Part shown: positions 1 through 64,000 of the stretch, piece by piece
Numbering within the stretch: the first letter of the stretch is position 1
Layout of the letters: each line of letters starts with the position of its first letter
Assembly (NCBI GenBank): GCA_017527825.1
Contig: JAFXPO010000047.1
Location: 1-64,000, forward strand
Length of the DNA: 64,000 nucleotides
Direction: 5' to 3'
Origin: Oscillospiraceae bacterium
GTDB lineage: Bacteria; Bacillota; Clostridia; Oscillospirales; Oscillospiraceae
The notes under the pieces: model-generated
What the model was told of the DNA's origin: nothing
Database searches by the model: none
Seen by the model: only the letters and a program-made list of their open reading frames with translations
Position numbers and translations under genes: made by a program

Positions 1-229
1 GATCCTTGTCGACCAGAGAACGCAGAATGCTGGCGCGCATGGCAAACAGGTTATATCTCGCCGCCCAAACATTGGTAACGGTCTGATAGTTGTTGTCATG
101 GAACTGCTGCAGGCTGTTGCCCACATTGCTGATCATAATCAAGGACGTGACGCCCGTGACAATCAGAAGCGCGACTAAAATTGTAAAGGCAGTGATCAAT
201 CTGGTGCTGATTTTCATGTTTTTGAACAT
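1..229 (-). CDS. Methyl-accepting chemotaxis protein, N-terminal part (runs off window)
   Basis: Only the first 76 codons are in the window. The protein starts MFKNMKISTRL, followed by one hydrophobic membrane segment (about residues 11-33) and then a helical, polar extracytoplasmic stretch (NSLQQFHDNNYQTVTNV...). This is the usual start of a four-helix-bundle ligand-binding chemoreceptor, which senses small molecules outside the cell and signals to CheA. The start is the ATG at 227-229, because AAGGAGGAG lies 10 bases upstream. The signalling domain is not visible, so a histidine kinase or cyclase with the same sensor type cannot be excluded. It has its own promoter at 471-500 and a long structured leader. 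Confidence 0.75.
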   Translation of the reverse strand, partial: MFKNMKISTRLITAFTILVALLIVTGVTSLIMISNVGNSLQQFHDNNYQTVTNVWAARYNLFAMRASILRSLVDKD

Positions 230-465
230 AGTGATGTTTCTCCTCCTTGAATAATTCAGGTCTTTTTCTGTCTTTCCATTTTATGTCCTGATCGGACACA
301 ACTTGAAATGATTCCTAAAATACCGCCTCCCTGATTAGCCCTGTCGGACAGTTTTCTTATCCTAAAGAGCTGTGCGCCCATTATTCGTTGTAAGCCCCTG
401 CACACACGAACCGACATGTATGTTGGGCTTTTCGAGGAGCGAAATTGCTGATGAACACCAATTTT
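230..465 (-). other. Long structured 5' leader of the chemoreceptor gene
   Basis: About 236 nt lie between the predicted transcription start and the start codon with no open frame. On the minus strand AAGCCC pairs with GGGGCTT (plus-strand arms about 425-430 and 391-397), enclosing an inner ACATAC/GTGTGT helix. Shorter complementary stretches follow (CTGTCCGACAGGG). I looked for cyclic-di-GMP class I and II riboswitch signatures, which often precede clostridial chemoreceptors, and did not find them. The class is unknown. Confidence 0.35.
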
Positions 466-470
466 TGAAT

Positions 471-500
471 ATTTTAGCATTATGTCGTCTTTCTTGTCAA
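471..500 (-). promoter_or_regulatory. Sigma-A promoter for the chemoreceptor gene
   Basis: On the minus strand TTGACA (495-500) is followed after 18 bases by TAAAAT (471-476). Transcription should begin near 465. The plus-strand stretch from 501 to 690 has no gene and no other recognisable signal. Confidence 0.6.
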
Positions 501-694
501 CAGTTCTCCACATTATTTTTTCTTTTTTTTGGTTATTTTGTCAAATGGTCAGGAAAGAGGGGTTTACAATTGACGCCAGTTATCTGTTATTTTGCGGCTT
601 TCCATCTGCTCCTACGGGTAACCCGCGGCTTTCACAAACTCAACCGCTTCCAGCACAGCCATCAAAAAACAAATCTGATCGTCCGAACTATGCA

Positions 695-723
695 TTGACG
701 GGACGTCTTTTTTTGTGTATCAT
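695..723 (+). promoter_or_regulatory. Sigma-A promoter for the sugar-kinase gene
   Basis: TTGACG (695-700), a 17-base spacer and TATCAT (718-723) lie about 30 bases upstream of the ATG at 755. Confidence 0.55.
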
Positions 724-754
724 GCCGTAAGTGTACAAAAGGAGTCGTATCATC

Positions 755-1819
755 ATGGAAGATATCATCTCATGCTTTGCCCTGCCCGGTCGCACGGTCT
801 CCTGCGACCCCTGGGGCAACGGACATTTGAACCGTACCTTCCGGCTCACGCTGGAAAACGGCAAACACTATATCCTGCAAAGCGTCAGTTCCACCGCGTT
901 CCACGACATTCCGGGGCTGATGGAGAATTTTTCCGCGGTGACGAAGGTGCTCACCGAGCAGTCTGACGACCCGCGCGGCTGTCTGCATCTTGTCCCCACA
1001 AAGGACGGACGGGACTATCTCACCGATGAATACGGTGAATACTGGCGGATGCTGGACTTCGTCGAGGGCAGCGTCTGTCTGCAAAGTCCCGAATCCCCGG
1101 AGGACTTTTTCCAGAGCGCGGTGGCGTTCGGAAATTTCCAGCGCATGCTGCGTGACTTTCCCGCCGAGACGCTCTGCGAGACCATCCCCCATTTTCACGA
1201 CACACCTGACCGCTATCGCAAGCTTCACGCCGCCATTGACGCCGACGAATGCCACCGCGTTCAGACGGCGCGGCGGGAGATTGATTTCGCCCTCGCGCGG
1301 GAAGCCGACGCGGGTGTGCTGCAAAAGATGCGTGACGACGGCACGCTGCCGCTGCGCGTGACCCACAACGACACCAAGCTCAACAACGTCATGCTCGATG
1401 AGACAACCCGTAAGGCGCTGTGCGTCATCGACCTCGACACCGTGATGCCGGGGCTTGCCGCCTACGACTTCGGCGACGCGATCCGCTTCGGCGCGTCCAC
1501 CGCCGCCGAGGACGAGAAGGATTTGAGCAAGGTACACCTTGACCTTGCCATGTTCCGTGCCTTCGCAGAAGGCTTCATCCCCGCCTGTGGCGGTCTCACG
1601 GACGCGGAACTGGCGTCATTGCCGCTGGGCGCGAAGATCATCACACTGGAGTGCGGCGTTCGCTTCCTCACGGACTATCTGATGGGCGACGAGTACTTTT
1701 CCATCGCCTACAACGGGCACAACCTTGACCGCGCCCGGACGCAGTTCTCCCTTGCCGCCGACATTGAGGCAAAGTGGAGCGATATTCTCGCCATCATGCG
1801 CGAGGTGACCGGCAAATAA
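755..1819 (+). CDS. APH-family phosphotransferase, N-acetylhexosamine 1-kinase (NahK)-like
   Basis: A 354-residue cytoplasmic kinase of the aminoglycoside phosphotransferase fold. The Brenner-type catalytic loop is VTHNDTKLNNVMLD and the metal-binding segment is CVIDLDTVMPGLAAYDFGD. This exact style, with D-T-V-M-P-G and Y-D-F-G-D, is typical of NahK-like anomeric kinases that phosphorylate N-acetylhexosamines at C1, so an amino-sugar role is more likely than drug resistance. The neighbouring glmS also belongs to amino-sugar metabolism but is convergent, so there is no operon link. The ATG at 755 is chosen because GGAG lies 10 bases upstream; a GTG 24 bases earlier is in frame but has no ribosome-binding site. 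Substrate is inferred, not shown. Confidence 0.75.
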   Translation: MEDIISCFALPGRTVSCDPWGNGHLNRTFRLTLENGKHYILQSVSSTAFHDIPGLMENFSAVTKVLTEQSDDPRGCLHLVPTKDGRDYLTDEYGEYWRMLDFVEGSVCLQSPESPEDFFQSAVAFGNFQRMLRDFPAETLCETIPHFHDTPDRYRKLHAAIDADECHRVQTARREIDFALAREADAGVLQKMRDDGTLPLRVTHNDTKLNNVMLDETTRKALCVIDLDTVMPGLAAYDFGDAIRFGASTAAEDEKDLSKVHLDLAMFRAFAEGFIPACGGLTDAELASLPLGAKIITLECGVRFLTDYLMGDEYFSIAYNGHNLDRARTQFSLAADIEAKWSDILAIMREVTGK

Positions 1820-1822
1820 AAA

Positions 1823-1846
1823 GAAAACCGCCAAAAGGCGGTTTTC
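1823..1846. terminator. Bidirectional terminator between the kinase gene and glmS
   Basis: A 10-bp stem (GAAAACCGCC / GGCGGTTTTC) with an AAAA loop, followed by T-runs on both strands, sits between two convergent genes. Confidence 0.85.
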
Positions 1847-1851
1847 TTTTT

Positions 1852-3690
1852 TCATTCCACGGTGACGGATTTTGCGAGATTGCGGGGCTTGTCGATGTCG
1901 CAGCCGCGCTGGAGCGCCACATAGTAGGAGAACAATTGCAGCGGCACAACGCCAAGGCTCGGCAGGAGCATATCCACCGTGTTGGGGATCGAGAGCACGT
2001 TCGGTACCGTTTTTTCCATCTCGGCGCGATGGGCGTCGGTGGTCAGCGCCAGCACGTCCGCGCCGCGGGCCTTGACCTCAACCACGTTGCTCATCGCCTT
2101 GTCGAAGAGCCTGCCGTAGGTGCCAAGCGCGACGACCAGCGTACCGTCCTCGATGAGGGAGATCGTGCCGTGCTTCAGCTCGCCGGAGGCGTATGCCTCG
2201 GAGTGGATGTAGGAAATCTCCTTCAATTTCAGCGAGCCCTCCAGCCCCAGCGCATAGTCGAGGTTGCGTCCGATGAAGAAAATGGAGTTGTGGTTGAAAT
2301 GCTCGGAGGCAAATTTCTGGATGTCCGCGCAGTTTGCCAGCACCTCTTCCAATTGCTCCGGGAGCTTTTGCAGTCCCTCCACCGCCGCGTCATACTCCGC
2401 GGAATCGACGGTGCCCAGCGCCTCGCCGAAAGCGAGACCGATCATGTCCAGCACCGCCAGCTGCGTGGAATACGCCTTTGTCGTGGCGACGGCAATTTCC
2501 GGTCCCGCCCAAGTGTAGAGCACATCGTCCGATTCGCGGGCGATGGACGAGCCAACCACGTTGACGATGGAGAGGATGTATGCTCCGCGCGCCTTCGCCT
2601 CACGCAGCGCCGCCATGGTGTCCAGCGTCTCGCCGGACTGGCTGATAACGATGACCAGCGTATGATCGTCGATGATGGGATCGCTGTAGCGGAACTCGGA
2701 GGCAAGGCAGACCTCGACGCTCCGGCGCATGAGATGCTCCAGATTGTACTTGCCAACCATGCCAACGTGATAGGATGAGCCGCAGGCAACAATGAAAATG
2801 CGGGAAAAGTTCCGAATCTGCTCAGCGCTGAGCTTCATGTCATCCAGCGTCACCCTGCCGTCCTTCAGGCGCGGCGAAATGGCGCGGCGCAGCGCCTCAG
2901 GCTGCTCGAAAATCTCTTTGAGCATGAAGTGCGGGTAGCCGCCCTTCTCCGCGGCGGACACCTCCCAGTCGATGTGGTGGCGCTGCTTTTCCACCGGCTG
3001 CTGGAGCGCGTCCTCCACCACGATGCCGTCGGTGGTCAAAATGGCGATTTCGCCATCCTCCATATATGCCACCTCGCGGGTGTGCTTGATGATGGCAGTC
3101 ACGTCGGAGGCAATGAAGTATTCCCCGTCGCCGTAGCCCAACAGCAGCGGCGCGTCCTTACGGGCGGCAATGATGCGGTCGGGGCAGTCGGCGCAGAGCA
3201 TGCCCAGCGCGTAGGCACCCTCAATGCGGCGCAGCACACGACCCACCGCTTCCAGAAAATCATGGCACTCGTTGTAATAGAATTCCAACAGCTGCGCCAC
3301 CACCTCAGAGTCCGTCTCCGAACGGAAGTGGACGCCCTGATGGATGAGAAACTCCTTGATCTCGACGTAGTTTTCAATGATGCCGTTGTGGATGACAGCA
3401 AACTTACCGCCTTCGCTCAGGTGCGGATGGGAATTCACGTCGCTCGGCGCGCCGTGCGTCGCCCAGCGGGTGTGACCGATGCCGATGCAGCCCTTCATGT
3501 CCTCGCCGCCATGGATCAGGTCGCTGAGCACCTGCAAGCGTCCCTTGGACTTCTGCACGTCAATGCCGCCGTCCGGCGAGACCACTGCAACGCCCGCGGA
3601 GTCGTACCCGCGGTATTCCAGTCTGCTCAGTCCGTCCAGCAGGATCGGAGCCGCCTGCTGCTTGCCGACAAATCCTACGATTCCACACAT
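1852..3690 (-). CDS. glmS: Glutamine--fructose-6-phosphate aminotransferase (isomerizing)
   Basis: A 612-residue protein, full length for GlmS, which makes glucosamine-6-phosphate from fructose-6-phosphate and glutamine, the entry step to peptidoglycan amino sugars. It begins MCGIVGFVG, with the class-II glutamine amidotransferase nucleophile Cys right after the initiator Met. TRWATHGAPSDVNSHPH is the typical amidotransferase core, followed by two SIS sugar-isomerase domains (ACGSSYHVGMV; SQSGETLDT) and the conserved C-terminal end PRNLAKSVTVE. The start has AAGGAG 8 bases upstream. It lies 42 bases downstream of the PFL-family gene and is probably co-transcribed with it. That gap is too short for a glmS ribozyme. 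Confidence 0.97.
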   Translation of the reverse strand: MCGIVGFVGKQQAAPILLDGLSRLEYRGYDSAGVAVVSPDGGIDVQKSKGRLQVLSDLIHGGEDMKGCIGIGHTRWATHGAPSDVNSHPHLSEGGKFAVIHNGIIENYVEIKEFLIHQGVHFRSETDSEVVAQLLEFYYNECHDFLEAVGRVLRRIEGAYALGMLCADCPDRIIAARKDAPLLLGYGDGEYFIASDVTAIIKHTREVAYMEDGEIAILTTDGIVVEDALQQPVEKQRHHIDWEVSAAEKGGYPHFMLKEIFEQPEALRRAISPRLKDGRVTLDDMKLSAEQIRNFSRIFIVACGSSYHVGMVGKYNLEHLMRRSVEVCLASEFRYSDPIIDDHTLVIVISQSGETLDTMAALREAKARGAYILSIVNVVGSSIARESDDVLYTWAGPEIAVATTKAYSTQLAVLDMIGLAFGEALGTVDSAEYDAAVEGLQKLPEQLEEVLANCADIQKFASEHFNHNSIFFIGRNLDYALGLEGSLKLKEISYIHSEAYASGELKHGTISLIEDGTLVVALGTYGRLFDKAMSNVVEVKARGADVLALTTDAHRAEMEKTVPNVLSIPNTVDMLLPSLGVVPLQLFSYYVALQRGCDIDKPRNLAKSVTVE

Positions 3691-3732
3691 TCCTACATTC
3701 TCCTTTATGATAATCAGATCAATCTGGTACGC

Positions 3733-5091
3733 TCAATTGCGCAGGCTGTGCAGCGGAGCGGGAATGCGCCCGCCGCGCCGGATGAACGCCGCGCTGGACT
3801 CGCCGTGCACCGGCATCACCGGCGCGGAGCCGAGCAAGCCGCCCATCTCGACGGAGTCCCCCACCTGCTTGCCCGGCACGGGCAGCAGACGCACCGCAGT
3901 GGTCTTGTTGTTCACCATGCCGATCGCCGCTTCGTCCGCGATGATAGCGGCGACGGTCTCCGCGCTGGTGTCGCCGGGGACGGCAATCATGTCAAGCCCC
4001 ACCGAGCAGACGCAGGTCATCGCCTCCAGCTTGTCAAGCGTCAGCACGCCGGACTGTGCCGCGGCAATCATGCCCTCGTCCTCGCTCACCGGGATGAACG
4101 CGCCGGAGAGTCCGCCAACGCTGCTCGACGCCATGACGCCGCCCTTTTTGACCGCGTCGTTTAACAGCGCCAGCGCCGCTGTGGTGCCGTGGGTACCGCA
4201 GACCTCAAGCCCCATCTCCTCCAAAATCCGCGCCACGCTGTCGCCCACCGCCGGGGTGGGCGCGAGACTCAAATCGACAATGCCGAACGGCGTGTCAAGG
4301 CGTCTGGACGCCTCCTGCGCCACCAGCTGCCCCATGCGCGTCACGCGAAACGCGGTCTTTTTCACCGTTTCCGCCACCACGTCAAAGCTCGCGCCCTTGA
4401 CGCTTTGCAGCGCGTGATAGACGACGCCCGGTCCGCTCACGCCCACGTTGATGACCTTCTCCGCCTCACCGACGCCGTGGAACGCACCCGCCATGAACGG
4501 GTTATCCTCCACCGCGTTGCAGAACACCACCAGCTTCGCGCAGCCAAGCCCGTCGCGGTCTTTCGTGCGCTCCGCCGTTTCCTTGATGATCTTCCCCATC
4601 AGCGCCACGGCGTCCATGTTGATTCCCGCGCGGGTCGAGCCAACGTTCACCGACGAGCAGACCAGCTCTGTGCGGTCAAGAGCTTCGGGAATGGAGCGGA
4701 TCAGCTTCTCGTCCGCCGCCGTCATGCCTTTTTGCACCAGCGCACTGTAGCCGCCGATGAAGTTGACGCCGCAGGTTTTGGCGGCACGATCCAGCGCCAG
4801 CGCAAAGGGAACATAGTCCTCCGTTTCGCTCGCCGCAGCGACCAGCGCCATGGGCGTGACGGAAATCCGCTTATTCACAATGGGTATGCCGAATTCCGTC
4901 TCAATATCCCGCCCCACGCGCACAAGGTTTTCGGCGCAGCGGGTAATTTTGTCGTAAATCTTATCACAGGCTTTCCTTGCGTCCGCGTCGCAGCACGAGA
5001 GCAGAGATATCCCCATGGTGACGGTGCGAATGTCCAGATGCTGCCGGTCGATCATCTCAATGGTCGCGAAAATTTCCTTCTGTGTCAGCAT
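3733..5091 (-). CDS. PFL-family protein (UPF0210, DUF711-type)
   Basis: A 452-residue soluble protein of the conserved UPF0210/PFL family, distantly related to glycyl-radical (pyruvate formate-lyase) folds. No activity has been proven for the family. Family features visible are the opening [28 protein letters not shown], the [17 protein letters not shown] segment, and a glycine-rich C-terminal part ([18 protein letters not shown]). The chosen start is the ATG at 5091 with AGAGGTG just upstream. A longer frame to 5178 would run into the ACT gene and is rejected. It follows the ACT-domain gene by 10 bases, a pairing common in Firmicutes that suggests a functional partnership. Confidence 0.88.
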
Positions 5092-5101
5092 CGCACACCT
5101 C

Positions 5102-5371
5102 TTATATCTCGTGCATCGCGTCGAATATTTCCTGCCGCTGGATGCGGATGGATACGCCAAGCTCCTTGCCCAGCGCATCGCAGGCGTCCACGACCTCGCC
5201 GAACGGCGCGGTCATGTTTTCCAGATCGACCACCATGATCATGGTGAAGTTTCCCTGCATGACGGTCATGGAGATGTCCAGAATATTGATTTGATAATCC
5301 GCCATCTTGACGCAGACGGCGGCGGTGATGCCCACCTTATCGCGTCCGAGCACACTGACGATTGCGTTCAT
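5102..5371 (-). CDS. ACT domain-containing protein (UPF0237)
   Basis: An 89-residue single ACT domain, the small ligand-binding fold usually used to sense amino acids. It starts [20 protein letters not shown], and the second half ([25 protein letters not shown]) is the usual UPF0237 end. It is the first gene of the ACT-PFL-glmS cluster. AGGAGAGG lies upstream of the ATG. The ligand is not known; a regulatory partnership with the PFL protein is inference from the fixed gene pair. Confidence 0.88.
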
Positions 5372-5412
5372 TGGTTTCCCTCTCCTTGCAAAGAAATTGC
5401 AGCAGCTAGGAT

Positions 5413-5441
5413 ATTATATAATACTTTTTCACAAAAAGCAA
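5413..5441 (-). promoter_or_regulatory. Promoter for the ACT-PFL-glmS cluster
   Basis: On the minus strand TTGCTT (5436-5441), a 17-base spacer and a perfect TATAAT (5413-5418) lie about 40 bases upstream of the ACT gene, just after the end of tcdA. Confidence 0.6.
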
Positions 5442-5448
5442 AACCTTT

Positions 5449-6153
5449 TCATCGCCTGATCAGATCGCGCACCACACGGCTTGCGATCATCAGCCCGCCC
5501 GCGGCGGGTACAAACGCCGTTGAGCCGGGCAGTCCGCGGCGCTCCGTTTCCTCCTCCGGCGGCAGGGGCTTGATCGGCTCCTCCCGCGACCAGAGCACCG
5601 TCAGTTTTCGGACGCCGCGGCGGCGCAGTTCGCGGCGCATCACCCGTGCCAGCGGGCAAACCGAGGTGTCATAGAGGTCACCGATCTCCAGCATCGCCGG
5701 GTCGAGCTTGTTTCCGGTGCCGAGGGCGCTGATGATCGGCGTCCCCGCCTCCTGTGCGCGCAGCACCAGCGAAATCTTTGCCGCCACAGTGTCGATCGCG
5801 TCCACAAGGTAATCGTACCGCGAGAAGTCGAACGCGCCCTCCGTCTCAGGAAGGTAGAACATCTGGACGGTTCGTACCGCACACTCCGGGTAGATCGATC
5901 TTACCCGCTCCGCGGCGACCTCCACCTTGGGACGGCCCACGGTGTCATGCGTCGCGATGATCTGGCGGTTGAGGTTGGAAAGAGCGACCGTGTCATTGTC
6001 GATCAAATCCAGCGCGCCGACGCCGCTCCGGGCAAGCGCCTCGACAACATAGCCGCCGACTCCGCCCACGCCGAACACCGCCACGCGGGAGGCATGGAGC
6101 CTCATGATCGCGTCATTCCCCAGCAGCATACGGGTACGTTCAAACTGATCCAT
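5449..6153 (-). CDS. tcdA: tRNA threonylcarbamoyladenosine dehydratase (TcdA/YrvM-like)
   Basis: A 234-residue ThiF/E1-like ATP-dependent enzyme, the usual length of the Gram-positive form. TcdA cyclises t6A37 in tRNA to ct6A. The nucleotide-binding loop GVGGVGG is at about residues 28-34, followed by DNDTVALSNLNRQI, which carries the conserved Asp and Arg of the adenylating site, and CPLARVMRRELRRRGV, the region of the catalytic-type Cys. The start overlaps the MATE gene by 14 bases, so translation is probably coupled. Other ThiF-like adenylyltransferases are possible but fit the length and motifs less well. Confidence 0.87.
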   Translation of the reverse strand: MDQFERTRMLLGNDAIMRLHASRVAVFGVGGVGGYVVEALARSGVGALDLIDNDTVALSNLNRQIIATHDTVGRPKVEVAAERVRSIYPECAVRTVQMFYLPETEGAFDFSRYDYLVDAIDTVAAKISLVLRAQEAGTPIISALGTGNKLDPAMLEIGDLYDTSVCPLARVMRRELRRRGVRKLTVLWSREEPIKPLPPEEETERRGLPGSTAFVPAAGGLMIASRVVRDLIRR

Positions 6154-7516
6154 GCTCCGTCCCCTCCTCTGTCATTTTCTCGCTCAGCTCCCGCCACTCG
6201 CCGCGCATGACGTACAGGCACAGCAGGAATGTCAGCACGTCCGCCCACGCCTGCGTCATCTCCACGCCCGTGAGACCCAGCACGCGGGGCAGCGTCAGAA
6301 TCAGCGGAATGAAAAAAATGCCGTTGCGTGCCGATGAGGTGATCGACGCTTTGACTCCCTGTCCCGTGGCTTGCAGCATCATGTTGGTCAGCACCGAGGT
6401 CGCGAGCAGCGGAAGCGCGGAAGCCTGCCAGCGCAGCGCCGCCGCGCCCACGGCGACCACCTCCGGGTCGTCGCGGAACCAGCCCACAATGGGTTTTGCC
6501 CAGACGAGACAGATCGCGGATGCCGCCGCCATGAGCAGCGTGCCGTATTTTACGCAGAAGCGGTAACCCTCCCGCACGCGGTCGTAGCGTTTCGCGCCGT
6601 AATTGTAGGAGCACACGGGCTGGTAGCCCTGTCCGAAGCCGATCAGCGCCGAGGACAGCAGCATCAGCACGCGGGTCACGATGGACATGCCAGCGATCGC
6701 CGCATCCCCGCCGTAGAGACGGGCGTAGCGGTTGAGCAGCAGCGTGGACACCGCCGCGAGACCCTGCCGCGCCAGCGACGGCATGCCGCCGTTGACGATC
6801 TGCCCCACATTCGCGGCGCTCATGCGCACATTTTTTGCCCGCAGGCGGATGTTTTCGCCGCGTCCGCTGCCGATGAGCAGCGCAACGAAGCTCACCGTCT
6901 GCCCGCTGACGGTGGCGATTGCCGCGCCGCGGACGCCGAGACCAAGTCCGAACATCAGCAGCGGGTCCAGCGCGATGTTGATGACCGCGCCGCACATGAG
7001 ACCTGCCATCGCGTAAAACGCGCTTCCCTGAAAGCGCAGTTGGTTGTTGATGACAAACTGTCCCACCATGAACGGTGCGCCCAGCAGGATGATCCGCATG
7101 TACGCCACCGTATCCGCGCGGGACGCGTCCGTCGCGCCAATGAGGTCGGCGAGCTGCGGTGCGAGCAGATTGCCCAGCGCCGCGATGGCAATGCCGATGC
7201 ACAGCGCCAGCGCAAAGCCCGTCGCCGCGATCTCATTCGCCTCCTGATTCTTTCCCGCGCCCAGCAGCCGCGAGAGGTAGTTTCCCGAACCGTGACCGCA
7301 GAAAAAGCCCAGCGCCTGAATGATCGCCATGACGGTGAATACCAGCCCCACCGCCGCGGTCGCCTGCGTGGAGATGCGCCCGACGAAATAGGTGTCGGCG
7401 GAGTTATAAATGCCCGTCACCAGCATACTGATGACCGTCGGCACGGACAGCTCGCCGATCAGCCGTGGAATCGGGGTTTCCACCAGATAACCGTGCCGGT
7501 CACGGTGCGTTTGCAT
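6140..7516 (-). CDS. MATE-family multidrug/cation efflux transporter
   Basis: A 458-residue membrane protein with 12 hydrophobic segments in two similar halves, as in MATE exporters that expel cationic drugs or metabolites using Na+ or H+ gradients. Family sequences include LIGELSVPTVISMLVTGIYN at the N-terminus and GFGQGYQPVCSYNYGAKRYD in the second half. The start at 7516 is chosen because GAGAGGAG lies 9 bases upstream; the open frame extends 30 codons further but into the leader hairpin. The gene overlaps tcdA. Expression may be controlled by the leader structure at 7543-7581. The transported compound cannot be told. Confidence 0.88.
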   Translation of the reverse strand: MQTHRDRHGYLVETPIPRLIGELSVPTVISMLVTGIYNSADTYFVGRISTQATAAVGLVFTVMAIIQALGFFCGHGSGNYLSRLLGAGKNQEANEIAATGFALALCIGIAIAALGNLLAPQLADLIGATDASRADTVAYMRIILLGAPFMVGQFVINNQLRFQGSAFYAMAGLMCGAVINIALDPLLMFGLGLGVRGAAIATVSGQTVSFVALLIGSGRGENIRLRAKNVRMSAANVGQIVNGGMPSLARQGLAAVSTLLLNRYARLYGGDAAIAGMSIVTRVLMLLSSALIGFGQGYQPVCSYNYGAKRYDRVREGYRFCVKYGTLLMAAASAICLVWAKPIVGWFRDDPEVVAVGAAALRWQASALPLLATSVLTNMMLQATGQGVKASITSSARNGIFFIPLILTLPRVLGLTGVEMTQAWADVLTFLLCLYVMRGEWRELSEKMTEEGTEHGSV

Positions 7517-7542
7517 GCGCGTCACTCCTCTCATAGCAAGCA

Positions 7543-7581
7543 AAAAGAGGATCGCCGTCTGACGACCCTCTTTTCCAGACG
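7543..7581 (-). promoter_or_regulatory. Terminator/antiterminator-like leader of the MATE gene
   Basis: On the minus strand AAAAGAGGGTCGTC pairs with GGCGATCCTCTTTT (14 bp including two G-T pairs, loop AGAC, plus positions 7543-7574), followed by a T-run, 26 bases before the start codon. A competing helix CGTCTG/CAGACG (7576-7581 with 7556-7561) would break this stem. Mutually exclusive helices of this kind are the layout of a transcription attenuator. Confidence 0.5.
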
Positions 7582-7596
7582 TAATCTCACTTTTGC

Positions 7597-7625
7597 AGAA
7601 TAGCACCGGCGCGCGGAAAAGTCAA
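7597..7625 (-). promoter_or_regulatory. Sigma-A promoter for the MATE-tcdA operon
   Basis: On the minus strand TTGACT (7620-7625), a 17-base spacer and TATTCT (7597-7602). The predicted start near 7590 leaves a 74-nt leader that contains the hairpin. Confidence 0.6.
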
Positions 7626-7674
7626 CGAAATCCGAATTGGGAAGCGCCTTCCGCGGCGCCGGTTTCGAAGCGAT

Positions 7675-8601
7675 TCAAAGCTGATTTAAGATTTCCCCGA
7701 TGTCTCCATCAATGCAGATAGACTTTCCGGCAATCTCCTCCGGCGCGTACGCCTCACCGTAGTTCAGGCAGGCATAGGTGGCGCGCTGCCACTCTTTGAC
7801 CATGCGCCAGAAGCTGTATTTCACGATGCCCGGCGTGTTCCATCCCACCGCCGTCTCCAAAAACAGAACCTTGCCGTTCTGATGACGCCGCAGGAAATCG
7901 GAGTAGCGTTCCGCCGCCCGATGCCAGCCCTCATCCTCCACGAACGTGTCGTCTGCGCGAAGATTCATGCTCATGGGCTTGCCGCAGACCGGACAGAGGG
8001 GCACCAGCTCCGTGGGGACGGTCATTTTGAGCGTGATGCCCTCCGGCACGGTCAGCGCTCCGTCTTCCGCGATCACAAAGCCCTGCGCCTCAACCATCGC
8101 GCGGACGGTCTCCGCGTTGTCGTAGGTTTTTGCGTGGCACGGCACTGAACACTGCCACAGACCGTAGTCGCCCTGGGTGTAGAACAGCCGATGCTTGTCG
8201 AAGCCGGCTTTCTGGAAGCAGTGATCCACGTTGGTCGTCAGCACAAAATAGTCCTTCTCCCGCACCAGCTCAAGCAGCTTTTCATAGACCGGCTTGGGCG
8301 GATTCATGCAGCGATTCACATAGATATAGCGGCTCCAATACGCCCAAAGCTCCTCCGGCGGAAGACGCATGACGTAAAACCCGCCGGAGTACATATCCGG
8401 GAGACGGTACTTTTCAATGAAGTCGTGGAAATAGCGCTCAAACCGTTCTCCCGAATAGGTAAACCCCGCCGAGGTAGACAGTCCGGCGCCGGCGCCAATC
8501 ACGACGGCGTCACAGTCCGCAAGCGCTTGTTTCAGCCGCTTCACCGAATCCTCGCCGGTGTGGGACGGCTTTTGTGTGTTGAAATTGTGAAAACCAAACA
8601 T
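7675..8601 (-). CDS. Sir2-family protein, class M (SirTM)-like, probable ADP-ribosyltransferase
   Basis: A 308-residue sirtuin fold. The NAD-binding motif GAGAGLSTSAG is at residues 36-46, TTNVDHCFQKAGF at 122-134, and the position of the sirtuin catalytic His is occupied by Gln143 in YTQGDYG. Two Cys pairs (C151/C155 and CPVC near 213-216) could bind zinc. Lack of the His, with an Asn (N124) and Gln pair instead, matches the class M sirtuins, described as protein ADP-ribosyltransferases rather than deacetylases. Those usually sit beside a macrodomain hydrolase and lipoyl genes; neither is in this window. SD AGAGG lies 8 bases before the ATG. It is a single gene with a strong promoter and operator-like repeats. 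Confidence 0.82.
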   Translation of the reverse strand: MFGFHNFNTQKPSHTGEDSVKRLKQALADCDAVVIGAGAGLSTSAGFTYSGERFERYFHDFIEKYRLPDMYSGGFYVMRLPPEELWAYWSRYIYVNRCMNPPKPVYEKLLELVREKDYFVLTTNVDHCFQKAGFDKHRLFYTQGDYGLWQCSVPCHAKTYDNAETVRAMVEAQGFVIAEDGALTVPEGITLKMTVPTELVPLCPVCGKPMSMNLRADDTFVEDEGWHRAAERYSDFLRRHQNGKVLFLETAVGWNTPGIVKYSFWRMVKEWQRATYACLNYGEAYAPEEIAGKSICIDGDIGEILNQL

Positions 8602-8737
8602 GATGGAACCTCTGTAGTCCTTTCCGCATCGTGTCCGATGCCGGTTCTGTTTTTACGCCAGCAGCCACTCGGTCATTTCGTCAGACGCCTTGAGATCGTC
8701 CGGCTTGTCCATGATACTGCATCAATAGCTCCCGAAA

Positions 8738-8789
8738 TGTTGTAATAGAAGCATTTACAACGCGAAGTATAGCACGCATCTGTTGTAAT
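8738..8789 (-). promoter_or_regulatory. Repeated operator-like sites around the sirtuin promoter
   Basis: TGTTGTAAT occurs at 8738-8746 and 8781-8789, and ATTTACAAC (inverted, one base longer) at 8753-8761. The first and third form an inverted pair with a 6-base gap over the transcription start; the other abuts the -35 box. A dimeric repressor is the simplest reading; which regulator is unknown. Confidence 0.45.
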
Positions 8790-8794
8790 GTCAA
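8766..8794 (-). promoter_or_regulatory. Near-consensus sigma-A promoter for the sirtuin gene
   Basis: On the minus strand a perfect TTGACA (8789-8794), a 17-base spacer and TATACT (8766-8771). Apart from this promoter, the repeats and the tyrS terminator, the 8602-8958 gap holds nothing I can identify. Confidence 0.75.
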
Positions 8795-8888
8795 TGATTA
8801 CATCAGAAATATTTCCGCAGAGAGGATTCAGCGCTTGCGCGGCGCAGATGAACAGAAGGCGGGCTGCCGTCACACGGTTCCAACAGAA

Positions 8889-8921
8889 AACGACGTCCCG
8901 TATTTTGTCCGGGACGTCGTT
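8889..8921 (-). terminator. Terminator of tyrS
   Basis: A perfect 12-bp stem (AACGACGTCCCG / CGGGACGTCGTT) with a 9-base loop, followed on the minus strand by TTCTGTT, 37 bases after the tyrS stop codon. Confidence 0.75.
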
Positions 8922-8958
8922 CTTTGCGGTCCATGCGCGGCAGCGCCGCTCTTTTTGC

Positions 8959-10182
8959 TTACATGGTGACCTTGTGGTAGACCTTCTTGCCCTTCTTGAC
9001 CATGATGCCGTTCGTGGCAAGGCGATCCTTGTCGTAGCTCTCGTCGATACCGGCGACCTTGACGTCATCCACCGTGACGCCGCCCTGCTGCACCAGACGG
9101 CGGGCTTCACCGCGGGACGGGCAGAGACCGGTCTTGGTGAGCACGCTCAAAATGTCGATCCTGCCGTCGGTCAGATCGGCGTCCGTGAGGGTCGTTGACG
9201 GCACGTTCTCCATGCTGCCGCCGCCGCCGAAGAGGGCTTTCGCGCTCTCCTGTGCCTTGTTCGCCTCCTCCTCGCCGTGGACGAGCTTGGTCAGCTCGTA
9301 GGCAAGAATCTCCTTGGCGCGGTTAAGCTCGCTGCCCTCCCACTTGTCCATCTCGTCGATCTGTTCGAGCGGGAGGAAGGTCAACATACGGATGCACTTG
9401 AGCACATCCGCGTCGCCGACGTTGCGCCAGTACTGGTAGAAATCGTAGGGGCTGGTCTTGTTGGGATCGAGCCACACCGCGCCGGAGGCGGTCTTGCCCA
9501 TCTTCTTGCCCTCGCTGTTGAGCAGCAGCGTGATGGTCATGGCGTAAGCGTCCTTGTCCAGCTTGCGGCGGATCAGCTCCGTGCCCGCCAACATGTTCGA
9601 CCACTGGTCATTGCCGCCGAACTCCATGTTGCAGCCCACCGTCTGATACATGTGGTAGAAGTCATACGCCTGCATGATCATGTAGTTGAATTCGAGGAAG
9701 CTGAGTCCCTTCTCCATGCGCTGCTTGTAGCATTCGGCACGGAGCATGTTGTTTACCGAGAAGCAGGCGCCCACCTCGCGCAGCAGCTCGATGTAGTTGA
9801 GGTCCATCAGCCAATCGGCGTTGTTGAGCATCATCGCCTTGCCGGGGCCGAACTCGGTGAACTTCTCCATCTGACGCTTGAAGCACTCGGCGTTGTGCTC
9901 AATATCCTCGCGGGTCAGCATCTTGCGCATGTCGGTCCGCCCGGATGGGTCGCCGATCATCGTGGTGCCGCCGCCGATGAGCGCAATGGGCTTGTTGCCC
10001 GCCATTTGCAGGCGCTTCATCAGGCACAGCGCCATAAAGTGTCCGACGTGCAGGCTGTCCGCCGTGCAGTCGAAGCCGATGTAAAAGGTTGCCTTGCCGT
10101 TGTTGACCAGCTCGCGGATCTCGTCCTCGTCCGTTACCTGGGCGATGAGTCCGCGTGCCTTGAGTTCTTCGTAAATCTGCAT
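8959..10182 (-). CDS. tyrS: Tyrosyl-tRNA synthetase
   Basis: A 407-residue class I aminoacyl-tRNA synthetase, full length. FYIGFDCTADSLHVGHF carries the HIGH-type motif (HVGH). GGNDQWSNM is a tyrosine-recognition segment, and KKMGKT replaces the usual KMSKS loop. The C-terminus (LCPSRGEARRLVQQGGVTVDD) is an S4-like tRNA-binding domain. Start ATG has AAAGGAG 9 bases upstream. It follows the M28-like gene by only 24 bases, so no T-box leader fits here; it appears to be the last gene of the long spoIIIA-to-tyrS run, closed by the terminator at 8889-8921. Confidence 0.97.
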   Translation of the reverse strand: MQIYEELKARGLIAQVTDEDEIRELVNNGKATFYIGFDCTADSLHVGHFMALCLMKRLQMAGNKPIALIGGGTTMIGDPSGRTDMRKMLTREDIEHNAECFKRQMEKFTEFGPGKAMMLNNADWLMDLNYIELLREVGACFSVNNMLRAECYKQRMEKGLSFLEFNYMIMQAYDFYHMYQTVGCNMEFGGNDQWSNMLAGTELIRRKLDKDAYAMTITLLLNSEGKKMGKTASGAVWLDPNKTSPYDFYQYWRNVGDADVLKCIRMLTFLPLEQIDEMDKWEGSELNRAKEILAYELTKLVHGEEEANKAQESAKALFGGGGSMENVPSTTLTDADLTDGRIDILSVLTKTGLCPSRGEARRLVQQGGVTVDDVKVAGIDESYDKDRLATNGIMVKKGKKVYHKVTM

Positions 10183-10206
10183 AGGTATAATCTCCTTTGT
10201 GGATGG

Positions 10207-11145
10207 TTATTGAATCGTCTCCGCCAGCTTGCAGAGACCGCTTTTCAGCAGTTGTATTTTTTCCGGGTCGACGTCCGCGGCTTTCGCCGGACGCACGATC
10301 CTGCCGAAGCCCCGGAGTGTCTCGCAGGCACAGATGGCGAACGAGTGTCGGAACGCCCGGTTGTCCGAGGGGTAGTAGATCAGCCCGTCGGTTTTCAGGA
10401 AGGTCGTGGTGTGTTCGCCGTTTTCAAAGCTGTCTAAGATCGCGTCGAGCACCTCGCCGTCCCAGCGGCTGTACTTGTTCGGCAGGATCAGCAGCTCGCC
10501 GCCCTCGGCGACGCAGTTTACATTGATGACGGTCTTTTCCTTGGCGGAGGGATACCGCGCACGAAATCCCTTCGCGCCGGAGAGTCCCCCGAAGCCGCCG
10601 TCGAGAAACGCGAACGCCACCTTGTCGCGGCAGCCCGGCGTCAGCGCGGCTGCCGTTTCCAGCAGCGCCGCGACGCCGGAGGTGTTGTCGTTAAGGTTGC
10701 GCGTCTCGCTGGGGCCGAAGCGCAGGTATAAAAGCGCCGTCACCATCAGAATAAGGAACAGCGGCAGCGTCAGGTATGGCGCGTTGAACGGAAACGTCAG
10801 CGCAAAGGACAGCACAAAGCTGCCCGCCAGCACCAGCACCGGCGTGAGCGCCAGATAGAGAAACGCCGTCAGCGGCCGCGTCGGCATATAGAACGGCGGC
10901 AGCAGAGTGCGGACGCCCGTGTCATAGTGCGCGACGAGGAGCAGCTTCGCCTTCTCCGGGTCGCCCACGACCACGTTGGTCACGTCACCGCCGATGCGCA
11001 GCGCCGTCTCCCGGTGCTGGAGCTTCGGCTGGTAGCCCAGCTCCCGCAGCGTACCCACCAGCCAGAGGCGGAATTTTTCCTTTTCCGTCGGCTTGCGTCG
11101 AACGGGAAACTCCCGCTGCACGCGGTCGGCAAATCGATTCATCAT
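10207..11145 (-). CDS. M28-like membrane peptidase homologue, catalytic Glu motif missing
   Basis: A 312-residue protein. The AHYDTG and NLNDNTSGVAALLE segments match the first metal-binding His/Asp and the bridging Asp of M28 zinc aminopeptidases. Two long hydrophobic segments (about residues 95-140) are inserted between these motifs. The family's F-D-G-E-E-x-G-L motif, which supplies the general-base Glu and a metal ligand, reads LDGGFGGLSGAKGF here, so both Glu residues are absent. It may be an inactive or repurposed homologue. Start overlaps the recN stop (ATGATG; TGA), so translation is coupled; the next ATG at 11142 is equally possible. Confidence 0.7.
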   Translation of the reverse strand: MMNRFADRVQREFPVRRKPTEKEKFRLWLVGTLRELGYQPKLQHRETALRIGGDVTNVVVGDPEKAKLLLVAHYDTGVRTLLPPFYMPTRPLTAFLYLALTPVLVLAGSFVLSFALTFPFNAPYLTLPLFLILMVTALLYLRFGPSETRNLNDNTSGVAALLETAAALTPGCRDKVAFAFLDGGFGGLSGAKGFRARYPSAKEKTVINVNCVAEGGELLILPNKYSRWDGEVLDAILDSFENGEHTTTFLKTDGLIYYPSDNRAFRHSFAICACETLRGFGRIVRPAKAADVDPEKIQLLKSGLCKLAETIQ

Positions 11146-12836
11146 CTGCCCCCCGTCAAGGTCTTTTTGAACGTCTCCGCGCCGGTGAGCAGTTCCTCCG
11201 CGCCGCGGAGCATGGTCTCGCTGACACTCTCGCCGCCGGTGAGCCGTGCCAGCTCTCTGGCGCGGCCGTCGCGGCTGAGCACTTGCACACGGGTATGCGT
11301 GCGACCATTCTCCTCGCCCTTTTCCACGCAGAAATGGGTGTCCGCCATTGCCGCGAGCTGCGGCAGATGCGTCACGCACAGCACCTGCTTTTCCCGGGAA
11401 ACCTTGGCGAGCTTCTCCGCGACGCGCTGGGCGGCGCGACCCGATACGCCGGTGTCAACCTCGTCGAACACCATGGTCATGACGCTCTCCTGCGCGGCAA
11501 AAACGTTCTTCATCGCCAGCATGATGCGCGCCAGTTCGCCGCCGGAGGCAATCTTATGGATGGGCTTCAGCTCCTCGCCCACGTTGGCGGACATGAGGAA
11601 GCGCACCACGTCCATGCCCGTCGCGTCCGGTTCCTGCTCGGCAAAATCAATGGCAAAGCGCACCTTGGGCATGTCCAGTTCCGCAAGCTCGCGGGCGATC
11701 TCCGCTTCCAGCGTCTCCGCCGCCGCCTTGCGCGCGTCGGAAAGCTCTCGCGCCGCCTGAGCGACGGCGGCGTTCTGCTCGTCCAGCTTCTTTTGCAGCT
11801 GGGCAATGCGGTCGTCGGCGTACTCGATGCGATCCAGCTCATCCTTCGAACGGTCGAGGAACGCGAGCATCTCCTCCACCGTGCCGCCGTATTTCTTTTT
11901 GAGCCGGTAGAGCTGATCCAGGCGGCTCTCCGCCGCGTCCAGCTCCTGCGGGGAAAAGTCGAATCCCTCCCGCTTGTCGCGGATCGTCATGGCGAGGTCA
12001 TACGCCTCGCTGTACAGCGCCTCCAGGCGTTCGGAAAGATCGATAAACTCGTCGCCCAGACTCCGCAGACCGTGGATCGCGTCCAGCGCCTGCTTGATGG
12101 CGGGTGCCGCGCCGCCGGACTCGTCTCCGCCGTTGAGGCAGTAGTCCGCCTCGGTGACGGCGGCGATGAACTTTTCGCCGTTACGAAGAATGTTGCGCCG
12201 TGCCAACAGCGCCTCCTCCTCACCCTCCTTGAGCTCCGCGCGCTCCAGTTCCTCGATCTGATGCCGGAGCGTGTCAACGCGGCGCGCCTTCTCCGCCTCG
12301 TCCATTCGCAGCGCGTCGATCTCACGGCGGATGGCGGACAGCGCGGCGTAGCGCTTGCCATAGTCCTCCAGCCGCGCGTCCATGTGAGCGAAACGGTCAA
12401 GATACAGCAGATGCTGCGTCTCGTCCAGCAGCGCCGTACCGTCGTGCTGACCGTGAATGTTCAGCAGCGCCGAGCCGATCGCCTTGAGCTGCGCCACGGT
12501 TATCGGTCGTCCGTTGGCGCGGCAGACGTTTTTCCCGTCCGCCGACAGCTCGCGCGAGAGCAGCAGCGAGCCGTCCTCCTCCGGCGCGACGCCGTTTTCG
12601 GCAAGCGCCGGGATGCCTGCGTCCACACCGTCAAAGGCAGCGCTGACAAACGCCTTTCCCGCGCCGGTGCGGATCAAGTCGCGGGAGGTGCGCTGCCCCA
12701 GCACCGCGCCGAGGGAGTCAATTACGATGGATTTGCCCGCGCCGGTCTCACCGGTGAGCGCGTTAAAGCCTCGCTCAAAGGCGATGTCCGCCTGCTCGAT
12801 GAGCGCAATATTCTCTATGTGCAGTAATTGCAGCAT
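11142..12836 (-). CDS. recN: DNA repair protein RecN
   Basis: A 564-residue SMC-like ATPase that gathers broken DNA ends for recombination repair. Walker A is GETGAGKS at about residues 31-38. The central part is long coiled-coil (residues 150-370). The ABC signature and Walker B are in the C-terminal half (ASGGELARIMLAMKNVFAAQ; TMVFDEVDTGVSGRAAQ), followed by VTHLPQLAAMADTHF, the H-loop. Length is normal. It lies 9 bases after argR, the same order as in Bacillus (argR-recN), and overlaps the M28-like gene. Confidence 0.97.
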   Translation of the reverse strand: MLQLLHIENIALIEQADIAFERGFNALTGETGAGKSIVIDSLGAVLGQRTSRDLIRTGAGKAFVSAAFDGVDAGIPALAENGVAPEEDGSLLLSRELSADGKNVCRANGRPITVAQLKAIGSALLNIHGQHDGTALLDETQHLLYLDRFAHMDARLEDYGKRYAALSAIRREIDALRMDEAEKARRVDTLRHQIEELERAELKEGEEEALLARRNILRNGEKFIAAVTEADYCLNGGDESGGAAPAIKQALDAIHGLRSLGDEFIDLSERLEALYSEAYDLAMTIRDKREGFDFSPQELDAAESRLDQLYRLKKKYGGTVEEMLAFLDRSKDELDRIEYADDRIAQLQKKLDEQNAAVAQAARELSDARKAAAETLEAEIARELAELDMPKVRFAIDFAEQEPDATGMDVVRFLMSANVGEELKPIHKIASGGELARIMLAMKNVFAAQESVMTMVFDEVDTGVSGRAAQRVAEKLAKVSREKQVLCVTHLPQLAAMADTHFCVEKGEENGRTHTRVQVLSRDGRARELARLTGGESVSETMLRGAEELLTGAETFKKTLTGGR

Positions 12837-12845
12837 ATCGATCCC

Positions 12846-13310
12846 TTACTTCTGAAACTTCTTTTGCATGGACGCGATCTCGGCGCATATCTCCGCCGCG
12901 CTTTCCACGTCGCGCATGACGATCAGCACCGTGTCGTCGCCGGCGATGGAGCCAACCATCTGCGCCAGCTCCATGCCGTCAAACGCAGCGCCCGCCGCGC
13001 CGGCAAGGCCCGGCATGGTCTTGAGCACCACGATGTTCTGCGCGTAATCGACGCTCAAGATGCTCTCGCGGAGGATGGTCTGAAGCCGGTCGGCAAAGTT
13101 GAGCTTGGTTTTGCGCGCCGAAACCGCGTAGCGGTATCGCCCGCCGCCCGCCGGCTCCTTGATGAGATGCAGCTGCTTGATGTCGCGGGATATGGTCGCC
13201 TGGGTGCTGTTGATGCCGCGCTCGCGCAGCCGGTCGATCAGCTGCTCCTGCGTCTCAATGGGTTCCCCCGCAATGATGGCGAGGATCATTTCCTGTCTGT
13301 CATTTTTCAT
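12846..13310 (-). CDS. argR: Arginine repressor ArgR/AhrC
   Basis: A 154-residue transcription regulator that senses arginine and controls arginine biosynthesis and breakdown. The N-terminal winged helix carries STQATISRDIKQLHLIK, the usual recognition helix. The C-terminal oligomerisation and arginine-binding domain shows GSIAGDDTVLIVMRD, a small variant of the family GTIAGDDT motif. It overlaps the end of nadK by 11 bases and is followed closely by recN, the standard Firmicute context. Confidence 0.95.
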   Translation of the reverse strand: MKNDRQEMILAIIAGEPIETQEQLIDRLRERGINSTQATISRDIKQLHLIKEPAGGGRYRYAVSARKTKLNFADRLQTILRESILSVDYAQNIVVLKTMPGLAGAAGAAFDGMELAQMVGSIAGDDTVLIVMRDVESAAEICAEIASMQKKFQK

Positions 13311-14181
13311 TTTCCGTCAATCCTCCCAGCATTTTTCTTTGCAGCACTTCGCAAAAGCTTCGATTCTCCAGCCGTACCAGCTTGGTGTCGTATCGCGACC
13401 GGGTAATCTCCACCGAATCGCCGTGGCGCAGCGAGAACGCGCGTCCGCCGTCCACTGACAGCACCACCGGCTTATAGCCCGTCGCCTCGGTCTGCACCGT
13501 GATGGTGCGCTCCGGCGCGAGGACGTAAGAGTTGGCGTGGACGCTGTGGGCGCAGATGGGGCTGACCACGAAATTCCGCGCCGTAGGCTCCACCACGGGT
13601 CCGCCCGCGCTGAGGGAGTACGCCGTCGAACCGGTGGGACTCGCCACCACCACGCCGTCGCCCGCCACGTCCACCAGCTTGCCGTTTTCGGTAAAAATAT
13701 GCAACCGGATGACACGGGACACGTTGCCGCGGGCGATGAGCGCCTCGTTGAGCGCGAGGCTGGAATAGATCACGCGACCCTCCCGCCGCACGCACACGTC
13801 CAGCATCATACGGCTCTCGACAATGTAATTCTGCTCCGCGAGCTGGCGCAGCTTGGGCAGTTCCTTTTGCTCCAGCTCCGCCATGAAACCGAGGCTGCCG
13901 AGGTTGATGCCCAGCACCGGAATATCCTTGTGCGCGGCGGTTTTGGACAGATGCAGGATCGTCCCGTCGCCGCCGAAGGCGATCAGCATATCCGCGCCGC
14001 GCAGCTCCTGCTGGAGCGGGCGAATCTCCAATCCGTAGCCCTCCGGCTCCTCGCTGCCGCGAAACGGGATGCAAACCACGTTCGGACACTTGATCTCATC
14101 CAGAATCGCCTTCGCCTCCTTTGCGACGCGCAGCTCCGTATCGCGGTAGGGGTTGGGGCAAAGAATCACTTTTCTGAGCAA
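13300..14181 (-). CDS. nadK: NAD kinase
   Basis: A 293-residue enzyme that phosphorylates NAD to NADP. The GGDGTILHL motif (ATP/NAD site), NLGSLGFMAEL, NEALI and SPTGSTAYSLSAGGP are all present, and length is typical. No ATG fits. I choose the TTG at 14179-14181 because AAGGTGAG lies 6 bases upstream and tlyA ends 14 bases before; the protein then begins MLRKVILCPNP. A GTG 30 bases further downstream would be less well placed. It sits between tlyA and argR in the apparent operon. Confidence 0.93.
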   Translation of the reverse strand: MLRKVILCPNPYRDTELRVAKEAKAILDEIKCPNVVCIPFRGSEEPEGYGLEIRPLQQELRGADMLIAFGGDGTILHLSKTAAHKDIPVLGINLGSLGFMAELEQKELPKLRQLAEQNYIVESRMMLDVCVRREGRVIYSSLALNEALIARGNVSRVIRLHIFTENGKLVDVAGDGVVVASPTGSTAYSLSAGGPVVEPTARNFVVSPICAHSVHANSYVLAPERTITVQTEATGYKPVVLSVDGGRAFSLRHGDSVEITRSRYDTKLVRLENRSFCEVLQRKMLGGLTENEK

Positions 14182-14194
14182 TTGACTCACCTTC

Positions 14195-14998
14195 TTATGT
14201 GTCCAATTCGGCGTGGGACGCCTCCACCAGCGCGGCAAGATCAAACATCCGCCCGGTTTGCGCGCCTTTTTCCAGATAGCCTAAATATTCGATGTTCCCC
14301 TCCGGTCCGCGGATGGGAGAAAACGTCAAGTCCAGTACGCCGAATCCACTGTCGGCGGCGTGTTCGAGGAAGTGCTCCAGCACCTCCCGATGCACCGACG
14401 GGTCGCGGACGACGCCCTTCTTGCCCACTTTCTCCCGTCCCGCCTCAAACTGGGGCTTGACGAGACAGGCGACATGCCCGCCGTCCTTCAATAAGCCGTT
14501 CACCGCGGGCAGGATCAGCTTGAGCGAGATGAACGACACGTCGATGGACGCGAAGTCCAGCTCGTCCGGGATTTGCTCATGGGTGAGGTAGCGGGCGTTG
14601 GTGCGCTCCATACATACCACGCGTCCGTCGCTGCGAAGCTTCCAGTCCAGCTGACCGTAACCCACGTCCACAGCGTAAACCTTTACCGCTCCGTTTTGCA
14701 GCATGCAGTCGGTAAACCCGCCGGTGGAGGCGCCGATGTCCGCGCAGACGCTGCCCGTGAGCGTCAGGTCAAATTCACGCATCGCCTTTTCCAGCTTCAG
14801 CCCGCCGCGGCTCACATAGCGCAGCGTACTGCCGCGCACCTCGATCTTCGCCTCCGGCGTCACGGCGAACCCCGCCTTGTCCACCTTCTGCTCATTGACG
14901 TACACGATACCGCTCATGATGGTGGCTTGCGCCTTCTGCCGGGTCTCGGCAAGACCGCGTTCGACCAGCGCCACATCCAGCCTTTGCCTGTCGCTCAT
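14195..14998 (-). CDS. tlyA: TlyA-family rRNA 2'-O-methyltransferase
   Basis: A 267-residue protein: an N-terminal S4 RNA-binding domain (RLDVALVERGLAETRQKAQATIMSGIVYVNEQ) followed by an FtsJ-type SAM methyltransferase domain with GASTGGFTDCMLQNGA at about residues 84-99 and a later LVKPQFEAGREKVGKKGVVRD segment. In well-studied members it methylates 16S and/or 23S rRNA; the hemolysin name is historical. It overlaps dxs by four bases (ATGA) and precedes nadK, the usual Firmicute order. Confidence 0.93.
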   Translation of the reverse strand: MSDRQRLDVALVERGLAETRQKAQATIMSGIVYVNEQKVDKAGFAVTPEAKIEVRGSTLRYVSRGGLKLEKAMREFDLTLTGSVCADIGASTGGFTDCMLQNGAVKVYAVDVGYGQLDWKLRSDGRVVCMERTNARYLTHEQIPDELDFASIDVSFISLKLILPAVNGLLKDGGHVACLVKPQFEAGREKVGKKGVVRDPSVHREVLEHFLEHAADSGFGVLDLTFSPIRGPEGNIEYLGYLEKGAQTGRMFDLAALVEASHAELDT

Positions 14999-16842
14999 CG
15001 AACCACCTCCCGTGCTTTCGCCGCGATGGACGCGGCGTCCAGGTGAAACCTCTCCCGCAGGCGTTTGGAATCGCCGTGGGGCGGGAAATTCTTATTCAAA
15101 TTGCACAAATACAGCTTCTCCAGCGGAGCACCCTCCTCGGTCAGAATCGCCGCAAGGCGCTGACCGACGCAGCCGACGCTGGTGCACTCCTCCGCGACAA
15201 CAAGTCTCCTTGTACCCGAAAAGGTCTTACGCACGTCCTCATCCACAAAGGGGGAGATGCGGTTGACCTTGATGACCCGCGCCGCGATGCCGTCCTTTTC
15301 CAGCAGCTCCGCCGCGTCCAGCACCGGCGCGATCATCGTGCCGTAAGCACAGAGGGTCACATCGTTCCCCGCGCGCAGCTCCGCAAACGCGCCGTCACCG
15401 CTGTCCTCACGATAGCGTTCCTCCCCGCCGCGGGGATATCGGATCGCCACGGGACCGTCGATCTCAAAAACGGCGCGGCGCAGCATGGAGCGCAGCTCCG
15501 CGAAGCTGGACGGACACAGCACCGTCATATTCGGAATATCGGACAAAAAGGTAGCGTCAAAGATGCCGTGATGGGTCTCCCCGTCCGCGCCGACAAAGCC
15601 CGCGCGATCCACGGCGAACACCACATGGAGGTTGGACAGCGCCGTGTCATGGATGAGCTGGTCATACGCGCGCTGCAAAAACGTTGAGTACACGGCGAAC
15701 ACAGGAATCATGCCCTGCTTCGCCATGCCCGCCGCCATTGCCGCCGCCTGCGCTTCCGCGATTCCCACGTCGAAGAAGCGGTTCGGGTAGCGGGCTGCAA
15801 AATCCGTCAGCCCCGTGCCGTCCTCCATTGCCGCCGTGATGGCGCAGACGCGCCTGTCCCCTGCCGCCAGCTCACAGAGCGTTTTGCCAAACACGGAGGA
15901 AAAGCTCTCGCCGCTCTCCCGAATTCTGCCGGTCAGCGCGTCGAAGGCGCCCACGCCGTGCCACTTGCCCGGCTCTTGCTCCGCCGGGGGATAGCCCTTA
16001 CCCTTGACGGTGCGCACATGCAGCAGCACCGGGCAGTTCAGCTCCTTTGCCCAGCGCAGCGCGGTCTCCACCTGCTCCTCGTTATGCCCGTTGATGGGTC
16101 CGACATAGGTGAAGCCCATATCCTCAAACAAGGTCGCGTTGGGCAGCAGCGCGTTTTTGACGCCGGTTTTGACCAGATGGCTGAAGTCCCGCAGCGCGCG
16201 CCCTACCTGGTTGACGCCCAGCGCGCGGTTGTATGCCTTTTTGAATTCGTAATACGCCGGCTTGGTGCGAAGGCGGGACAGATGCTTGCTCACCGCGCCC
16301 ACGTTGCGGGAGATGGACATGCCGTTGTCGTTGAGAATGACGATCAGCGGCTCGCCCGACGCGCCCGCGTTGTTGAGTCCCTCGTAGGCAAGACCGCCGG
16401 AGAGCGCGCCGTCGCCGATGAGCGCCAGCACGGAATAGTCCTCCCCCAGCAGCGTCCGCGCCCGCGCCATGCCCAGCGCCACGGAGACGGAGTTGGACGC
16501 GTGACCCGCCACAAAGGCGTCGTGCACGCTCTCATTGGGCTTGGGGAAGCCGGACAGTCCGCCGTACTGCCGCAGCGTCGGAAACTGTTCCCGCCGCCCG
16601 GTCAGCACCTTGTGGGCGTAGCATTGATGTCCCACGTCGAACACCAGACGATCCCGCGCGGTATCAAACACGCGATGGATCGCCACCGTCAGCTCCACCG
16701 CGCCGAGGTTCGAGGCAAGATGCCCCCCGGTCTCGGCAACGCTGTGGAGCAGGAATGTATGCAGTTCTTCACACAGCCGCTCCGTCTCCGCTCGGCTGAG
16801 CGCCTTGACGTCCGCAGGGCTGTGAATTTGTTCTAAGATCAA
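14995..16842 (-). CDS. dxs: 1-deoxy-D-xylulose-5-phosphate synthase
   Basis: A 615-residue thiamine diphosphate enzyme that joins pyruvate and glyceraldehyde-3-phosphate, the first step of the MEP isoprenoid pathway. The TPP motif is GDGALSGGLAYEGLNNAG...NDN, and DVGHQCYAHKVLTGRR, DVGIAEAQAAAMAAGMA and DRAGFVGADGETHHG are family signatures. The start is a TTG at 16840-16842, with GAGGG 7 bases upstream; the ATG at 16878 would overlap the upstream gene and lacks an SD. It lies 10 bases after the OapA-like gene. Together with ispA it forms the isoprenoid part of the run. Confidence 0.96.
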   Translation of the reverse strand: MILEQIHSPADVKALSRAETERLCEELHTFLLHSVAETGGHLASNLGAVELTVAIHRVFDTARDRLVFDVGHQCYAHKVLTGRREQFPTLRQYGGLSGFPKPNESVHDAFVAGHASNSVSVALGMARARTLLGEDYSVLALIGDGALSGGLAYEGLNNAGASGEPLIVILNDNGMSISRNVGAVSKHLSRLRTKPAYYEFKKAYNRALGVNQVGRALRDFSHLVKTGVKNALLPNATLFEDMGFTYVGPINGHNEEQVETALRWAKELNCPVLLHVRTVKGKGYPPAEQEPGKWHGVGAFDALTGRIRESGESFSSVFGKTLCELAAGDRRVCAITAAMEDGTGLTDFAARYPNRFFDVGIAEAQAAAMAAGMAKQGMIPVFAVYSTFLQRAYDQLIHDTALSNLHVVFAVDRAGFVGADGETHHGIFDATFLSDIPNMTVLCPSSFAELRSMLRRAVFEIDGPVAIRYPRGGEERYREDSGDGAFAELRAGNDVTLCAYGTMIAPVLDAAELLEKDGIAARVIKVNRISPFVDEDVRKTFSGTRRLVVAEECTSVGCVGQRLAAILTEEGAPLEKLYLCNLNKNFPPHGDSKRLRERFHLDAASIAAKAREVVR

Positions 16843-16852
16843 GACGATTCCC

Positions 16853-17401
16853 TCATTTTTTCCCGATCCGCAGCACACGCATCACCTTTGCTGTGCGATA
16901 CACCACGTCCGTGCTGTGGCTGAGCGCCAGCCGCTTGCCGATCGCCTTTCCTCCGATGGTCAGGCCGGAGATCAACGCCGTCACGGCGATCGAGATCAGA
17001 ATATTTTTAGTGTTGAAGGTCGATTGCAAACGCAGTACGATCACCGCCGCGGTGGAGCCGCTGACGATGCCGCAGATGTCGCCCACCACGTCGTTGCAGA
17101 AGCTGGAAACCTTTTCCGCGTTTTTCAGCAGGAACAGTGCCTCCTTCGCACCCTTTTCCCGGTGGGACGCCATAGAGTGAAAGGGTTTCGCGTCCGCCGC
17201 TGTCACCGCGACGCCGATGACGTCGAACACGATGCCCAGCAGAATGAACGCCAGCAGCACCGCCACCGCCAGCACATAGCCCGCGTCCTCCAGCACAACG
17301 CCGGAGGCAAAGCTCAGCAGCGCGGAGAGGAACACGGACATGAGAAAGATGTGGACGACCCAATGCCAATAACTTCGAGGCTTAGCCTCTTCTTTTTTCA
17401 T
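16853..17401 (-). CDS. OapA-like four-helix membrane protein (OLE RNA partner)
   Basis: A 182-residue protein with four predicted membrane segments (about residues 12-38, 42-69, 107-125 and 134-159) and a basic C-terminus (KAIGKRLALSHSTDVVYRTAKVMRVLRIGKK). Identification rests mainly on context: it is encoded just downstream of a ~650-nt structured RNA, between ispA and dxs, exactly where OLE RNA and OapA are found in other Firmicutes. OapA anchors the OLE ribonucleoprotein in the membrane and is tied to Mg2+ tolerance and to cold and alcohol stress in Bacillus halodurans. Start ATG at 17401 has AAAGGAG 6 bases upstream. If the RNA call is wrong it remains an unassigned membrane protein. Confidence 0.72.
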   Translation of the reverse strand: MKKEEAKPRSYWHWVVHIFLMSVFLSALLSFASGVVLEDAGYVLAVAVLLAFILLGIVFDVIGVAVTAADAKPFHSMASHREKGAKEALFLLKNAEKVSSFCNDVVGDICGIVSGSTAAVIVLRLQSTFNTKNILISIAVTALISGLTIGGKAIGKRLALSHSTDVVYRTAKVMRVLRIGKK

Positions 17402-17533
17402 GGTTGCTCCTTTTTCGCGCACGCAGGCGCGAAATGAATCTGCTCGTTTTTTCTGACGACATGTGCGCCAGAAAAAATACTCTGCGCGAAGCGCCCGTAC
17501 ACCATCGGCGTACGGGAAGCGCAGCGATGTTTT

Positions 17534-17567
17534 TTCAAAAGCGAGGACTGCGTCCTCTTTTTTTGAA
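17534..17567 (-). terminator. 3' hairpin of the OLE-like RNA (possible attenuator before oapA)
   Basis: GAGGAC-GCA-GTCCTC is enclosed by TTCAAAA/TTTTGAA and followed on the minus strand by TTTTG. Two more hairpins (CCCGTAC/GTACGGG and TTTTTTCTG/CAGAAAAAA) fill the stretch to the oapA start. It may be a partial terminator or a processing site. Confidence 0.4.
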
Positions 17568-17569
17568 GC

Positions 17570-18226
17570 TAAAACAGCGGCAGCAAAGCAGGGTAATCCT
17601 ACGGCTTTGGTCGGGTTGGATTTCCCCGCGGCCCGCCTCCCGTTGCCGGTCAGGCGGTTCCCCTTTGAGGGCCGTGCCGCGCCGTCGCCGACGCGCGGTA
17701 CCCGATTGCCACTTAGTCCGCACTGTAACCCCTGCCCTGCCCCAATGGACAGCCTAGGCGATTTCCGCCACAGTCAAACCGTCTCTTAGCCTCTTTTGCA
17801 GCGCCGGTTTCACGGAGCGATCGCCCTCTCCCCTGGCCGGGGGATTCGGTTGTATTCTCCGATTCGCCGACGCCACGCAAGGCAGGCTACTCCGCGCACA
17901 GCGTTCACGGCACAAACGCCGATTAGCACCGCGACGCGGGTTCATCGCCCGTTCCGTACCAGGGTCGCTTACCAACACGGGAGTACGCCCGGCACGCAAA
18001 CGGGTCTCCACGGAAACAGGGTCGTGACCCCCATGCCATTAGGGGACGCCCGGAGACCGCAGGCTCAGCTTCCGGTAACGAAAGGCATAGCCTCCCTTCA
18101 GCACCCACCCCAAACTGGGCGTAAGAAGCAGGCACCAAAGGTTTCACAGTTGTGCCCTTTAAAGGATTTTTAGGCCCTTCTTAGGAGACGGCAGATCTGA
18201 CTAGGATACTGCGCCGCTGTTCAGCA
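17570..18226 (-). ncRNA. OLE (ornate large extremophilic) RNA candidate
   Basis: About 655 nt with no convincing coding frame, lying between ispA and an OapA-like gene, the known OLE locus. The ends are defined by a long-range helix: CAGCGGC-G-CAG at the 5' end (plus 18209-18219) pairs with CTGCCGCTG at the 3' end (17575-17583). Inside are many perfect helices, such as GGTCTCC/GGAGACC (18003-18009/18052-18058) enclosing GGGTC-AC-GACCC and a CCCC/GGGG pair, CCGCGC/GCGCGG (17677-17682/17693-17698), and a long-range GCAGGG/CCCTGC (17730-17735/17588-17593). The size matches the ~600-nt Bacillus halodurans OLE. It has its own promoter. I could not recall enough of the OLE consensus to confirm it base by base; a covariance-model search would settle it. 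Confidence 0.75.
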
Positions 18227-18233
18227 GCTTGAT

Positions 18234-18262
18234 ATTATATACGATGAAGGCTGAATATTCAA
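18234..18262 (-). promoter_or_regulatory. Sigma-A promoter of the OLE-like RNA
   Basis: On the minus strand TTGAAT (18257-18262), a 17-base spacer and a perfect TATAAT (18234-18239). The predicted start near 18226 agrees with the closing helix of the RNA. Confidence 0.7.
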
Positions 18263-18280
18263 GGTATACCTCGAATATTC
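18253..18280. promoter_or_regulatory. 28-bp palindrome over the OLE promoter -35 box
   Basis: GAATATTC at both ends (each itself a palindrome) flanks a palindromic AGGTATACCT core, each separated by one base. The whole 28 bp is a near-perfect inverted repeat and covers the -35 box, so it is a good candidate operator. Confidence 0.5.
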
Positions 18281-18311
18281 ACAGAAAGTTTTTGTGCCGC
18301 TCTCCTGTGCA

Positions 18312-18344
18312 AAACGGCGGCTGGGCTTTTCCCCGCCGCCGTTT
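18312..18344 (-). terminator. Hairpin terminator after ispA
   Basis: A 10-bp stem AAACGGCGGC/GCCGCCGTTT begins a few bases after the ispA stop, followed on the minus strand by a short T-run (TTTTG). It would isolate the RNA gene from ispA read-through, at least partly. Confidence 0.55.
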
Positions 18345-18347
18345 GAT

Positions 18348-19229
18348 TTATTTTTCCCGCGTAGCAAGATTGCGCGCCACGGTGATGAGAAACTCCGTCT
18401 CTTCCATTCCGCTCAGCGCTGAGATTGCCGCATCCGTCAGCCGCCTGACCTCCGCCTTGCAGCCGTCGACGCCCAGCAGGTCGACGTAGGTGGTCTTGCC
18501 CTCCTCGGCGTCCGAGCCGATGGGCTTGCCGAAGGTGATCTCATCGCCGATGACGTCCAGCAGATCGTCCTGAATCTGGAATGCAAGCCCCAGACGCGCA
18601 GCATACATCCGCGTCGCCGCGCGGACCTCCGCAGGCGCGTCAGCCGCCGCGCAGCCCAGCTCCGCCGCGCATTGGATCATCATGCAGGTCTTTTTTTCGT
18701 GCAGCAGCCGCAGTGACTGCTCATCCCTGCCAAAGTCGGTCAGGTCCAGCACCTGCCCCGCCACCATGCCGTCCGCGCCGCTGGCACGCGCAAGTGCGGC
18801 GGTCGCCTCGACCTTCGCTTTTGCGTCCAGACGCGGCGCCTCCGCAATCAGGCGGTACGCCTCCGGCTGGAGCGCGTCCCCCGCCAGCGTCGCCATGGTC
18901 TCACCGTAGACAACGTGATTCGTGGGCTTGCCGCGGCGCAGCGTGTCATTGTCCATGCAGGGCAGATCGTCGTGGATCAGCGAGTAAGTATGCACCAGCT
19001 CCAGCGCGCAGGCAAAGGGCAGCGCGTCGCGCCAATCGCGGCTGCCGCCCAGACGCGCCACCTCCAGCGCCAGCACCGGGCGAAGCCGCTTGCCGCCGGA
19101 AAGAACACTGTAGCGCATAGACTCATACAGCGTTTTCCACGGCACGCTGCCGATGAACAGCCCATCCAGATACTCCTCCACCGCGGCGCGGTATTCCTCG
19201 TACCTCCGGGCAAACAGCTTATCGTCCAT
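18348..19229 (-). CDS. ispA: Farnesyl/geranyl diphosphate synthase
   Basis: A 293-residue all-helical polyprenyl synthase that builds C10/C15 diphosphates from IPP and DMAPP. The first Asp-rich motif is HDDLPCMDND, the second is QIQDDLLDVIGD. GGKRLRPVL is the usual IPP-binding segment near the N-terminus. The start at 19229 overlaps xseB by 11 bases and has GGCGGAAGG upstream; the frame open to 19331 is longer than the family needs. Chain length cannot be read reliably, but the size and position beside xseB and dxs are those of ispA. Confidence 0.95.
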   Translation of the reverse strand: MDDKLFARRYEEYRAAVEEYLDGLFIGSVPWKTLYESMRYSVLSGGKRLRPVLALEVARLGGSRDWRDALPFACALELVHTYSLIHDDLPCMDNDTLRRGKPTNHVVYGETMATLAGDALQPEAYRLIAEAPRLDAKAKVEATAALARASGADGMVAGQVLDLTDFGRDEQSLRLLHEKKTCMMIQCAAELGCAAADAPAEVRAATRMYAARLGLAFQIQDDLLDVIGDEITFGKPIGSDAEEGKTTYVDLLGVDGCKAEVRRLTDAAISALSGMEETEFLITVARNLATREK

Positions 19230-19467
19230 TGCCTTCCGCCTCTCCGGTGAAATCGCTCTCCACCGGTGCGCCGTCCGCGCCTTTGGTGAGCTTGACCACC
19301 TTCTGCTCCGCTTCGTCCAGCAGCTTGCCACACTCGGTCACCAGCTTCGTACCCTCCTCAAACAGCTTGAGAGAGTCCGCCAGCTGGGCGTCGCCCTTCT
19401 CCAACGCGCCAACGATCTCCTCCAGGCGCGCGATGTTCTCCTCAAAGCTTTTTGCCGTCTTAGCCAT
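19219..19467 (-). CDS. xseB: Exodeoxyribonuclease VII small subunit
   Basis: An 82-residue helical protein (SFEENIARLEEIVGALEKGDAQLADSLKLFEEGTKL), the standard XseB pattern. It binds XseA to form the single-strand-specific nuclease ExoVII. The start at 19467 overlaps the xseA end by 8 bases; the longer frame to 19521 lies inside xseA and is rejected. The C-terminal 20 residues are acidic and variable. Confidence 0.94.
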   Translation of the reverse strand: MAKTAKSFEENIARLEEIVGALEKGDAQLADSLKLFEEGTKLVTECGKLLDEAEQKVVKLTKGADGAPVESDFTGEAEGNGR

Positions 19468-20689
19468 GGTTTCCCTCCAAATTTCTCGTCTCGACCACGC
19501 AGCCAAGGCTGCCGCTGCCAAGCGTCAGCTCGATTTTGTCACCCGTCGCGGCATCCGCCGCGTTTTTGAGGATTTGCCCATCGGACGTGCGCGCCACGGC
19601 GTAGCCGCGACCCAGCACCTTGAGCGGGCTGAGCGCGTCCAACGACGCGCAAAGCGAGGCGTATCGGCGCTGGCGCTCCGCAAGCTGCTTCTCCGCGATG
19701 GACGCAAGATTTTTCTGCGTGTAATCCAGCAGCATCCGCTTGTCCGCGATAAACGCCATTGGGTCGGTCAGCGCCCGCTTTTGCGAGAGCGCCGCGAGGC
19801 GCTTTCGCAGCGCCTCCACCCGTGCGCGTTCGCTCTGCTCCACGCGCGCGCCCAGCACGTCCAGCCGGCGGCGCAGCTCCTTTTGATCCGGTACGGCAAT
19901 CTCCGCCGCGTTGGACGGTGTGGACGCCCGCGCGTCGGCAACATAGTCCGCAATGGTGACGTCCGGCTCATGTCCGACGGCGGAGATTACGGGAATCTCC
20001 GAGTCATAGATCGCCCGCGCGACGCGCTCGTCGTTGAATGCCCATAAATCCTCAATCGATCCGCCGCCGCGTCCCGTGATGATTACGTCCGCCACGCGAT
20101 ACCTGTTCGCGTAACGCAGCGCGCCGACGATCTCCGGCGGGGCTTCGGCGCCCTGCACCCGCACGGGCAGCAGCTTGACCTTCGTCAGCGGCCAGCGGGC
20201 GCCCAGAATGCGGATCATGTCGTGCACTGCCGCGCCCGCCGACGAGGTGATGATGGCGATGGTTCCGGGATAGCGGGGCAGCGGCTTCTTGTGAGTGGGG
20301 TCGAACAACCCCTCCTTGTAGAGCTTGTCCCTGAGCTGTTCGAACGCCACATGAAGATCGCCCACGCCCTCGGCGCTCAGCTGCGTCACATAGAGCTGAT
20401 ACGCGCCGTCCCGCGGAAACACGGAGACGCGCCCGAAGGCGATGACCTTCATGCCGTTCTCCGGGCGGAAACGAAGGTGCGCGGCGGCGTTTCCCTTGAA
20501 CATCACACAGCGCATAGCGCCCTCGGCGTCCTTGAGGGAAAAGTAGTGATGCCCCGATGGATACAGCTTATAGTTGGAAATCTCACCTCGAACGGCGATA
20601 TCCTGCAACTGCGGTACCTGGTCCAGCAGCGCTTTGATGAAATTGTTCGCCTCGGATACGCTGAAGATCATCCGCTGCTGTTCTTCCAT
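19460..20689 (-). CDS. xseA: Exodeoxyribonuclease VII large subunit
   Basis: A 409-residue catalytic subunit of ExoVII. The N-terminal OB-fold is visible (IAVRGEISNYKLYPSGHHYFSLKDAEGAMRCVMF), followed by the nuclease domain (YPGTIAIITSSAGAAVHDMIRILGARWP; DVIITGRGGGSIEDLWAFNDE; AVGHEPDVTIADYVADARASTPSNAAE) and a coiled C-terminal part. The start ATG has AGAGGG upstream. There are only 20 bases between the start and an upstream terminator-like hairpin, so expression may depend on read-through. Confidence 0.96.
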   Translation of the reverse strand: MEEQQRMIFSVSEANNFIKALLDQVPQLQDIAVRGEISNYKLYPSGHHYFSLKDAEGAMRCVMFKGNAAAHLRFRPENGMKVIAFGRVSVFPRDGAYQLYVTQLSAEGVGDLHVAFEQLRDKLYKEGLFDPTHKKPLPRYPGTIAIITSSAGAAVHDMIRILGARWPLTKVKLLPVRVQGAEAPPEIVGALRYANRYRVADVIITGRGGGSIEDLWAFNDERVARAIYDSEIPVISAVGHEPDVTIADYVADARASTPSNAAEIAVPDQKELRRRLDVLGARVEQSERARVEALRKRLAALSQKRALTDPMAFIADKRMLLDYTQKNLASIAEKQLAERQRRYASLCASLDALSPLKVLGRGYAVARTSDGQILKNAADAATGDKIELTLGSGSLGCVVETRNLEGNHG

Positions 20690-20709
20690 GCTTTTCCCTC
20701 TTTCGTATC

Positions 20710-20734
20710 AAAAAAGCGGCAGAGCCGCTTTTTT
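20710..20734 (-). terminator. Intrinsic terminator-like hairpin between nusB and xseA
   Basis: A perfect 11-bp stem AAAAAAGCGGC/GCCGCTTTTTT with a 3-base loop and T-run, 10 bases after the nusB stop. It sits inside an otherwise continuous operon, with no room for a new promoter before xseA. Confidence 0.75.
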
Positions 20735-20743
20735 GTGAGTGAT

Positions 20744-21193
20744 TCACTTTTGAAGCTCCTCCCGGACAAAGCTGCCCAGGATGCCGTTGATAAATTTCAC
20801 CGTTTCCGGCGTCTCATACTTCTTGGCGATTTCCACCGCCTCGTTGACAGCGATACCCACGTCGATGTCGTCGCGGTACATCGCCTCGTACATGGCGACG
20901 CGCATGATCGCGCCCGCCACCAGAGGGATGCGCTCAAAACGCCAGCCCTTGGCATACTTCGCGATGTAGCCGTCCAACTCCGGGGCATGCTCCGCCACAC
21001 CCGCGACGATGCCGCGGATATACTCCGCCTGCGTCGCGCCGGGGGCTTCGGCGTACAGTTCATCCTCACCTGAGAGCGTTTCAAAGGTTGCCTTCGTCAG
21101 CCGCTCCTTCACCAGCTCTTCCGGGGAGAGGTCGGTAAAGCTCAGCTCGTACGCCAGATGTATGGCGATTTCTCTTGCGGTATTACGGGTCAT
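20744..21193 (-). CDS. nusB: Transcription antitermination factor NusB
   Basis: A 149-residue all-helical RNA-binding protein, with TRNTAREIAIHLAYELSFTD at the N-terminus and the family hallmark VGIAVNEAVEIAKKYETPETVKFINGILGSF at the C-terminus. NusB with NusE binds boxA and supports rRNA antitermination. It lies 20 bases after asp23 and is followed by a strong terminator-like hairpin. Confidence 0.95.
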   Translation of the reverse strand: MTRNTAREIAIHLAYELSFTDLSPEELVKERLTKATFETLSGEDELYAEAPGATQAEYIRGIVAGVAEHAPELDGYIAKYAKGWRFERIPLVAGAIMRVAMYEAMYRDDIDVGIAVNEAVEIAKKYETPETVKFINGILGSFVREELQK

Positions 21194-21213
21194 ATAGCGT
21201 TCCCTTTATCTCT

Positions 21214-21561
21214 TTATTCGTTGAAGCTGATACCGCCGACGTGAACGTTGACCTCCTTGACCGGGAAGCCTGTCATGCCGCCCACCACGTCGGATATCTT
21301 GCTTTGCACCTGCTGCGCCAGCGCCGGAATCTCATAGCCGTAACGCGCCATGAGGTAAAGATCGATCACGATCGCGTCGTCCACCTGCTCCACGCGCACG
21401 CCGCGCGCCGCCTTTTTGCCGGTGAGCTGCTCGGTGACGTTCTGGCTCATGGCGCCAACGCCCTCGATCTCCTTCACCGCGTCGGCAACGATGGCGGCGA
21501 CCACGTCCTCCGCGATATTGATGCTGCCGTTTTCTTCGGCATGGGTCACATATTCAGCCAT
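21214..21561 (-). CDS. Asp23/Gls24 family envelope stress protein
   Basis: A 115-residue small alpha/beta protein: NGSINIAEDVVAAIVADAVKEIEGVGAMSQN, then GVRVEQVDDAIVIDLYLMARYGYEIPALAQQVQ and VKEVNVHVGGISF, which is the complete Asp23 domain. Members sit at the inner membrane face and respond to cell-envelope stress. In Firmicutes one copy (YqhY-like) regularly precedes nusB, as here. The start has AAGGAG upstream, and a promoter lies at 21602-21630. Confidence 0.92.
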   Translation of the reverse strand: MAEYVTHAEENGSINIAEDVVAAIVADAVKEIEGVGAMSQNVTEQLTGKKAARGVRVEQVDDAIVIDLYLMARYGYEIPALAQQVQSKISDVVGGMTGFPVKEVNVHVGGISFNE

Positions 21562-21601
21562 AGGAAAACACTCCTTGTTTTATTCCATACTCAACAGGAG
21601 T

Positions 21602-21630
21602 ATTCTATCATGTTTCCCGGCAAAATACAA
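21602..21630 (-). promoter_or_regulatory. Promoter for the asp23-nusB part of the run
   Basis: On the minus strand TTGTAT (21625-21630), a 17-base spacer and TAGAAT (21602-21607), between spoIIIAH and asp23. It would let the housekeeping genes be expressed in vegetative cells, independently of spoIIIA. Confidence 0.5.
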
Positions 21631-21633
21631 CCG

Positions 21634-22179
21634 TCAATTTACCTCTAAAATCTTGATTGCGCTGACCGGAAGCCCCGTTTCCTGTCGCACCACGTCGGTG
21701 ATCTTCGCCACGTCTTCGGTCTGAAGCCCGTCGTCCGATGACGCGACGACCACGCTGGCGCTGTCCTCGGAGAGAAACACCACGCAGTCGGTGTAGCCCT
21801 TGGCGGTGATCATGTTCTCGATCTGCGCCTCCGCCATGGTGTTACTTGCCATCACCTCGATGCTGTGCGCAACCTCGCCCATGACCTGCTCGTCAGCGGT
21901 TTCATCGGCGGTCGCCTCTTGCAGCAGCGCCAACGCGCTGTCCCGCGCCTGCTGGCGGGAGAGCCGCGCGGCGGCAAAGTAGTCGGATGACGTGCTCTCC
22001 GCCGCAGGCGCGGCTTCGACGGTCTCCTCGGTTTCCGGCGCGATGACCTCCGTCGCCTGCCCCAGCACCTTGCCGCTGTTCTGCGTGCTCTCGGCGTAGC
22101 GGCTGTTGAGCACGATCGCCGCTACCACCAGCACCAGCACCGCGCCCACCACGGCATTTCGTTTCCAAAGCTTGTTCAT
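21634..22179 (-). CDS. spoIIIAH: Stage III sporulation protein AH
   Basis: A 181-residue protein with one N-terminal membrane segment (residues 9-25), an acidic Glu/Thr-rich linker and a C-terminal YscJ/FliF-like ring-building domain (ARLSRQQARDSALALLQEAT...VFLSEDSASVVVASSDDGLQTEDVAKITDVVRQETG). It is made in the mother cell and binds SpoIIQ from the forespore to form the channel between the two compartments. SD AGGAGG lies upstream of the ATG at 22179; the longer frame to 22230 lacks one. It is the last gene of the spoIIIA operon. Confidence 0.93.
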   Translation of the reverse strand: MNKLWKRNAVVGAVLVLVVAAIVLNSRYAESTQNSGKVLGQATEVIAPETEETVEAAPAAESTSSDYFAAARLSRQQARDSALALLQEATADETADEQVMGEVAHSIEVMASNTMAEAQIENMITAKGYTDCVVFLSEDSASVVVASSDDGLQTEDVAKITDVVRQETGLPVSAIKILEVN

Positions 22180-22231
22180 GTTCCTGTCCCTCCTGAAAAA
22201 AACTAAGATTTTGGGTAATGAATGCTTCATG

Positions 22232-22579
22232 TCACGGCCTCCCCCGGATAACGGCGATCTTGTCCGCGCTCAGACCGGTCAAGGCGCGCACCGCCTGCGT
22301 CAGTTCCAGGCGCACAGCGGCACTGTCTCCGCCCTCGCAGACGATCACAGCGCCTGTCCAGCGCTGCGTCGCGGCGTCCCCGGTGAGCATCAGCCGCAGC
22401 CGTCCCACGCCGTCGAAGGCGGCGAGCGTCGCCTCCATCTCGGACTGGACAATGCCGCGCGCGTCCGGCGTCTCCCGCTTCGCCCCGCCGCGGGGCAGCA
22501 GCATCAGGCACACACCCAGAAGCGCCACGGCAACGGCGTACTTGTACTTTCCCGCCAGTTGTTTTATGACTCGATCCAT
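22232..22579 (-). CDS. spoIIIAG: Stage III sporulation protein AG, short form
   Basis: A 115-residue protein: one membrane segment (about residues 13-29) and a compact ring-building domain (RLMLTGDAATQRWTGAVIVCEGGDSAAVRLELTQAVRALTGLSADKIAVIRG). Bacillus subtilis SpoIIIAG is about twice as long and has a large beta-insertion in this domain that forms the ring wall; that insertion is missing here. The identity rests on operon position and the C-terminal pattern. The start overlaps spoIIIAF by 16 bases. Confidence 0.85.
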   Translation of the reverse strand: MDRVIKQLAGKYKYAVAVALLGVCLMLLPRGGAKRETPDARGIVQSEMEATLAAFDGVGRLRLMLTGDAATQRWTGAVIVCEGGDSAAVRLELTQAVRALTGLSADKIAVIRGRP

Positions 22580-23028
22580 TGTTGATGCTCCTTTGCTATG
22601 CCTAGCTCCCGCTCCACGAAATCCGCCACCGTATCGCTGTACGCGCCGCGCAGCGTTACGCCTGTCGGAAAGGGGACGCCGTCGCGGCTCTCCACCGTGA
22701 CCGTCGCGCGTACCCCCGCGCCCAAGCTCCCGGCTTTGTCCTCAATATATGATGCAAGTCCTGTGGCTATGCCGTTCGCGAGCGCATTTTCCTCCGTGGT
22801 ACGCAGAGATTGTTCCGCCTGCGCCAGCGCCTCGCGATAGCCGCTGTGCGGCGTGAGGTCGGAAAGCTCCAAGGCGCTCAGCGGACGCAGCACAGCGCAG
22901 AGAATCAGCAGGGCGCCGGTGAATCGCACAACGGCGCGAAAGCTCCCCTCCGGGCTGACCTGCGCGGCGATGCTGACCAGCAGCGCACAGGCAATCACGC
23001 CCAGCAGCCATTGGCGAAAAAAATCCAT
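22564..23028 (-). CDS. spoIIIAF: Stage III sporulation protein AF
   Basis: A 154-residue protein with two N-terminal membrane segments (LLGVIACALLVSIAAQV; VRFTGALLILCAVLRPLSAL) and a soluble C-terminal ring-building-like domain (AGVRATVTVESRDGVPFPTGVTLRG...FVERELGI). The start at 23028 has GGAGGG upstream; the frame open to 23247 is inside spoIIIAE and is rejected. It is part of the mother-cell feeding-tube complex. Confidence 0.9.
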   Translation of the reverse strand: MDFFRQWLLGVIACALLVSIAAQVSPEGSFRAVVRFTGALLILCAVLRPLSALELSDLTPHSGYREALAQAEQSLRTTEENALANGIATGLASYIEDKAGSLGAGVRATVTVESRDGVPFPTGVTLRGAYSDTVADFVERELGIAKEHQQWIES

Positions 23029-23039
23029 CTGTGTCCCTC

Positions 23040-24080
23040 CTACGCTGTTACGACGCTCGCCGCCACCAGCAGCGCCACCAGCAAGACCAGCGCACAGGTC
23101 GCCGTCATGGCAAAGACCAGCGCGAACGCGCCGCCCAGCCTGTCGAGGTACTCGCCCAGCGCCTTGCTGCCCACAAGTCCCGCCGCGAACGCCGCCAATT
23201 GATACAGCAGGAACTGTATACCCAGCCGCAGCAGCGGCATGAGGCACACCGCCCCGATCGCCAGCACGCCCACGGCGCCCACTGTGCCGCGCAGCGTTCC
23301 CGCCGCCGCCAGCACGCTCTCCGTCATCTCCGAGATCATACCGCCCACAATGGGGATGGCGCCGGACACCGCCATCTTCGTCACCCGGACAGCCGTGCGG
23401 TCAGCGGAGCCGGTCAGCACCCCGGCAACGGCAAGATAGCCGGCAAACGCCGCGACCAGCGCGGTCAGTCCGCCGGTGACCAGTTTCTTCAAGCCGTCCG
23501 AGAGGATATCCAGCCGGCTCTCCTCCAACATCGCTCCCGCCGCGGATGCGGCAATGTAGCAGTAAACCAGCGGCAGCAGGAGCCGTTCGATCACGCTGCT
23601 GAGCGCCTCGCAGACCATCAGCGTCGTCACCTGCCAGACCCCCGCGGTGGACACAAAGCCGCCCGCCGCCATCGCCGCCGCCAGCGTCGGGAGAAGCAGC
23701 TTCGCGAGCGTTCCCAGTTCGTCCACCGTCTGCGCGCCGAGTCCGATCAACGCGCGCAGGTCGCCTGCGGCAAGCGTCGTCACCGCCAGCACGCCGCACC
23801 ACGGCACATAGCGCGTCTCTCCCGCGCCATCGCCCAGACACTCCGCCGCGCCGCACAGCAGCGCCGTCAGCGTCAGCAGCACCGCGTCGCGTACACCGGC
23901 GCGGAGCAATTCCGTCGCCGCGTCCCGCGCGGACTGTATAAGCCATGCCGCGCCGTCGGCGATGGAACCATCCTCCACTGCCGCGCGCATGCCCTCCGGC
24001 AGCGTCTCGGCAAGGGGCAGCGCGTATGCCGTGGTCGTGAGCAGCAGGATCGCCGGTACAATCATCCACATACGTCTCAT
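23040..24080 (-). CDS. spoIIIAE: Stage III sporulation protein AE
   Basis: A 346-residue polytopic membrane protein. It has an N-terminal signal-like segment (MIVPAILLLTTTAYALPLAE) and about six to eight further hydrophobic helices, with the family segment VTGGLTALVAAFAGYLAVAGVLTG and the conserved SGAIPIVGGMISEMTESVLAAAG. The start overlaps the spoIIIAD stop (ATGA). It probably forms the membrane base of the A-Q channel. Confidence 0.93.
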   Translation of the reverse strand: MRRMWMIVPAILLLTTTAYALPLAETLPEGMRAAVEDGSIADGAAWLIQSARDAATELLRAGVRDAVLLTLTALLCGAAECLGDGAGETRYVPWCGVLAVTTLAAGDLRALIGLGAQTVDELGTLAKLLLPTLAAAMAAGGFVSTAGVWQVTTLMVCEALSSVIERLLLPLVYCYIAASAAGAMLEESRLDILSDGLKKLVTGGLTALVAAFAGYLAVAGVLTGSADRTAVRVTKMAVSGAIPIVGGMISEMTESVLAAAGTLRGTVGAVGVLAIGAVCLMPLLRLGIQFLLYQLAAFAAGLVGSKALGEYLDRLGGAFALVFAMTATCALVLLVALLVAASVVTA

Positions 24081-24466
24081 AGCCACCCCCGGATCAGGTC
24101 CACCACCGCATGAACCAACGGCATCGCACAGCCGAGGGCGCAAAACGCGCCCGCCGTCTCGGTCATCCGCGCCAGTGCGCTCTGCCCCGCGTCGGCGCAC
24201 AGTGCCGACGCCACGCGGGTGATGAGCGCCGCGGCAATCACCTTCAGCAGCGGCAGGAACAGCGCCGGAGAAAGTCCCGTCAGCGCGATCAGCTCCTCGC
24301 CCATTGCCATGGCGTCCGACGCCGCGCTCAGCAGCAGCGCACCGCCGGTCAACGCCGCCGCCAGCGTCAGCAGCAGCGCGAACACCGGCTCATCCCGCTT
24401 GAGCAGCGTCGCCGCCGCCGCGGTCACGAGGCACAGCCCCACAGCCTTGCACAGCATTTCCATCAT
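24077..24466 (-). CDS. spoIIIAD: Stage III sporulation protein AD
   Basis: A 129-residue membrane protein with four hydrophobic helices (AVGLCLVTAAAATLLK; FALLLTLAAALTGGALLLSA; FLPLLKVIAAALITRVASALC; ETAGAFCALGCAMPLVHAVVDLI). Length and order between AC and AE are standard. It overlaps AC and AE by four bases each, indicating tight translational coupling. Confidence 0.92.
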   Translation of the reverse strand: MMEMLCKAVGLCLVTAAAATLLKRDEPVFALLLTLAAALTGGALLLSAASDAMAMGEELIALTGLSPALFLPLLKVIAAALITRVASALCADAGQSALARMTETAGAFCALGCAMPLVHAVVDLIRGWL

Positions 24467-24660
24467 GAGAACCCAAAGAGCGTGCGGATCAGATCAAACA
24501 GCGAGCTGATCTCCCGCACCAGCAGCATCATGGTCGCCACCAGTCCCGCAAGACTCACCAGCATCGCCTGATCCGGCCGGTCGGAGCGGATCAGCAGCTG
24601 ATTGAGCACCGCCACCACGATGCCGACGGCGGCGATACGGAACACCAAATCAATATCCAT
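24463..24660 (-). CDS. spoIIIAC: Stage III sporulation protein AC
   Basis: A 65-residue protein with two membrane helices (FRIAAVGIVVAVLNQLLI; QAMLVSLAGLVATMMLLV), the typical small SpoIIIAC. AC and AD resemble phage or export channel components and probably form part of the pore. It overlaps spoIIIAD by four bases. Confidence 0.92.
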   Translation of the reverse strand: MDIDLVFRIAAVGIVVAVLNQLLIRSDRPDQAMLVSLAGLVATMMLLVREISSLFDLIRTLFGFS

Positions 24661-24681
24661 GTACGTTCACCTGTATCCCGT

Positions 24682-25164
24682 TCAAAGCAGCATCAGCGCC
24701 AGCAGCGCTCCCGCGCCAAGACACAGCGCCGACACCAGCCGTTCCTTTTGCGTGCGCTGCGCGTCGATCGCGTCCGCGGCGCGGCGAAGCTGCGACGCCG
24801 CCAGCGCCAGCGCTCCGCAGACCGTGCGCTCGTCCCCTGTAAGCCGCGCGCCCATCTGCGCGACGGTTTCCCGCTCCTCCGGCAAAAGCGGCAGCTCCGC
24901 CGCCGCCGTGCGCCACGCCTGGGGCAATTCGGCGTATTGCAGTTCCCGTGTCACCGCCGCGAAAAAACGGTCCGCCGCGCCGTGTGGCCGGCGCAGCAGG
25001 ATCGGCAGTGGCGTGAGCAGTGTTCGCACCTCCGCTTCCATCCCCTCGAACGCTGACGCGAGGGCGCGGCGCATTCGCTGCGCGGCGCGATCCGTTTCCA
25101 GCAGCGCTCTTCTTGTCAGCAGCGCCGAGGCGAGGATCAAGCCCGCGCCAAACCATCGGAGCAT
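24682..25164 (-). CDS. spoIIIAB: Stage III sporulation protein AB
   Basis: A 160-residue protein with an N-terminal membrane segment (RWFGAGLILASALLTRRALL), a helical middle related to type II secretion F proteins (RTLLTPLPILLRR...ELPQAWRTAAAELPLLPEERETVAQMGARLTGDERTV) and a C-terminal membrane anchor (LCLGAGALLALMLL). The start at 25164 overlaps spoIIIAA by 28 bases; the frame open to 25740 is a shadow of spoIIIAA. Confidence 0.9.
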   Translation of the reverse strand: MLRWFGAGLILASALLTRRALLETDRAAQRMRRALASAFEGMEAEVRTLLTPLPILLRRPHGAADRFFAAVTRELQYAELPQAWRTAAAELPLLPEERETVAQMGARLTGDERTVCGALALAASQLRRAADAIDAQRTQKERLVSALCLGAGALLALMLL

Positions 25165-26087
25165 GGGATGCCCTCCACTGTGTAGGTCCGTGCGCCGCCC
25201 TCGCAACCGATTACCACCGCGCGTGAAAAAACCTCCGCCCGGAGCAGTTCCCGCCACAGCGGTTTGCGTGAAAGCTCGCCGACCGTCGCGGCGTGGATAC
25301 TTGCCAGCAGCGCGACACCGCAATTCGCCGCCGCGCAGACCGCTTCCAAATCCGCGGTCGTCGCGATTTCGTCCACGGCGATGACCTGCGGCGTCATCGC
25401 GCGCAGCACCATCGGTATTCCCAGCGCCTTTGGGCAGCTGTCCAGCACATCCGTATGATTGCCCAGCTCCGTCTGGGGTCTGCCCCGATAGGACACCGCG
25501 ATCTCGCTGCGCTCGTCGATGACGGAAACTCGCAGCGCCTGATGCTCCGCGCTGCCCAGCGACAGGCAGCGGACCAAATCCCGCAGCAGCGTGGTCTTGC
25601 CCGCGCCGGGCGGCGAAAGGATCAGCGCGCTCTGTATGCGTCCCGCCGCGTCGAACAGCCGCGGCGCGATCTCCGCGCCGACGCCGACGCGTTCCGAGAC
25701 GATGCGCAGCGCAACGCCGGAGAAATCCTTCAAGCTGCACACCGCTCCGTCGCGCATCACCGCCGCACCGCAGACGCCGAGGCGAAAGCCGCCCCGCACG
25801 GCGAGGTATCCCTGTCGCAGCGCCTCCGCCGAGGCGTAGCGCGAGTATTCGGTCACACCCGCAATCATCCGCTCCAAATCCTCCGCCGTCACCAGCGCGT
25901 CCCGGTCGGCGGGGGCAGCGGAACGCTCTCCCTCGGCAGTCCGCACGGTCAGCGGCAAGCCGACGCGCAGCCGCAGCTCCTCCGCACGCGCCTTTTGCGC
26001 GTCGCTCAGCGCCAGCGCCGCGCGGCGCAGCCGCGGCGGCAGCAGCTCCGCCGCCTGCTCATATCGGCGGATTCGATCTCGTTCCAT
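25137..26087 (-). CDS. spoIIIAA: Stage III sporulation protein AA (secretion-type ATPase)
   Basis: A 316-residue ATPase related to type II/IV secretion motors. Walker A is LSPPGAGKTTLLRDL (around residue 161), followed by VIDERSEIA (Walker B region) and MTPQVIAVDEIAT with a His-containing switch (LLASIHAATVGEL). It powers the SpoIIIA-SpoIIQ channel. AAAGGAGG precedes the ATG, and a candidate sigma-E promoter is upstream. It is the first of eight complete spoIIIA genes. Confidence 0.95.
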   Translation of the reverse strand: MERDRIRRYEQAAELLPPRLRRAALALSDAQKARAEELRLRVGLPLTVRTAEGERSAAPADRDALVTAEDLERMIAGVTEYSRYASAEALRQGYLAVRGGFRLGVCGAAVMRDGAVCSLKDFSGVALRIVSERVGVGAEIAPRLFDAAGRIQSALILSPPGAGKTTLLRDLVRCLSLGSAEHQALRVSVIDERSEIAVSYRGRPQTELGNHTDVLDSCPKALGIPMVLRAMTPQVIAVDEIATTADLEAVCAAANCGVALLASIHAATVGELSRKPLWRELLRAEVFSRAVVIGCEGGARTYTVEGIPCSDGLARA

Positions 26088-26113
26088 AGCCCGTCCCTCC
26101 TTTGTACTGTTCC

Positions 26114-26142
26114 ACTATATGTCGGTATGGACAGGCGTATGA
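26114..26142 (-). promoter_or_regulatory. Candidate sigma-E promoter of the spoIIIA operon
   Basis: On the minus strand TCATACG (about 26136-26142), a 14-base gap and CATATAGT (26114-26121) resemble the mother-cell sigma-E consensus (-10 CATACA-T type), about 27 bases before spoIIIAA. No sigma-A promoter is visible here. Confidence 0.5.
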
Positions 26143-26146
26143 CAGC

Positions 26147-26178
26147 AAAAAACGCCGCCCGTTCGGGCGGCGTTTTTT
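26147..26178 (-). terminator. Strong terminator between the EAL regulator and spoIIIAA
   Basis: A perfect 14-bp stem AAAAAACGCCGCCC/GGGCGGCGTTTTTT with a 4-base loop, just after the EAL gene stop. Confidence 0.9.
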
Positions 26179-26189
26179 GCCAATAAACC

Positions 26190-27866
26190 TTATGCCTTGA
26201 AATGGGCGGAAAACTCCTCCGGCGTTTCCGGCGTTGAGAAACAGCGCCCCTGTACCACGTTGCAGCCAAGGCTCCGCAGCAGCTCGCACTCCTCCTCCGT
26301 CTCCACACTTTCCGCCACCACAGCGATGCCGAGGTAGGTTGCCGCGTCCATGATGAGGCGGATCAGGCGCTCCCGCGCCTCCGCGTCCCAGATGTAGCGG
26401 ATGTACTTCATGTCCAGCTTGAGCTGATCGATGGGCACTGTGAACAATGCTCCGAGGGCGAACCCGCCCGCGCCGAAGTTGTCCATACCCACGCGGAAGC
26501 CCGCGGAGCGCAGCGCGTCCACCGCCTCGTCCAGCTGCTCGACGTCCACGGTATAGGCGGACTCCGTCAGCTCCAGCAGCAGGTCGTCAGCGCTCAGGCT
26601 GAACTCCTCCAGCAGCCCTTGCAACTCGGTCACCAGCTCCGGGTCGTAAAGATCGAGGCGGGAAAGGTTCACCGCCAGCGGGAAGCGCACGCCATAGGCG
26701 TCCTGCCACTCCCTGACCTGACGCGCCGCCTCGCGGCGGACAAAGTGGTCGACAAGCTGAATGAGGCCGTTCTCCTCAAACAGCGGAAGAAAGCTGCCCG
26801 GACTGATCATACCAAGCTCCGGGTGCTCCCAGCGCACCAGCGCCTCCGCCGAGCAAAGCGTCGGCTTCTCTTCGCGGATATCGTACTGGGGCTGATAGAA
26901 CACCTTGAGCTGTCCGTCCTGAATGGCATGATGCACGCCGCCGAGCAACGTCGCGGTAAAGACCTCGTTTTGATACAGTGCATTATCGTACACCAGCACC
27001 GAGCGGGTGTAGTCGTCGCGCAGCATAGCGCAGGCAGTCTTGGCGCGGTCAAACTGGCGGGACACATCCAGACTGCGATCCAGGTTGGCGTATACGCCAA
27101 TGCGAAGACGGAGCCGCGCGGTGCGCAGCAGGCTGTCAATCCCCTCCTCCAGATGTGCGAGCACCTCGTCATAATGATCGCGGTGCAGGCAGTAGATGAA
27201 GAACGAGTCCGCGTCCTGACGGCAGCCAATGCCGTCGGTGGTGGAGAGGAAGTCCTTGATGGCATGCCCTAAGAGCGTCAGCGCACGGTCGCCGAAATCG
27301 CGGCCGTACAGCTCGTTGACCAGGTGGAAACGGTCAATGTTGATCGCCACCGCGTCCATGTCCTGATCGGGGCGATACTTCTCCAGCTGCTGAGCGTATT
27401 CGAAGAAAAAGCTCGCGGAGTACAGTCCCGTCAGCGCGTCCTTTTCCGCGGCGTTGATGATGTTCCGCCCCTCGCTCAGCTCAATGATGCGGCTGACACG
27501 CGCGCGGATGACCTCCGGCGCATCGTATGGCTTGGTCAGGAAATCCGCCGCGCCAAGCTTCAGACTCCGCAGCTCCGCGGAGCGCTCGCCCGTGAGAACA
27601 ATGACCGGAATGCGGGAAAGCTCCGGGTCCTCGTGCATGGTCTCCAGCACGGTGAAGCCGTCCATTTCCGGCATGTAAAGATCGAGCATCACCAGAGACA
27701 GCGTCTCGCGGTTGCGGCGGATCATGCCCAGCGCCTGACGACCGTTCTCGGCGTACAGCACGTCGTAATTCTCGCCGATGATGGTACCGAGCACCTCACG
27801 GTTGATCAGTTCGTCGTCCACAACCAGCACACGCCGCGGCGCGTAAAGCCCCATTGTCTGTTCCAT
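26190..27866 (-). CDS. REC-GGDEF-EAL response regulator (c-di-GMP signalling)
   Basis: A 558-residue protein: receiver domain (residues 11-130) with VVDD acidic pair and phospho-acceptor Asp62 in LVMLDLYMPEMDG, a GGDEF-type domain (about 145-300) and an EAL domain (about 310-555). The GGDEF signature is degenerate (RQDADSFFIY), so it should not make c-di-GMP. The EAL domain keeps EALVRW, ELTES and VAESVE, but the double-Asp motif reads DNFGAGG instead of DDFGTG, so one metal ligand is changed and phosphodiesterase activity is uncertain. The ATG at 27866 has AGGAGG 9 bases upstream; a GTG at 27872 is less likely. It is a single-gene unit. Confidence 0.88.
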   Translation of the reverse strand: MEQTMGLYAPRRVLVVDDELINREVLGTIIGENYDVLYAENGRQALGMIRRNRETLSLVMLDLYMPEMDGFTVLETMHEDPELSRIPVIVLTGERSAELRSLKLGAADFLTKPYDAPEVIRARVSRIIELSEGRNIINAAEKDALTGLYSASFFFEYAQQLEKYRPDQDMDAVAINIDRFHLVNELYGRDFGDRALTLLGHAIKDFLSTTDGIGCRQDADSFFIYCLHRDHYDEVLAHLEEGIDSLLRTARLRLRIGVYANLDRSLDVSRQFDRAKTACAMLRDDYTRSVLVYDNALYQNEVFTATLLGGVHHAIQDGQLKVFYQPQYDIREEKPTLCSAEALVRWEHPELGMISPGSFLPLFEENGLIQLVDHFVRREAARQVREWQDAYGVRFPLAVNLSRLDLYDPELVTELQGLLEEFSLSADDLLLELTESAYTVDVEQLDEAVDALRSAGFRVGMDNFGAGGFALGALFTVPIDQLKLDMKYIRYIWDAEARERLIRLIMDAATYLGIAVVAESVETEEECELLRSLGCNVVQGRCFSTPETPEEFSAHFKA

Positions 27867-27906
27867 ACGCACGTCCCTCCTGACATTTGGCTATAATAGA
27901 TAATTT

Positions 27907-27935
27907 ATTGTAGCACACCGCTCCAATTTTGTCAA
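27907..27935 (-). promoter_or_regulatory. Sigma-A promoter for the EAL regulator
   Basis: On the minus strand a perfect TTGACA (27930-27935), a 17-base spacer and TACAAT (27907-27912). Confidence 0.7.
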
Positions 27936-27997
27936 TTTATGTCAAGCAATTCTCCGCGCGGATGTCGAAGAAATCATCACGCCCCGCGAAAAGAGGA

Positions 27998-28025
27998 ACA
28001 GAGCCGCGCGTTCGCGCGGCTCTGT
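27998..28025 (-). terminator. Terminator of the surface-protein operon
   Basis: A perfect 12-bp stem ACAGAGCCGCGC/GCGCGGCTCTGT with a 4-base loop, followed on the minus strand by TCCTCTTTTC, 17 bases after the giant gene's stop codon. Confidence 0.7.
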
Positions 28026-28041
28026 CGTTCCTGATGATATT

Positions 28042-31000
28042 TTACTTGACGAAATCGCGATACAGGAAGGTCACGATCTCCGCGCGGGTGCAGGTATCAT
28101 CCGGCTTGAAGGTCGTTGTGCTGCCCTTGCCGTTGGTGATGCCCTGAGCAACCGCCCAACCCACAGAACCGGCGTAGTACGCGTTGGCGCTCACGTCGGA
28201 GAAGCTGCTCGCGTTGCCCGCCGCTGCCTTCTCGAAACGAGCGATGAAGGTCACGATCTCCGCACGGGAGCAGGTGTCGTCGGGCTTGAAGGTCGTCGTG
28301 CTGCCCTTGCCGTTGGTGATGCCGTTGGCTACCGCCCAGGCAACCGCCTTTGCGTAGTAGCTGTTGGCGGCAACATCCGTGAACTGGCTGCTCGCCGTTA
28401 CCGCAGGCTCGCCAGCCGCGCGATACAGGAAGGTCACAGCCTCCGCACGAGTGCAGGTGTCATTGGGTTTGAAGGTCGTCGTGCTGCCCTTGCCGTTGGT
28501 GATGCCCTGAGCAACCGCCCAATCAACCGCCTTCTCATAGAAGCTGCCTGCCACAACATCCGTGAACATTGCGAACTTCTCAAAGACCGGCGTAACGACA
28601 ACGTCGCCCTCAGGCATCTGGAAGCTGTAAGTGCCGTCCGCGTTCGCGATGACCGCGACCGCATTGCCGCTGCTGTCCTTGACCGTGACGGAGGAGAGCT
28701 TGTAGCCTTGCTCCGCGGTGGGCGTGATGATAACCGTCTCGCCCGCCTTGGCGCTGGTGGCGGAATACTTGAGGCTGCCGCCGCTGACACCGCTTGCGGT
28801 CGTCACCTTCCCGGTCGCGGCAGCAACACTGCCGCCGTCAGGCGAAGGATTCACGGGATCACTGCCGGCGACGAGTTTGACCTCGACCGTCTTTTCCATC
28901 GAATCCGTCTTCACGGAACCGTTGTAGGTCTTGTAATCGTCAGCCTTGACCGTGAAGGAGTAGTCGCGATCCGTGTCGAGGCTTGTGAACAGTTTGCCGT
29001 TTGCGTCCGTTGTGCCGGTGATGCCGCCCGTTACCTGTGCGTTCGCGATCGGCTCACCGGTTTCATTGTCGGTAACGGTGAGGTTCACGTCCGCCTTATC
29101 GAAGACCGCGTAGAGCGTCAGCGTGCCGTCAGCCGCGATGTTCTGAGACGCCGCCATGGGTTTGAGCTTGTCCATGGACAGCTTGCCGCTGTAGTCCGCA
29201 GCAATGGCGTCCTCGGTCTCGCTCCAGCCGAGGAAGGTCGCGCCGACCTTCTGGGCGGCGGGGAACTGCTCGCCGATTTTACTGCCGTTGTAGGTGTCCT
29301 GTCCGAACTCCGCGCCGTTGCTGACAAACTTGACGTCAACCGACGTGGTGCTGGAGGTCAGGGCGAAGGTGGAGAAGTGCGTGGGCGTGAAGCCGACTTC
29401 CAAACCGCCGTCCTTCGGACCGTACTTCGTTACCTTCAGCTCCTCGCTTGCGTCCTTGTTGTTCTTATCCTTGAACGTATGCACCACAAACAGACCGTCG
29501 GGATTGATGGCAGCGGGGATCACCATGCGGACCTCTGTGGGCTTATCATACTTGCCGTCGGAAAGGTCGAGCGGCTTTGCCTCGCTTGTTCTGGAGGTGA
29601 GTACGGCATCGCTCTGCTTCGCCTCAACCTTGACGGAGTACATCGGCTGGATCTCGACCGTCAGGGTCTGGGGGCCGCTTCCGGTGGGGACATAGTCCTC
29701 AACCTTAACGTCGAAGGAAATCTCAACGGTGGACTCCAGCGTCACACCCGCGGCTGCAAGCTGTTTTTCGATGGTGTCGGTTGACCCTTCGTCCACAAAA
29801 CCAGCGATAACACTGTCTTTCTTCACGTCGTCGACAAACGTACCGATCTCATCCGCAGCCGTAGCCGCAGCAGTGCTCGCGGCGGACGCCGCAGCGTCTG
29901 TGGAGGTCACGCTGCTCGCCGCAGCGCCGGCTTCCTCCTTCAGCGCGTCCTCCTGATCCTGCGTCAGGGTCAGGTCGCCAAAGTTCATGCTATCGGTATC
30001 GACCGAGGGGTCGCCCATGACGATCGCCGCCTCAATGACGAGTTCTTCCACGTCAGTCGCCACAGAGACCTGATACTCCTCCTCATCGAGTGCAACCGTG
30101 ATGTCAGGGACGACAAACCCGTCATTCTTGGATACTGTGAAGGTATTCTGCTCGCTTGTGCCGTCTTCTTTCGCCTGCTGATAGGTTACAACCGCTTCCT
30201 TATCCGCAGGAATCACGCCCGTGACCAGAATGCCGTTATCGGTGATCTCCGCCTTGAGGTTCTCAGCCGGGTTGCTATCGATCGTAACCGAATCAATCGC
30301 GGTAATCAGCTGCGTGACAGCAGACACTTGAACCGTTGCCGACTCCTCGTTGTAGTTGTCCGTCGCAGCGACATTGATCGTGATCGTTGCCGAGCCATTC
30401 TTCATGGCGGTGACGCTGCCCTTGCCGCCGTTCGCCGCCAGATTCACCGAGATGGCGTCAGTGTTCGCACCGGAAACAGCATAGCTGACCGCGTTGGCAA
30501 AGCTGCCGTCCTTGTCGCTGGCAGTGATGCCCAGGGACTTGACGAGCGCTTTGGGCGTCAGCTTGACGCTTTCCTCCGCGCTGAGTTCGCGCGCCGCCTT
30601 TGCGATCGTCCAAGCCTTCGTCACTTCACCCGCAAGCGTGTACTTGTCCGCGTCAGCGCCGGTCAGGCCGGTGATCGTGGCGGTGTAGCTGCCCGCGTTG
30701 GTTTCCTCGTTGCCGACAATGTTCAGCGCAACGCGATCGCCCTCGATGAACTCCACATCAACCGTCGGGCCCTGCTTCTTGCCGGTATACGTCAGCGCGG
30801 TATTCTTCCAGCCGGACACGGTAACGGTCTTCGGGGTGACCGTCAGCGTAAAGCTGTCAGAACCCTGCTCATAGGTGGTCTCGCCAACAACTGTCCGCGC
30901 CGCTGTAGCGGTGACTGTCGTTGTACCGATGCCCTTGATCACCAGAGCGCCGCTCTCCACGGCGGCAACCGCAGGGTTGCTGCTGGTAAAGCGAATGTCT

Positions 31001-34000
31001 TCGGTGACCTCTTCCTCGCCGCGCGTCGCCTTGGCGGCGAGCTGATAGCTGTTCCCGGAAGCGCCGTAGACAACAACAGAGGTCTCAGGCTTTTCCGTAA
31101 ACTCAACCGGTTGCAGCTCGTTCGCGGTGACCGTCACCGCGATGGTGACCGGCGTCGCGGCGGGATAGTTCGCGGTGGCTTCGGAGCTCACCGTGATGGT
31201 CGCGGTACCCGCGCTGACCGCCGTGATCAGACCGGTCTCGTTCACCGTCGCTACGCTCTCGTTACTGCTGGTGTAGGTCACGGCGGCGTCGCCGCTGGCG
31301 CTGTCCGTCACAGTGATCTGCTTGGTGTTTGTGTCGTCCTTCTTGAGCGTCACCGAAGTCACGTCCGCGGTGAAGGTACGCACACCGGCGGTAATGTCAA
31401 AGGTGCTCTCGCTCGTTCCGCTGTAGTTGCCCGCACCGGTAGCAATGACGGTGTAGGTACCGACGTTCTTGGTGTCAGAAGTCTCCTTGCCGTCCGCCTG
31501 ATACTTCAGCGTGTAGTCCGTATCCTTGACCAGCGTCTTGCTGCCATCCTTGACCGTGACGGTCGGCCGCTTCGCGGTGCCGTCATACACGAAGGTGTCC
31601 GGCGTCAGGGACAGTGCCTGCTCCGGCAGAGCCTTCGGGGCGATGGTGTAGGTTGCCGTCGCAACGCCGGAATAGTTGCCGGTGAACTTGACGGCGACCT
31701 TGTAGGTGCCCGCCGCGACAGGGCTTACCGTTTCCGCCGCGCCATAAGCGGCAGCGTCCGTGATATTTGCGGTGCCCGCGACGATCTTGGTCTCATAATC
31801 CGTACCCGCGCGGTAGGTGGTCACAGCGTCATCGCCCTCGCTGACCGTAACGGTCGGCGTCTGCGCCGCGCCGGTGTAGGTGAATGTATCCTCGCTCAGC
31901 GCGATCTCAGCGCCTGTCACCTCAGCCGGAGTGATCTGGAACGTCGGCTTGAAGGAGTCGCCCGTCCCGTTGGTGTAATTGCCGCGGAAGGTTACGGTTG
32001 CCGTCGCCGTGCCGACAGCTATGTTATTGCTGTAAACCACGACGTAGTCAACGTTCTTTACCAGAGCTTCAACCTTTCCAACAATGCCGTCCGCGCTTGT
32101 GAGCGTGAAAACCGGTTCAATCTTTTTGCCGGTGTAAGGCATGCGGGAAATGCTGGCTTCAATCGAGTTGACCGTCTTCGGCGCAACCTTAAAGGTCGCG
32201 GTCGCGGGAATTGCCTTGCGGTCAGCATCCACAGGGGAAGCGATGTTGCCGGTCAGTTCCACGCTCACGGTGTAGGCGCCCGCGTTCTTGGGCATATCCT
32301 TACCGTTAACCTTCTCGGTCTTCGCGTTGCTGCCCGCGGCGGTGGACGCCGTGAATGTGGCAGTGAATTCATTCGTCTGGACGCCGTTGACCTTGACCGT
32401 GACATCAGGCGCCAAGGCGTCGCCGCTATAGGTCAACTCGCCGACGGTGATGGACACCGCGTTGTTGTTCGCCAGTCGCAGCGGGTTAACGGTCAACGTG
32501 GCGGTCTTGGTGCCCGTGTAGTTGCCTTTACCGGTAACGGTCACGGTGTAAGTACCCGCCTTGAGCGGAAGGTCGTTGGACAATTCGCCGGTCTGCCCCT
32601 GCGCAACGCTGTAGGCAAGCGTGTAGTCCGTATCCTTGACCAGCGTCGTGTTGCCGTCCCTGACCGCAATCGCGATCTTGTCCAGCGCCTTGCCGGTATA
32701 GGTCGTGGCAGGATCGGTCACGGCAATGTCATTCGCCGTCAGCGCCTTGGGCGCGATGGTAAAGTCCACGGAAGCCGCAGTCGGGAGCTGATAGTTCCCT
32801 ACCACCGCCGTTGCGCCGGCGGCAGCCTTCAACGTCTTGGCAATCACCGTATAGTTGCCCGCGTTGGTGGGCTTCGTCGCGCTCTCGGCGGGATCCGTCG
32901 CCGCTTTGTCAATGTAGCTGTAGGTATCGATCTCAAGACCGGTCTCTTTGCCCACATAACCGCCGACCGTGGCAGTCTTGCTCTGCGCCTGACCGTTGAA
33001 GGTCAGTTCAGCGGTGCTCCACGTCAGGTCAACCGTCTTCTTGGCGATCGTAACGGGAACGTTATATTCAATGGTCTCGCCCTTGTATTCGCCATCGCCC
33101 GCGGTGAACACGACTGTGACCGCGTTGTTCGTATCGACGGACTGAATCGCTTCGGACGCCTTGACAGAGATCGTACCGGAAACACTCTTGCCCTCAGCGT
33201 CCTCTGCCGTCGCCGCCGCCTCGGAGATGGAGACAAGATCGCTGTTCTTCGCGCCGTACACCTTGCCCGGCACAGCGGTGACGTTCTGGAAGGTCAGGTT
33301 GATCTGCCCGTCCATCTTCGGAACGATGGACTTAGCAGTCAGGTTGAGGGTCAGCGTGATGTCCTCATAGTTCTTGCTCTGGAGTACCACGGTGATGGTC
33401 GCCGTGTCGTCCACAGCGCCCTTGTTCGTGCTGTAAGTGACCGTCTGCTGCGTGCCGCTTACCTTGGAAAGCAGGTTCTTGGCATTCGTGCCGATCGCGG
33501 CGCTCTTGACCGACCAGTCCTTAAAGCCATTTGCTTCCGTGAGCCAGGTGAACACATCGGCGCTGACCGTGTAGGTGCGGTTCGTGCTCGCAACCGTGGG
33601 AACAACGAGGTCAGCCGTTTTCGTTCCGGTACCCGCATAGGTCGCCTTGGTCACGGTGAAGGACGTTGTGATCGCATCCGGCGCGACATGCGTGTCGGTT
33701 TCCGCCGCAGTCGCCTTGGCATAGTAGGTACCGGCGTCCAGCGCATCGGTGCTCTGAAGCTCGGTCTTGCACGCCTCATCCGAGTAATACTTCACAGCCG
33801 GGGTGCCGTTGGTCACCGTCGCCGCCGGGAGGTCAGCGGTCGCGCCGTACTGATAGGTATAGCTCTGCTTCGTCCAGTTCAGGGTGTTCGCCGCTTTCAC
33901 GATCTCGAACTCGGCGCTCGCGCCGGTCGCAATCGTGTAGTTGGTGTTCGCCACAGCCGCGGTGATGGTGTAAGTGCCGACGGCGGTGGGTTTCGTAGTG

Positions 34001-36420
34001 CTGCTATTGTAAGGGGTGTCGGCTCTGCCCTCGTATTGGTAGGTCGGCGTGACCGTGTCACCAGACACGGCGCCGCTCACCGTGGCAGTCAGCGCGGAAA
34101 GATCATCCCCGTAGGGGTACGATTTGGACTCCGGCCAGGTAAGGGTCAGCGCCTTTGCGCCGATGGTGAAGTCCGCCGTCGCGGTCGCGGCATTGTAGTT
34201 GTCCGTCGCCGCGATGGTTGCCTGAACGGTGTACTGACCCGCGTTCGTGGGAACGGTGGAGGCGAACTCGCCCTGTGCATCCTTAACCTTGTAACCATAG
34301 GTCACGGTGCCGTTGCTCGTGTTATTGGAAACGCTCGGCGTCTTTGCCGTCTCGCCGTACGTCCAGCCTTCGAGGGAAACGGTGGGCGTAAAACTCGCTT
34401 TGTCGATCATAACCTCCGCGTCTTTGACCATCGTCGCCGGAACGGGGATGTTCTGATAGTTCGTGTTGCCCGTTGCCGAGAAAACGAACGCGGCAGTCTG
34501 GGAACCGGCGCCGGGTTTGGTCTCAGCGTCCTTGAGGGTAATCTTACCGGCAATCTCCTGATCGCCGAGCTTGGCGGTATACGCCATGCCGTCCGAGGTG
34601 ATATCCGCAGCTTCGCCGCTGCCAACCTGAACGCTGGTGACGATGTCGTTCCACTTGTCACCATAGACCGGCTTTTCCTTCGTGGTCACAGTGATGGCGG
34701 TGTCAAACGACAGGGAGATCACCGACACGTCCACGCTCGCCGTCAGAGCGCTGTTCGTCTTCTTGACGGCAGACACCTTGATCTCGTCCGCCACAGCGTC
34801 CGTCGCAACGGTCAGGACACCGGCATCGGAAATCGTGATCTTGCCAGTGTTTGCCGCGTCCACTTCGGTCAGAGACCAGGTGAAATCAGCAGCCGTCGAG
34901 CTGAAATCATCATCAAACTGATCCTTCAGCGCCGCCGTGTAGGTCTTGGTGGTGTTCTCGGCGGGGTTGATTGTGACCGTCGTGTCGCCAGTCAGGGTCA
35001 TGGTCGCGGCAACAGAGGCGCTGCGAGCCACGATAATGCCGCCCTTCCCCACGGTCTTTCCATTGCTGTCGACAAGCCTCACGACCAAGCCCTGACCATT
35101 TTCAGCATTGGCATGGCTCTTCGCGCCAATGGTAAAGGTTTTCGCCCCAGTATTTACCGTTATGGTCTCATTCGCGGTTGTCGTGACCACTTCGCTCAGG
35201 GTGCAATTCTGGAATTCATGACCAAACTGGTCGATACCGGTGGCGGTAATCACAATGTCTTTCTTGCCATCGACGGTGATCGTCTTGTTGGAACCGTCCA
35301 GCACGATCGTCTTGGTACTGTCGTTCGGGTCGGGTCTCTCCAGCTTGACCTCATACAGCTCCGGAGTCTCGTGGGTGACTCTGAACTTCGCCGACACACT
35401 GCTGTTTGCGGTGACCGTCGTCGCGTTAGACTTCGCCTTGGCGATCAGATAATAGTCCTTAGATTCAGCCTCCGGGTCAAAGTCAGCCAGCGGGTCAATG
35501 TTGAAAACGCCGGTCTTCGTGTCGACCCGCCAGCCGGTCATATCATGTTCTTCGTACCAGCCGGTCAGTTGTCCTTTGCCGTCCAGCGATCTGTCGATCG
35601 CGGGGATATTGCCCTGCTCGTCCTGATAGACGCCCCACTCGATTTCCTCATTGGCGAGCAGATTGGTGCCGCCCGCGGAGGTCAGCGCCGTGATGTTCAG
35701 CGTGGGCTGCTTCTTGCTAAGCTTGCCGCCGACCCTAATGGTGTTTTTATCGGACAGCGTCAGCTTGCCGCCCGCCAGCGTGGGCAGAACGCCGTTGACA
35801 TCGCCAAAGATCTCCGCGGAGATGTCGGGCGTGTATTGAACCGTATTTTTAGCTTCGTCTCTGTAACCGATCTTTGCTTTGGTTTCATCATCCTGTGAGA
35901 GCCAGAAGAGCTTTGCGCCGGTCGCCGTCTCCGCGCCCGCTTTGACTTGGAACACGAAGTAGATCAGCGCTGTGGTTTTATAGCTTTTGACCGTCGAATT
36001 CTTATCATACGCGCCGGTCGTAATGATGCTTTTGCCGTCGTCCTGAAGATTGGATGTTTTTGAGCTCCATTCCTCGGTCAGCGTATCACGAACGCTGTAT
36101 CCATCGGAATAGTGAGAGTCCCTTTCCAAGTCGCTTGAATACGCCAGAATATCGCTGTCAAAGTTGACAGTCACCTGATATTCCGACACTTTCTCCGCGT
36201 CCATGCCGAGGGTCAGCAGGACGTACTCGTTCGGCACAAGCTCGTCGTTCGTGCCGATTGCGTCGCCCACATTTAATCCGGTCTCAGCCGAGCCGGTCAA
36301 TCTGTTCAGTGTCAGGGTAAACGCCGCGCTGTTGTCATCCGCGAATGCCGGGATGTACATGCTGCTCAGCAGCAATGCGAACGACAGCACCAGCGCAAAA
36401 ATTCGTTTTGCTTTTCTCAT
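28042..36420 (-). CDS. Giant SLH-anchored surface protein with cohesin-like, MBG/Ig-like domains
   Basis: A 2792-residue secreted protein. In order: signal peptide (residues 1-28, ending MYIPAFA), a cohesin-like module (about 30-200), then a long series of beta-rich repeats of the MBG and bacterial Ig-like types, recognisable by KAGTYTVTVTGKGNYTGTK-like and VTYTSSNESVATVNETGLIT-like motifs. Near residue 2400 comes a Listeria-Bacteroides-type repeat (FLGWSETEDA) and a carboxypeptidase-regulatory-like domain, and at the end three SLH domains (FTDVVAGSFYEKAVDWAVAQ, about 2605-2792) that bind cell-wall polymers. A role in adhesion or surface structure is likely. Start at 36420 with GAGGT upstream. 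The three SLH-coding segments share near-identical DNA. Confidence 0.88.
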   Translation of the reverse strand: MRKAKRIFALVLSFALLLSSMYIPAFADDNSAAFTLTLNRLTGSAETGLNVGDAIGTNDELVPNEYVLLTLGMDAEKVSEYQVTVNFDSDILAYSSDLERDSHYSDGYSVRDTLTEEWSSKTSNLQDDGKSIITTGAYDKNSTVKSYKTTALIYFVFQVKAGAETATGAKLFWLSQDDETKAKIGYRDEAKNTVQYTPDISAEIFGDVNGVLPTLAGGKLTLSDKNTIRVGGKLSKKQPTLNITALTSAGGTNLLANEEIEWGVYQDEQGNIPAIDRSLDGKGQLTGWYEEHDMTGWRVDTKTGVFNIDPLADFDPEAESKDYYLIAKAKSNATTVTANSSVSAKFRVTHETPELYEVKLERPDPNDSTKTIVLDGSNKTITVDGKKDIVITATGIDQFGHEFQNCTLSEVVTTTANETITVNTGAKTFTIGAKSHANAENGQGLVVRLVDSNGKTVGKGGIIVARSASVAATMTLTGDTTVTINPAENTTKTYTAALKDQFDDDFSSTAADFTWSLTEVDAANTGKITISDAGVLTVATDAVADEIKVSAVKKTNSALTASVDVSVISLSFDTAITVTTKEKPVYGDKWNDIVTSVQVGSGEAADITSDGMAYTAKLGDQEIAGKITLKDAETKPGAGSQTAAFVFSATGNTNYQNIPVPATMVKDAEVMIDKASFTPTVSLEGWTYGETAKTPSVSNNTSNGTVTYGYKVKDAQGEFASTVPTNAGQYTVQATIAATDNYNAATATADFTIGAKALTLTWPESKSYPYGDDLSALTATVSGAVSGDTVTPTYQYEGRADTPYNSSTTKPTAVGTYTITAAVANTNYTIATGASAEFEIVKAANTLNWTKQSYTYQYGATADLPAATVTNGTPAVKYYSDEACKTELQSTDALDAGTYYAKATAAETDTHVAPDAITTSFTVTKATYAGTGTKTADLVVPTVASTNRTYTVSADVFTWLTEANGFKDWSVKSAAIGTNAKNLLSKVSGTQQTVTYSTNKGAVDDTATITVVLQSKNYEDITLTLNLTAKSIVPKMDGQINLTFQNVTAVPGKVYGAKNSDLVSISEAAATAEDAEGKSVSGTISVKASEAIQSVDTNNAVTVVFTAGDGEYKGETIEYNVPVTIAKKTVDLTWSTAELTFNGQAQSKTATVGGYVGKETGLEIDTYSYIDKAATDPAESATKPTNAGNYTVIAKTLKAAAGATAVVGNYQLPTAASVDFTIAPKALTANDIAVTDPATTYTGKALDKIAIAVRDGNTTLVKDTDYTLAYSVAQGQTGELSNDLPLKAGTYTVTVTGKGNYTGTKTATLTVNPLRLANNNAVSITVGELTYSGDALAPDVTVKVNGVQTNEFTATFTASTAAGSNAKTEKVNGKDMPKNAGAYTVSVELTGNIASPVDADRKAIPATATFKVAPKTVNSIEASISRMPYTGKKIEPVFTLTSADGIVGKVEALVKNVDYVVVYSNNIAVGTATATVTFRGNYTNGTGDSFKPTFQITPAEVTGAEIALSEDTFTYTGAAQTPTVTVSEGDDAVTTYRAGTDYETKIVAGTANITDAAAYGAAETVSPVAAGTYKVAVKFTGNYSGVATATYTIAPKALPEQALSLTPDTFVYDGTAKRPTVTVKDGSKTLVKDTDYTLKYQADGKETSDTKNVGTYTVIATGAGNYSGTSESTFDITAGVRTFTADVTSVTLKKDDTNTKQITVTDSASGDAAVTYTSSNESVATVNETGLITAVSAGTATITVSSEATANYPAATPVTIAVTVTANELQPVEFTEKPETSVVVYGASGNSYQLAAKATRGEEEVTEDIRFTSSNPAVAAVESGALVIKGIGTTTVTATAARTVVGETTYEQGSDSFTLTVTPKTVTVSGWKNTALTYTGKKQGPTVDVEFIEGDRVALNIVGNEETNAGSYTATITGLTGADADKYTLAGEVTKAWTIAKAARELSAEESVKLTPKALVKSLGITASDKDGSFANAVSYAVSGANTDAISVNLAANGGKGSVTAMKNGSATITINVAATDNYNEESATVQVSAVTQLITAIDSVTIDSNPAENLKAEITDNGILVTGVIPADKEAVVTYQQAKEDGTSEQNTFTVSKNDGFVVPDITVALDEEEYQVSVATDVEELVIEAAIVMGDPSVDTDSMNFGDLTLTQDQEDALKEEAGAAASSVTSTDAAASAASTAAATAADEIGTFVDDVKKDSVIAGFVDEGSTDTIEKQLAAAGVTLESTVEISFDVKVEDYVPTGSGPQTLTVEIQPMYSVKVEAKQSDAVLTSRTSEAKPLDLSDGKYDKPTEVRMVIPAAINPDGLFVVHTFKDKNNKDASEELKVTKYGPKDGGLEVGFTPTHFSTFALTSSTTSVDVKFVSNGAEFGQDTYNGSKIGEQFPAAQKVGATFLGWSETEDAIAADYSGKLSMDKLKPMAASQNIAADGTLTLYAVFDKADVNLTVTDNETGEPIANAQVTGGITGTTDANGKLFTSLDTDRDYSFTVKADDYKTYNGSVKTDSMEKTVEVKLVAGSDPVNPSPDGGSVAAATGKVTTASGVSGGSLKYSATSAKAGETVIITPTAEQGYKLSSVTVKDSSGNAVAVIANADGTYSFQMPEGDVVVTPVFEKFAMFTDVVAGSFYEKAVDWAVAQGITNGKGSTTTFKPNDTCTRAEAVTFLYRAAGEPAVTASSQFTDVAANSYYAKAVAWAVANGITNGKGSTTTFKPDDTCSRAEIVTFIARFEKAAAGNASSFSDVSANAYYAGSVGWAVAQGITNGKGSTTTFKPDDTCTRAEIVTFLYRDFVK
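35961..36230 (-). repeat. 270-bp segment duplicated at 37339-37608
   Basis: This segment of the cohesin-like module aligns without gaps to 37339-37608 (offset 1378) with only a few scattered mismatches, including runs of more than 50 identical bases. It shows recent duplication or gene conversion between the two neighbouring genes. Confidence 0.85.
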
Positions 36421-36430
36421 TGTCGTTACC

Positions 36431-37798
36431 TCAATCAAAAGATGTAATCCGCTTTACCACATAGTCAAGGATACGGGAGGCGTCGCTCACGTCGACTCCT
36501 CCGTCCTTGGTCACGTCCGCCGCGAAAAAGTCGTTGCCCGTGAGGATTCTGCGCTTCACCACATGGTCCAGAATCGCGGAAGCGTCACTGACATCAATTT
36601 CTCCGTCATCGTTCACGTCACCCAGCGTATAGGTCGCAATGTCACGCACCAGCGCCGCGCTGATATCCGGCGCATACGGCATAATCTGACCGACTTCGTT
36701 GTGATAGCCGAGCTTCGCTCTGGTTTCGGTGTTCTCCGAGAGCCACACAACCATCACGCCCGTGGCGTCGTTTGCGTCAAGTCTGACCTGGAACACAAAT
36801 CGAATCAACGCTGTGGTTCCATAGGAATCAGGCGTCGAGTTGTAGCTATCCGCTCCGGCAGCGATGATGCTCTTTCCATCGCTTTGAAGCATGTACGCTT
36901 TGGAACCCCAGTCGCTCGTCAGTGTGTCAGCAGTAGATGAGCCATTGTTATAACCGGAGCCGGCCCCCAAATCGCCTTGATAAGTCAAAACGTCGCTGTT
37001 GAAGTTGATCGTCACCTGATATTCCGACACCTTGGGCGCGTCGGTACCAAGCGTCAGCAGGACATAGTCGCCGGTCTTGAGCTTAGCGTCCGCGCCGATT
37101 TCTTTGCCCGCCGTGAATCCCTTGTCGGGTGAGCCGGTCAGCTGATTCAGCGTCAGGGTGAACCCTACGCCGGCAATGCCGCAGCGCGCCTCCGCGCTGA
37201 GATCGGGCGTATACTGCACCGTCTTGTTTGCGGCGTCGCGATAGCCGATCTTTGCCTTGGTTGCGTCGTCCTCAGAGAGCCAAAAGAGTTTGGCGTCATC
37301 CGTGTCCGCCGCGCTGGTTTTCACCCGAAAGACAAAGTAGATCAGCGCTGTGGTTTTAAAGCTTTTGACCGTCGAATTCGCATCATGCGCACCGCCCGTA
37401 ATGATGCTTTTGCCGTCGTCCTGAAGATTGGATGTTTTTGAACTCCATTCCTCGGTCAGCGTATCACGAACGCTGTATCCATTGGAATAGTGAGAGTCCC
37501 TTTCCAACTCGCTTGAATACGCCAGAATATCGCTGTCAAAGTTGACAGTCACCTGATATTCCGACACTTTGTCCGCGTCTGTGCCAAGGGTCAGCAGGAC
37601 GTACTCGTCCAGCGCAAGCTTATCGTTCGCGCCGATTGCGTCGCCCACCGCAAACCCGGTCGCAGCCGAGCCGGTCAGACGGTTCATGCTGAGGGTGAAC
37701 TTCGCTGTGGTTCCCACTGCCATCACCGGGATATAAAAGCAGCTCAACAGCAGCGCGGAGGTCAGGAAAACCGCGAAAATACGTTTCATTTTCCTCAT
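36431..37798 (-). CDS. Secreted protein with two cohesin-like modules and a type I dockerin
   Basis: A 455-residue protein: signal peptide (1-27), two cohesin-like modules (about 30-200 and 208-385), each with the pattern YVLLTLGTDA..VSEYQVT(V/I)NF(D/N)SD, and a C-terminal dockerin (390-455). The dockerin has two calcium-binding repeats, GDVNDDGEIDVSDASAILD and ADVTKDGGVDVSDASRILD. A protein with both cohesin-like and dockerin parts is built like an adaptor scaffoldin. Module 1 is nearly identical in DNA to that of the giant SLH protein. It starts 18 bases after the previous gene and ends 10 bases before the next. Confidence 0.85.
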   Translation of the reverse strand: MRKMKRIFAVFLTSALLLSCFYIPVMAVGTTAKFTLSMNRLTGSAATGFAVGDAIGANDKLALDEYVLLTLGTDADKVSEYQVTVNFDSDILAYSSELERDSHYSNGYSVRDTLTEEWSSKTSNLQDDGKSIITGGAHDANSTVKSFKTTALIYFVFRVKTSAADTDDAKLFWLSEDDATKAKIGYRDAANKTVQYTPDLSAEARCGIAGVGFTLTLNQLTGSPDKGFTAGKEIGADAKLKTGDYVLLTLGTDAPKVSEYQVTINFNSDVLTYQGDLGAGSGYNNGSSTADTLTSDWGSKAYMLQSDGKSIIAAGADSYNSTPDSYGTTALIRFVFQVRLDANDATGVMVVWLSENTETRAKLGYHNEVGQIMPYAPDISAALVRDIATYTLGDVNDDGEIDVSDASAILDHVVKRRILTGNDFFAADVTKDGGVDVSDASRILDYVVKRITSFD

Positions 37799-37816
37799 GC
37801 CGTCACCCCATCTTGC

Positions 37817-38488
37817 TTAATCAAAGGTTCTGATGCGCTTCACAACGTAGTCAAGAATTCGTGACGCGTCACTGACGTCGATTTCGCCCTTTTTCTCAGC
37901 AACGTCCGCCGCGAGGAAGTCGTTACCCGTCAGCTTGATGCGTTTCACCACATGATCCAGAATCATCGCCGCGTCGCTGACGTCAATATTACCGCTTCTG
38001 TCCACGTCGCCCAGCGTGTACGCCGCATAGTACTCATAGGTGCCGATCAGCGTGCGAGGCATGCCGTCACCGGCGTTGCTGGCAAGATACACATAGTAGG
38101 TCGTATCCGCCGCGAGGGTCTTCTGGTATACCGTGAAGTCAACCGCAGTACCATCCGCCGTCTTCTGATCGATGTACTCAATCGTCTCGGCGGTGAGGTC
38201 CGTGCCGGACTTGATCTCGGTATTCGTCACCAGAATCAGGTAGTACGCGCCATTCTGCGCGCCGGAATAGGTCACGCCGAGCTTTTCCGCGCCGCCGTAA
38301 ACGCTCTTGTCCGCAACGGCCGTCGGGGTTGTGACCGCAGTGCCCTTCGCGTCGTAATAGGAGAAGGTGACATTGGCGTCCGTCGCCGTCGCGGCGGTGA
38401 GACCCGATTCATTCGCGGCAAACACGCTCACGCACAGCAGCATGGACAATACCGCACCCATCAGCATGGGTTTGAGAAACCGTTTCAT
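37817..38488 (-). CDS. Small secreted dockerin protein
   Basis: A 223-residue protein: signal peptide (residues 1-24, ending SVFAA), a beta-rich fibronectin-like module (about 30-150; VTYSGAQNGAYYLILVTN) and a C-terminal dockerin with two calcium loops (GDVDRSGNIDVSDAAMILD; ADVAEKKGEIDVSDASRILD). The second loop has an irregular EKKGE sequence. No catalytic domain is present. The start at 38488 has AAAGGAGG upstream; the frame open to 38668 lies in the upstream gene. The dockerin is very similar to that of the 455-residue neighbour, so both could bind the same cohesin. Confidence 0.82.
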   Translation of the reverse strand: MKRFLKPMLMGAVLSMLLCVSVFAANESGLTAATATDANVTFSYYDAKGTAVTTPTAVADKSVYGGAEKLGVTYSGAQNGAYYLILVTNTEIKSGTDLTAETIEYIDQKTADGTAVDFTVYQKTLAADTTYYVYLASNAGDGMPRTLIGTYEYYAAYTLGDVDRSGNIDVSDAAMILDHVVKRIKLTGNDFLAADVAEKKGEIDVSDASRILDYVVKRIRTFD

Positions 38489-38501
38489 TGTTTTCCCTCC
38501 T

Positions 38502-39587
38502 TTAATTTCGCTTTTCCAGATATCCAACCAAAATCTTGGCGAGCTGCGCACGGCTTGCGGCAACCGTCGGTCCCAGCGTCTTTGCGCCTGTACCGGAGAT
38601 GATGCCGTTGTAATACGCCCAGTACATCGCCGCTTTCGCCCACGCGGCAATCTGCGCGCTGTCGGCAAAACCGGCGTCGTAGTCGGCGGTGAACATCAGC
38701 TCCATCCCGCTGGGGCTGCCCGCGTATCCAAAGAGGATTTTCATTGCCTCCTGACGCGTCAGGCTGTCCTTCGGCGCGAAGCCGCTGCCCTTGCCGTTGA
38801 CGTAGCCGTTTTCATACGCCCACGCCACCGCGTCAGCGTAGTAATCGTCCGCCATCACGTCGGCGAACGGCGCAGGCTGCTTTGGCGCGGGCTTGCCAGC
38901 CATGCGCCAGAGCACCAGAACATAGTCCCCGCGGGAGATGTTGGCGTCCGGGTGGAAGCTGCCGCGCTCGTCGCCGCTGAACAAGCCGCGCTGCGCCGCC
39001 TTGACGATCCATTCCTCGCCCCAGTGTCCCACGGCGTCGGGGAACAGCGGCACGGCGCCCGTCTCGCCCTCCGGGGCGGACTGTGACTGCCCGCCGGACG
39101 GCGGCGTCTGCGCGGCGCTGTCCGCGGCTGTCTGAGCAAAGTTGACCGTATACGGGATCGCAATGTGCGCCGGAGTATTCAGTTTAACCTCCTCCAGCGC
39201 AAATCCGAAATCACGGATATCTTTTTTGGCGGTAAACTGGAACGTCGCGACCGTCCCGTTGTCCGTCATCGCATCGGAACTCGCCGCAGCAACGATCGCG
39301 CCGGTCGGCGTTTCTTCGTTGGTCGCGGAAACCGCGCCCCGGAACGCTTCGCTCAGGTGGGCGTCAGTGCAAACCATCGCGCTTTGATCGAACGCGAGCG
39401 TGAATTGCAACGCGCCAATCCCAGGGTTGTCACTGATGTCGACCGTAATCAGGAACGATTCGCCCGCCTTCGGGATCGTCGCCGGCGTTTTGACCGTGAG
39501 CACAGCGCCCGCCGCCATCGCCGTCGCCGGCAGGAGCGACAGGGTAATTGCCAATGCCGCCGCCCACGCAAGCAGTCTCCTCCTCAT
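38502..39587 (-). CDS. Cohesin-SLH anchoring protein (anchoring-scaffoldin-like)
   Basis: A 361-residue protein: signal peptide (1-26), one cohesin domain (about 27-150; VKTPATIPKAGESFLITVDISDN...IGALQFTLAFDQSAMV), a Ser/Gln/Pro-rich linker and three SLH domains (about 183-361; FPDAVGHWGEEWIVKAAQRG, FADVMADDYYADAVAWAYENG, DSAQIAAWAKAAMYWAYYNG). In cellulosome systems such proteins fix dockerin-bearing partners to the cell wall. Its likely partners are the two dockerin proteins encoded immediately downstream. GAGGAGG lies 7 bases before the ATG. Confidence 0.88.
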   Translation of the reverse strand: MRRRLLAWAAALAITLSLLPATAMAAGAVLTVKTPATIPKAGESFLITVDISDNPGIGALQFTLAFDQSAMVCTDAHLSEAFRGAVSATNEETPTGAIVAAASSDAMTDNGTVATFQFTAKKDIRDFGFALEEVKLNTPAHIAIPYTVNFAQTAADSAAQTPPSGGQSQSAPEGETGAVPLFPDAVGHWGEEWIVKAAQRGLFSGDERGSFHPDANISRGDYVLVLWRMAGKPAPKQPAPFADVMADDYYADAVAWAYENGYVNGKGSGFAPKDSLTRQEAMKILFGYAGSPSGMELMFTADYDAGFADSAQIAAWAKAAMYWAYYNGIISGTGAKTLGPTVAASRAQLAKILVGYLEKRN

Positions 39588-39636
39588 ATAGTGTCCTCCT
39601 CAAGACATTATTTGCCATAAGATACCATATTTTGTT

Positions 39637-42600
39637 TTACCACAATGTTTGCGATTCGTCAACAGGAATCCAACTTTCCCGCAAAAATTGGAAAAACGTC
39701 ACTCTGGCCGCGCCGGAGGAGCGGGTAAAGCGGAATCCTGCCACTTCATACCCATTCGCGGGCGCAGGCGTCGCGCTGACCGTTTCAAGCAGTCTTCCCT
39801 GCCCGTCATAGGTCGCCGCCACGACAACGGTGTCGCTTTCACCGCAATAGAACCTCTTTTCAATCGCTTCTCCCGACCGGGCAGCGGCGATCACAGCGTC
39901 CTGCTCCCTGTCAGCAAATACCGTCCGTTCCAGCGCGGCGCTGCATCCGCCGTCCGAAACGCGGAGCTTCGTCCCTTCCCGCTCAGTAAGCCGGAAGGCT
40001 TCTCCGTCCTCCAAGAGCCAGCCGCTCATGCTTTCCCATTGCGCCGCGGTCTCATTGAAGAAATTGCAGGAAAGGTACAGCCGATAGTCGCCGCCGCTCT
40101 CCGAGACCGGCAGATCGATCCGATAAGCGATGCCGTCCTCGTTTTCATTCAGAGAGGTAGCCGGATACGTTTTTCCGCTCTCTGTCTCCGCAGAAAGATA
40201 ATTGATGTTGAAGTATTGCGCGGGGAAGCTTGCGGAGATAACACCGGTCAGGGTGGCGCCGATCAACTCCAGCGCAATGTCCGGCAAACCCGCTGAATCT
40301 CGGGCATCAAAAAGAATACCGTCTGGGTTCTCAAGGTAGACGTTGGTGTTGTATTGTCCGGCATACTGTGTTCCAGACAGGTACACCCTGTATCTCGCCG
40401 CGTTCTTCGGCAGAACCACCCGATACTCCCACGGACCGTTCTGTGAGTCGATGCGGATATGCCCCCAATAGCTCTCATCTTCGCCCGCCGTTGTGTTCTC
40501 GAAGAAAACAGAGTGCCTGAGCAGAATCTCGCCCGAAGAAGGCAGCGTGATCTCCGCGCCAGCCGGAACGACGACGCGTCCCGTGAGGGTCCATCCGGTC
40601 TCAACGCAAAGCCGGTATTCCCCACCGTCGCGGAACGTCGTCAGCTCCGCCTGATCTTCCGAATGAACCACGGCTCCCTCTTCTGTATTGTACCACACCC
40701 CGGCGGGTACGTTGGATTCATCGCTCGGAACAAAGCCGACGCAAATCCGCTCGCCATCGACCATCTCCGCCGACGGTGAGATCGCCGCGCTCCAGCGTCC
40801 GTCCGCCTCCCGCTTGAGTTCGGCGTCCGTCATGCGGAAGCGATCTACCGCAAAAATCCTTACCCAGCTTCTCGATGCGTCGACCTCGTCACCGGACATA
40901 GACGCCAGATTCAGATAGATTTTGACCTTCTGCTCCTCCGGCATCTCGAACGACGGCGCACCGTCCGCGACGGCGAACCATGTGGCGTCGCTCCTTTCAT
41001 TTACGACAGCAAAGCTCCCATCGCTCACTTTCAGCCAGCCGTCCAGGGAATTGCTCTCCCCGTCCGCCACATAATAACCATTGACTCGCAGACGATACCG
41101 CTCTCCCGCCGCCGAATAGGGGAAGCTAATGCTGTATTCTCCGGTCTCAAAGTCATACTCCGGATAGTACTCTTTCTTCCCGATCTCCGCATACAGGTTG
41201 AAACTGGTTTCCGTCGCGTTTTGAGGGAAGCTGACCACACCGGAAACCGTGGGACCGATCCGCTCAAGCGTGATGTCGGCGCCGTTCTCTGAACCGTTCA
41301 CAGTGAGATCGGCGCTCTGAGCAGAAAAACCAAACGCCAAATTCGTATCATAGTTATCGTTGTACCATGGCCGCGCAACGGTCTTAACCTGATACACAGT
41401 GCCGGAAACCTTCGGCACGGCGATTTGATAAACCCATCCGCCGCCATCCGTGGAAGCCTTCGCAATGCCGCTGTAAGTCTGCGTAACGCCCTGCTCCGTT
41501 TTCGCCGCGGCGCGAACTGGAATATCAGGATAGGATGTGCCATCGTAACGCAGATTCAGATATCCGCCTTCCGGCATGCGAACCGCGCCGGTGATGAGCC
41601 AGCCAGTCTCCACCGGAATGGTATGAACCGTGCCGTCGTCGATGCGCGTCTCCTGCTTACGGTCTGTGGCGTTCCACCCGATCTCCGGCTGCGTCGCCTC
41701 TTCTCCGCAGTAGAAATAATCCGCATCGATTACATTGGAGTCCAGTCCGGGGGAAACCATCAGGCAGTACGTCTCATCCGGCGAAATGTTCCCCTGATTG
41801 AAAACAGCGCTCCAGGTGCCATCGCTCTCCGCCGTCAGTCGCGCCTGCGCGGCTTCATAAAAAGAACCGTTGTCCAGCTTGCCGAGATGGAGCCACGGGT
41901 TCACCATGATTACCTCTTCGGAATCGGGAGACGTCAACCGCACCCGAACCTTGATCTTCTCGATCGTCGGCAGTTGGAAGTCAGGCACGGTGTCCGATGC
42001 GTGGAACGTCGTCGCTGCTTCGTAATCGCGTACCAGCTGAACCGCACCGTCCTTGAGCTGAAGGTATCCGGCGCTGTCGCAGCTTTCGCCGTCGCTGTCA
42101 GAATACCAATAGTGGAGGTGCAGGCGATATTCGTCCTCGCACACGGATTCCGGGAATTCGATCTTGTATTGGAAGCCCGTCTCGGAAAGGCTGATGGACG
42201 CGTTGTATCCGGGACCGTTCCCGCTGATCGCCCGGAGTCCGATCCCCCAGTCGCCGTCCGCCGCGTCTTCGGGGAATGTAACGCTTCCGGTCAGGGTCGC
42301 TCCGATCCGCTCCAGCGCGATGTCCGGCAGGCTTGCCGTCTCACTGGCGACAAACGGGATGGGCTCAAGGGTTTCGAGGTAGACATTGCTGTCGAATAGA
42401 TTGGCTCTCCACCGGCAGTCCACGAATATCTGATACGTCGCATCTTCCTTCGGCAGGACAACCTCATACAACAGCGGTTCGTTTTGCGAACCGACGTAGA
42501 GGCGACCGGAATACCTCTCCAGGTCATATTCGTCATATTCCTTCGTCCGGTACACGCTGATAACGTTATCCAGCCATCCCTTCGACCCGTCCGCCAGCGT

Positions 42601-45600
42601 GACGGTTCCGCCCTCCGGGACGACGACCCGACCCGTGAACACCCAGCCGGTCACCACCGGAATCTCATAGGTTTCACCGTCCGTCAATGTCGTCGGCGCG
42701 GCTTCGTTGGTGTAGCAAGCCGCTGATTCAGCGTCCGCGCCGGCATAGAAGTATTCACCCGGCAGCAGATTGGAATGCCCCGTCGGATCGAAGCTGATAT
42801 AATACCGCTCCCCCTCCGGCAGCAGTCTCTCCAGAACGGATACGCTCAAGCGTCCGTCCGATTCCCGCATTGCTTCCGCGTCTGCGCCGAAAGTCCCGTC
42901 CTCTGAAAGAATATGAACAACACCGGCAGAGGCGTCAACCGCGTCGCCGGTCGTGGAGGTCAGCGTCAAATACAGCTTGACCCTCTTTTCCTCCGGCATC
43001 TCAAACGACGGCGCGCCGTCCGCAACAGAGAACCATGTGGCGTCGTCGGCCTCCTGCTCTACGGAATAAACCCCGCCGTTTTCCTTTAACCAGCCGCTTA
43101 TATCATTCCAGACCCCCTCCACCTTGAAGTATCCGCGGACATACAGGCGGTACTCCGACGTCGCGGTCGAAGCCGGGAACGAGATGCTGTACTGTTTCGT
43201 CAGCCAATTCGAGGTGCCGGACAGCTCCACGTCATACTGCTGTCCGTCCCGCGTCTCCGCGTTCAGGTACAGCGAACGGGTTGCGTTGGTATTCTGCGGA
43301 TAGGTCACCACACCGGTGACCGTCGGTCCGAGGTGATCCAGCATAACGTCTTTGCCTCTGCCGGAACCATTCACAGAGAAAGGCTCGCTCCACGCCGGAG
43401 CCATGAACGCCAGATTGGTTTCGTACTCCCGATTGATCCAGGTGTTCGCCGCCGTCCCGACCTGATAAACGGTTTCCGCGTTCTTCGGCACGGTGACCTG
43501 ATAGCTCCATCTGTCACTGCCCGCCTCGCGCACCGCTTCCCCGGAGGAGACTTCCCATCCTGTTGCGTCGATCACCGTCACAGACAGTTCCGGGAACGAT
43601 CCATTGTGCCCGTTCGCGGTCAGATAGCCGTCCGCCGGCATGAGCACCGAACCGGTGAGTACCCAGCCGGTCTCCACCGCAAGCGTGTAAACTTCATCGC
43701 CGCTGACATAGGTCTCAATTCCTGTGTGCTCGGTTTTCGGCGTGGTCGACGCTTCACCGGCGTAGAAATATAAGTGATTGTTCAGCACATTGGTGTTCTG
43801 TCCGGGCGCGACCGCCAGGCAGTACGTTTCGTCCAAGGAGAGCAGGTCGGACTGCAAGGCTGCTTTCCACACGCCGTCGCTCTCCGGCGTCAGCCGCGCT
43901 CCTCCGATCTCCCTGTATCCGCCGTCACGCTCCTGATACAGCCTAAGCCAGCCGTCCGGCATGACGACCTCATCCCCGTCAGCCGACACGAGCCGCACCT
44001 TTACCGTTGTTCTCTGAATCGCCGGCAGTTGGAAGGACGGCGCGCCGTCCGCAGCGGAGAACTCGGTCGCGTCCTCCCTGTCGCGAACGATCGAGGCGAC
44101 GCCGTCGGTCAGTCTGAGATAGCCGCTGCTGTCGTATTCCTGATCGTCGCTCTCATCCCAGTAGTAATAATCCAGCCATAACCGGAACGTGCCGTCGCTC
44201 GCGGAGGAAGGGAACCCGAATTCGTACTCGCAGCGGGACGATGTTCTGTCAATGTCCGCGTAAAAGTAGCTCTCAAACTCAGGCTCCACGCGAACGTTCA
44301 CTCCCCAGCTGTTTCTTTCCGTCCCTTCGGGAGACGTGATCGCGCCGGTCAGCCCAATGCCCGCCTCATAATAAACATTGACGTTCTCCGCGTCCATCGG
44401 GAGCCACGCCGCGTCCGACTCATCGCGCGAAGCGGTATCCGCGCCCGTGTACCAATAGTTACCCGGACGTACTCCGCTGCCCGGCACATTGGGCACCTTG
44501 ATCATCAGCTTTTTCCATCCCGTGTCCTGTTTCGGGAAGACTGCCCGCCACGAACCATCCTCGTCGATCTCAACATCTGTGCGATACACCGACAAATCGC
44601 TTCCTGAGGAAGAAACATACTGTGTGGGCGGCACCTTCGCCGAGACCACAACGGTCTCTTCCGTCTCTTCAGGTGCGTCTGGGAGCGGCTCGACAGGCAC
44701 GATGACGACCGGAGACGCCGTTCCGCCGCCACCCGAAGTTGACGCGCCGCCGCTGCTACCGCCGCTGGGCGCCGGAGCGGAACCTCCTCCGCCGCTGGGT
44801 GCCGGTGTGACACCGCCGCCGCCGCTGGGCGCCGGAGTGGAACCTCCTCCGCCGCTGGGTGCCGGTGTGGCACCGCCGCCGCGCGCATAAGCAGAAAGCT
44901 CCACTCCGATTTCCGTTCCGGCGGGCAGCAGCGCTCCGCCCTGCTCCGGGAGCAGGTGACCGCTGAGAATCGTCTTTTCCACCTCAGGCAGCGCAAAGGA
45001 GATTCCGGCGTCCTTCACCTCAAACCGCGCCGCCTCGGACACGTCGTCAGTCAGGTAATAGCTGCCGCTCTCACCCGCCAGGTATCCACTTTGGTGGATA
45101 CCGTCCTCCACAAACCCAAAATCCAGACAGAAGGTCTCGTTTTTCTCGGTTTCGGAAAACCAGATGGAATACTGCCAGGAGCCGTCTTTGTTCTCCCGGC
45201 AATTCGCCCAGCGGGTTTTCATGCCATCTCCGATTGCGGCTCCGATGTTGTAAAGCTCCACATCACCGGCGGAGGGCGGCGCGGTGACCGTGCCGGTCAC
45301 GACAGCGCCAACCAGACTCATCTGGAGTCCCGGTCCGGTCGTATCGCCGCTCACGGCAACGGGACCCGCCTCCATGTAGTCGCCAAAGAGGATATTGGTG
45401 TCATATTCATCGTTGATCCAGGATTCGTTGCCAAAGCCGATCATATAGGAGGAAGCCTCCTTCGGCACGGCAATGTGGTAGACCCACGGCGCGGTTCTGT
45501 CCCGGATTTCCACAAACCCGTCATAATAGGCATACGACTCTTCGTTCTCAATGTACGCGCATATATTGGGATACATGAAACCGCCGTTTGAATCTTCTTC

Positions 45601-46113
45601 TATGTATCCACCGGGGGCGAGAACGGTTCCCGTGATGACCCAGCCGGTCTCCACCAAAAAGGTCAGGGCTGTGTCGCCGCCGACCGTAATCGGCTGGATG
45701 CGCCGCATGTCCGCCTCTTCATACAGATGGGCGGGCGTCTGTGCGTTTTCCCCGCAGTACAGATACCCTCTGTTGATTACATTCGCTCCCGGTCCGGGGT
45801 ACAGCACGGCATAATATGACTTTCCGGTCTCCACCTCCGTGGCGTCGAAATAAGCGTTCCACACGCCGCTTTTGTTCGGATCGGGCACAACGTAGCCGGA
45901 CAGCGAATCGTCCCAGTCAAACTCCAGACTGTCGAAGAGCCACAGCTCACCGTCCTTCATCGAAACAGTGCTGTTGTCCTCCGCCTTCAGCTGAAGCGTC
46001 AGGACGGTCAACTCCTCATTCTCCGTGCTTTCTGCCGAATCCGCTGCGTGAGCCGGTACATACAGGCTCAGAAGCATCGCGATGGAAAGCAGAGTGCTCA
46101 TAAAGCCCTTCAT
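39637..46113 (-). CDS. Giant secreted repetitive protein with Gly/Pro/Ser linker
   Basis: A 2158-residue protein with a signal peptide (1-25, ending YVPAHA). It consists of many repeated beta-sandwich-like units, each with patterns such as [35 protein letters not shown] and [13 protein letters not shown], reminiscent of prealbumin/carboxypeptidase-regulatory-like repeats. A flexible linker of GGGGxTPAPS units lies at about residues 407-475, encoded by a minisatellite. I see no SLH, dockerin, LPXTG or C-terminal membrane anchor. The start at 46113 has GGAGG 11 bases upstream. Function unknown; surface or extracellular structural role inferred from its operon. Confidence 0.8.
44761..44880 (-). 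repeat. Minisatellite, 2 x 60 bp (4 x 30 bp)
   Basis: Two consecutive 60-bp copies differ at only a few bases, and each is made of two related 30-bp units. They encode the GGGG-TPAPS linker in the 2158-residue protein. Whole units are in frame, so copy-number change would lengthen or shorten the linker without frameshift. Confidence 0.85.
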
Positions 46114-46184
46114 ATTATATGTTTCCTCCAAATCACGCCTTCACGCGAAATGATGTTCACCGCCGTCGGAAGAGAAATTGTTGA

Positions 46185-49100
46185 TCATTGGCGCGGACCG
46201 TGCGTCGCGCCGTTGACGGTTTCGATCGTACCTTGTTCAGATTCCGTCTCCAGTCCCAGATTGAGTTCGTCGTATGTCAGTACAACCGGACCGTCCAGCG
46301 TCAGGGTCTTGCCGCCTACCACGGACAGCTTCGGAATGTAAAGACTGGTTCGCTCCGTCACCGTAAGCGTCACGTCCTCGATCACGTCGCAATAGATGAA
46401 GCCGGAGTCCGACGCGCCCGCGTTGATCAGACCGTTCGCCGTCTTCACAACAGCGCAGAGAAACGCGCCGCTGACGCCGCTCAAATCGGGATTCTGGAAG
46501 GTTCCGTCCTCTTTTTCATACGCGTAGACGATCAGCGTGTCATCGCTGGTAATCCCCGCGTCCGTGCCAATCGTCCAGGTTCCGTCCAGCAGCATGAAGC
46601 CGTGATTGGCGGATGCGCCGTTGTTGGTCAGCGTACCGCGCAGGTTGGCAAAGCCGAAGCTCTCCATCATGCCGCCGTTGTTGGTCAGATGTCCCTCGCC
46701 CTCCACGCTAAGCGTATGGTTGTTGCAGAGGTACCCGTTCGCGCCCACCGTCAAGCTGCCCGAAAGCTCAAGGAAACCGTTGTTGATCAGCGTCGCGCAG
46801 TCGGTGGCAATATAATCGTCGCCCTCCTCACCGACGCCCTCGCCCAGATTGGCGTCTGTGACCTTGCCATTCCGGAAGAATGTCGCGTCCTTGAGCGTCA
46901 TTGTGCCGTTGACGGTCAGCGTGCCTTCGTTCTCGAAATAGCCGAAGCGTCCCAGCACCAGCGTACCGTCCACCTGAAGCTTGCCGCCTTCGGCGATCCG
47001 CACATAGTCACCGGTATTGCGAAGCACCATGGAATCGGTTCCCATTCTCCTGCCCCAACGCATTGCACTGAGGTCGATCAATTCCCCTGTGAGTTGACCG
47101 CCCACTGTCAGCGCCGCGCCATCCGCGAAGGTCAGCGTAATGCTCTGCGGCACGGTGAGCGTCGCGCCGTCACCGATCTCAAGATACTGATTCGCGTGAA
47201 CGGTCAGGTCTTCGGACAGTGAGAAGCTCTCCGCGACAATGATTTCGATGTCGGCGGCGTCCTCGCGCTCCATGACGGCGAGCAGATCGCTCTCGCTTTT
47301 TACAAACACCGTTCTGGCGTGCACGGCGCCGCCGTTCACACCGGAGGCGTCCACATCGCCGTAGACGTTCAGCTCGCCCTCCCAGCTTTCCGCGCTGAGG
47401 GTCAGGGTTGCGCCGTCGTTCCTCACAAAGAGGGTTCCGTCCTCCTCGTAAGCAATGAAAGCCTCGCTTCCGCTCTTGTGCGGTGTTACGGTCAGACCGT
47501 TGACCGCGTAGGGGTTCGCGCTTCTGATTCGGGCATTGCCGTCAGGTTCCACCGTCAGCGCACCCTGCGTGCCGACGGAAAGCGTCCCCGTGGATTCGAA
47601 GTAGCCATTTTTCACATTCAATGTTCCGCCAAGCGAATCCTTGTCCTCGAAATCCACGCCAACGAGGATTCCCGCGTTGCTGACCAGATAGCCGTCCCCG
47701 TCAATGTTCAGCGTTCCAACGACGCTGAGCAGCGCGCTGTGATCGTCTTCACCGTCCTCAGTCCCACGATCATCAAGGTTGTTGCCGAAGCCGCCGATGA
47801 TCGTCAGGGTGCCGCTCGGTTCAATGCCGAACAGATTGTCGTTGCCGATATAGCCTTCCTTCGCCACCGTCACTGTACCGTAGACCTCCACACTGCCCAG
47901 CTGTGGTCTGTCGTCTATCCGGTTGTTTTGAAGGCTCGCGTACTTCCCAATGGTCAGCGTGCCATGGATCGTCAGCGTGCCGCTGTTGTCGAGATGCGGC
48001 GCGTTCGAGATATCCTGCCAATCCTCGCCGTCCTTGTTATCGTCCCAGTCGCTTTTCTCAAACTTGCCGTTCGTCAGATAGCCGGTGGCGTGGAAGTCGC
48101 CCTCCGCCAGCGTCATTGTGCCGTTGACGGTCAGTGTGCCGTCCGGGTCCGTGCGGACGTCCGCCCAGTGTCCGGCGACGATCGCACCGCCCTCGTTGAC
48201 CGTCAGCGTGCCGTCGTTCACGCACAGCTCCGCGCGGCTGGTGAGCACATAGTGTTCGCGCTCGTTCCATTCGTTGGTACCCCACACCAGCGTCGCCGCC
48301 GTCAACTCATCCGCGCCAGCCGACAGCGTCGGCTCGCCGTCCGCAAGCTGAACGGTCACGTTCTCGCCCACGGTGACGTCGGAGCCGTAGCAGACGCGCA
48401 GCTCCGCGTCAGCGGGAACCGTCAGCGTAACGCGCGAACCATTCGCGACGGTCAGCACATTTTCATACTTCTGCGCCAGTGTGCTCAGCGCCTCCGCCGT
48501 CAGCTCCATGTCCGTGTTGATGAACGCCCTGCCGCCGCTGCTCAGCGCCGCGACCAGCTCCTCCACGGTGGAGACGTCATATTCATTGTCCAGCGCGCGG
48601 CGCAGCCGGTCGACCAGTTCGTCCTTCTCGCCGCGGCTGAAGCCCCACGCCAGCGCCTCGCCGCTGCGCGGGCCGATCCGCTCTCCGTTGTCGTCGTACA
48701 GATACAAAGCCACGGAACCGGGCAATGCGCCGGTTTTTCCGGCGGCGTTCCACGCCGCGGCAAACACCGTCAGCGCGTCGCCGTAGCGAATATCGTTGCC
48801 GGGATCGCCGTAGCGCTCACGCAGTGACTGTGCCGTGTCGCCGCTGCTCATCAGCACATTCAGCACAAACGACGTCCGAAGGCGCCAGCTCGGATCTGCC
48901 CAGTTGTCCCAGCCGTTCTCCTCTTCGCGCTGCCAGATGGCGTTGAACAGCTTCAGCGCTCTCGCGTCGATCTCATCAGGCACAGTTTCGGCAAGATAAT
49001 CCTCAACGGTCATCTCTGCGATCCGCGCCTTGTTGAAGTCTCTCTCCTCCAGCAGCCGAAGCACATGCTCGCCAAGCTCGCCGATGCTCACGGGCGCTTC

Positions 49101-52100
49101 AAAGTCGCGCAGCGCGGGGTCATAGACCAGCGCGAAGCGGTTGCTCTCCTCCTGCGTCCCGCCGTTGAAGCAGACGCTGAGGTTGCCAACCGGGTTGTTG
49201 CCGTCATCCACCAGCCATTCGCCGGTGACATAGTTCATTCTGTTGTCCTGTTCAGGCGTGAGTGTGATCGGATTCTCCAATTCGACATGTCCCGGCCAGT
49301 AGAGCCAGTTATGACCGCCCTCGTCGTTCAGATAGCCCAGCTGGGCGACGGTCAGTTCTTCGGGGTAGTACAGCGCCCAGAAGCGCTGCTCGTCCGTCTC
49401 GCCTTCGTGCCAGCGAATCACCGGACGCTCGTCGAGCCGCTGACCATTGACGGTCAGATTCATGCGCCAGCTGCGCGCGCCGCACAGCAGGATCATTCCG
49501 CCGTCTGTGACGAATTCCTGATCGCCCTCATACTCGCGGTCGTAGCCGTCTATCCAATCAGTCTCCGGGATCACAATCAGGTTCGCGCCAAGCTTAATGA
49601 AGCTCTCCGTGCGCCATACGCCGCGCCAGTTGTCCGCATACTGCCACAGGGACAGCTGACCCGTCCGGCTCAGACCGGACACGTCCACACCGCCGGCGAC
49701 GCGGAGGCTGCCGGTGTACACGACCGCGTTTCCGCTCTCATCCAGAACGTTCGTCACGACCACCGGGGCAATCGGGTTGCCCTGCTCGTCCCAGCGGCGG
49801 TCAGCGGCGATGCGGACCTCGTTCGCGTCGGCGAAGATATCGACGCCGATATCCTCCGTCACGTTGATTTTCAGTCCGTTGACCGTGGCGCTTCTCCGGT
49901 CAAAGCCGTCCAGATTGACGCTGTTGGTCTGCGATGTAACGCTCATGCCGTCAATGCCGCGGAGCGTGACCCACTTACCGTTGTCGCCGTACTCGTCCGG
50001 TTCAATATCGTCGCCCACGGCTACGGTGATCGCGCCGGTGCAGCTGTCTTTGAAGTCGAAGTCAATGCCGGACCTCGCGTTGCGATAGATGGTCACGCCG
50101 TTATGGAAGGCGCAGTTACGGAAGACAAACTCTCCGCCGTAATCATCATCCTCGCCGCGCGGTTCCATATTGTTGATGACCGTCACCGCGCCTGAGAACT
50201 CCTTGCCGCTGAGAACATTGCCGCCGCACGGCTCCTCATCTCCCTGACCGATCTTCATGCGGTAGTCCTGTTCAGAGATCAGCGTGATCGTAACATCGCC
50301 GTCGACGTTCTCCCTCGGAAGCTCGTTCACAAATGCGTCGATCATGCGGTAAATCTCGTTGTGGTTGATCGTATCCCGGAGCTGGTGATACTCGTTTCCG
50401 TTCTCATCCATCAGCTTGATGCTCGCGGGCAGTTCCTTCCCCTGGTCGTTCCACGCCGCTCTCAGGAGATTTTTGAACAGAATTTTCGCCGTGCCGTAGC
50501 GCACGTCATCCCAAACGCTCCAATAGTGCTTTTCATCTTCTTCGTTACCCTCGCCGGGTCTGCCCATACCGGGAACGTATTTCCACGCAAAGGCAAGCTG
50601 ATCAAGGGAATCCTCGTTATAGTCGCGTCCGGACTCCCAAATCTCCGCGGCTTCTGCCCGATCGGTGTCCGTCACGGCGGCAAGCTCGCTTCCGCCGAGG
50701 ACGTCCCGCACATCGCTGACGAATTCCGCCAGCGGCATCTGCCCCTCCTTGTACCAGAGGGTGTTGTAGATCACAGTGGCGGTTGTATCCGTGGGCGCGT
50801 CGTTCTCGCAGCCGCGAAGCGTCAGCTCCAGCTTGACCTGCCAGGGATCGCCGATCCAGTTCCAGTTGTCAACCTGCTCCTTCTTTTGCAGATTCACGCC
50901 GCCGCTGCCGTTGTCCTCATACTCATAGCTGTTTTCAGCAAACGCGTTGCCGAATGTCGGCTGCTGCGAGTCATTGTCCCAATGTCCGGCGTACAGCTTC
51001 AGCTGATCAACATAGCCCGCGTTCTCGCCGTAGTACGCCGCCTGACCGAGATAGACGCCAAAGGGCATATCGGGACAGAAAACGTGCGCCTCGCCGACGG
51101 GCGTGCCGTTGACGGTGATGCCGCCGTTGTAATGCGTGCGCTCCAGTATCACGGTACCGGTGCCGATGAGCGCACAGGAATCATTGTTGTTCTGATCGAG
51201 GGTGACGGTGTTCGCCCCGAATCGGATCGTGCTGGGATGGTTCTCGTTGTTGAACACGCCCAGACGCCCGGTCACTTCCAGACCGCTGACGTCCAGATTG
51301 CCGCCGAGATTCAGCCTGTCGCCCTGGTATTTCCCGCTGAGGGACGTGACGACCTGCGACGCGCCTGTGTTGACGTCCCTCTCCTCTTCTTCATTATATT
51401 GATAGATGAAGTTGTGGACGCTCATGCCGCGACAAACCTTGTCGCTGTCTTCCGTCCACCATTCGAGGCTGACGTCGCAGCGCTCGCCGCTTTGCACCGT
51501 CACCGGATCAGACTCGCCTGTCTGCAGTACGGTGAAGACCGCGCCGCTGCCGCCGTGCAGATTCACCGGCGCGCCGGAGGCAACGGCAAGTCCGTTTAGT
51601 CCGTTCAGGTCGAGTCTTTCGCGCATATTTTCGGGGGCGACGCCATCCGGCAGCGACACCTTGACCGCCTTACCCTCCGCCATCGTGCAGTTGTCGCAGA
51701 AGTTGACGTTAACGTGGTACTGCGACGGCGCCGCGATCGTCAAATCGCCGACAAACATGCACCGTTCGAAGTTGAACCACTCGTCCCGCGCGCTTTCTTC
51801 AAACGTAAGGCTGACGCTGCCCGCGAACGTCGCGTCACGCAGCTCGTGACCGTATACTTTCGTTTCTCCGCCGTCGAGTCGGGCAAAAACGCCGTTATCG
51901 TCCTTGCCAACGGCAATCGTCTTCACGCCGGAGAGCGCAGCGTTGATGATCTGATAGAAATAGCTGCTGACATCATTGCTGAAACTGCTCTCCCACCACG
52001 ATTCGTCTCCGCCTGCGCGATGCGCGACGCCGTACATCCGGCAGTTGTTCATATCCGCGAAGGGTTCCGTTGCGTCGGTGAAAACCGGCTCCGGCGCGGC

Positions 52101-53051
52101 TGTTTCCATCGCCGCCGTCCAGACGCCCTTGAGCACCGACGACAGTTCCGCCTCTGACAGTACCTTCTGGAACGGGGTCAGCATATCCTCCGTAATCGCC
52201 TTGCTGCCCCAGAGCAGATCAAAGCCGCTCACGCGCTGACGCGCCTGAGCTTTGAAGCCGTCGTTCGAATTTTCCGCAAGCGCCTGGTCGAGCGCTTCCA
52301 CGCTCTCGCACTCCGTACCGTTCAGCAGGCGCGCAAGCACCTGCTTGCCGCCGTCCGTCGTCCGCCAGGACGCGTCCCCGGGCAGTGTCCGCTTGCCGGC
52401 AAAAACCTCGCCGACAATGCGGGCAACCTCGTCCAGATTGGCATAGTTGTAGAACTTGCCCCACTGTGCCGAACCGTCAGCGGAGCCGCAGCCCACAATG
52501 CGGCGATTGAAATCGCCGACGTTCAGATTGCCCAGCGGCATCAGCGTTCCGCCCAGCGCGATCCGGCCGTTGAACCCGTCAGCATCGCGGATAAACAGCT
52601 CGCCGCCCGCGGCGACCGTCAGCGTCACGCCCCGCGGCACCGTCAGCGTGCCGTCCACGCGGTTGTAACCGGTGAGCGTGATATCCTCCGTCAGCACGAC
52701 CGTCGTCCCCTCCGAAACGATCAGGTTGTTGACCGTTCCACCGGAGAGCTGCACGCCGCCGTCGGATTGGGATAATGTAATGGCAGCCGACTTCGGGACG
52801 GAACTGTTCTCGTCCAGTTCCATGACCCGAACGGCGCGCCCCTCCACCCACTCAGCTTCTCCAGAGCTGAGCGCGGAAAAACGCCCTCCGTCGTAGGACG
52901 CAAGAAAAGCCCTGTTCCCATTTTCTGCCGCAACAGTCACCTTGTCGCTTGACAGCGTCAGTTCCATGCCGAAAGCCGGCAGGTTGAAAAGGGTCAGGGT
53001 CATTGCGAGGATCAGGATCATGCTCAAGATACGTCTTTTTGTACTGCGCAT
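46185..53051 (-). CDS. Giant secreted beta-helix-type protein
   Basis: A 2288-residue protein with a signal peptide (about residues 1-29, ending NLPAFG). Much of the rest has short hydrophobic-glycine repeats such as GTLTVPRGVTLTVAAGGELF, GTLTINGTLTIG-like and NNGFLELSGSLTVGANGYL, which are typical of right-handed beta-helix adhesins. Acidic, Trp-rich stretches recur (about residues 730-960 and 1300-1500). No SLH, dockerin, LPXTG or membrane anchor is visible at the C-terminus (ETVNGATHGPRQ). First gene of the 25-kb operon, with its own promoter. The start at 53051 has GAGGTG upstream; the GTG three codons earlier is inside that SD. Confidence 0.8.
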   Translation of the reverse strand: MRSTKRRILSMILILAMTLTLFNLPAFGMELTLSSDKVTVAAENGNRAFLASYDGGRFSALSSGEAEWVEGRAVRVMELDENSSVPKSAAITLSQSDGGVQLSGGTVNNLIVSEGTTVVLTEDITLTGYNRVDGTLTVPRGVTLTVAAGGELFIRDADGFNGRIALGGTLMPLGNLNVGDFNRRIVGCGSADGSAQWGKFYNYANLDEVARIVGEVFAGKRTLPGDASWRTTDGGKQVLARLLNGTECESVEALDQALAENSNDGFKAQARQRVSGFDLLWGSKAITEDMLTPFQKVLSEAELSSVLKGVWTAAMETAAPEPVFTDATEPFADMNNCRMYGVAHRAGGDESWWESSFSNDVSSYFYQIINAALSGVKTIAVGKDDNGVFARLDGGETKVYGHELRDATFAGSVSLTFEESARDEWFNFERCMFVGDLTIAAPSQYHVNVNFCDNCTMAEGKAVKVSLPDGVAPENMRERLDLNGLNGLAVASGAPVNLHGGSGAVFTVLQTGESDPVTVQSGERCDVSLEWWTEDSDKVCRGMSVHNFIYQYNEEEERDVNTGASQVVTSLSGKYQGDRLNLGGNLDVSGLEVTGRLGVFNNENHPSTIRFGANTVTLDQNNNDSCALIGTGTVILERTHYNGGITVNGTPVGEAHVFCPDMPFGVYLGQAAYYGENAGYVDQLKLYAGHWDNDSQQPTFGNAFAENSYEYEDNGSGGVNLQKKEQVDNWNWIGDPWQVKLELTLRGCENDAPTDTTATVIYNTLWYKEGQMPLAEFVSDVRDVLGGSELAAVTDTDRAEAAEIWESGRDYNEDSLDQLAFAWKYVPGMGRPGEGNEEDEKHYWSVWDDVRYGTAKILFKNLLRAAWNDQGKELPASIKLMDENGNEYHQLRDTINHNEIYRMIDAFVNELPRENVDGDVTITLISEQDYRMKIGQGDEEPCGGNVLSGKEFSGAVTVINNMEPRGEDDDYGGEFVFRNCAFHNGVTIYRNARSGIDFDFKDSCTGAITVAVGDDIEPDEYGDNGKWVTLRGIDGMSVTSQTNSVNLDGFDRRSATVNGLKINVTEDIGVDIFADANEVRIAADRRWDEQGNPIAPVVVTNVLDESGNAVVYTGSLRVAGGVDVSGLSRTGQLSLWQYADNWRGVWRTESFIKLGANLIVIPETDWIDGYDREYEGDQEFVTDGGMILLCGARSWRMNLTVNGQRLDERPVIRWHEGETDEQRFWALYYPEELTVAQLGYLNDEGGHNWLYWPGHVELENPITLTPEQDNRMNYVTGEWLVDDGNNPVGNLSVCFNGGTQEESNRFALVYDPALRDFEAPVSIGELGEHVLRLLEERDFNKARIAEMTVEDYLAETVPDEIDARALKLFNAIWQREEENGWDNWADPSWRLRTSFVLNVLMSSGDTAQSLRERYGDPGNDIRYGDALTVFAAAWNAAGKTGALPGSVALYLYDDNGERIGPRSGEALAWGFSRGEKDELVDRLRRALDNEYDVSTVEELVAALSSGGRAFINTDMELTAEALSTLAQKYENVLTVANGSRVTLTVPADAELRVCYGSDVTVGENVTVQLADGEPTLSAGADELTAATLVWGTNEWNEREHYVLTSRAELCVNDGTLTVNEGGAIVAGHWADVRTDPDGTLTVNGTMTLAEGDFHATGYLTNGKFEKSDWDDNKDGEDWQDISNAPHLDNSGTLTIHGTLTIGKYASLQNNRIDDRPQLGSVEVYGTVTVAKEGYIGNDNLFGIEPSGTLTIIGGFGNNLDDRGTEDGEDDHSALLSVVGTLNIDGDGYLVSNAGILVGVDFEDKDSLGGTLNVKNGYFESTGTLSVGTQGALTVEPDGNARIRSANPYAVNGLTVTPHKSGSEAFIAYEEDGTLFVRNDGATLTLSAESWEGELNVYGDVDASGVNGGAVHARTVFVKSESDLLAVMEREDAADIEIIVAESFSLSEDLTVHANQYLEIGDGATLTVPQSITLTFADGAALTVGGQLTGELIDLSAMRWGRRMGTDSMVLRNTGDYVRIAEGGKLQVDGTLVLGRFGYFENEGTLTVNGTMTLKDATFFRNGKVTDANLGEGVGEEGDDYIATDCATLINNGFLELSGSLTVGANGYLCNNHTLSVEGEGHLTNNGGMMESFGFANLRGTLTNNGASANHGFMLLDGTWTIGTDAGITSDDTLIVYAYEKEDGTFQNPDLSGVSGAFLCAVVKTANGLINAGASDSGFIYCDVIEDVTLTVTERTSLYIPKLSVVGGKTLTLDGPVVLTYDELNLGLETESEQGTIETVNGATHGPRQ

Positions 53052-53115
53052 AGTAGTCACCTCGTATTCAGTTTTTTAGGCGCTGCTTTTGTTAAAAAAG
53101 TTTTAACCCAGTAGA

Positions 53116-53144
53116 AGTGTAGCATACTTGCGTCCCCTTTGCAA
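53116..53144 (-). promoter_or_regulatory. Sigma-A promoter of the surface-protein operon
   Basis: On the minus strand TTGCAA (53139-53144), a 17-base spacer and TACACT (53116-53121), about 65 bases upstream of the 2288-residue gene. No other promoter of this quality was seen between the six genes. Confidence 0.6.
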
Positions 53145-53235
53145 GCACTTTCGTGTGGCACCGTGATAAATGACCATGCATCTCTTTCCGGGGGATCACC
53201 GCGTCAGGTTTTCACGCTTCTCCGCCATGGCAAAA

Positions 53236-53270
53236 GGCGCCGCCATCCGTTCAGAACCGATGGCGGCGCC
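53236..53270 (-). terminator. Terminator of pdaB
   Basis: A perfect 12-bp stem GGCGCCGCCATC/GATGGCGGCGCC, followed on the minus strand by TTTTG, just after the pdaB stop codon. Confidence 0.8.
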
Positions 53271-53276
53271 CGCTAT

Positions 53277-53888
53277 TCAGTTTGATGTTACCGCTGCGTG
53301 CTGCCGTCCCTCATGGTCGAGAGTATACTCCCCATCGAGCAAAATCCCGGAGATCGGCACCACCTCATACCCCTCCTGCTTCACCCAGCGCAGAATCTCC
53401 GGCAGCGCCTCCGGCGTATGCTCTCCGGCGTTGTGAAACAGCACGATGGAGCCAGGCTGCACCTTCCCTGTCACGCGCTTGGTGATCTCCGCCGCCGAGA
53501 TGCCCTTCCAGTCCAGACTGTCCACATCCCACTGGATCGGCTCCATGCCGATGGAGCGGATGGCGGAGATGACGTGGTCGTCGTATTCGCCAAACGGGCA
53601 GCGGATCAGCGTCGGGCGCACGCCGGTGAGTCCTTCGATGGCGTCGTTGCACTTGTTCACGTCCGCCACGATCTGATCGGCGGTCAGCGAATTGTAATGG
53701 TCATGCTTGCTGGAGTGATTCATCAGCTCGTGTCCATGGGCGACGATCGCCTTTGCCGTGTCCGGGTATTGCTCCGCCCACGCACTGACCACAAAGAACG
53801 TCGTCTTAACGTTGTACTCATCCAATACGTCCAGAATCTTCTGCGTGTTGTCCGCGCCCCAGGGAGACGGAAGCGTGCGGCAAGCCAT
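53277..53888 (-). CDS. pdaB: PdaB-like polysaccharide deacetylase, C-terminal part of an interrupted gene
   Basis: An open frame of 203 codons whose last 192 residues (from ADNTQKILDVLDEYNVKTTFFVV) are the bulk of a NodB-fold deacetylase: metal motif NHSSKHDHY, RCPFGEYDD, WDVDSLDWKG and LFHNAGEHTPEALPEIL. The fold's first strand and catalytic FDxxWG motif are missing. The first 11 codons (MACRTLPSPWG) come from the inserted element. The missing start is at 59107-59300; joining at the shared TGGGG gives a continuous 257-residue protein, the size of Bacillus subtilis PdaB (254), a deacetylase needed for spore integrity. As it stands this half lacks a signal segment and the catalytic Asp and should be inactive. 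Confidence 0.88.
   Translation of the reverse strand: MACRTLPSPWGADNTQKILDVLDEYNVKTTFFVVSAWAEQYPDTAKAIVAHGHELMNHSSKHDHYNSLTADQIVADVNKCNDAIEGLTGVRPTLIRCPFGEYDDHVISAIRSIGMEPIQWDVDSLDWKGISAAEITKRVTGKVQPGSIVLFHNAGEHTPEALPEILRWVKQEGYEVVPISGILLDGEYTLDHEGRQHAAVTSN
53857..53861 (+). repeat. attL/attR core copy, left end of element
   Basis: CCCCA (TGGGG on the pdaB strand), inside the Trp-Gly codons, identical to 59107-59111. It marks the left crossover point of the inserted element. Confidence 0.7.
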
Positions 53889-53905
53889 TTTACCGTGTCT
53901 GACTC

Positions 53906-53934
53906 TTGAAAAAGCGGCTTGTCAATGGTATAAT
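53906..53934 (+). promoter_or_regulatory. Sigma-A promoter of the element's cargo operon
   Basis: TTGAAA (53906-53911), a 17-base spacer and a perfect TATAAT (53929-53934), just inside the left end of the element. In the excised circle the recombinase reading frame would run through it. Confidence 0.75.
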
Positions 53935-54019
53935 GCATACTGGTGATAAAGAACCCCATCGAATCACATCGAAATCAGATCGTTATGATACGCGAACTGA
54001 AAAAGGAGAGGAGAAACCT

Positions 54020-56797
54020 ATGGCTCAATTGACCCGCGACGAGAAGATCTTTAAGCTCGGAAAGATCATCACAGACCGCAAGGAAATCCTGCTCGGTCTT
54101 GAAAAGATGTCGACAGACTCCCCCGAATACTGGGGCATCGACTGCGGCTTGCAGTACGCCGAACGGCGCTATGGCAAGGACATCGCGGACGACTGTCTCG
54201 ATCTCGCGCTCAAGATGGGAAAGCGCAAGCCCAAGACCTTCGCGCAGCTTCAAAAGCTCAGCGGTCTTGACTCCATTCGTCTGGAAAAGGTGCTGGAGGC
54301 GCTATGTCAGGCAAGTCTGGTCGAATGGCACTTTGAAAACCTTGACGGTAAGAATCCCGCGCACGAGAAGCGCTGGGTGCTGGACATGTTTGTCCCCGGC
54401 AGCGCCGAAATCATGGTCATGCGGCCGGAGATTTCCCCCGTCACGCCGCAGGTCGTCGATTTCTTTGAGCGCATGACCTATCTGCCGCTCGCCGGCATCA
54501 CCCAGATGGTGCCTCCCGGAGGCGGCGGCATCGGCATGCACGTCATCCCCGTCGAGCAGGCGATCCCCGCCAACTGCGAATCTCTTGACATTGAGCATAT
54601 TTCCCACTGGCTCAAGAAATATGAGGGTCACATCGGCGTCGGCATCTGCTCCTGCCGCAAGCAGCAGCGCATCCGCGGTGAAGGCTCCGGCGACATCGAG
54701 CAGTACTGGTGTATCGGCGTCGGCGACTTCGCGGACTACTGCCGCGAGACCGGCATGGGTCACGACATCAGCTACGAGGAAGCCATGGACATCCTCCGCA
54801 AGGCGGAGGAGAAGGGCTACGTCCACCAGATCACCAACATCGACGGCGAGAATAAGATTTTCGGTCTTTGCAACTGCGCGGTGGGTATCTGCAACGCGCT
54901 TCGCACCTCTCAGCTGTTCAATACGCCCAACATGTCCCGCTCCGCCTACACCGCGGACGTGAACCCCGAAAACTGCGTCGCCTGCGGCAAATGCGTCGAA
55001 GTCTGCCCCGCCGGCGCGGTGCGTCTCGGTCAGAAGCTCTGCACCAAGGAAGGTCCCATCGAGTATCCCAAGCAGGAGCTGCCCACCAACAACGTCTGGG
55101 GCGAGGACAAGTGGAACTGGAACTACAAGAACGAAAACGGCGTCATCCAGACCTGGCCCACCGGCACCGCCCCGTGCAAGACCGCATGTCCGCTGCACAT
55201 CTCCATTCAGGGCTATATCAAAATGGCGAGCGAGGGCAAGTACCGTGAGGCGCTGGAGCTGATCAAGCGCGACAATCCCTTCCCCGCCGTCTGCGGCGCC
55301 ATCTGCCGCAAGTACTGCGAGGATGAGTGCACCCGCGGCACCATCGACGAGGCGCTCGCCATCGACGACATCAAGCAGTTCATCGCCGCGCAGGACCTCA
55401 ACGCGGAGCATCGCTACGTCCCGCCCATGGTCTCCACCACCCGCGAGCACTTCGACCAGAAAATCGCCATCATCGGCTCCGGTCCCGCGGGTCTCGCCTG
55501 CGCGTACTTCCTCGCCATTGAGGGTTACTATCCCACCGTGTTTGAGAAGGACGACGTTCCCGGCGGCATGATGGTCACCGGCATCCCCAACTTCCGTCTG
55601 GAGAAGGACGTCGTCAACGCCGAGATCGAGATTCTCAAGGAGATGGGCGTGCAGTTCAAGTGCGGCGTTGAGGTCGGCAAGGACGTCACCATTCAGCAGC
55701 TGCGCGACGAGGGCTACAAAGGCTTCTTCGTCGGCATCGGTCTTCAGTACGGCGGCAAGCTGGGCATCCCCGGCGAGGACGCGGCGAACGTCATGTCCGG
55801 CGTGGACTACATCAAGACGGTCAACGCCGGCAAGGCGAAGAAGCTCAGCGGCAACGTGGTCGTCATCGGCGGCGGCAACATCGGCGCGGACGTGGCGCGC
55901 ACCGCCATCCGTCAGGGCGCCAAGAGCGTCAACCTCTACTGCCTTGAAGCCTATGAGGACATGCCCATGGGCGAGGAGGATCAGGAGCTGTGCAAGGCGG
56001 ACGGCGTCGTGATCCACGACGGCTGGGGTCAGACCGAGATCGAGGTCAAGGACGGCAAGTGCGCCGGCATCCGGTTCCACAAGTGCGTCAGCGTCAAGAA
56101 CGCCGAGGGACGGTTTGATCCGAAGTTTGACGACAGTGAAACCACCTCCGAAAAGTGCACCACCGTCCTCTACTGCATCGGTCAGAAGGCGGACTGGAAG
56201 GAGCTACTGGCGGGCACCAAGGTCGAGTTCAACCGCAATGGCACCGCGAAAGCCGATCCCGTTACGCTCCAGACCGCCGAACCCGACATCTTCGTCGGCG
56301 GCGACGCGTACTCCGGTCAGAAATTCGTGGTGGACGCGCTGGCGATGGGGCGCGAGGGCGCTGTGTCCCTGCACCGCTTCGTCAACGAGGGACAGTCCCT
56401 CACCATTCACCGCAACACCCGCCACTTCACCGCCCTCAACAAGGACGATATCGTCCTCTCGCCCGATCAGTTCAAGAAGCCCAAACGCGCCGTCAAGGGC
56501 TTTGACCCGGCAAAGGTTCGCACCATGAGCGACGAGCGCCTGATCCTCACCGAGGAACAGATCAAGAGCGAGGCTTCCCGCTGCCTGAGCTGCGGGCGCA
56601 GCGTGGTGGACACCAACAAGTGCCTCGGCTGCGGCATGTGCACCGTTCAGTGCAAGTTCGACGCCATCCACCTCGTGCGCAACATGGGCGACGCGTATTC
56701 CAGGATGGTTCCCGCCGAGGACAAGTTCAAGGCGATCGGCGCCTACCTGCCCAAGCGCGGCATCAAGATCGTGCGCAAGAAAGCGTCTGCCAGGTAA
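54020..56797 (+). CDS. Fe-S flavoprotein, GltD-like NAD(P)H oxidoreductase with ferredoxin domains
   Basis: A 925-residue cytoplasmic redox protein. N-terminal part (1-330): a helical region, then CSCRKQ and WCIGVGDF segments and a ferredoxin motif CVACGKCVEVCPAG at about residue 318. Middle: GltD-like Fe-S entry domain (CKTACPLHISIQGYIKMA; VCGAICRKYCEDECTR), FAD loop IIGSGPAGLACAYFL at about 482 and NAD(P) loop VIGGGNIGADVARTA at about 613. C-terminus: a second ferredoxin domain (CLSCGRS, then CLGCGMCTVQC near 868). It probably transfers electrons between NAD(P)H and ferredoxin or another partner. SD GGAGAGGAG is upstream of the ATG at 54020. First cargo gene of the element, three bases before hypA. 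Confidence 0.87.
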   Translation: MAQLTRDEKIFKLGKIITDRKEILLGLEKMSTDSPEYWGIDCGLQYAERRYGKDIADDCLDLALKMGKRKPKTFAQLQKLSGLDSIRLEKVLEALCQASLVEWHFENLDGKNPAHEKRWVLDMFVPGSAEIMVMRPEISPVTPQVVDFFERMTYLPLAGITQMVPPGGGGIGMHVIPVEQAIPANCESLDIEHISHWLKKYEGHIGVGICSCRKQQRIRGEGSGDIEQYWCIGVGDFADYCRETGMGHDISYEEAMDILRKAEEKGYVHQITNIDGENKIFGLCNCAVGICNALRTSQLFNTPNMSRSAYTADVNPENCVACGKCVEVCPAGAVRLGQKLCTKEGPIEYPKQELPTNNVWGEDKWNWNYKNENGVIQTWPTGTAPCKTACPLHISIQGYIKMASEGKYREALELIKRDNPFPAVCGAICRKYCEDECTRGTIDEALAIDDIKQFIAAQDLNAEHRYVPPMVSTTREHFDQKIAIIGSGPAGLACAYFLAIEGYYPTVFEKDDVPGGMMVTGIPNFRLEKDVVNAEIEILKEMGVQFKCGVEVGKDVTIQQLRDEGYKGFFVGIGLQYGGKLGIPGEDAANVMSGVDYIKTVNAGKAKKLSGNVVVIGGGNIGADVARTAIRQGAKSVNLYCLEAYEDMPMGEEDQELCKADGVVIHDGWGQTEIEVKDGKCAGIRFHKCVSVKNAEGRFDPKFDDSETTSEKCTTVLYCIGQKADWKELLAGTKVEFNRNGTAKADPVTLQTAEPDIFVGGDAYSGQKFVVDALAMGREGAVSLHRFVNEGQSLTIHRNTRHFTALNKDDIVLSPDQFKKPKRAVKGFDPAKVRTMSDERLILTEEQIKSEASRCLSCGRSVVDTNKCLGCGMCTVQCKFDAIHLVRNMGDAYSRMVPAEDKFKAIGAYLPKRGIKIVRKKASAR

Positions 56798-56800
56798 ACG

Positions 56801-57190
56801 ATGCACGAACTTGGTTTAGTCAACTATGTGGTCAAGCAGGTCACCAAGATCGCGGAGGAGAACAAGGTTCAGAAAATCTCCTCCGTGACGCTGGAATTCG
56901 GCGAGGTCTCCGGCATCGTGACGTCATACCTCTACGACTATTGGAACTGGTACACGAAGAAGTTCCCGCTCTTTGACGGCGCAAAGCTCCAGTGCGAGAC
57001 CATCCCCGCCATCACCTGGTGCGACGACTGCAAAACCACCTATCCCACGGTGCAGTACGGCAAGACCTGTCCCCACTGCGGCAGCGGCAACACATGGCTG
57101 CAACAGGGGAACGAAATGAACATCAAGCAAATCGAGGTCGAAGACCTTGAAGAAGAGGAGGCTGCTCATGACGAATCAGGAAATGCGTGA
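56801..57190 (+). CDS. hypA: Hydrogenase maturation nickel chaperone HypA
   Basis: A 129-residue protein. MHELGLV gives the nickel-binding His2, and the zinc site is CDDC (C74, C77) and CPHC (C90, C93). HypA delivers nickel to [NiFe] hydrogenases or urease with HypB. The acidic C-terminus (EVEDLEEEEAAHDESGNA) is longer than usual. No nickel enzyme is in the window and the nearby hydrogenase is [FeFe], so its client is elsewhere or the protein has another role. It starts three bases after the flavoprotein gene and overlaps the next gene by 23 bases. Confidence 0.9.
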   Translation: MHELGLVNYVVKQVTKIAEENKVQKISSVTLEFGEVSGIVTSYLYDYWNWYTKKFPLFDGAKLQCETIPAITWCDDCKTTYPTVQYGKTCPHCGSGNTWLQQGNEMNIKQIEVEDLEEEEAAHDESGNA

Positions 57191-57353
57191 GATCAAGGAA
57201 CGCCTTGGCATCATCGATTTCAAGATCAACTACAAAACCGGCGTTCACTATGGCGTGATCGAGGATTTCTTCTCCGGCAAGACGGACGAGCTCGACCCGA
57301 AGGATCGCCAGCGGATCGAGGCAATGCTGAAAGCAGAAGTAAAGAAGGGCTGA
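57168..57353 (+). CDS. Small conserved-looking protein after hypA
   Basis: A 61-residue soluble, charged protein (MTNQEMREIKERLGIIDFKI...). I do not recognise it. It has a good ribosome-binding site (GAGGAGG 6 bases before the ATG), overlaps the end of hypA, and is followed directly by a strong terminator, so it is very likely a real, co-expressed gene of the cargo operon. It has no Cys residues, so it is not a ferredoxin. Confidence 0.65.
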   Translation: MTNQEMREIKERLGIIDFKINYKTGVHYGVIEDFFSGKTDELDPKDRQRIEAMLKAEVKKG

Positions 57354-57362
57354 CAATACATC

Positions 57363-57397
57363 AAAACACCGGGCTGAACCCTCAGCCCGGTGTTTTT
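57363..57397 (+). terminator. Terminator of the element's cargo operon
   Basis: A stem of about 15 bp built on ACACCGGGCTGA/TCAGCCCGGTGT with a 4-base loop, followed by TTTTT, 7 bases after the 61-residue gene. Confidence 0.9.
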
Positions 57398-57470
57398 CCG
57401 CGTTTCAAGGCATGTCTGCCGCCGCTCCCGCATAGAAATGGACAAGAACACGGACAGGGAGGATCGACGC

Positions 57471-57581
57471 ATGGCAGAGAAAGCGGATGCAACCGCGTCC
57501 TACACCGTAGAGCGCATCTTCATCGGCTGCCGGACAGCAGAGGAAGCCGCGGCGGACATCATCAAAGCGCATGTCTCCTGA
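57471..57581 (+). CDS. 36-residue companion protein of the serine recombinase
   Basis: MAEKADATASYTVERIFIGC... followed by RTAEEAAADIIKAHVS. Short proteins with a YTVxRIFxGxR pattern commonly precede serine recombinases in clostridial elements. GGGAGGA lies 8 bases before the ATG, and it overlaps the recombinase start by 11 bases, so translation is coupled. The role is unknown; an accessory or directionality factor is one possibility. In-frame starts further upstream have poorer ribosome-binding sites. Confidence 0.65.
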   Translation: MAEKADATASYTVERIFIGCRTAEEAAADIIKAHVS

Positions 57582-59145
57582 GAGCATCCGCCGGACGGCG
57601 GCGTATTGCCGCCTGTCCCGCGAGGACGGGGATAAGCCCGAGAGCGACAGCATCCTGCACCAGCAGTATATCATCGAGGACTATTGCAGCCGGCATCCGG
57701 GCTTTCGCATCGTCGGCGTATACGCGGACGACGGCGCGACAGGCACAAATTTCAACCGGGATCAGTTTCGGCGCATGCTCGCCGACATTGAGGCGGGGAA
57801 GATCGACTGCGTCATCGTGAAGGACCTCTCCCGCTTCGGAAGGGATTACATTGACACGGGCTATTATCTGGAACGCTACTTTCCCGAAAAAGGGGTGCGG
57901 TTCATCGCCATAGGCGACGGTGTGGACAGCGACAATGGTCCCTACGACATGCTCCTGCCGCTCAAGAACGTATTCAACGCGCAGTATGCCAAGGACATCT
58001 CCGGCAAGGTGCGCAGCGCGTTCAAAACAAAGCAGAGCCGGGGCGAATTCTGCGGAGCGTTTGCCTGTTACGGCTACCTCAAAGACCCCGAAAACAAAAA
58101 CCATCTCATCGTTGACCCTGTTGCGGCGGAGGTGGTGCGGCGCGTCTTTCGCATGGCGGCGGACGGCGTCGGGCAGGTCAGCATCGCGAAAGCGCTCAAC
58201 GCCGACCGCATCCCCTGCCCCAGCGATTACAAACGCATGATGGGTATGAAGTACACCAACGGAAGACGTTTGGCGAAAACCTGCTGCTGGACGTATTCCA
58301 CCATCCACAAAATGCTGCGCAACGAGCTGTACACCGGAACCATGGTGTCAAACCGCTCGGTTCGCCCGTCGATGCACAGCAGGGCGACGGCGGCGGACAA
58401 AAGCGACTGGATCGTCGTTCCCGGAACGCATGAACCCGTGGTGTCCCGCGAGCTGTGGGACGCAGTACAGGCGGTGATCGCGCGGAACGCGCGGGCGATC
58501 GATTTCCGAGGGAATGTCGGGCTGTTTGCGGGCTTTTTGCGCTGCGGCGACTGCGGACGCTCGTTGACCAAAACGACATGGCGGGGCAGAACGGTCTATT
58601 CCTGCGGCTCCTATCACCGTTACGGCGCCTCCGTCTGCACCAGCCACTACATCCGCGAGGAGGTGCTCTGCGCCATTGTGCTGAGCGATCTGAACCGGTT
58701 TTTCGCGCAGGTCGGGGACTGGAAGGCTCTGGCGGAGCGGAGCGAGCGGCATGCCCCGTCGGCGGAGCGTGGTCAGCGTCTGCAAGCAGCGCTTGAGCGC
58801 ATCCGGCGGCTCAAGCAGGGCGTGTACGAGGATTATCGGGACAAGCTGCTGAGCAAAGAGGACTATTTGCGCTATCAGGCGGATTATGCCGCGCAGGAAG
58901 AAGCGCTGATCCGACAATTGGAGGCGCAGCCTGAAGGCGCGGCGTCCGTCCATCCATGGGCAGCGTCGCTTTTCGCGCACGGCGGATTGACGGAACTCGA
59001 CCGCACGACCCTCGCTCAGGCGGTGGAAGTCATCCGCGTGTTTGAGGGGAAGCGTATCGAGATCACCTACCGCTTTTCCGAGCCGTGTCACCGCATCACG
59101 CCGTCACCCCATGCCGCGTCGAAGGAGATGGCGCAGACCTTCTGA
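57571..59145 (+). CDS. Large serine recombinase (site-specific integrase/excisionase)
   Basis: A 524-residue protein. The resolvase catalytic domain starts with RRTAAYCRLSREDGD, nucleophile Ser16, and contains VIVKDLSRFGRDYIDTGYYLE. A recombinase DNA-binding domain (about 165-290; GYLKDPENKNHLIVDPVAAEVVRRVF) and a zinc ribbon (CGDCGRSL...YSCGSYHRYGASVC, about 322-355) follow, then a coiled coil (380-450). It is adjacent to the right att site, like other integrases. Its last 11 codons, from HAASKEM, are read from the pdaB DNA outside the element; in the excised circle the frame would instead run into the left end and gain a 28-residue tail ending WYNAYW. No good SD is visible; translation is probably coupled to the 36-residue protein. 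Confidence 0.95.
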   Translation: MSPESIRRTAAYCRLSREDGDKPESDSILHQQYIIEDYCSRHPGFRIVGVYADDGATGTNFNRDQFRRMLADIEAGKIDCVIVKDLSRFGRDYIDTGYYLERYFPEKGVRFIAIGDGVDSDNGPYDMLLPLKNVFNAQYAKDISGKVRSAFKTKQSRGEFCGAFACYGYLKDPENKNHLIVDPVAAEVVRRVFRMAADGVGQVSIAKALNADRIPCPSDYKRMMGMKYTNGRRLAKTCCWTYSTIHKMLRNELYTGTMVSNRSVRPSMHSRATAADKSDWIVVPGTHEPVVSRELWDAVQAVIARNARAIDFRGNVGLFAGFLRCGDCGRSLTKTTWRGRTVYSCGSYHRYGASVCTSHYIREEVLCAIVLSDLNRFFAQVGDWKALAERSERHAPSAERGQRLQAALERIRRLKQGVYEDYRDKLLSKEDYLRYQADYAAQEEALIRQLEAQPEGAASVHPWAASLFAHGGLTELDRTTLAQAVEVIRVFEGKRIEITYRFSEPCHRITPSPHAASKEMAQTF

Positions 59146-59300
59146 TCCCGCTCCACACAGTAGATCGGGAGCTGGCGCTGCGTCGCCGAGGCAGTCACCG
59201 CCGCGGGCATCTGCACCGCCGCGAAGATGGCGGCACTGAGAAGCGCCGCGCCCAACAGCGCAACATGCCGCCGTTTTAGGATCAAGCAATGAAATGACAT
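59088..59300 (-). CDS. pdaB: PdaB-like deacetylase, N-terminal part of the interrupted gene
   Basis: A 70-residue frame: basic N-terminus, one membrane/signal segment (residues 12-32), then LPIYCVERDQKVCAISFDAAWG, the first strand and catalytic FDxxWG motif of PdaB-type deacetylases. After residue 65 it reads five foreign codons (DGVMR) and stops in the element. Spliced at TGGGG to 53856 it continues correctly with ADNTQK. The ATG lies 7 bases after AGGAGGG, but this SD is the 3' arm of the glgA terminator hairpin. Confidence 0.85.
   Translation of the reverse strand: MSFHCLILKRRHVALLGAALLSAAIFAAVQMPAAVTASATQRQLPIYCVERDQKVCAISFDAAWGDGVMR
59107..59111 (+). repeat. attL/attR core copy, right end of element
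   Basis: CCCCA, identical to 53857-53861 and at the same codon position of pdaB. It marks the right crossover point, 32 bases before the recombinase stop codon. Confidence 0.7.
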
Positions 59301-59307
59301 AAAAAAA

Positions 59308-59345
59308 CCCTCCTGTCGTCTTTTTGCAAAGACTATGCAGGAGGG
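59308..59345 (-). terminator. glgA terminator that also holds the pdaB ribosome-binding site
   Basis: On the minus strand CCCTCCTG pairs with CAGGAGGG, with an inner GTCTTT/AAAGAC helix, followed by seven T and then directly the pdaB ATG. The 3' arm CAGGAGGG is the pdaB Shine-Dalgarno, so the hairpin both ends glgA transcripts and hides the pdaB start in any read-through RNA. Confidence 0.8.
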
Positions 59346-59364
59346 CTTGTTTTCTATGCGGTTG

Positions 59365-60891
59365 TTACGGCTTGAGCTCCAAGTAGAGATTGCGGTACTG
59401 CCTGGCGGAGTTCTCCCAGGAGACGTCCTTCTCCATGTCGCGCACCACCATCTCATCCCAGCGGGCGCGGTCGGTGAAATACAGCGTCTTGGCGCGGTTG
59501 CAGGCGTCGAGCAGCAGCCCGTTCTCGTAGCGATCGAACGTGAAGCCGTTGCCGCGGTTCTCATACTCGTTGTACGGCTCCACCGTATCCTTGAGACCGC
59601 CGGTCTCGCGGACGATGGGCACCGTGCCGTAGCGCATGGCGATGAGCTGCGTCAGCCCGCAAGGCTCGAACAGGCTCGGCACCAGCAGCGCGTCGGAGCC
59701 GGCGTAGATCATGTGGGCGCGTCCCTCGTCGTACATGATGTTGGAGCAGACGCTGCCCTTGTAGGCGTTTTCATAATAGCGGAACGCGTCCTCATACTGC
59801 GCGTCGCCCGTGCCCAGCACGACGACCTGCGTGTTGCCGTCCATCAGCGCGGGCATGATGGCGTTGATGAGGTCGAGACCCTTCTGGTTGGTCAGGCGGG
59901 AGATCAGACCGATGACGAATTTGTTTTCGTCCTCCTCCAGTCCCAGCGCCTTCTGAAGCGCCAGCTTGTTCGCCTTCTTCTGCTTCACCGCGTCCTTGCT
60001 GTCATAGTTCGCCGTGAGCAGCGTGTCGGTCTTGGCGTTCCACAGGTCGCAGTCGATGCCGTTGACGATGCCGCGCAGCTTGTGGTTGTGATAGCGCAGG
60101 TGCGCGTCCAGATTCTCACCGTAGAACGGGGTCTGGATCTCGCCGGCATAGGTGTTGCTGACGGTGGTAATCATGCTGGCATAGCTGAGTCCCGCCTTGA
60201 GCATGTTGGAGTCCACCCAGTCCTGCTGCAAAACCGCATAGTCGAACAGCGCGTCGGGCAGGTTTGTCCAGTATTTGATCGTCTCGTTGTTGTAGATGCC
60301 CTGGAAGCGCAGGTTGTGGATGGTCAGCACGCTCTTGGCGCCCGCCACCGGCGTACCGCCGAACATCGCCTGCTGGAACACCGGCACCAGCGCCGCCTGC
60401 CAGTCGTGGCAGTGGATGATGTCGGGCACCCAGTTCATGTAGTTGAGCGCCGCCAGCGCCGCCTTGGAGAAGAAGCAGAACTTGGGGATATCGTCCACGA
60501 GGTTCGTGTACGGATTGCCCCAGCCGAAAAACTCCTCATTGTCGATGAAATCATAGACCACGCCGTCCCAGACGTACTCCATGATGCCGACATAGTACTG
60601 ATGACCGTCCGCGCAGAGATCCATCATAAACTCGCCGCGATAGACCATCTTCTCCTGATATTTTTCCGGGATGCACTTGTAGCGCGGCAGGATGACCTTA
60701 ACGTCGCAGTTCTGCTTGGTCAGCGCCTTGGGCAGGGCGTACATCACATCGCCCAAGCCGCCGGTTTTAACAAAGGGATAGCACTCCGAGCCGATAAACG
60801 CCACGCTGCGGCGGGGTTCGGGCATGGGCGCCTCAACGGGCGCCTCTACTTTCGTGGTTTTTTTCACGGTCTTCGTCTTTTTCTCTGCCAT
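59365..60891 (-). CDS. glgA: Glycogen synthase (ADP-glucose type)
   Basis: A 508-residue GT5 glucosyltransferase that extends alpha-1,4-glucan from ADP-glucose. After a 27-residue Lys/Pro/Glu-rich extension (not usual in the family) comes SECYPFVKTGGLGDVMYALPKAL with the KxGGL substrate loop, then PDIIHCHDWQAALVP, a GIDCDLWN segment, the second-domain LISRLTNQKGLDLI, and VPSLFEPCGLTQLIAMRYGTVPIVRETGGLKDTV at the nucleotide site. It is a single-gene unit here; no other glg gene is in the window. Confidence 0.95.
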   Translation of the reverse strand: MAEKKTKTVKKTTKVEAPVEAPMPEPRRSVAFIGSECYPFVKTGGLGDVMYALPKALTKQNCDVKVILPRYKCIPEKYQEKMVYRGEFMMDLCADGHQYYVGIMEYVWDGVVYDFIDNEEFFGWGNPYTNLVDDIPKFCFFSKAALAALNYMNWVPDIIHCHDWQAALVPVFQQAMFGGTPVAGAKSVLTIHNLRFQGIYNNETIKYWTNLPDALFDYAVLQQDWVDSNMLKAGLSYASMITTVSNTYAGEIQTPFYGENLDAHLRYHNHKLRGIVNGIDCDLWNAKTDTLLTANYDSKDAVKQKKANKLALQKALGLEEDENKFVIGLISRLTNQKGLDLINAIMPALMDGNTQVVVLGTGDAQYEDAFRYYENAYKGSVCSNIMYDEGRAHMIYAGSDALLVPSLFEPCGLTQLIAMRYGTVPIVRETGGLKDTVEPYNEYENRGNGFTFDRYENGLLLDACNRAKTLYFTDRARWDEMVVRDMEKDVSWENSARQYRNLYLELKP

Positions 60892-60967
60892 TTCGGCTCT
60901 CCTTCCAACTTTTCAAATCATTTGTAAAGGCAAACGCCATATTTTGCGCTGTATTAGTTTATTATGA

Positions 60968-60980
60968 TAGCACACTTTTT
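60968..60980 (-). promoter_or_regulatory. Possible extended -10 promoter of glgA
   Basis: On the minus strand TGC-TATCAT, an extended -10 type element, about 75 bases before glgA; a weak TTCCAT lies 17 bases further upstream. No better promoter is visible in the 60892-61036 gap. Confidence 0.35.
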
Positions 60981-61036
60981 CCAAAAATGGAACTGTTTTC
61001 CGCGTATTTTTGTAAAGCGTGACCCAGCCTTTTCCG

Positions 61037-61065
61037 TTGACTTTTTTCGACGTTTTGTATAGTAT
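61037..61065 (+). promoter_or_regulatory. Sigma-A promoter of the hydrogenase operon
   Basis: TTGACT (61037-61042), a 17-base spacer and TAGTAT (61060-61065; TATAGT overlaps two bases earlier), 45 bases before the first hydrogenase gene. Confidence 0.6.
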
Positions 61066-61110
61066 GTATCGCAGTGTCCAAAAAACTGCCAACAACGAGG
61101 AGGATCACCC

Positions 61111-61608
61111 ATGGGCAAGCAGGACGTCCTCAAGCGCGTGGAGGAGATCGTCGACAGCTACGGCTGCCGGCGGGAGGCTCTGATCGCGATTATGCAGGAC
61201 ATTCAGAATGAATATAAGTATCTCAGCACTGAGGCGCTGGAGCTTGTGGCGAACAAACTCGGCGTCGGCGTGGCGAAGGTCTACAGCGTCGCAACATTCT
61301 ACGAGAATTTCTCTCTGGAGGCAAAGGGCAAGTACATCGTCAAGGTCTGTTGCGGCACGGCATGTCATGTGCGCAAGTCCCAGCCCATCTATGACGGACT
61401 GCGCGAGTACCTCGGCCTGACCGGCAAGCAAAAGACCTCGTCCGACGCCATGTTCACCCTGGAGACCGTGGCATGTCTCGGCGCGTGCGGGCTTTCACCG
61501 GTCATGACCGTCAATGATGAGGTTCACCCCAAGATGACGCCGGAGAGCGCCATTGAGCTGCTGGAGGAACTGCGGGCAAAGGAGGGTGCGAACCATGCCG
61601 AAGCGTAA
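61111..61608 (+). CDS. hydC: NuoE-like [2Fe-2S] subunit of the [FeFe] hydrogenase (HydC)
   Basis: A 165-residue thioredoxin-like ferredoxin. An N-terminal helical part (EALIAIMQDIQNEYKYLSTEALELVANKLG) is followed by the 2Fe-2S site with Cys in VCCGTACH and CLGACGLSP. It forms the small subunit of NAD-linked, often electron-bifurcating hydrogenases. SD GAGGAGG is upstream of the ATG. First gene of the operon; its end overlaps hydB by 14 bases. Confidence 0.93.
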   Translation: MGKQDVLKRVEEIVDSYGCRREALIAIMQDIQNEYKYLSTEALELVANKLGVGVAKVYSVATFYENFSLEAKGKYIVKVCCGTACHVRKSQPIYDGLREYLGLTGKQKTSSDAMFTLETVACLGACGLSPVMTVNDEVHPKMTPESAIELLEELRAKEGANHAEA

Positions 61609-63478
61609 GCTGACCCGCGAGCGTCTCAACGCGATGCGTCTTGAGGCAAAGACGCTCCTCGCCGCCAACACGCGGGAGGTGCTGGTCTGCGCCGGTACGG
61701 GCTGCATCGCCGGCGGCTCGCTGAACATTTACGACGCCGTGAAAAAGCTCTGCGAGGACAAGGGGCTCAAGACCCGCGTCTCCCTCAAGCAGGAGGACAA
61801 CGGCGGAAACGCGCTGCACTTCAAGAAAACCGGCTGCCACGGCTTCTGTGAGATGGGTCCCCTGCTCCAGATCGAGCCGGACGGCATTCTCTACACCCAC
61901 GTCAAGGTGGAGGACGCCGAGGAGATCGTGGAACGCACGATCATGAAGGGTGAGGTCATAGACCGCCTGCTCTATACACTCGACGGCAAGTCCTATGCCA
62001 AGGACAGCGAGATTCCGTTTTACAAGCTGCAAAAGCGGCTGGTGCTGGAAAACTGCGGCTACACCGACGCCGAGGACCTGACCGAGTACATCGCCCGCGA
62101 TGGCTACGTTGCCTTTGAAAAGGCGCTCTTTGAGATGACCGACGAGGGTATCTGCAAAGAGATTCTGGACTCCGGTCTGCGCGGTCGCGGCGGCGCGGGC
62201 TTCCCCATGGGCCGCAAGTGGGACAGCGTGCGCAAGCAGCCCAAGGGCAAAAAGTACGTCGTCTGCAACGGCGACGAGGGCGACCCCGGCGCGTTCATGG
62301 ATCGCTCCATCATGGAGGGCAACCCCCACTCCATCATCGAAGGCATGCTGATCGCCGCGCTGGCGGCGGGCAGCGACGAGGGCTACATCTACGTCCGCGC
62401 CGAGTATCCGCTGGCGGTCGACCGCCTGCGCACCGCCATCGACAAGGCGGAGAAGCTCGGTCTGCTGGGCGACAACATCATGGGCACCGGCTTCAGCTTC
62501 CACCTGCACATCAACCGCGGCGCGGGCGCCTTCGTCTGCGGCGAGGGCAGCGCGCTGACCGCCTCCATCGAGGGCAAGCGCGGCATGCCCCGCGTCAAAC
62601 CGCCGCGTACCGTCGAGCATGGCCTCTGGGGTCAGCCCACGGTGCTCAACAACGTGGAGACCTACGCCAACGTCCCGCTCATCATCCGCAAGGGTTCGGA
62701 ATGGTTCCGCTCCATCGGCACGGAGAAGTCCAGCGGTACCAAGGCGTTCGCCCTCACCGGTAACGTGGTCAACACCGGTCTCATTGAGGTGCCCATGGGC
62801 ACCACGCTGCGGGAGATCATCTTCGACATCGGCGGCGGCATCAAGGACGGCAAGAAGTTCAAGGCGGTGCAGATCGGCGGTCCCGCGGGCGGCTGCCTCA
62901 CCGAGGAGCATCTTGATATGCCGCTGGACTTCGACTCCCTCAAGAGCGTCGGCGCGATCATCGGCTCCGGCGGTCTCGTCGTCATGGACGAGGACACCTG
63001 CATGGTGGAGACCGCGCGCTTCTTCATGAGCTTCACACAGAACGAATCCTGCGGCAAGTGCGTTCCCTGCCGCGAGGGTACCAAGCGCATGCTGGAGATT
63101 CTCACCCGTATCGTCAACAACGAGGGCACGATGGACGATCTCGCCCTGCTGGAGTCCCTGTCCGCCACCATTTCCGAGGCGTCGCTGTGCGGTCTCGGCC
63201 AGGCGGCGTGCAACCCGGTCATCAGCACTCTCAAATACTTCCGCGACGAGTACCTGGCTCATGTGGTGGACAAGCACTGCCCGCACTGCAACGGGCGCAA
63301 AGTGCAGCTCGTCATCGACCCCAGCCTCTGCCGCGGCTGCGGCAAGTGCCGCAAGAACTGCCCGATGGAGGCTATCTCCGGCGAAATCCGCCAGCCCCAT
63401 ACCATTGACACCGAAAAATGCATCAAGTGCGGCGCCTGTTGGAGCAACTGCCCGTTTGGCGCCATCAGAGAGGAGTGA
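61595..63478 (+). CDS. hydB: NuoF-like NADH/FMN subunit of the [FeFe] hydrogenase (HydB)
   Basis: A 627-residue protein. N-terminal thioredoxin-like 2Fe-2S domain (VCAGTGCIAGGS; CHGFCEMGP), then the NuoF core with the NADH loop GRGGAGFPMGRKW and the FMN site NGDEGDPGAFMDR, an SLBB segment, the 4Fe-4S motif ESCGKCVPCREG, and a C-terminal double ferredoxin (CRGCGKCRKNCP; CIKCGACWSNCPFG). This domain order is that of HydB from bifurcating hydrogenases, where FMN splits electrons from NADH and ferredoxin. The ATG at 61595 has AAAGGAGG upstream; a longer frame from 61553 lies in hydC. Confidence 0.95.
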   Translation: MPKRKLTRERLNAMRLEAKTLLAANTREVLVCAGTGCIAGGSLNIYDAVKKLCEDKGLKTRVSLKQEDNGGNALHFKKTGCHGFCEMGPLLQIEPDGILYTHVKVEDAEEIVERTIMKGEVIDRLLYTLDGKSYAKDSEIPFYKLQKRLVLENCGYTDAEDLTEYIARDGYVAFEKALFEMTDEGICKEILDSGLRGRGGAGFPMGRKWDSVRKQPKGKKYVVCNGDEGDPGAFMDRSIMEGNPHSIIEGMLIAALAAGSDEGYIYVRAEYPLAVDRLRTAIDKAEKLGLLGDNIMGTGFSFHLHINRGAGAFVCGEGSALTASIEGKRGMPRVKPPRTVEHGLWGQPTVLNNVETYANVPLIIRKGSEWFRSIGTEKSSGTKAFALTGNVVNTGLIEVPMGTTLREIIFDIGGGIKDGKKFKAVQIGGPAGGCLTEEHLDMPLDFDSLKSVGAIIGSGGLVVMDEDTCMVETARFFMSFTQNESCGKCVPCREGTKRMLEILTRIVNNEGTMDDLALLESLSATISEASLCGLGQAACNPVISTLKYFRDEYLAHVVDKHCPHCNGRKVQLVIDPSLCRGCGKCRKNCPMEAISGEIRQPHTIDTEKCIKCGACWSNCPFGAIREE

Positions 63479-63483
63479 GCGAC

Positions 63484-64000
63484 ATGGCAAAAGGATTTAT
63501 GACAATCGACGGCCAGCGTGTCGCCTTCGACGGGGAAAAGAACGTCCTCGCCGTCATTCGCAAGGCAGGTATCGAGATGCCCACCTTCTGCTACCACTCC
63601 GACCTGTCCACCTACGGCGCATGTCGCATGTGCCTTGTGGAGGACGAACGCGGCAAGCTGGACTCCTCCTGCTCCATGGAGCCGCGGGACGGGCTGAGCG
63701 TCAAGACCAACAGCATGCGGCTTTTGAAGCACCGCCGTACCATTCTTGAGCTGATGCTCGCCTCCCACGACTGCGACTGCACCGTCTGCCCCAAGAGCGG
63801 AAAGTGCCGCTTGCAGGAGCTGGCGCAGCAGTTCGGCGTGCGCCGCGTCCGCTTCAAGGACACCCGCGAGCGCCATGAGATCGACGATTCCAGCGACTGC
63901 GTCTGGCGCGATCCCAACAAGTGCATCCTCTGCGGCGACTGCGTGCGCGTGTGCGAGGAAATTCAGGGCATGAACATTCTCGACTTTGTGGGTCGCGGCG
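63484..64000 (+). CDS. hydA: [FeFe] hydrogenase catalytic subunit, N-terminal part (HydA; runs off window)
   Basis: The first 172 codons of a NuoG/HydA-like protein. A plant-type 2Fe-2S ferredoxin domain (FCYHSDLSTYGACRMCLVE, later CSME) is followed by the NuoG-type cluster region HDCDCTVCPKSGKCRLQ and the start of a dicluster ferredoxin (CILCGDCVRVCEEIQG). The H-cluster domain is beyond the window, so a formate dehydrogenase or NuoG-like subunit cannot be strictly excluded, but with HydC and HydB upstream a HydABC hydrogenase is the best reading. It begins 5 bases after hydB; SD GAGGAG is upstream. Confidence 0.85.
   Translation, partial: MAKGFMTIDGQRVAFDGEKNVLAVIRKAGIEMPTFCYHSDLSTYGACRMCLVEDERGKLDSSCSMEPRDGLSVKTNSMRLLKHRRTILELMLASHDCDCTVCPKSGKCRLQELAQQFGVRRVRFKDTRERHEIDDSSDCVWRDPNKCILCGDCVRVCEEIQGMNILDFVGRG

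Follow-up and report, generated by a model that had tools for sequence, protein, structure and literature searches.

A full-length OLE RNA beside the gene for its membrane partner OapA in an Oscillospiraceae genome: an additional J5/6 helix, a conserved promoter palindrome and apparent absence of both genes from two members of the genus

Introduction

OLE RNAs belong to the largest conserved RNAs of bacteria that lack an assigned biochemical function. OLE RNA and the OLE-associated membrane protein A (OapA) assemble into a ribonucleoprotein at the membrane, which helps Halalkalibacterium halodurans against cold, alcohol, high Mg2+ and poor carbon sources (PMC9723947, PMC11332333). Cryo-EM structures of clostridial OLE revealed an RNA dimer (PMC12286853), and a transmembrane model has been proposed in which dimers would span the membrane (PMC12265935). 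Genes for isoprenoid synthesis, DNA repair and argR have been reported near ole (PMC12265935), and binding of ArgR to OLE has been mentioned as an unpublished result (PMC12265935, PMC12054373). A further partner protein, OapC, is present in about 45% of the OLE carriers (PMC11332333).

The similarity of OapA to CNNM domains is already published, as is a DxxxD motif that separates OapA from them (PMC11332333). Across about 17,000 Bacillota genomes, OLE is anticorrelated with the CNNM-type exporter MpfA (PMC11332333, Fernando and Breaker), with co-occurrence in some Bacillota, and the idea that the RNA stands in place of the CBS/CorC regulatory domains has been raised earlier (PMC11332333). Here, we analyse an OLE locus from the Oscillospiraceae and compare it to its relatives.

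Results

A full-length OLE RNA between ispA and oapA

We analysed a stretch of 64 kb (hereafter the window) for which an OLE RNA with an adjacent oapA gene had been predicted from the letters alone. When the window was scanned with Rfam, OLE was the sole match at the gathering threshold. The covariance model RF01071 (gathering score 50) matched the minus strand from 18233 to 17561 with 391.7 bits (E 1.4e-111), covering model positions 1–616 of 616. The RNA is single-copy in its genome and its transcript ends probably lie at about 18227 and 17570. Directly downstream on the same strand follows oapA (17401–16853). We consider it almost certain that the locus encodes OLE RNA in its full-length form together with OapA, its partner in the membrane, as the original prediction had proposed. 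The RNA is confirmed as an ordinary representative of a known class and is probably already inside the published large-scale OLE surveys.

The original prediction had also described an RNA of about 655 nt closed by a helix, and both were recovered. The two arms of this helix, P1, are CAGCGGC (18219–18213, minus strand) and GCCGCTG (17581–17575, minus strand). Among 69 aligned OLE sequences, 94.5% of the cells are paired, with compensatory changes at several positions (C-G/T-A/A-T and A-T/G-C). With one arm shifted by one or two columns, only 20–31% remained paired; at a shift of three columns pairing was still 74–85%, because the arms are internally repetitive.

The surrounding genes, all on the minus strand, are arranged in the order ispA, ole, oapA, dxs, tlyA, nadK, argR, recN. 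Upstream of ole lies ispA (18348–19226, start codon approximate), identified as farnesyl diphosphate synthase by NF045485. The first gene past oapA is dxs (14995–16842; TIGR00204, 661 bits; probable TTG start), followed by tlyA (14195–14998; TIGR00478), nadK (13300–14244; NCBIfam NAD kinase models with scores under their cut-offs), argR (12846–13310; PF01316 and PF02863) and recN (11142–12836; TIGR00634). The isoprenoid, argR and recN neighbourhood expected around ole is thus present, and the gene order agrees with the kinds of genes reported there (PMC12265935). The RNA had been placed in a 900-nt gap between ispA and dxs. Such a gap of about 0.95 kb does exist, between the end of ispA (18348) and the start of oapA (17401), but the interval from ispA to dxs is about 1.5 kb and contains both ole and oapA.

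Between ole and oapA, positions 17431–17540 hold a dispersed palindromic repeat that folds into strong hairpins. It has eight matches in its own genome, 13 in genome G011 and eight in G013, and none in G012 or G016. The nearest relatives of the host are uncultured Oscillospiraceae, of which several come from rumen and gut, and Oscillibacter sp. ER4 (Oscillospiraceae, gut), to which the host genus is close. Near the ole operon, the window contains spoIIIA genes (21634–26087; AA, AC and AE by NCBIfam, two of them under cut-off), which is consistent with the spore-forming host that had been suggested.

OapA has a predicted CNNM-like fold, and OapB but not OapC is found in the genome

The protein encoded next to ole had been described as a four-helix membrane protein. 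It has 182 amino acids, and its AlphaFold2 model (mean pLDDT 75.7) contains four long helices (residues 11–39, 42–68, 95–129 and 134–161). Its only Pfam domain is a weak sequence match to CNNM, with 25.6 bits just under the cut-off of 28.4. The DxxxD motif reads D104-V-V-G-D108, and both aspartates are invariant among 28 homologues. Searching the PDB by sequence gave no match, and the pairwise BLASTP comparison of MpfA to OapA was not significant. In contrast to these sequence searches, the five best PDB matches of the structural model are all transmembrane structures of CNNM/CorB/CorC proteins (Foldseek probability 0.97–1.00; E at least 0.015), with 7m1t, 7m1u and 7cfg at the top. The relation between OapA and MpfA is therefore visible only by profile and fold.

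Two further partner proteins had been suggested for a genome search, and one of them was detected. OapB is a 94-aa protein encoded between map and infA (E 2.2e-7 against the OapB entries in the PDB), and it occurs at the same place in those genus members that are readable there. OapC, a YbxF-type protein, was not found in the genome when searching by L7Ae family, by gene context and with a YbxF protein of the genus as query, the last of which gave no match. The sole L7Ae-family match is the paralogue YlxQ, encoded beside ylxR and nusA, and this gene context rules out YlxQ as OapC; the usual place of ybxF before rpsL holds a different gene. Of 18 genomes of the genus, four clearly have YbxF, and two of these four lack OLE; some of the other genomes are incomplete. 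As OapC is found in less than half of all carriers, its absence is no argument against OLE here. A loss of the k-turn along with OapC was ruled out, since the genome analysed here and an OapC carrier (L015) do not differ in the k-turn strand.

An additional covarying helix between P5 and P6

Aligned to the covariance model, the RNA has an insertion of 33 nt between P5 and P6 relative to RF01071 (18093–18061, minus strand), which is predicted to form a hairpin (AGGCT...AGCCT). The family-wide stem at this position is 91.5% paired among 46 Oscillospiraceae sequences, with many compensatory changes; the window's own longer insert lies outside this set and is identical in position and flanks. Sliding the stem gave at most 47% pairing, and shuffling the 3' halves gave a mean of 81.7% and a maximum of 84.7%. 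In the clade of the window, the insert is longer (a segment of 49–53 nt) than in other Oscillospiraceae and its internal fold is less certain, whereas in most other sampled orders and families the region spans 17–20 nt and has no stem. Thus, in the OLE RNAs of Oscillospiraceae, P5 and P6 are separated by a covarying additional helix that is missing from the Rfam model.

The ole promoter, its palindrome and the loci without ole

The original prediction of a separate promoter for the RNA was borne out. On the minus strand, a -35 element TTGAAT (18262–18257) and a -10 element TATAAT (18239–18234) are separated by 17 nt. This is the only sigma-70-like site found between positions 16800 and 18500, which reach from the dxs start to the ispA end (shuffled sequences contain 0.3 on average), and it is conserved at related loci. 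The -35 is overlapped by a near-perfect palindrome of 30 bp, TGAATATTC-GAGGTATACCTT-GAATATTCA (18281–18252, minus strand), a candidate operator or activator site. Promoters in the genus and in several neighbours carry arms of the form TGAATATTC...GAATATTCA or GTATATAC...GTATATAC with a phasing of about 10 bp.

We searched the genomes with R1, a model built from ole promoter sequences. The palindrome of the window is the top match in its genome, and most genus members have a single strong site; many of these matches are training sequences, and those in G001, G002, G004, G009 and G012 are independent. Apart from the reading of the palindrome on the opposite strand, all other matches have an E-value of about 0.05 or worse. 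As R1 gives one strong site per genome and only weak ones besides, no regulon could be built for the element from the genome-wide matches. The ole promoter thus carries a conserved palindromic element with one strong copy per genome.

Two members of the genus, G004 and G012 (both 98% complete), have neither a detectable OLE nor a detectable OapA. Each encodes one MpfA-type protein, with the CNNM, CBS and CorC domains checked in G004, where the gene lies upstream of rpoB. In each of these two genomes, which were left out when R1 was built, the best R1 match lies directly 5' of dxs (E 2.2e-5 in G004 and 2.7e-4 in G012). From ispA onwards, the sequence runs through a spacer and the promoter with the element to dxs (G004:C1:142593-144548, L249; G012:C34:64884-66800, L250). 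In the Dxs tree, the two genomes are sisters (support 1.0) and nested among OLE carriers. The simplest reading is a single deletion of ole and oapA in this lineage that left the promoter serving dxs. The retained promoter suggests that, in the window, the ole promoter also drives the dxs operon.

What the palindrome is for can be read in two ways. It might be merely an AT-rich UP element or -35 context and no regulator site, which we consider a serious possibility that falls somewhat short of even. The overlap with the -35 in this genus fits such an explanation, as does the missing second strong genomic copy, which leaves no regulon to back a transcription factor. However, at three loci (L047, L050 and L053) the element lies entirely upstream of a separate -35. 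Furthermore, it has fixed G and C positions and symmetric arms, and it is retained where ole has been lost.

Among known regulators, we compared the element to the argC and argG regions of the genus. The argG promoter region of the same genome has a canonical-looking ARG box (TGCAT-GAAT-ATTCA; TGCATGAATATTCA before the argG promoter at L133, argG of G000), and the 10-mer TGAATATTCA occurs both there and in the ole element. The ole element contains no TGNAT-N4-ATNCA box, and ArgR as the owner of the palindrome is not supported.

OLE and MpfA exclude each other among the relatives

Among 60 relatives, including the genome analysed here, 32 have only OLE, 23 have only an MpfA-type CNNM protein (counted as a strong match in a protein of MpfA size), five have neither and none has both. 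Fisher's exact tests, which make no full correction for phylogeny, gave 4e-12 for all genomes, 3e-9 for those at least 90% complete and 2e-7 for one genome per genus with the genus of the window omitted (16 versus 21). This confirms the published anticorrelation at close range and is not a new finding. The genomes with neither OLE nor a strong CNNM protein are G028, G029, G033, G036 and G040, of which G033, G036 and G040 are 55–80% complete.

The exclusion could also reflect shared ancestry or habitat instead of functional replacement. The genomes are related, and the replacement within the genus is a single event. We nevertheless regard this explanation as unlikely, given that the overlap remains zero with one genome per genus and the window's genus omitted, that both states are found intermixed across genera within one family and order, and that the anticorrelation is published for a far broader sample of Bacillota (PMC11332333).

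Discussion

We asked what OLE and OapA might do at this locus. Transcription would start at the TTGAAT/TATAAT promoter, with the OLE RNA in the 5' portion of an ole-oapA-dxs-tlyA-nadK-argR-recN transcript, from which it would be released by processing. The released RNA might then dimerise and sit on OapA in the membrane, where it would stand in for the CBS/CorC regulatory part that MpfA has in the cytosol. Physiologically, control of a CNNM-like Mg2+ (metal-ion) function is the most likely role, because OapA is CNNM-like and because OLE-OapA and MpfA never co-occur among the relatives, including the replacement within the genus; we put this role at about an even chance. The loss within the genus, where it supports this role, counts as one evolutionary event. 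We infer that OLE-OapA covers the job of MpfA at least in part. On the other hand, the phenotypes known from H. halodurans (alcohol, cold, carbon source) are wider, so that Mg2+ alone may be too narrow a role. The five relatives with neither system indicate that neither is strictly required.

An alternative is a role in cis, in which OLE as a 5' leader controls the read-through into dxs-tlyA-nadK-argR-recN and the association with OapA is secondary. The single promoter detected in the region, and the same promoter directly before dxs in the two genomes without OLE, do place ole between the operon promoter and the first enzyme gene. OLE is, however, conserved far above what is expected for a simple leader. 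We judge a cis role to be highly improbable, as OLE works with OapA at the membrane (PMC12265935), ole-oapA was supplied from a plasmid in the H. halodurans work (PMC12054373), and dxs was retained when ole and oapA disappeared jointly.

Returning to the role in Mg2+ control, a broader joint reading would be that OLE-OapA and MpfA are true alternatives in Oscillospiraceae with G004 and G012 as a natural knockout, that OLE of this clade was rebuilt around the loss of OapC with a longer J5/6 helix adjacent to the k-turn, and that the palindrome is the site of a dedicated regulator. As a whole, this combination seems doubtful to us. If true, the regulator at the palindrome would tie isoprenoid synthesis to the expression of OLE.

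Three observations are worth following: the loss within the genus with a retained promoter, the helix at J5/6, and the promoter palindrome with its one strong copy per genome. The running text of the OLE papers searched mentions none of the three. The OLE-OapA and MpfA states within one genus offer a close comparison for the idea that OLE-OapA works on Mg2+ as MpfA does. Both the additional J5/6 helix and the lack of OapC concern the k-turn, where protein partners bind, and may reveal dispensable parts of the OLE complex.

Comparison with known systems

With known OapA proteins, the protein analysed here shares its length, the four-helix membrane topology, the invariant DxxxD, the position beside ole and the weak CNNM similarity, and we saw no notable difference. 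Compared to the Mg2+ exporters of the MpfA/CorB/CNNM type, OapA is predicted from its model to have their transmembrane fold, whereas it lacks the CBS and CorC_HlyC domains. These exporters occupy genomes complementary to those of OLE-OapA, and the MpfA genomes studied here are without OLE.

The RNA shares with the OLE RNAs of H. halodurans and of C. acetobutylicum and C. botulinum, the latter two known from cryo-EM structures, the full architecture from P1 to the 3' domain. Like known members of RF01071, it has the A-rich P4 loop (CUAAAAAU), the GCCCA and UGGCA loops of P5/P6, P7 and P8, the GGCC-containing P9 loop, and oapA immediately 3'. It differs from them in its length (about 660 nt compared to 577–630), in the extra covarying J5/6 helix and in the k-turn strand, which reads ACU-GUGA instead of the consensus AUC-GAUGA; in addition, no OapC gene was detected in this genome. 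The locus resembles OLE variant 1 (TANB77) and variant 2 (RF39), which also combine gut Bacillota, an altered OLE and missing Oap proteins (Fernando and Breaker 2024). However, these variants shorten or lose P7–P9, whereas here P7–P9 are intact and a helix is added at J5/6.

Follow-up and report, generated by a model that had tools for sequence, protein, structure and literature searches.

A cohesin-bearing SLH protein (P4) and, directly downstream of it, a small dockerin protein with an Ig-like domain (P3) form a conserved module of Oscillospiraceae and their relatives, which is new here. We propose, and consider it probable, that this pair is a two-part surface-display module, in which P4 would be a dedicated anchor displaying P3 as its small Ig-like payload. 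Our reading is based on the gene order, kept in 23 of 23 loci of a genome collection and in loci L081 and L164, on the symmetry of the dockerin code, on the arrangements found in loci L195, L184 and L165, and on a dockerin code that P3 has in common with P2, another protein of the same operon. By title or abstract opening, no description of the P4-P3 gene pair was recognised among the literature matches listed, with subscription journals mostly outside the coverage, which is weak evidence of novelty.

The four genes and their products

In the window, which is the whole stretch of 64,000 nucleotides that was analysed, four adjacent and co-oriented genes run on the minus strand from 39587 to 28042 in the order P4-P3-P2-P1 (Table 1). 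The gaps between them are about 10-18 nt, which fits a single transcript; the co-oriented run may extend further upstream into P5 and P6, and P5 may be on the P4 transcript as well. A promoter scan, which was uninformative, gave no sigma-70-type site. The start of P3 is very likely the ATG at 38488, with ggaggg upstream as a putative ribosome site, and that of P1 is most likely the ATG at 36420; both correct earlier calls. P5 had no match in Pfam and NCBIfam searches, P6 none in Pfam, and P3 used as a query against plasmids found no match.

Table 1. Genes of the operon and the two genes upstream of it
Gene	Positions	Strand	Product	Basis
P4	38502..39587	(-)	361 aa: signal peptide, one cohesin, three SLH repeats	
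P3	37817..38488	(-)	223 aa: signal peptide, Ig-like beta-sandwich, C-terminal dockerin	
P2	36431..37798	(-)	455 aa: signal peptide, two cohesin-like domains, dockerin	
P1	28042..36420	(-)	2792 aa: signal peptide, remote cohesin-like N-terminus, Big_2/MBG repeats, three C-terminal SLH	
P5	39637..46131	(-)	2164 aa secreted giant, 49 nt upstream of P4	ORF
P6	46185..53060	(-)	2291 aa secreted giant upstream of P5	ORF

A C-terminal stretch of about 60 residues, with the pattern A-x-YD-x-x-G-R-L ... V-K-L-F-x-L-x-x-x-x-x-P, is common to many secreted giants. It is found in the window at 39637-39850, at the C-terminus of a giant on contig C42, and in L078, L079, L080, L081, L148, L156 and L143, and is possibly an undescribed domain.

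The cohesin of P4 scores 27.3 bits in Pfam (cut-off 24.1) beside three SLH repeats (E 4e-29), and a profile of nine relatives matches cohesins of the PDB with a best E of 5e-7. P4 thereby has at least one cohesin together with SLH repeats, as an SLH-anchoring scaffoldin does, and the SLH repeats typical for S-layer-type wall attachment are present three each on P4 and P1. For P3 the Pfam evidence is below the Dockerin_1 cut-off of 22.9 bits (18.0 bits, or 21.6 in a genome-wide search). The AlphaFold model of P3, built on an alignment of 10 sequences, has a mean pLDDT of 88, and its residues 156-223 superpose on the solved dockerins 8x39, 4uyp and 2ccl with Z of 12.2-13.4 and rmsd of 1.1-1.3; judged by this model, P3 is a real dockerin protein despite its sub-cut-off score. 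Its N-terminal domain is an Ig/Fn3-like sandwich with middling structure matches (Z about 7) and could be assigned to no named family, and no dockerin-adjacent X-module appeared among the 50 matches listed for it.

P2 carries a Dockerin_1 domain well recognised by Pfam (31.3 bits, cut-off 22.9), and its best Cohesin score of 22.5 stays under the cut-off of 24.1. Pfam finds three SLH repeats (E 4e-28), Big_2 and MBG_2 in P1 and nothing at its N-terminus. A profile of 14 P1/P2-type N-terminal domains aligned with that of nine P4-type cohesins with a probability of 77% and E of 2e-5; the unrelated Ig-like domain of P3, taken as a control, gave 0.1% with either set in two comparisons. Against PDB sequences, all four chains matched by the P1/P2-type domain at E of 1 or below are cohesins (E 0.08-0.33). 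From these comparisons the N-terminal domains of P1 and P2 appear to be remote cohesins, which we term cohesin-like and for which we claim no binding.

The origin of P2 can be read in its DNA. Over its first 609 nt, which encode the signal peptide and domain 1, P2 aligns gap-free with the beginning of P1 at 81.8% identity; domain 2 has 67% identity to domain 1, and in DNA the dockerin is 74% identical to that of P3. By this evidence P2 is an in-operon chimera, apparently made from the P1 start and the P3 dockerin. Its AlphaFold model, with only 7 alignment rows and a pLDDT of 36.8, was not used for fold search. Compared with polyvalent adaptor scaffoldins, P2 has a dockerin over the cut-off and cohesin-like domains that are remote; compared with the multi-cohesin scaffoldins of cellulosomes, it has two cohesin-like domains with a best Pfam score below the cut-off.

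The original prediction described four adjacent cohesin, dockerin and SLH genes free of any catalytic domain, and this agrees with what Pfam, our profiles and the P3 model find: Pfam detects no catalytic domain in P1-P4, the 361-residue protein is an SLH-anchored cohesin, and P3 is a dockerin protein by its modelled fold. The double cohesin-like adaptor does have a dockerin and the giant protein does have SLH repeats. Of the cohesins, that of P4 is over the Pfam cut-off, P2 falls under it, and the likeness of the P1 N-terminus is remote and seen by profile comparison. Its calcium-dependent assembly is plausible from the EF-hand loops: when two EF-hand repeats with ligands at positions 1, 3, 5, 9 and 12 are expected of a dockerin, both loops of P2 are near canonical and loop 1 of P3 is canonical, yet loop 2 of P3, in a repeat that starts VAEKKG, is altered and has lost ligands.

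Conservation of the P4-P3 pair and the gene behind it

A genome collection was scanned by SLH peptide patterns of P4 relatives only, which gave 57 loci, and 29 of them (L173-L201) were examined with home-made profiles. A P4-type cohesin-SLH gene is present in 23 of the 29, and in 23 of these 23 a P3-type gene lies directly downstream. The P3-type gene has a dockerin match in 22 of the 23 loci; the match is missing in L180 and weak in L177 and L185 (E 2e-3). With L081 and L164, where a P4-type gene is likewise followed by a P3-type one, there are 25 loci besides the window; six of the collection loci are apparently the same contigs as loci from whole-genome searches. Within the genus the set occurs in 5 of 18 genomes (G000, G002, G004, G007 and G013). 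The hosts belong to Oscillospiraceae, Oscillibacter and Clostridia, mostly as assembled genomes, many of them from ruminant gut, and include one isolate, Oscillibacter sp. MSJ-31. Several families retain the gene order.

Three loci depart from the common pattern. In L195 an SLH gene without cohesin adjoins a P3-type gene without dockerin, a joint loss of both halves. L184 contains a normal pair and, next to it, a 417-aa protein that fuses SLH repeats directly to a P3-type Ig-like domain. In L165 the cohesin is missing from the SLH gene and present on the third gene (E 8e-6). These arrangements suggest that the module serves to bring the P3-type domain to an SLH anchor, whether or not the snap joint is present.

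The gene after the P3-type one, a third gene encoding a secreted protein, was followed in 26 other loci, where it is complete in 16 and runs off the contig in 10. It usually encodes a giant SLH protein, with SLH repeats in 14 of the 16 complete cases (not in L175 and L177). Its N-terminus has a cohesin-like match in 17 of the 26; 11 of these sequences had gone into the profile, which leaves 6 independent matches. The remaining 9 of 26 give no domain match, which weighs against the display-module reading. No dockerin was found on any of the 16 complete third genes, and a P2-type gene was not seen in those 16 loci.

The third gene bears on the surface layer or adhesive fibre that the original prediction had envisaged. 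A structural lattice of this kind, in which the domains of P1 and P2 bind dockerins and P2 polymerises and links P1, P4 and P3, might be drawn from the two cohesin-like domains and the dockerin of P2, from P1 as a giant Ig-like SLH protein, and from the SLH repeats of 14 of the 16 complete third genes elsewhere. We regard it as unlikely, the N-terminal domains of P1 and P2 being only remote cohesins and the complete third genes elsewhere having a dockerin in 0 of 16 cases, with 10 more running off the contig. Because such third genes have no dockerin, the conserved core cannot polymerise; only P2 could branch or extend it, and P2 has no counterpart in the other loci with a complete third gene (0 of 16). 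A P4 with one cohesin and a P3 with one dockerin would on their own give a heterodimer and not a polymer. The proposal of a layer or fibre is possible but unsupported.

Dockerin code and the proposed display of P3

Dockerin repeats were compared in 26 P4-P3 pairs (the window, the 23 loci, L081 and L164), the repeats being located by a position matrix; 24 were scored, while L180 and L185 were dropped since a weak repeat fell under the threshold. We paid particular attention to positions 10 and 11, the latter of which we take to be a recognition position. At these positions the two repeats are 88% identical within a protein and 10% between proteins, compared with 68% and 35% for the whole repeat and 77% and 56% for the calcium ligands. 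In none of 20,000 shuffles was the observed within-protein identity reached for any position set, a figure that is no strict probability, as the sequences are related. An earlier run on nine proteins (G013 left out) gave the same pattern of symmetry. Asp stands at position 12 in both repeats of all 24 proteins; for position 1 the counts of the two repeats are 24 of 24 and 18 of 24. In the window, P2 and P3 have the same code, V-S in both repeats.

Positions 10 and 17 are named as dockerin recognition positions in the part of PMC5590126 available to us, and the dual-mode binding of type I dockerins rests on symmetric repeats according to the accessible text of PMC12484212. We take the code, as far as the sequences tell, to be maintained, symmetric and lineage-specific, and to reflect selection on a lineage-specific partner surface, because the symmetry is kept in each lineage while the letters change. 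Repeat duplication or gene conversion could contribute partly to it. Covariation of the cohesin with the code at positions 10-11 was weak in partial Mantel tests (r 0.14, p 0.02 with SLH controlled; r 0.12, p 0.04 with SLH and the Ig-like domain controlled) and did not reach significance when two wider sets of columns were used. This weak covariation, together with the altered loop 2 of P3 and the degenerate dockerin of L180, weighs against the display-module reading.

SLH repeats hold secreted proteins on the cell wall, and in the mechanism that we propose P4 would be secreted and held there by its own, with its one cohesin exposed. P3, secreted separately, would plug its symmetric dockerin into the P4 cohesin and so display the Ig-like domain, for which we infer the role of payload. 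P2 would dock on the same cohesin, either competing for it or sharing it, and present two P1-type domains. P1, with an N-terminal domain distantly related to cohesins, would be a second giant, anchored independently by its SLH repeats. We may even suggest, as a tentative idea that we ourselves hold to be rather doubtful, that the joint is a self-privatising plug-and-socket, in which a symmetric code of each lineage would let a P3-type protein dock only on the anchors of kin in the crowded gut.

Enzymes, other dockerins and known systems

The source genome (G000; 2.60 Mb, 51 contigs, completeness 100) has five dockerins by Pfam (E of 0.001 or below), and a lineage profile of 13 rows finds the identical five at E of 10 or below. 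Dockerin-bearing glycosidases elsewhere in the genome, which the original prediction had named as the possible true partners, were looked for and did not appear: none of the five dockerins is on a recognised enzyme, dockerin-bearing glycoside hydrolases were not found, and we reject a cellulosome. What we see corresponds to a non-cellulosomal cohesin-dockerin system, with the modules present and no cellulosomal enzymes. The three dockerins outside the operon are on proteins of 9007, 952 and 1554 aa, on which Pfam recognises no catalytic domain; the single GH85 match of the 9007-aa protein is to a non-catalytic C-terminal domain.

The 9007-aa protein is secreted and encoded by a single open frame at 14811-41834 of contig C42 (L071-L072); it has repeats of the fn3, CARDB and PKD types and, close to its C-terminus, a dockerin. 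Two ORFs just downstream resemble recombinases by eye. The other two proteins, each with a cohesin and a dockerin, lie with a 388-aa SLH protein in a second cohesin/dockerin/SLH cluster (contig C48, 10572-19310; L069), with a dockerin code unlike the one in the window. This cluster adjoins a 1612-aa secreted SLH protein (C48 5720-10558, minus strand, L069) that has a ubiquitin domain directly after the signal peptide (Pfam E 6e-27), which by hand count is identical to eukaryotic ubiquitin at 57 of 72 residues. Ubiquitin-domain matches occur in 2 of 150 genomes of the family, and a secreted copy in G343 of the same family (L230:1411-3216) is apparently closer still to eukaryotic ubiquitin; as a precedent, the available part of PMC3352274 gives the ubiquitin of Bacteroides fragilis as 63% to human. 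The source genome also yields 110 matches to SLH repeats and thus has a rich surface proteome of SLH proteins.

Of the 18 genomes of the genus, Pfam finds dockerins in 6 and cohesins in 7. A Pfam scan of eight proteins from other genomes showed a dockerin in seven, five of these seven from the same genus. The dockerin enzymes of the genus relatives are a 2479-aa protein (NAGPA, metallophosphatase, CotH), an 846-aa fragment (peptidase M14) and a 248-aa protein (amidase domain), the first two adjoining cohesin-SLH genes of their own. Since genus relatives have such anchors beside dockerin enzymes, the absence of enzymes is a property of the operon and of the source genome and not of the genus. 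In another genus of the family (G032 C12, L167:2829-12703) an SLH protein of 1202 aa carries four cohesin-like domains and stands beside two dockerin proteins of 676 and 712 aa without other Pfam domains, a candidate for another enzyme-free system.

Enzymes kept in this way by genomes of the same genus beside other cohesin-SLH genes, as well as the second calcium loop of P3 and the L180 dockerin, both degenerate, may be taken to indicate that the operon is what remains of a cellulosome-like system whose enzymes were lost, and that it has little function now. It is a very improbable reading in our opinion, as the symmetric codes have been kept while diverging between lineages (24 of 26 pairs scored), the gene order persists across several families, and P2 is a newer gene built from operon parts. 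Least probable of all we find a P4 cohesin that captures dockerins other than those of P3 and P2, be it from neighbouring cells or the three others of the genome on the 9007-aa secreted protein and the two second-cluster proteins, as the residues of these three at positions 10-11 differ from those of P3 and P2 and are asymmetric between the repeats, and cohesins and SLH genes of its own are present in the second cluster.

The display module that we prefer has several known counterparts. Cohesins and dockerins outside cellulosomes have long been known (Peer et al. 2009, as cited in the parts of PMC4081043 and PMC9012536 available), and like those proteins the present ones occur without a cellulosome, in few copies and in mixed domain contexts; as far as these citing texts describe them, those are isolated modules, whereas here there is a fixed, widely conserved gene pair with symmetric codes. 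Acetivibrio-type SLH-anchoring scaffoldins (category 4 in PMC11557425) resemble P4 in being secreted with a cohesin and SLH repeats, yet here no dockerin glycoside hydrolase was found in the genome and the next-door partner is a small Ig-like protein. P2 recalls the polyvalent adaptor scaffoldins (category 7, PMC11557425) by its dockerin and more than one cohesin-like domain, and unlike them has remote cohesin-like domains, derived from the SLH giant P1, and no enzyme to receive. For ANME archaea the consulted part of PMC9012536 proposes that dockerin/cohesin pairs fasten proteins without a cellulolytic role to the outer layer of the cell; the S-layer domains described there are on dockerin proteins, while here they are on cohesin proteins and in a conserved operon. 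Enzyme-free cohesin-dockerin systems are known in general, and what is new is the conserved P4-P3 pair with its lineage codes.

The role of cohesin and dockerin in non-cellulolytic organisms is presented as an open question in the available portions of PMC4081043 and PMC9012536, according to which the modules were studied almost wholly as enzyme scaffolds. A compact two-gene pair, shared by many Oscillospiraceae of gut and rumen and by the isolate Oscillibacter sp. MSJ-31, offers a small testable case, and some two dozen natural pairs with different codes at positions 10-11 are a resource for orthogonal surface display. If the self-privatising joint is true, cohesin and dockerin would act in these bacteria as a species-specific display lock rather than as an enzyme scaffold.
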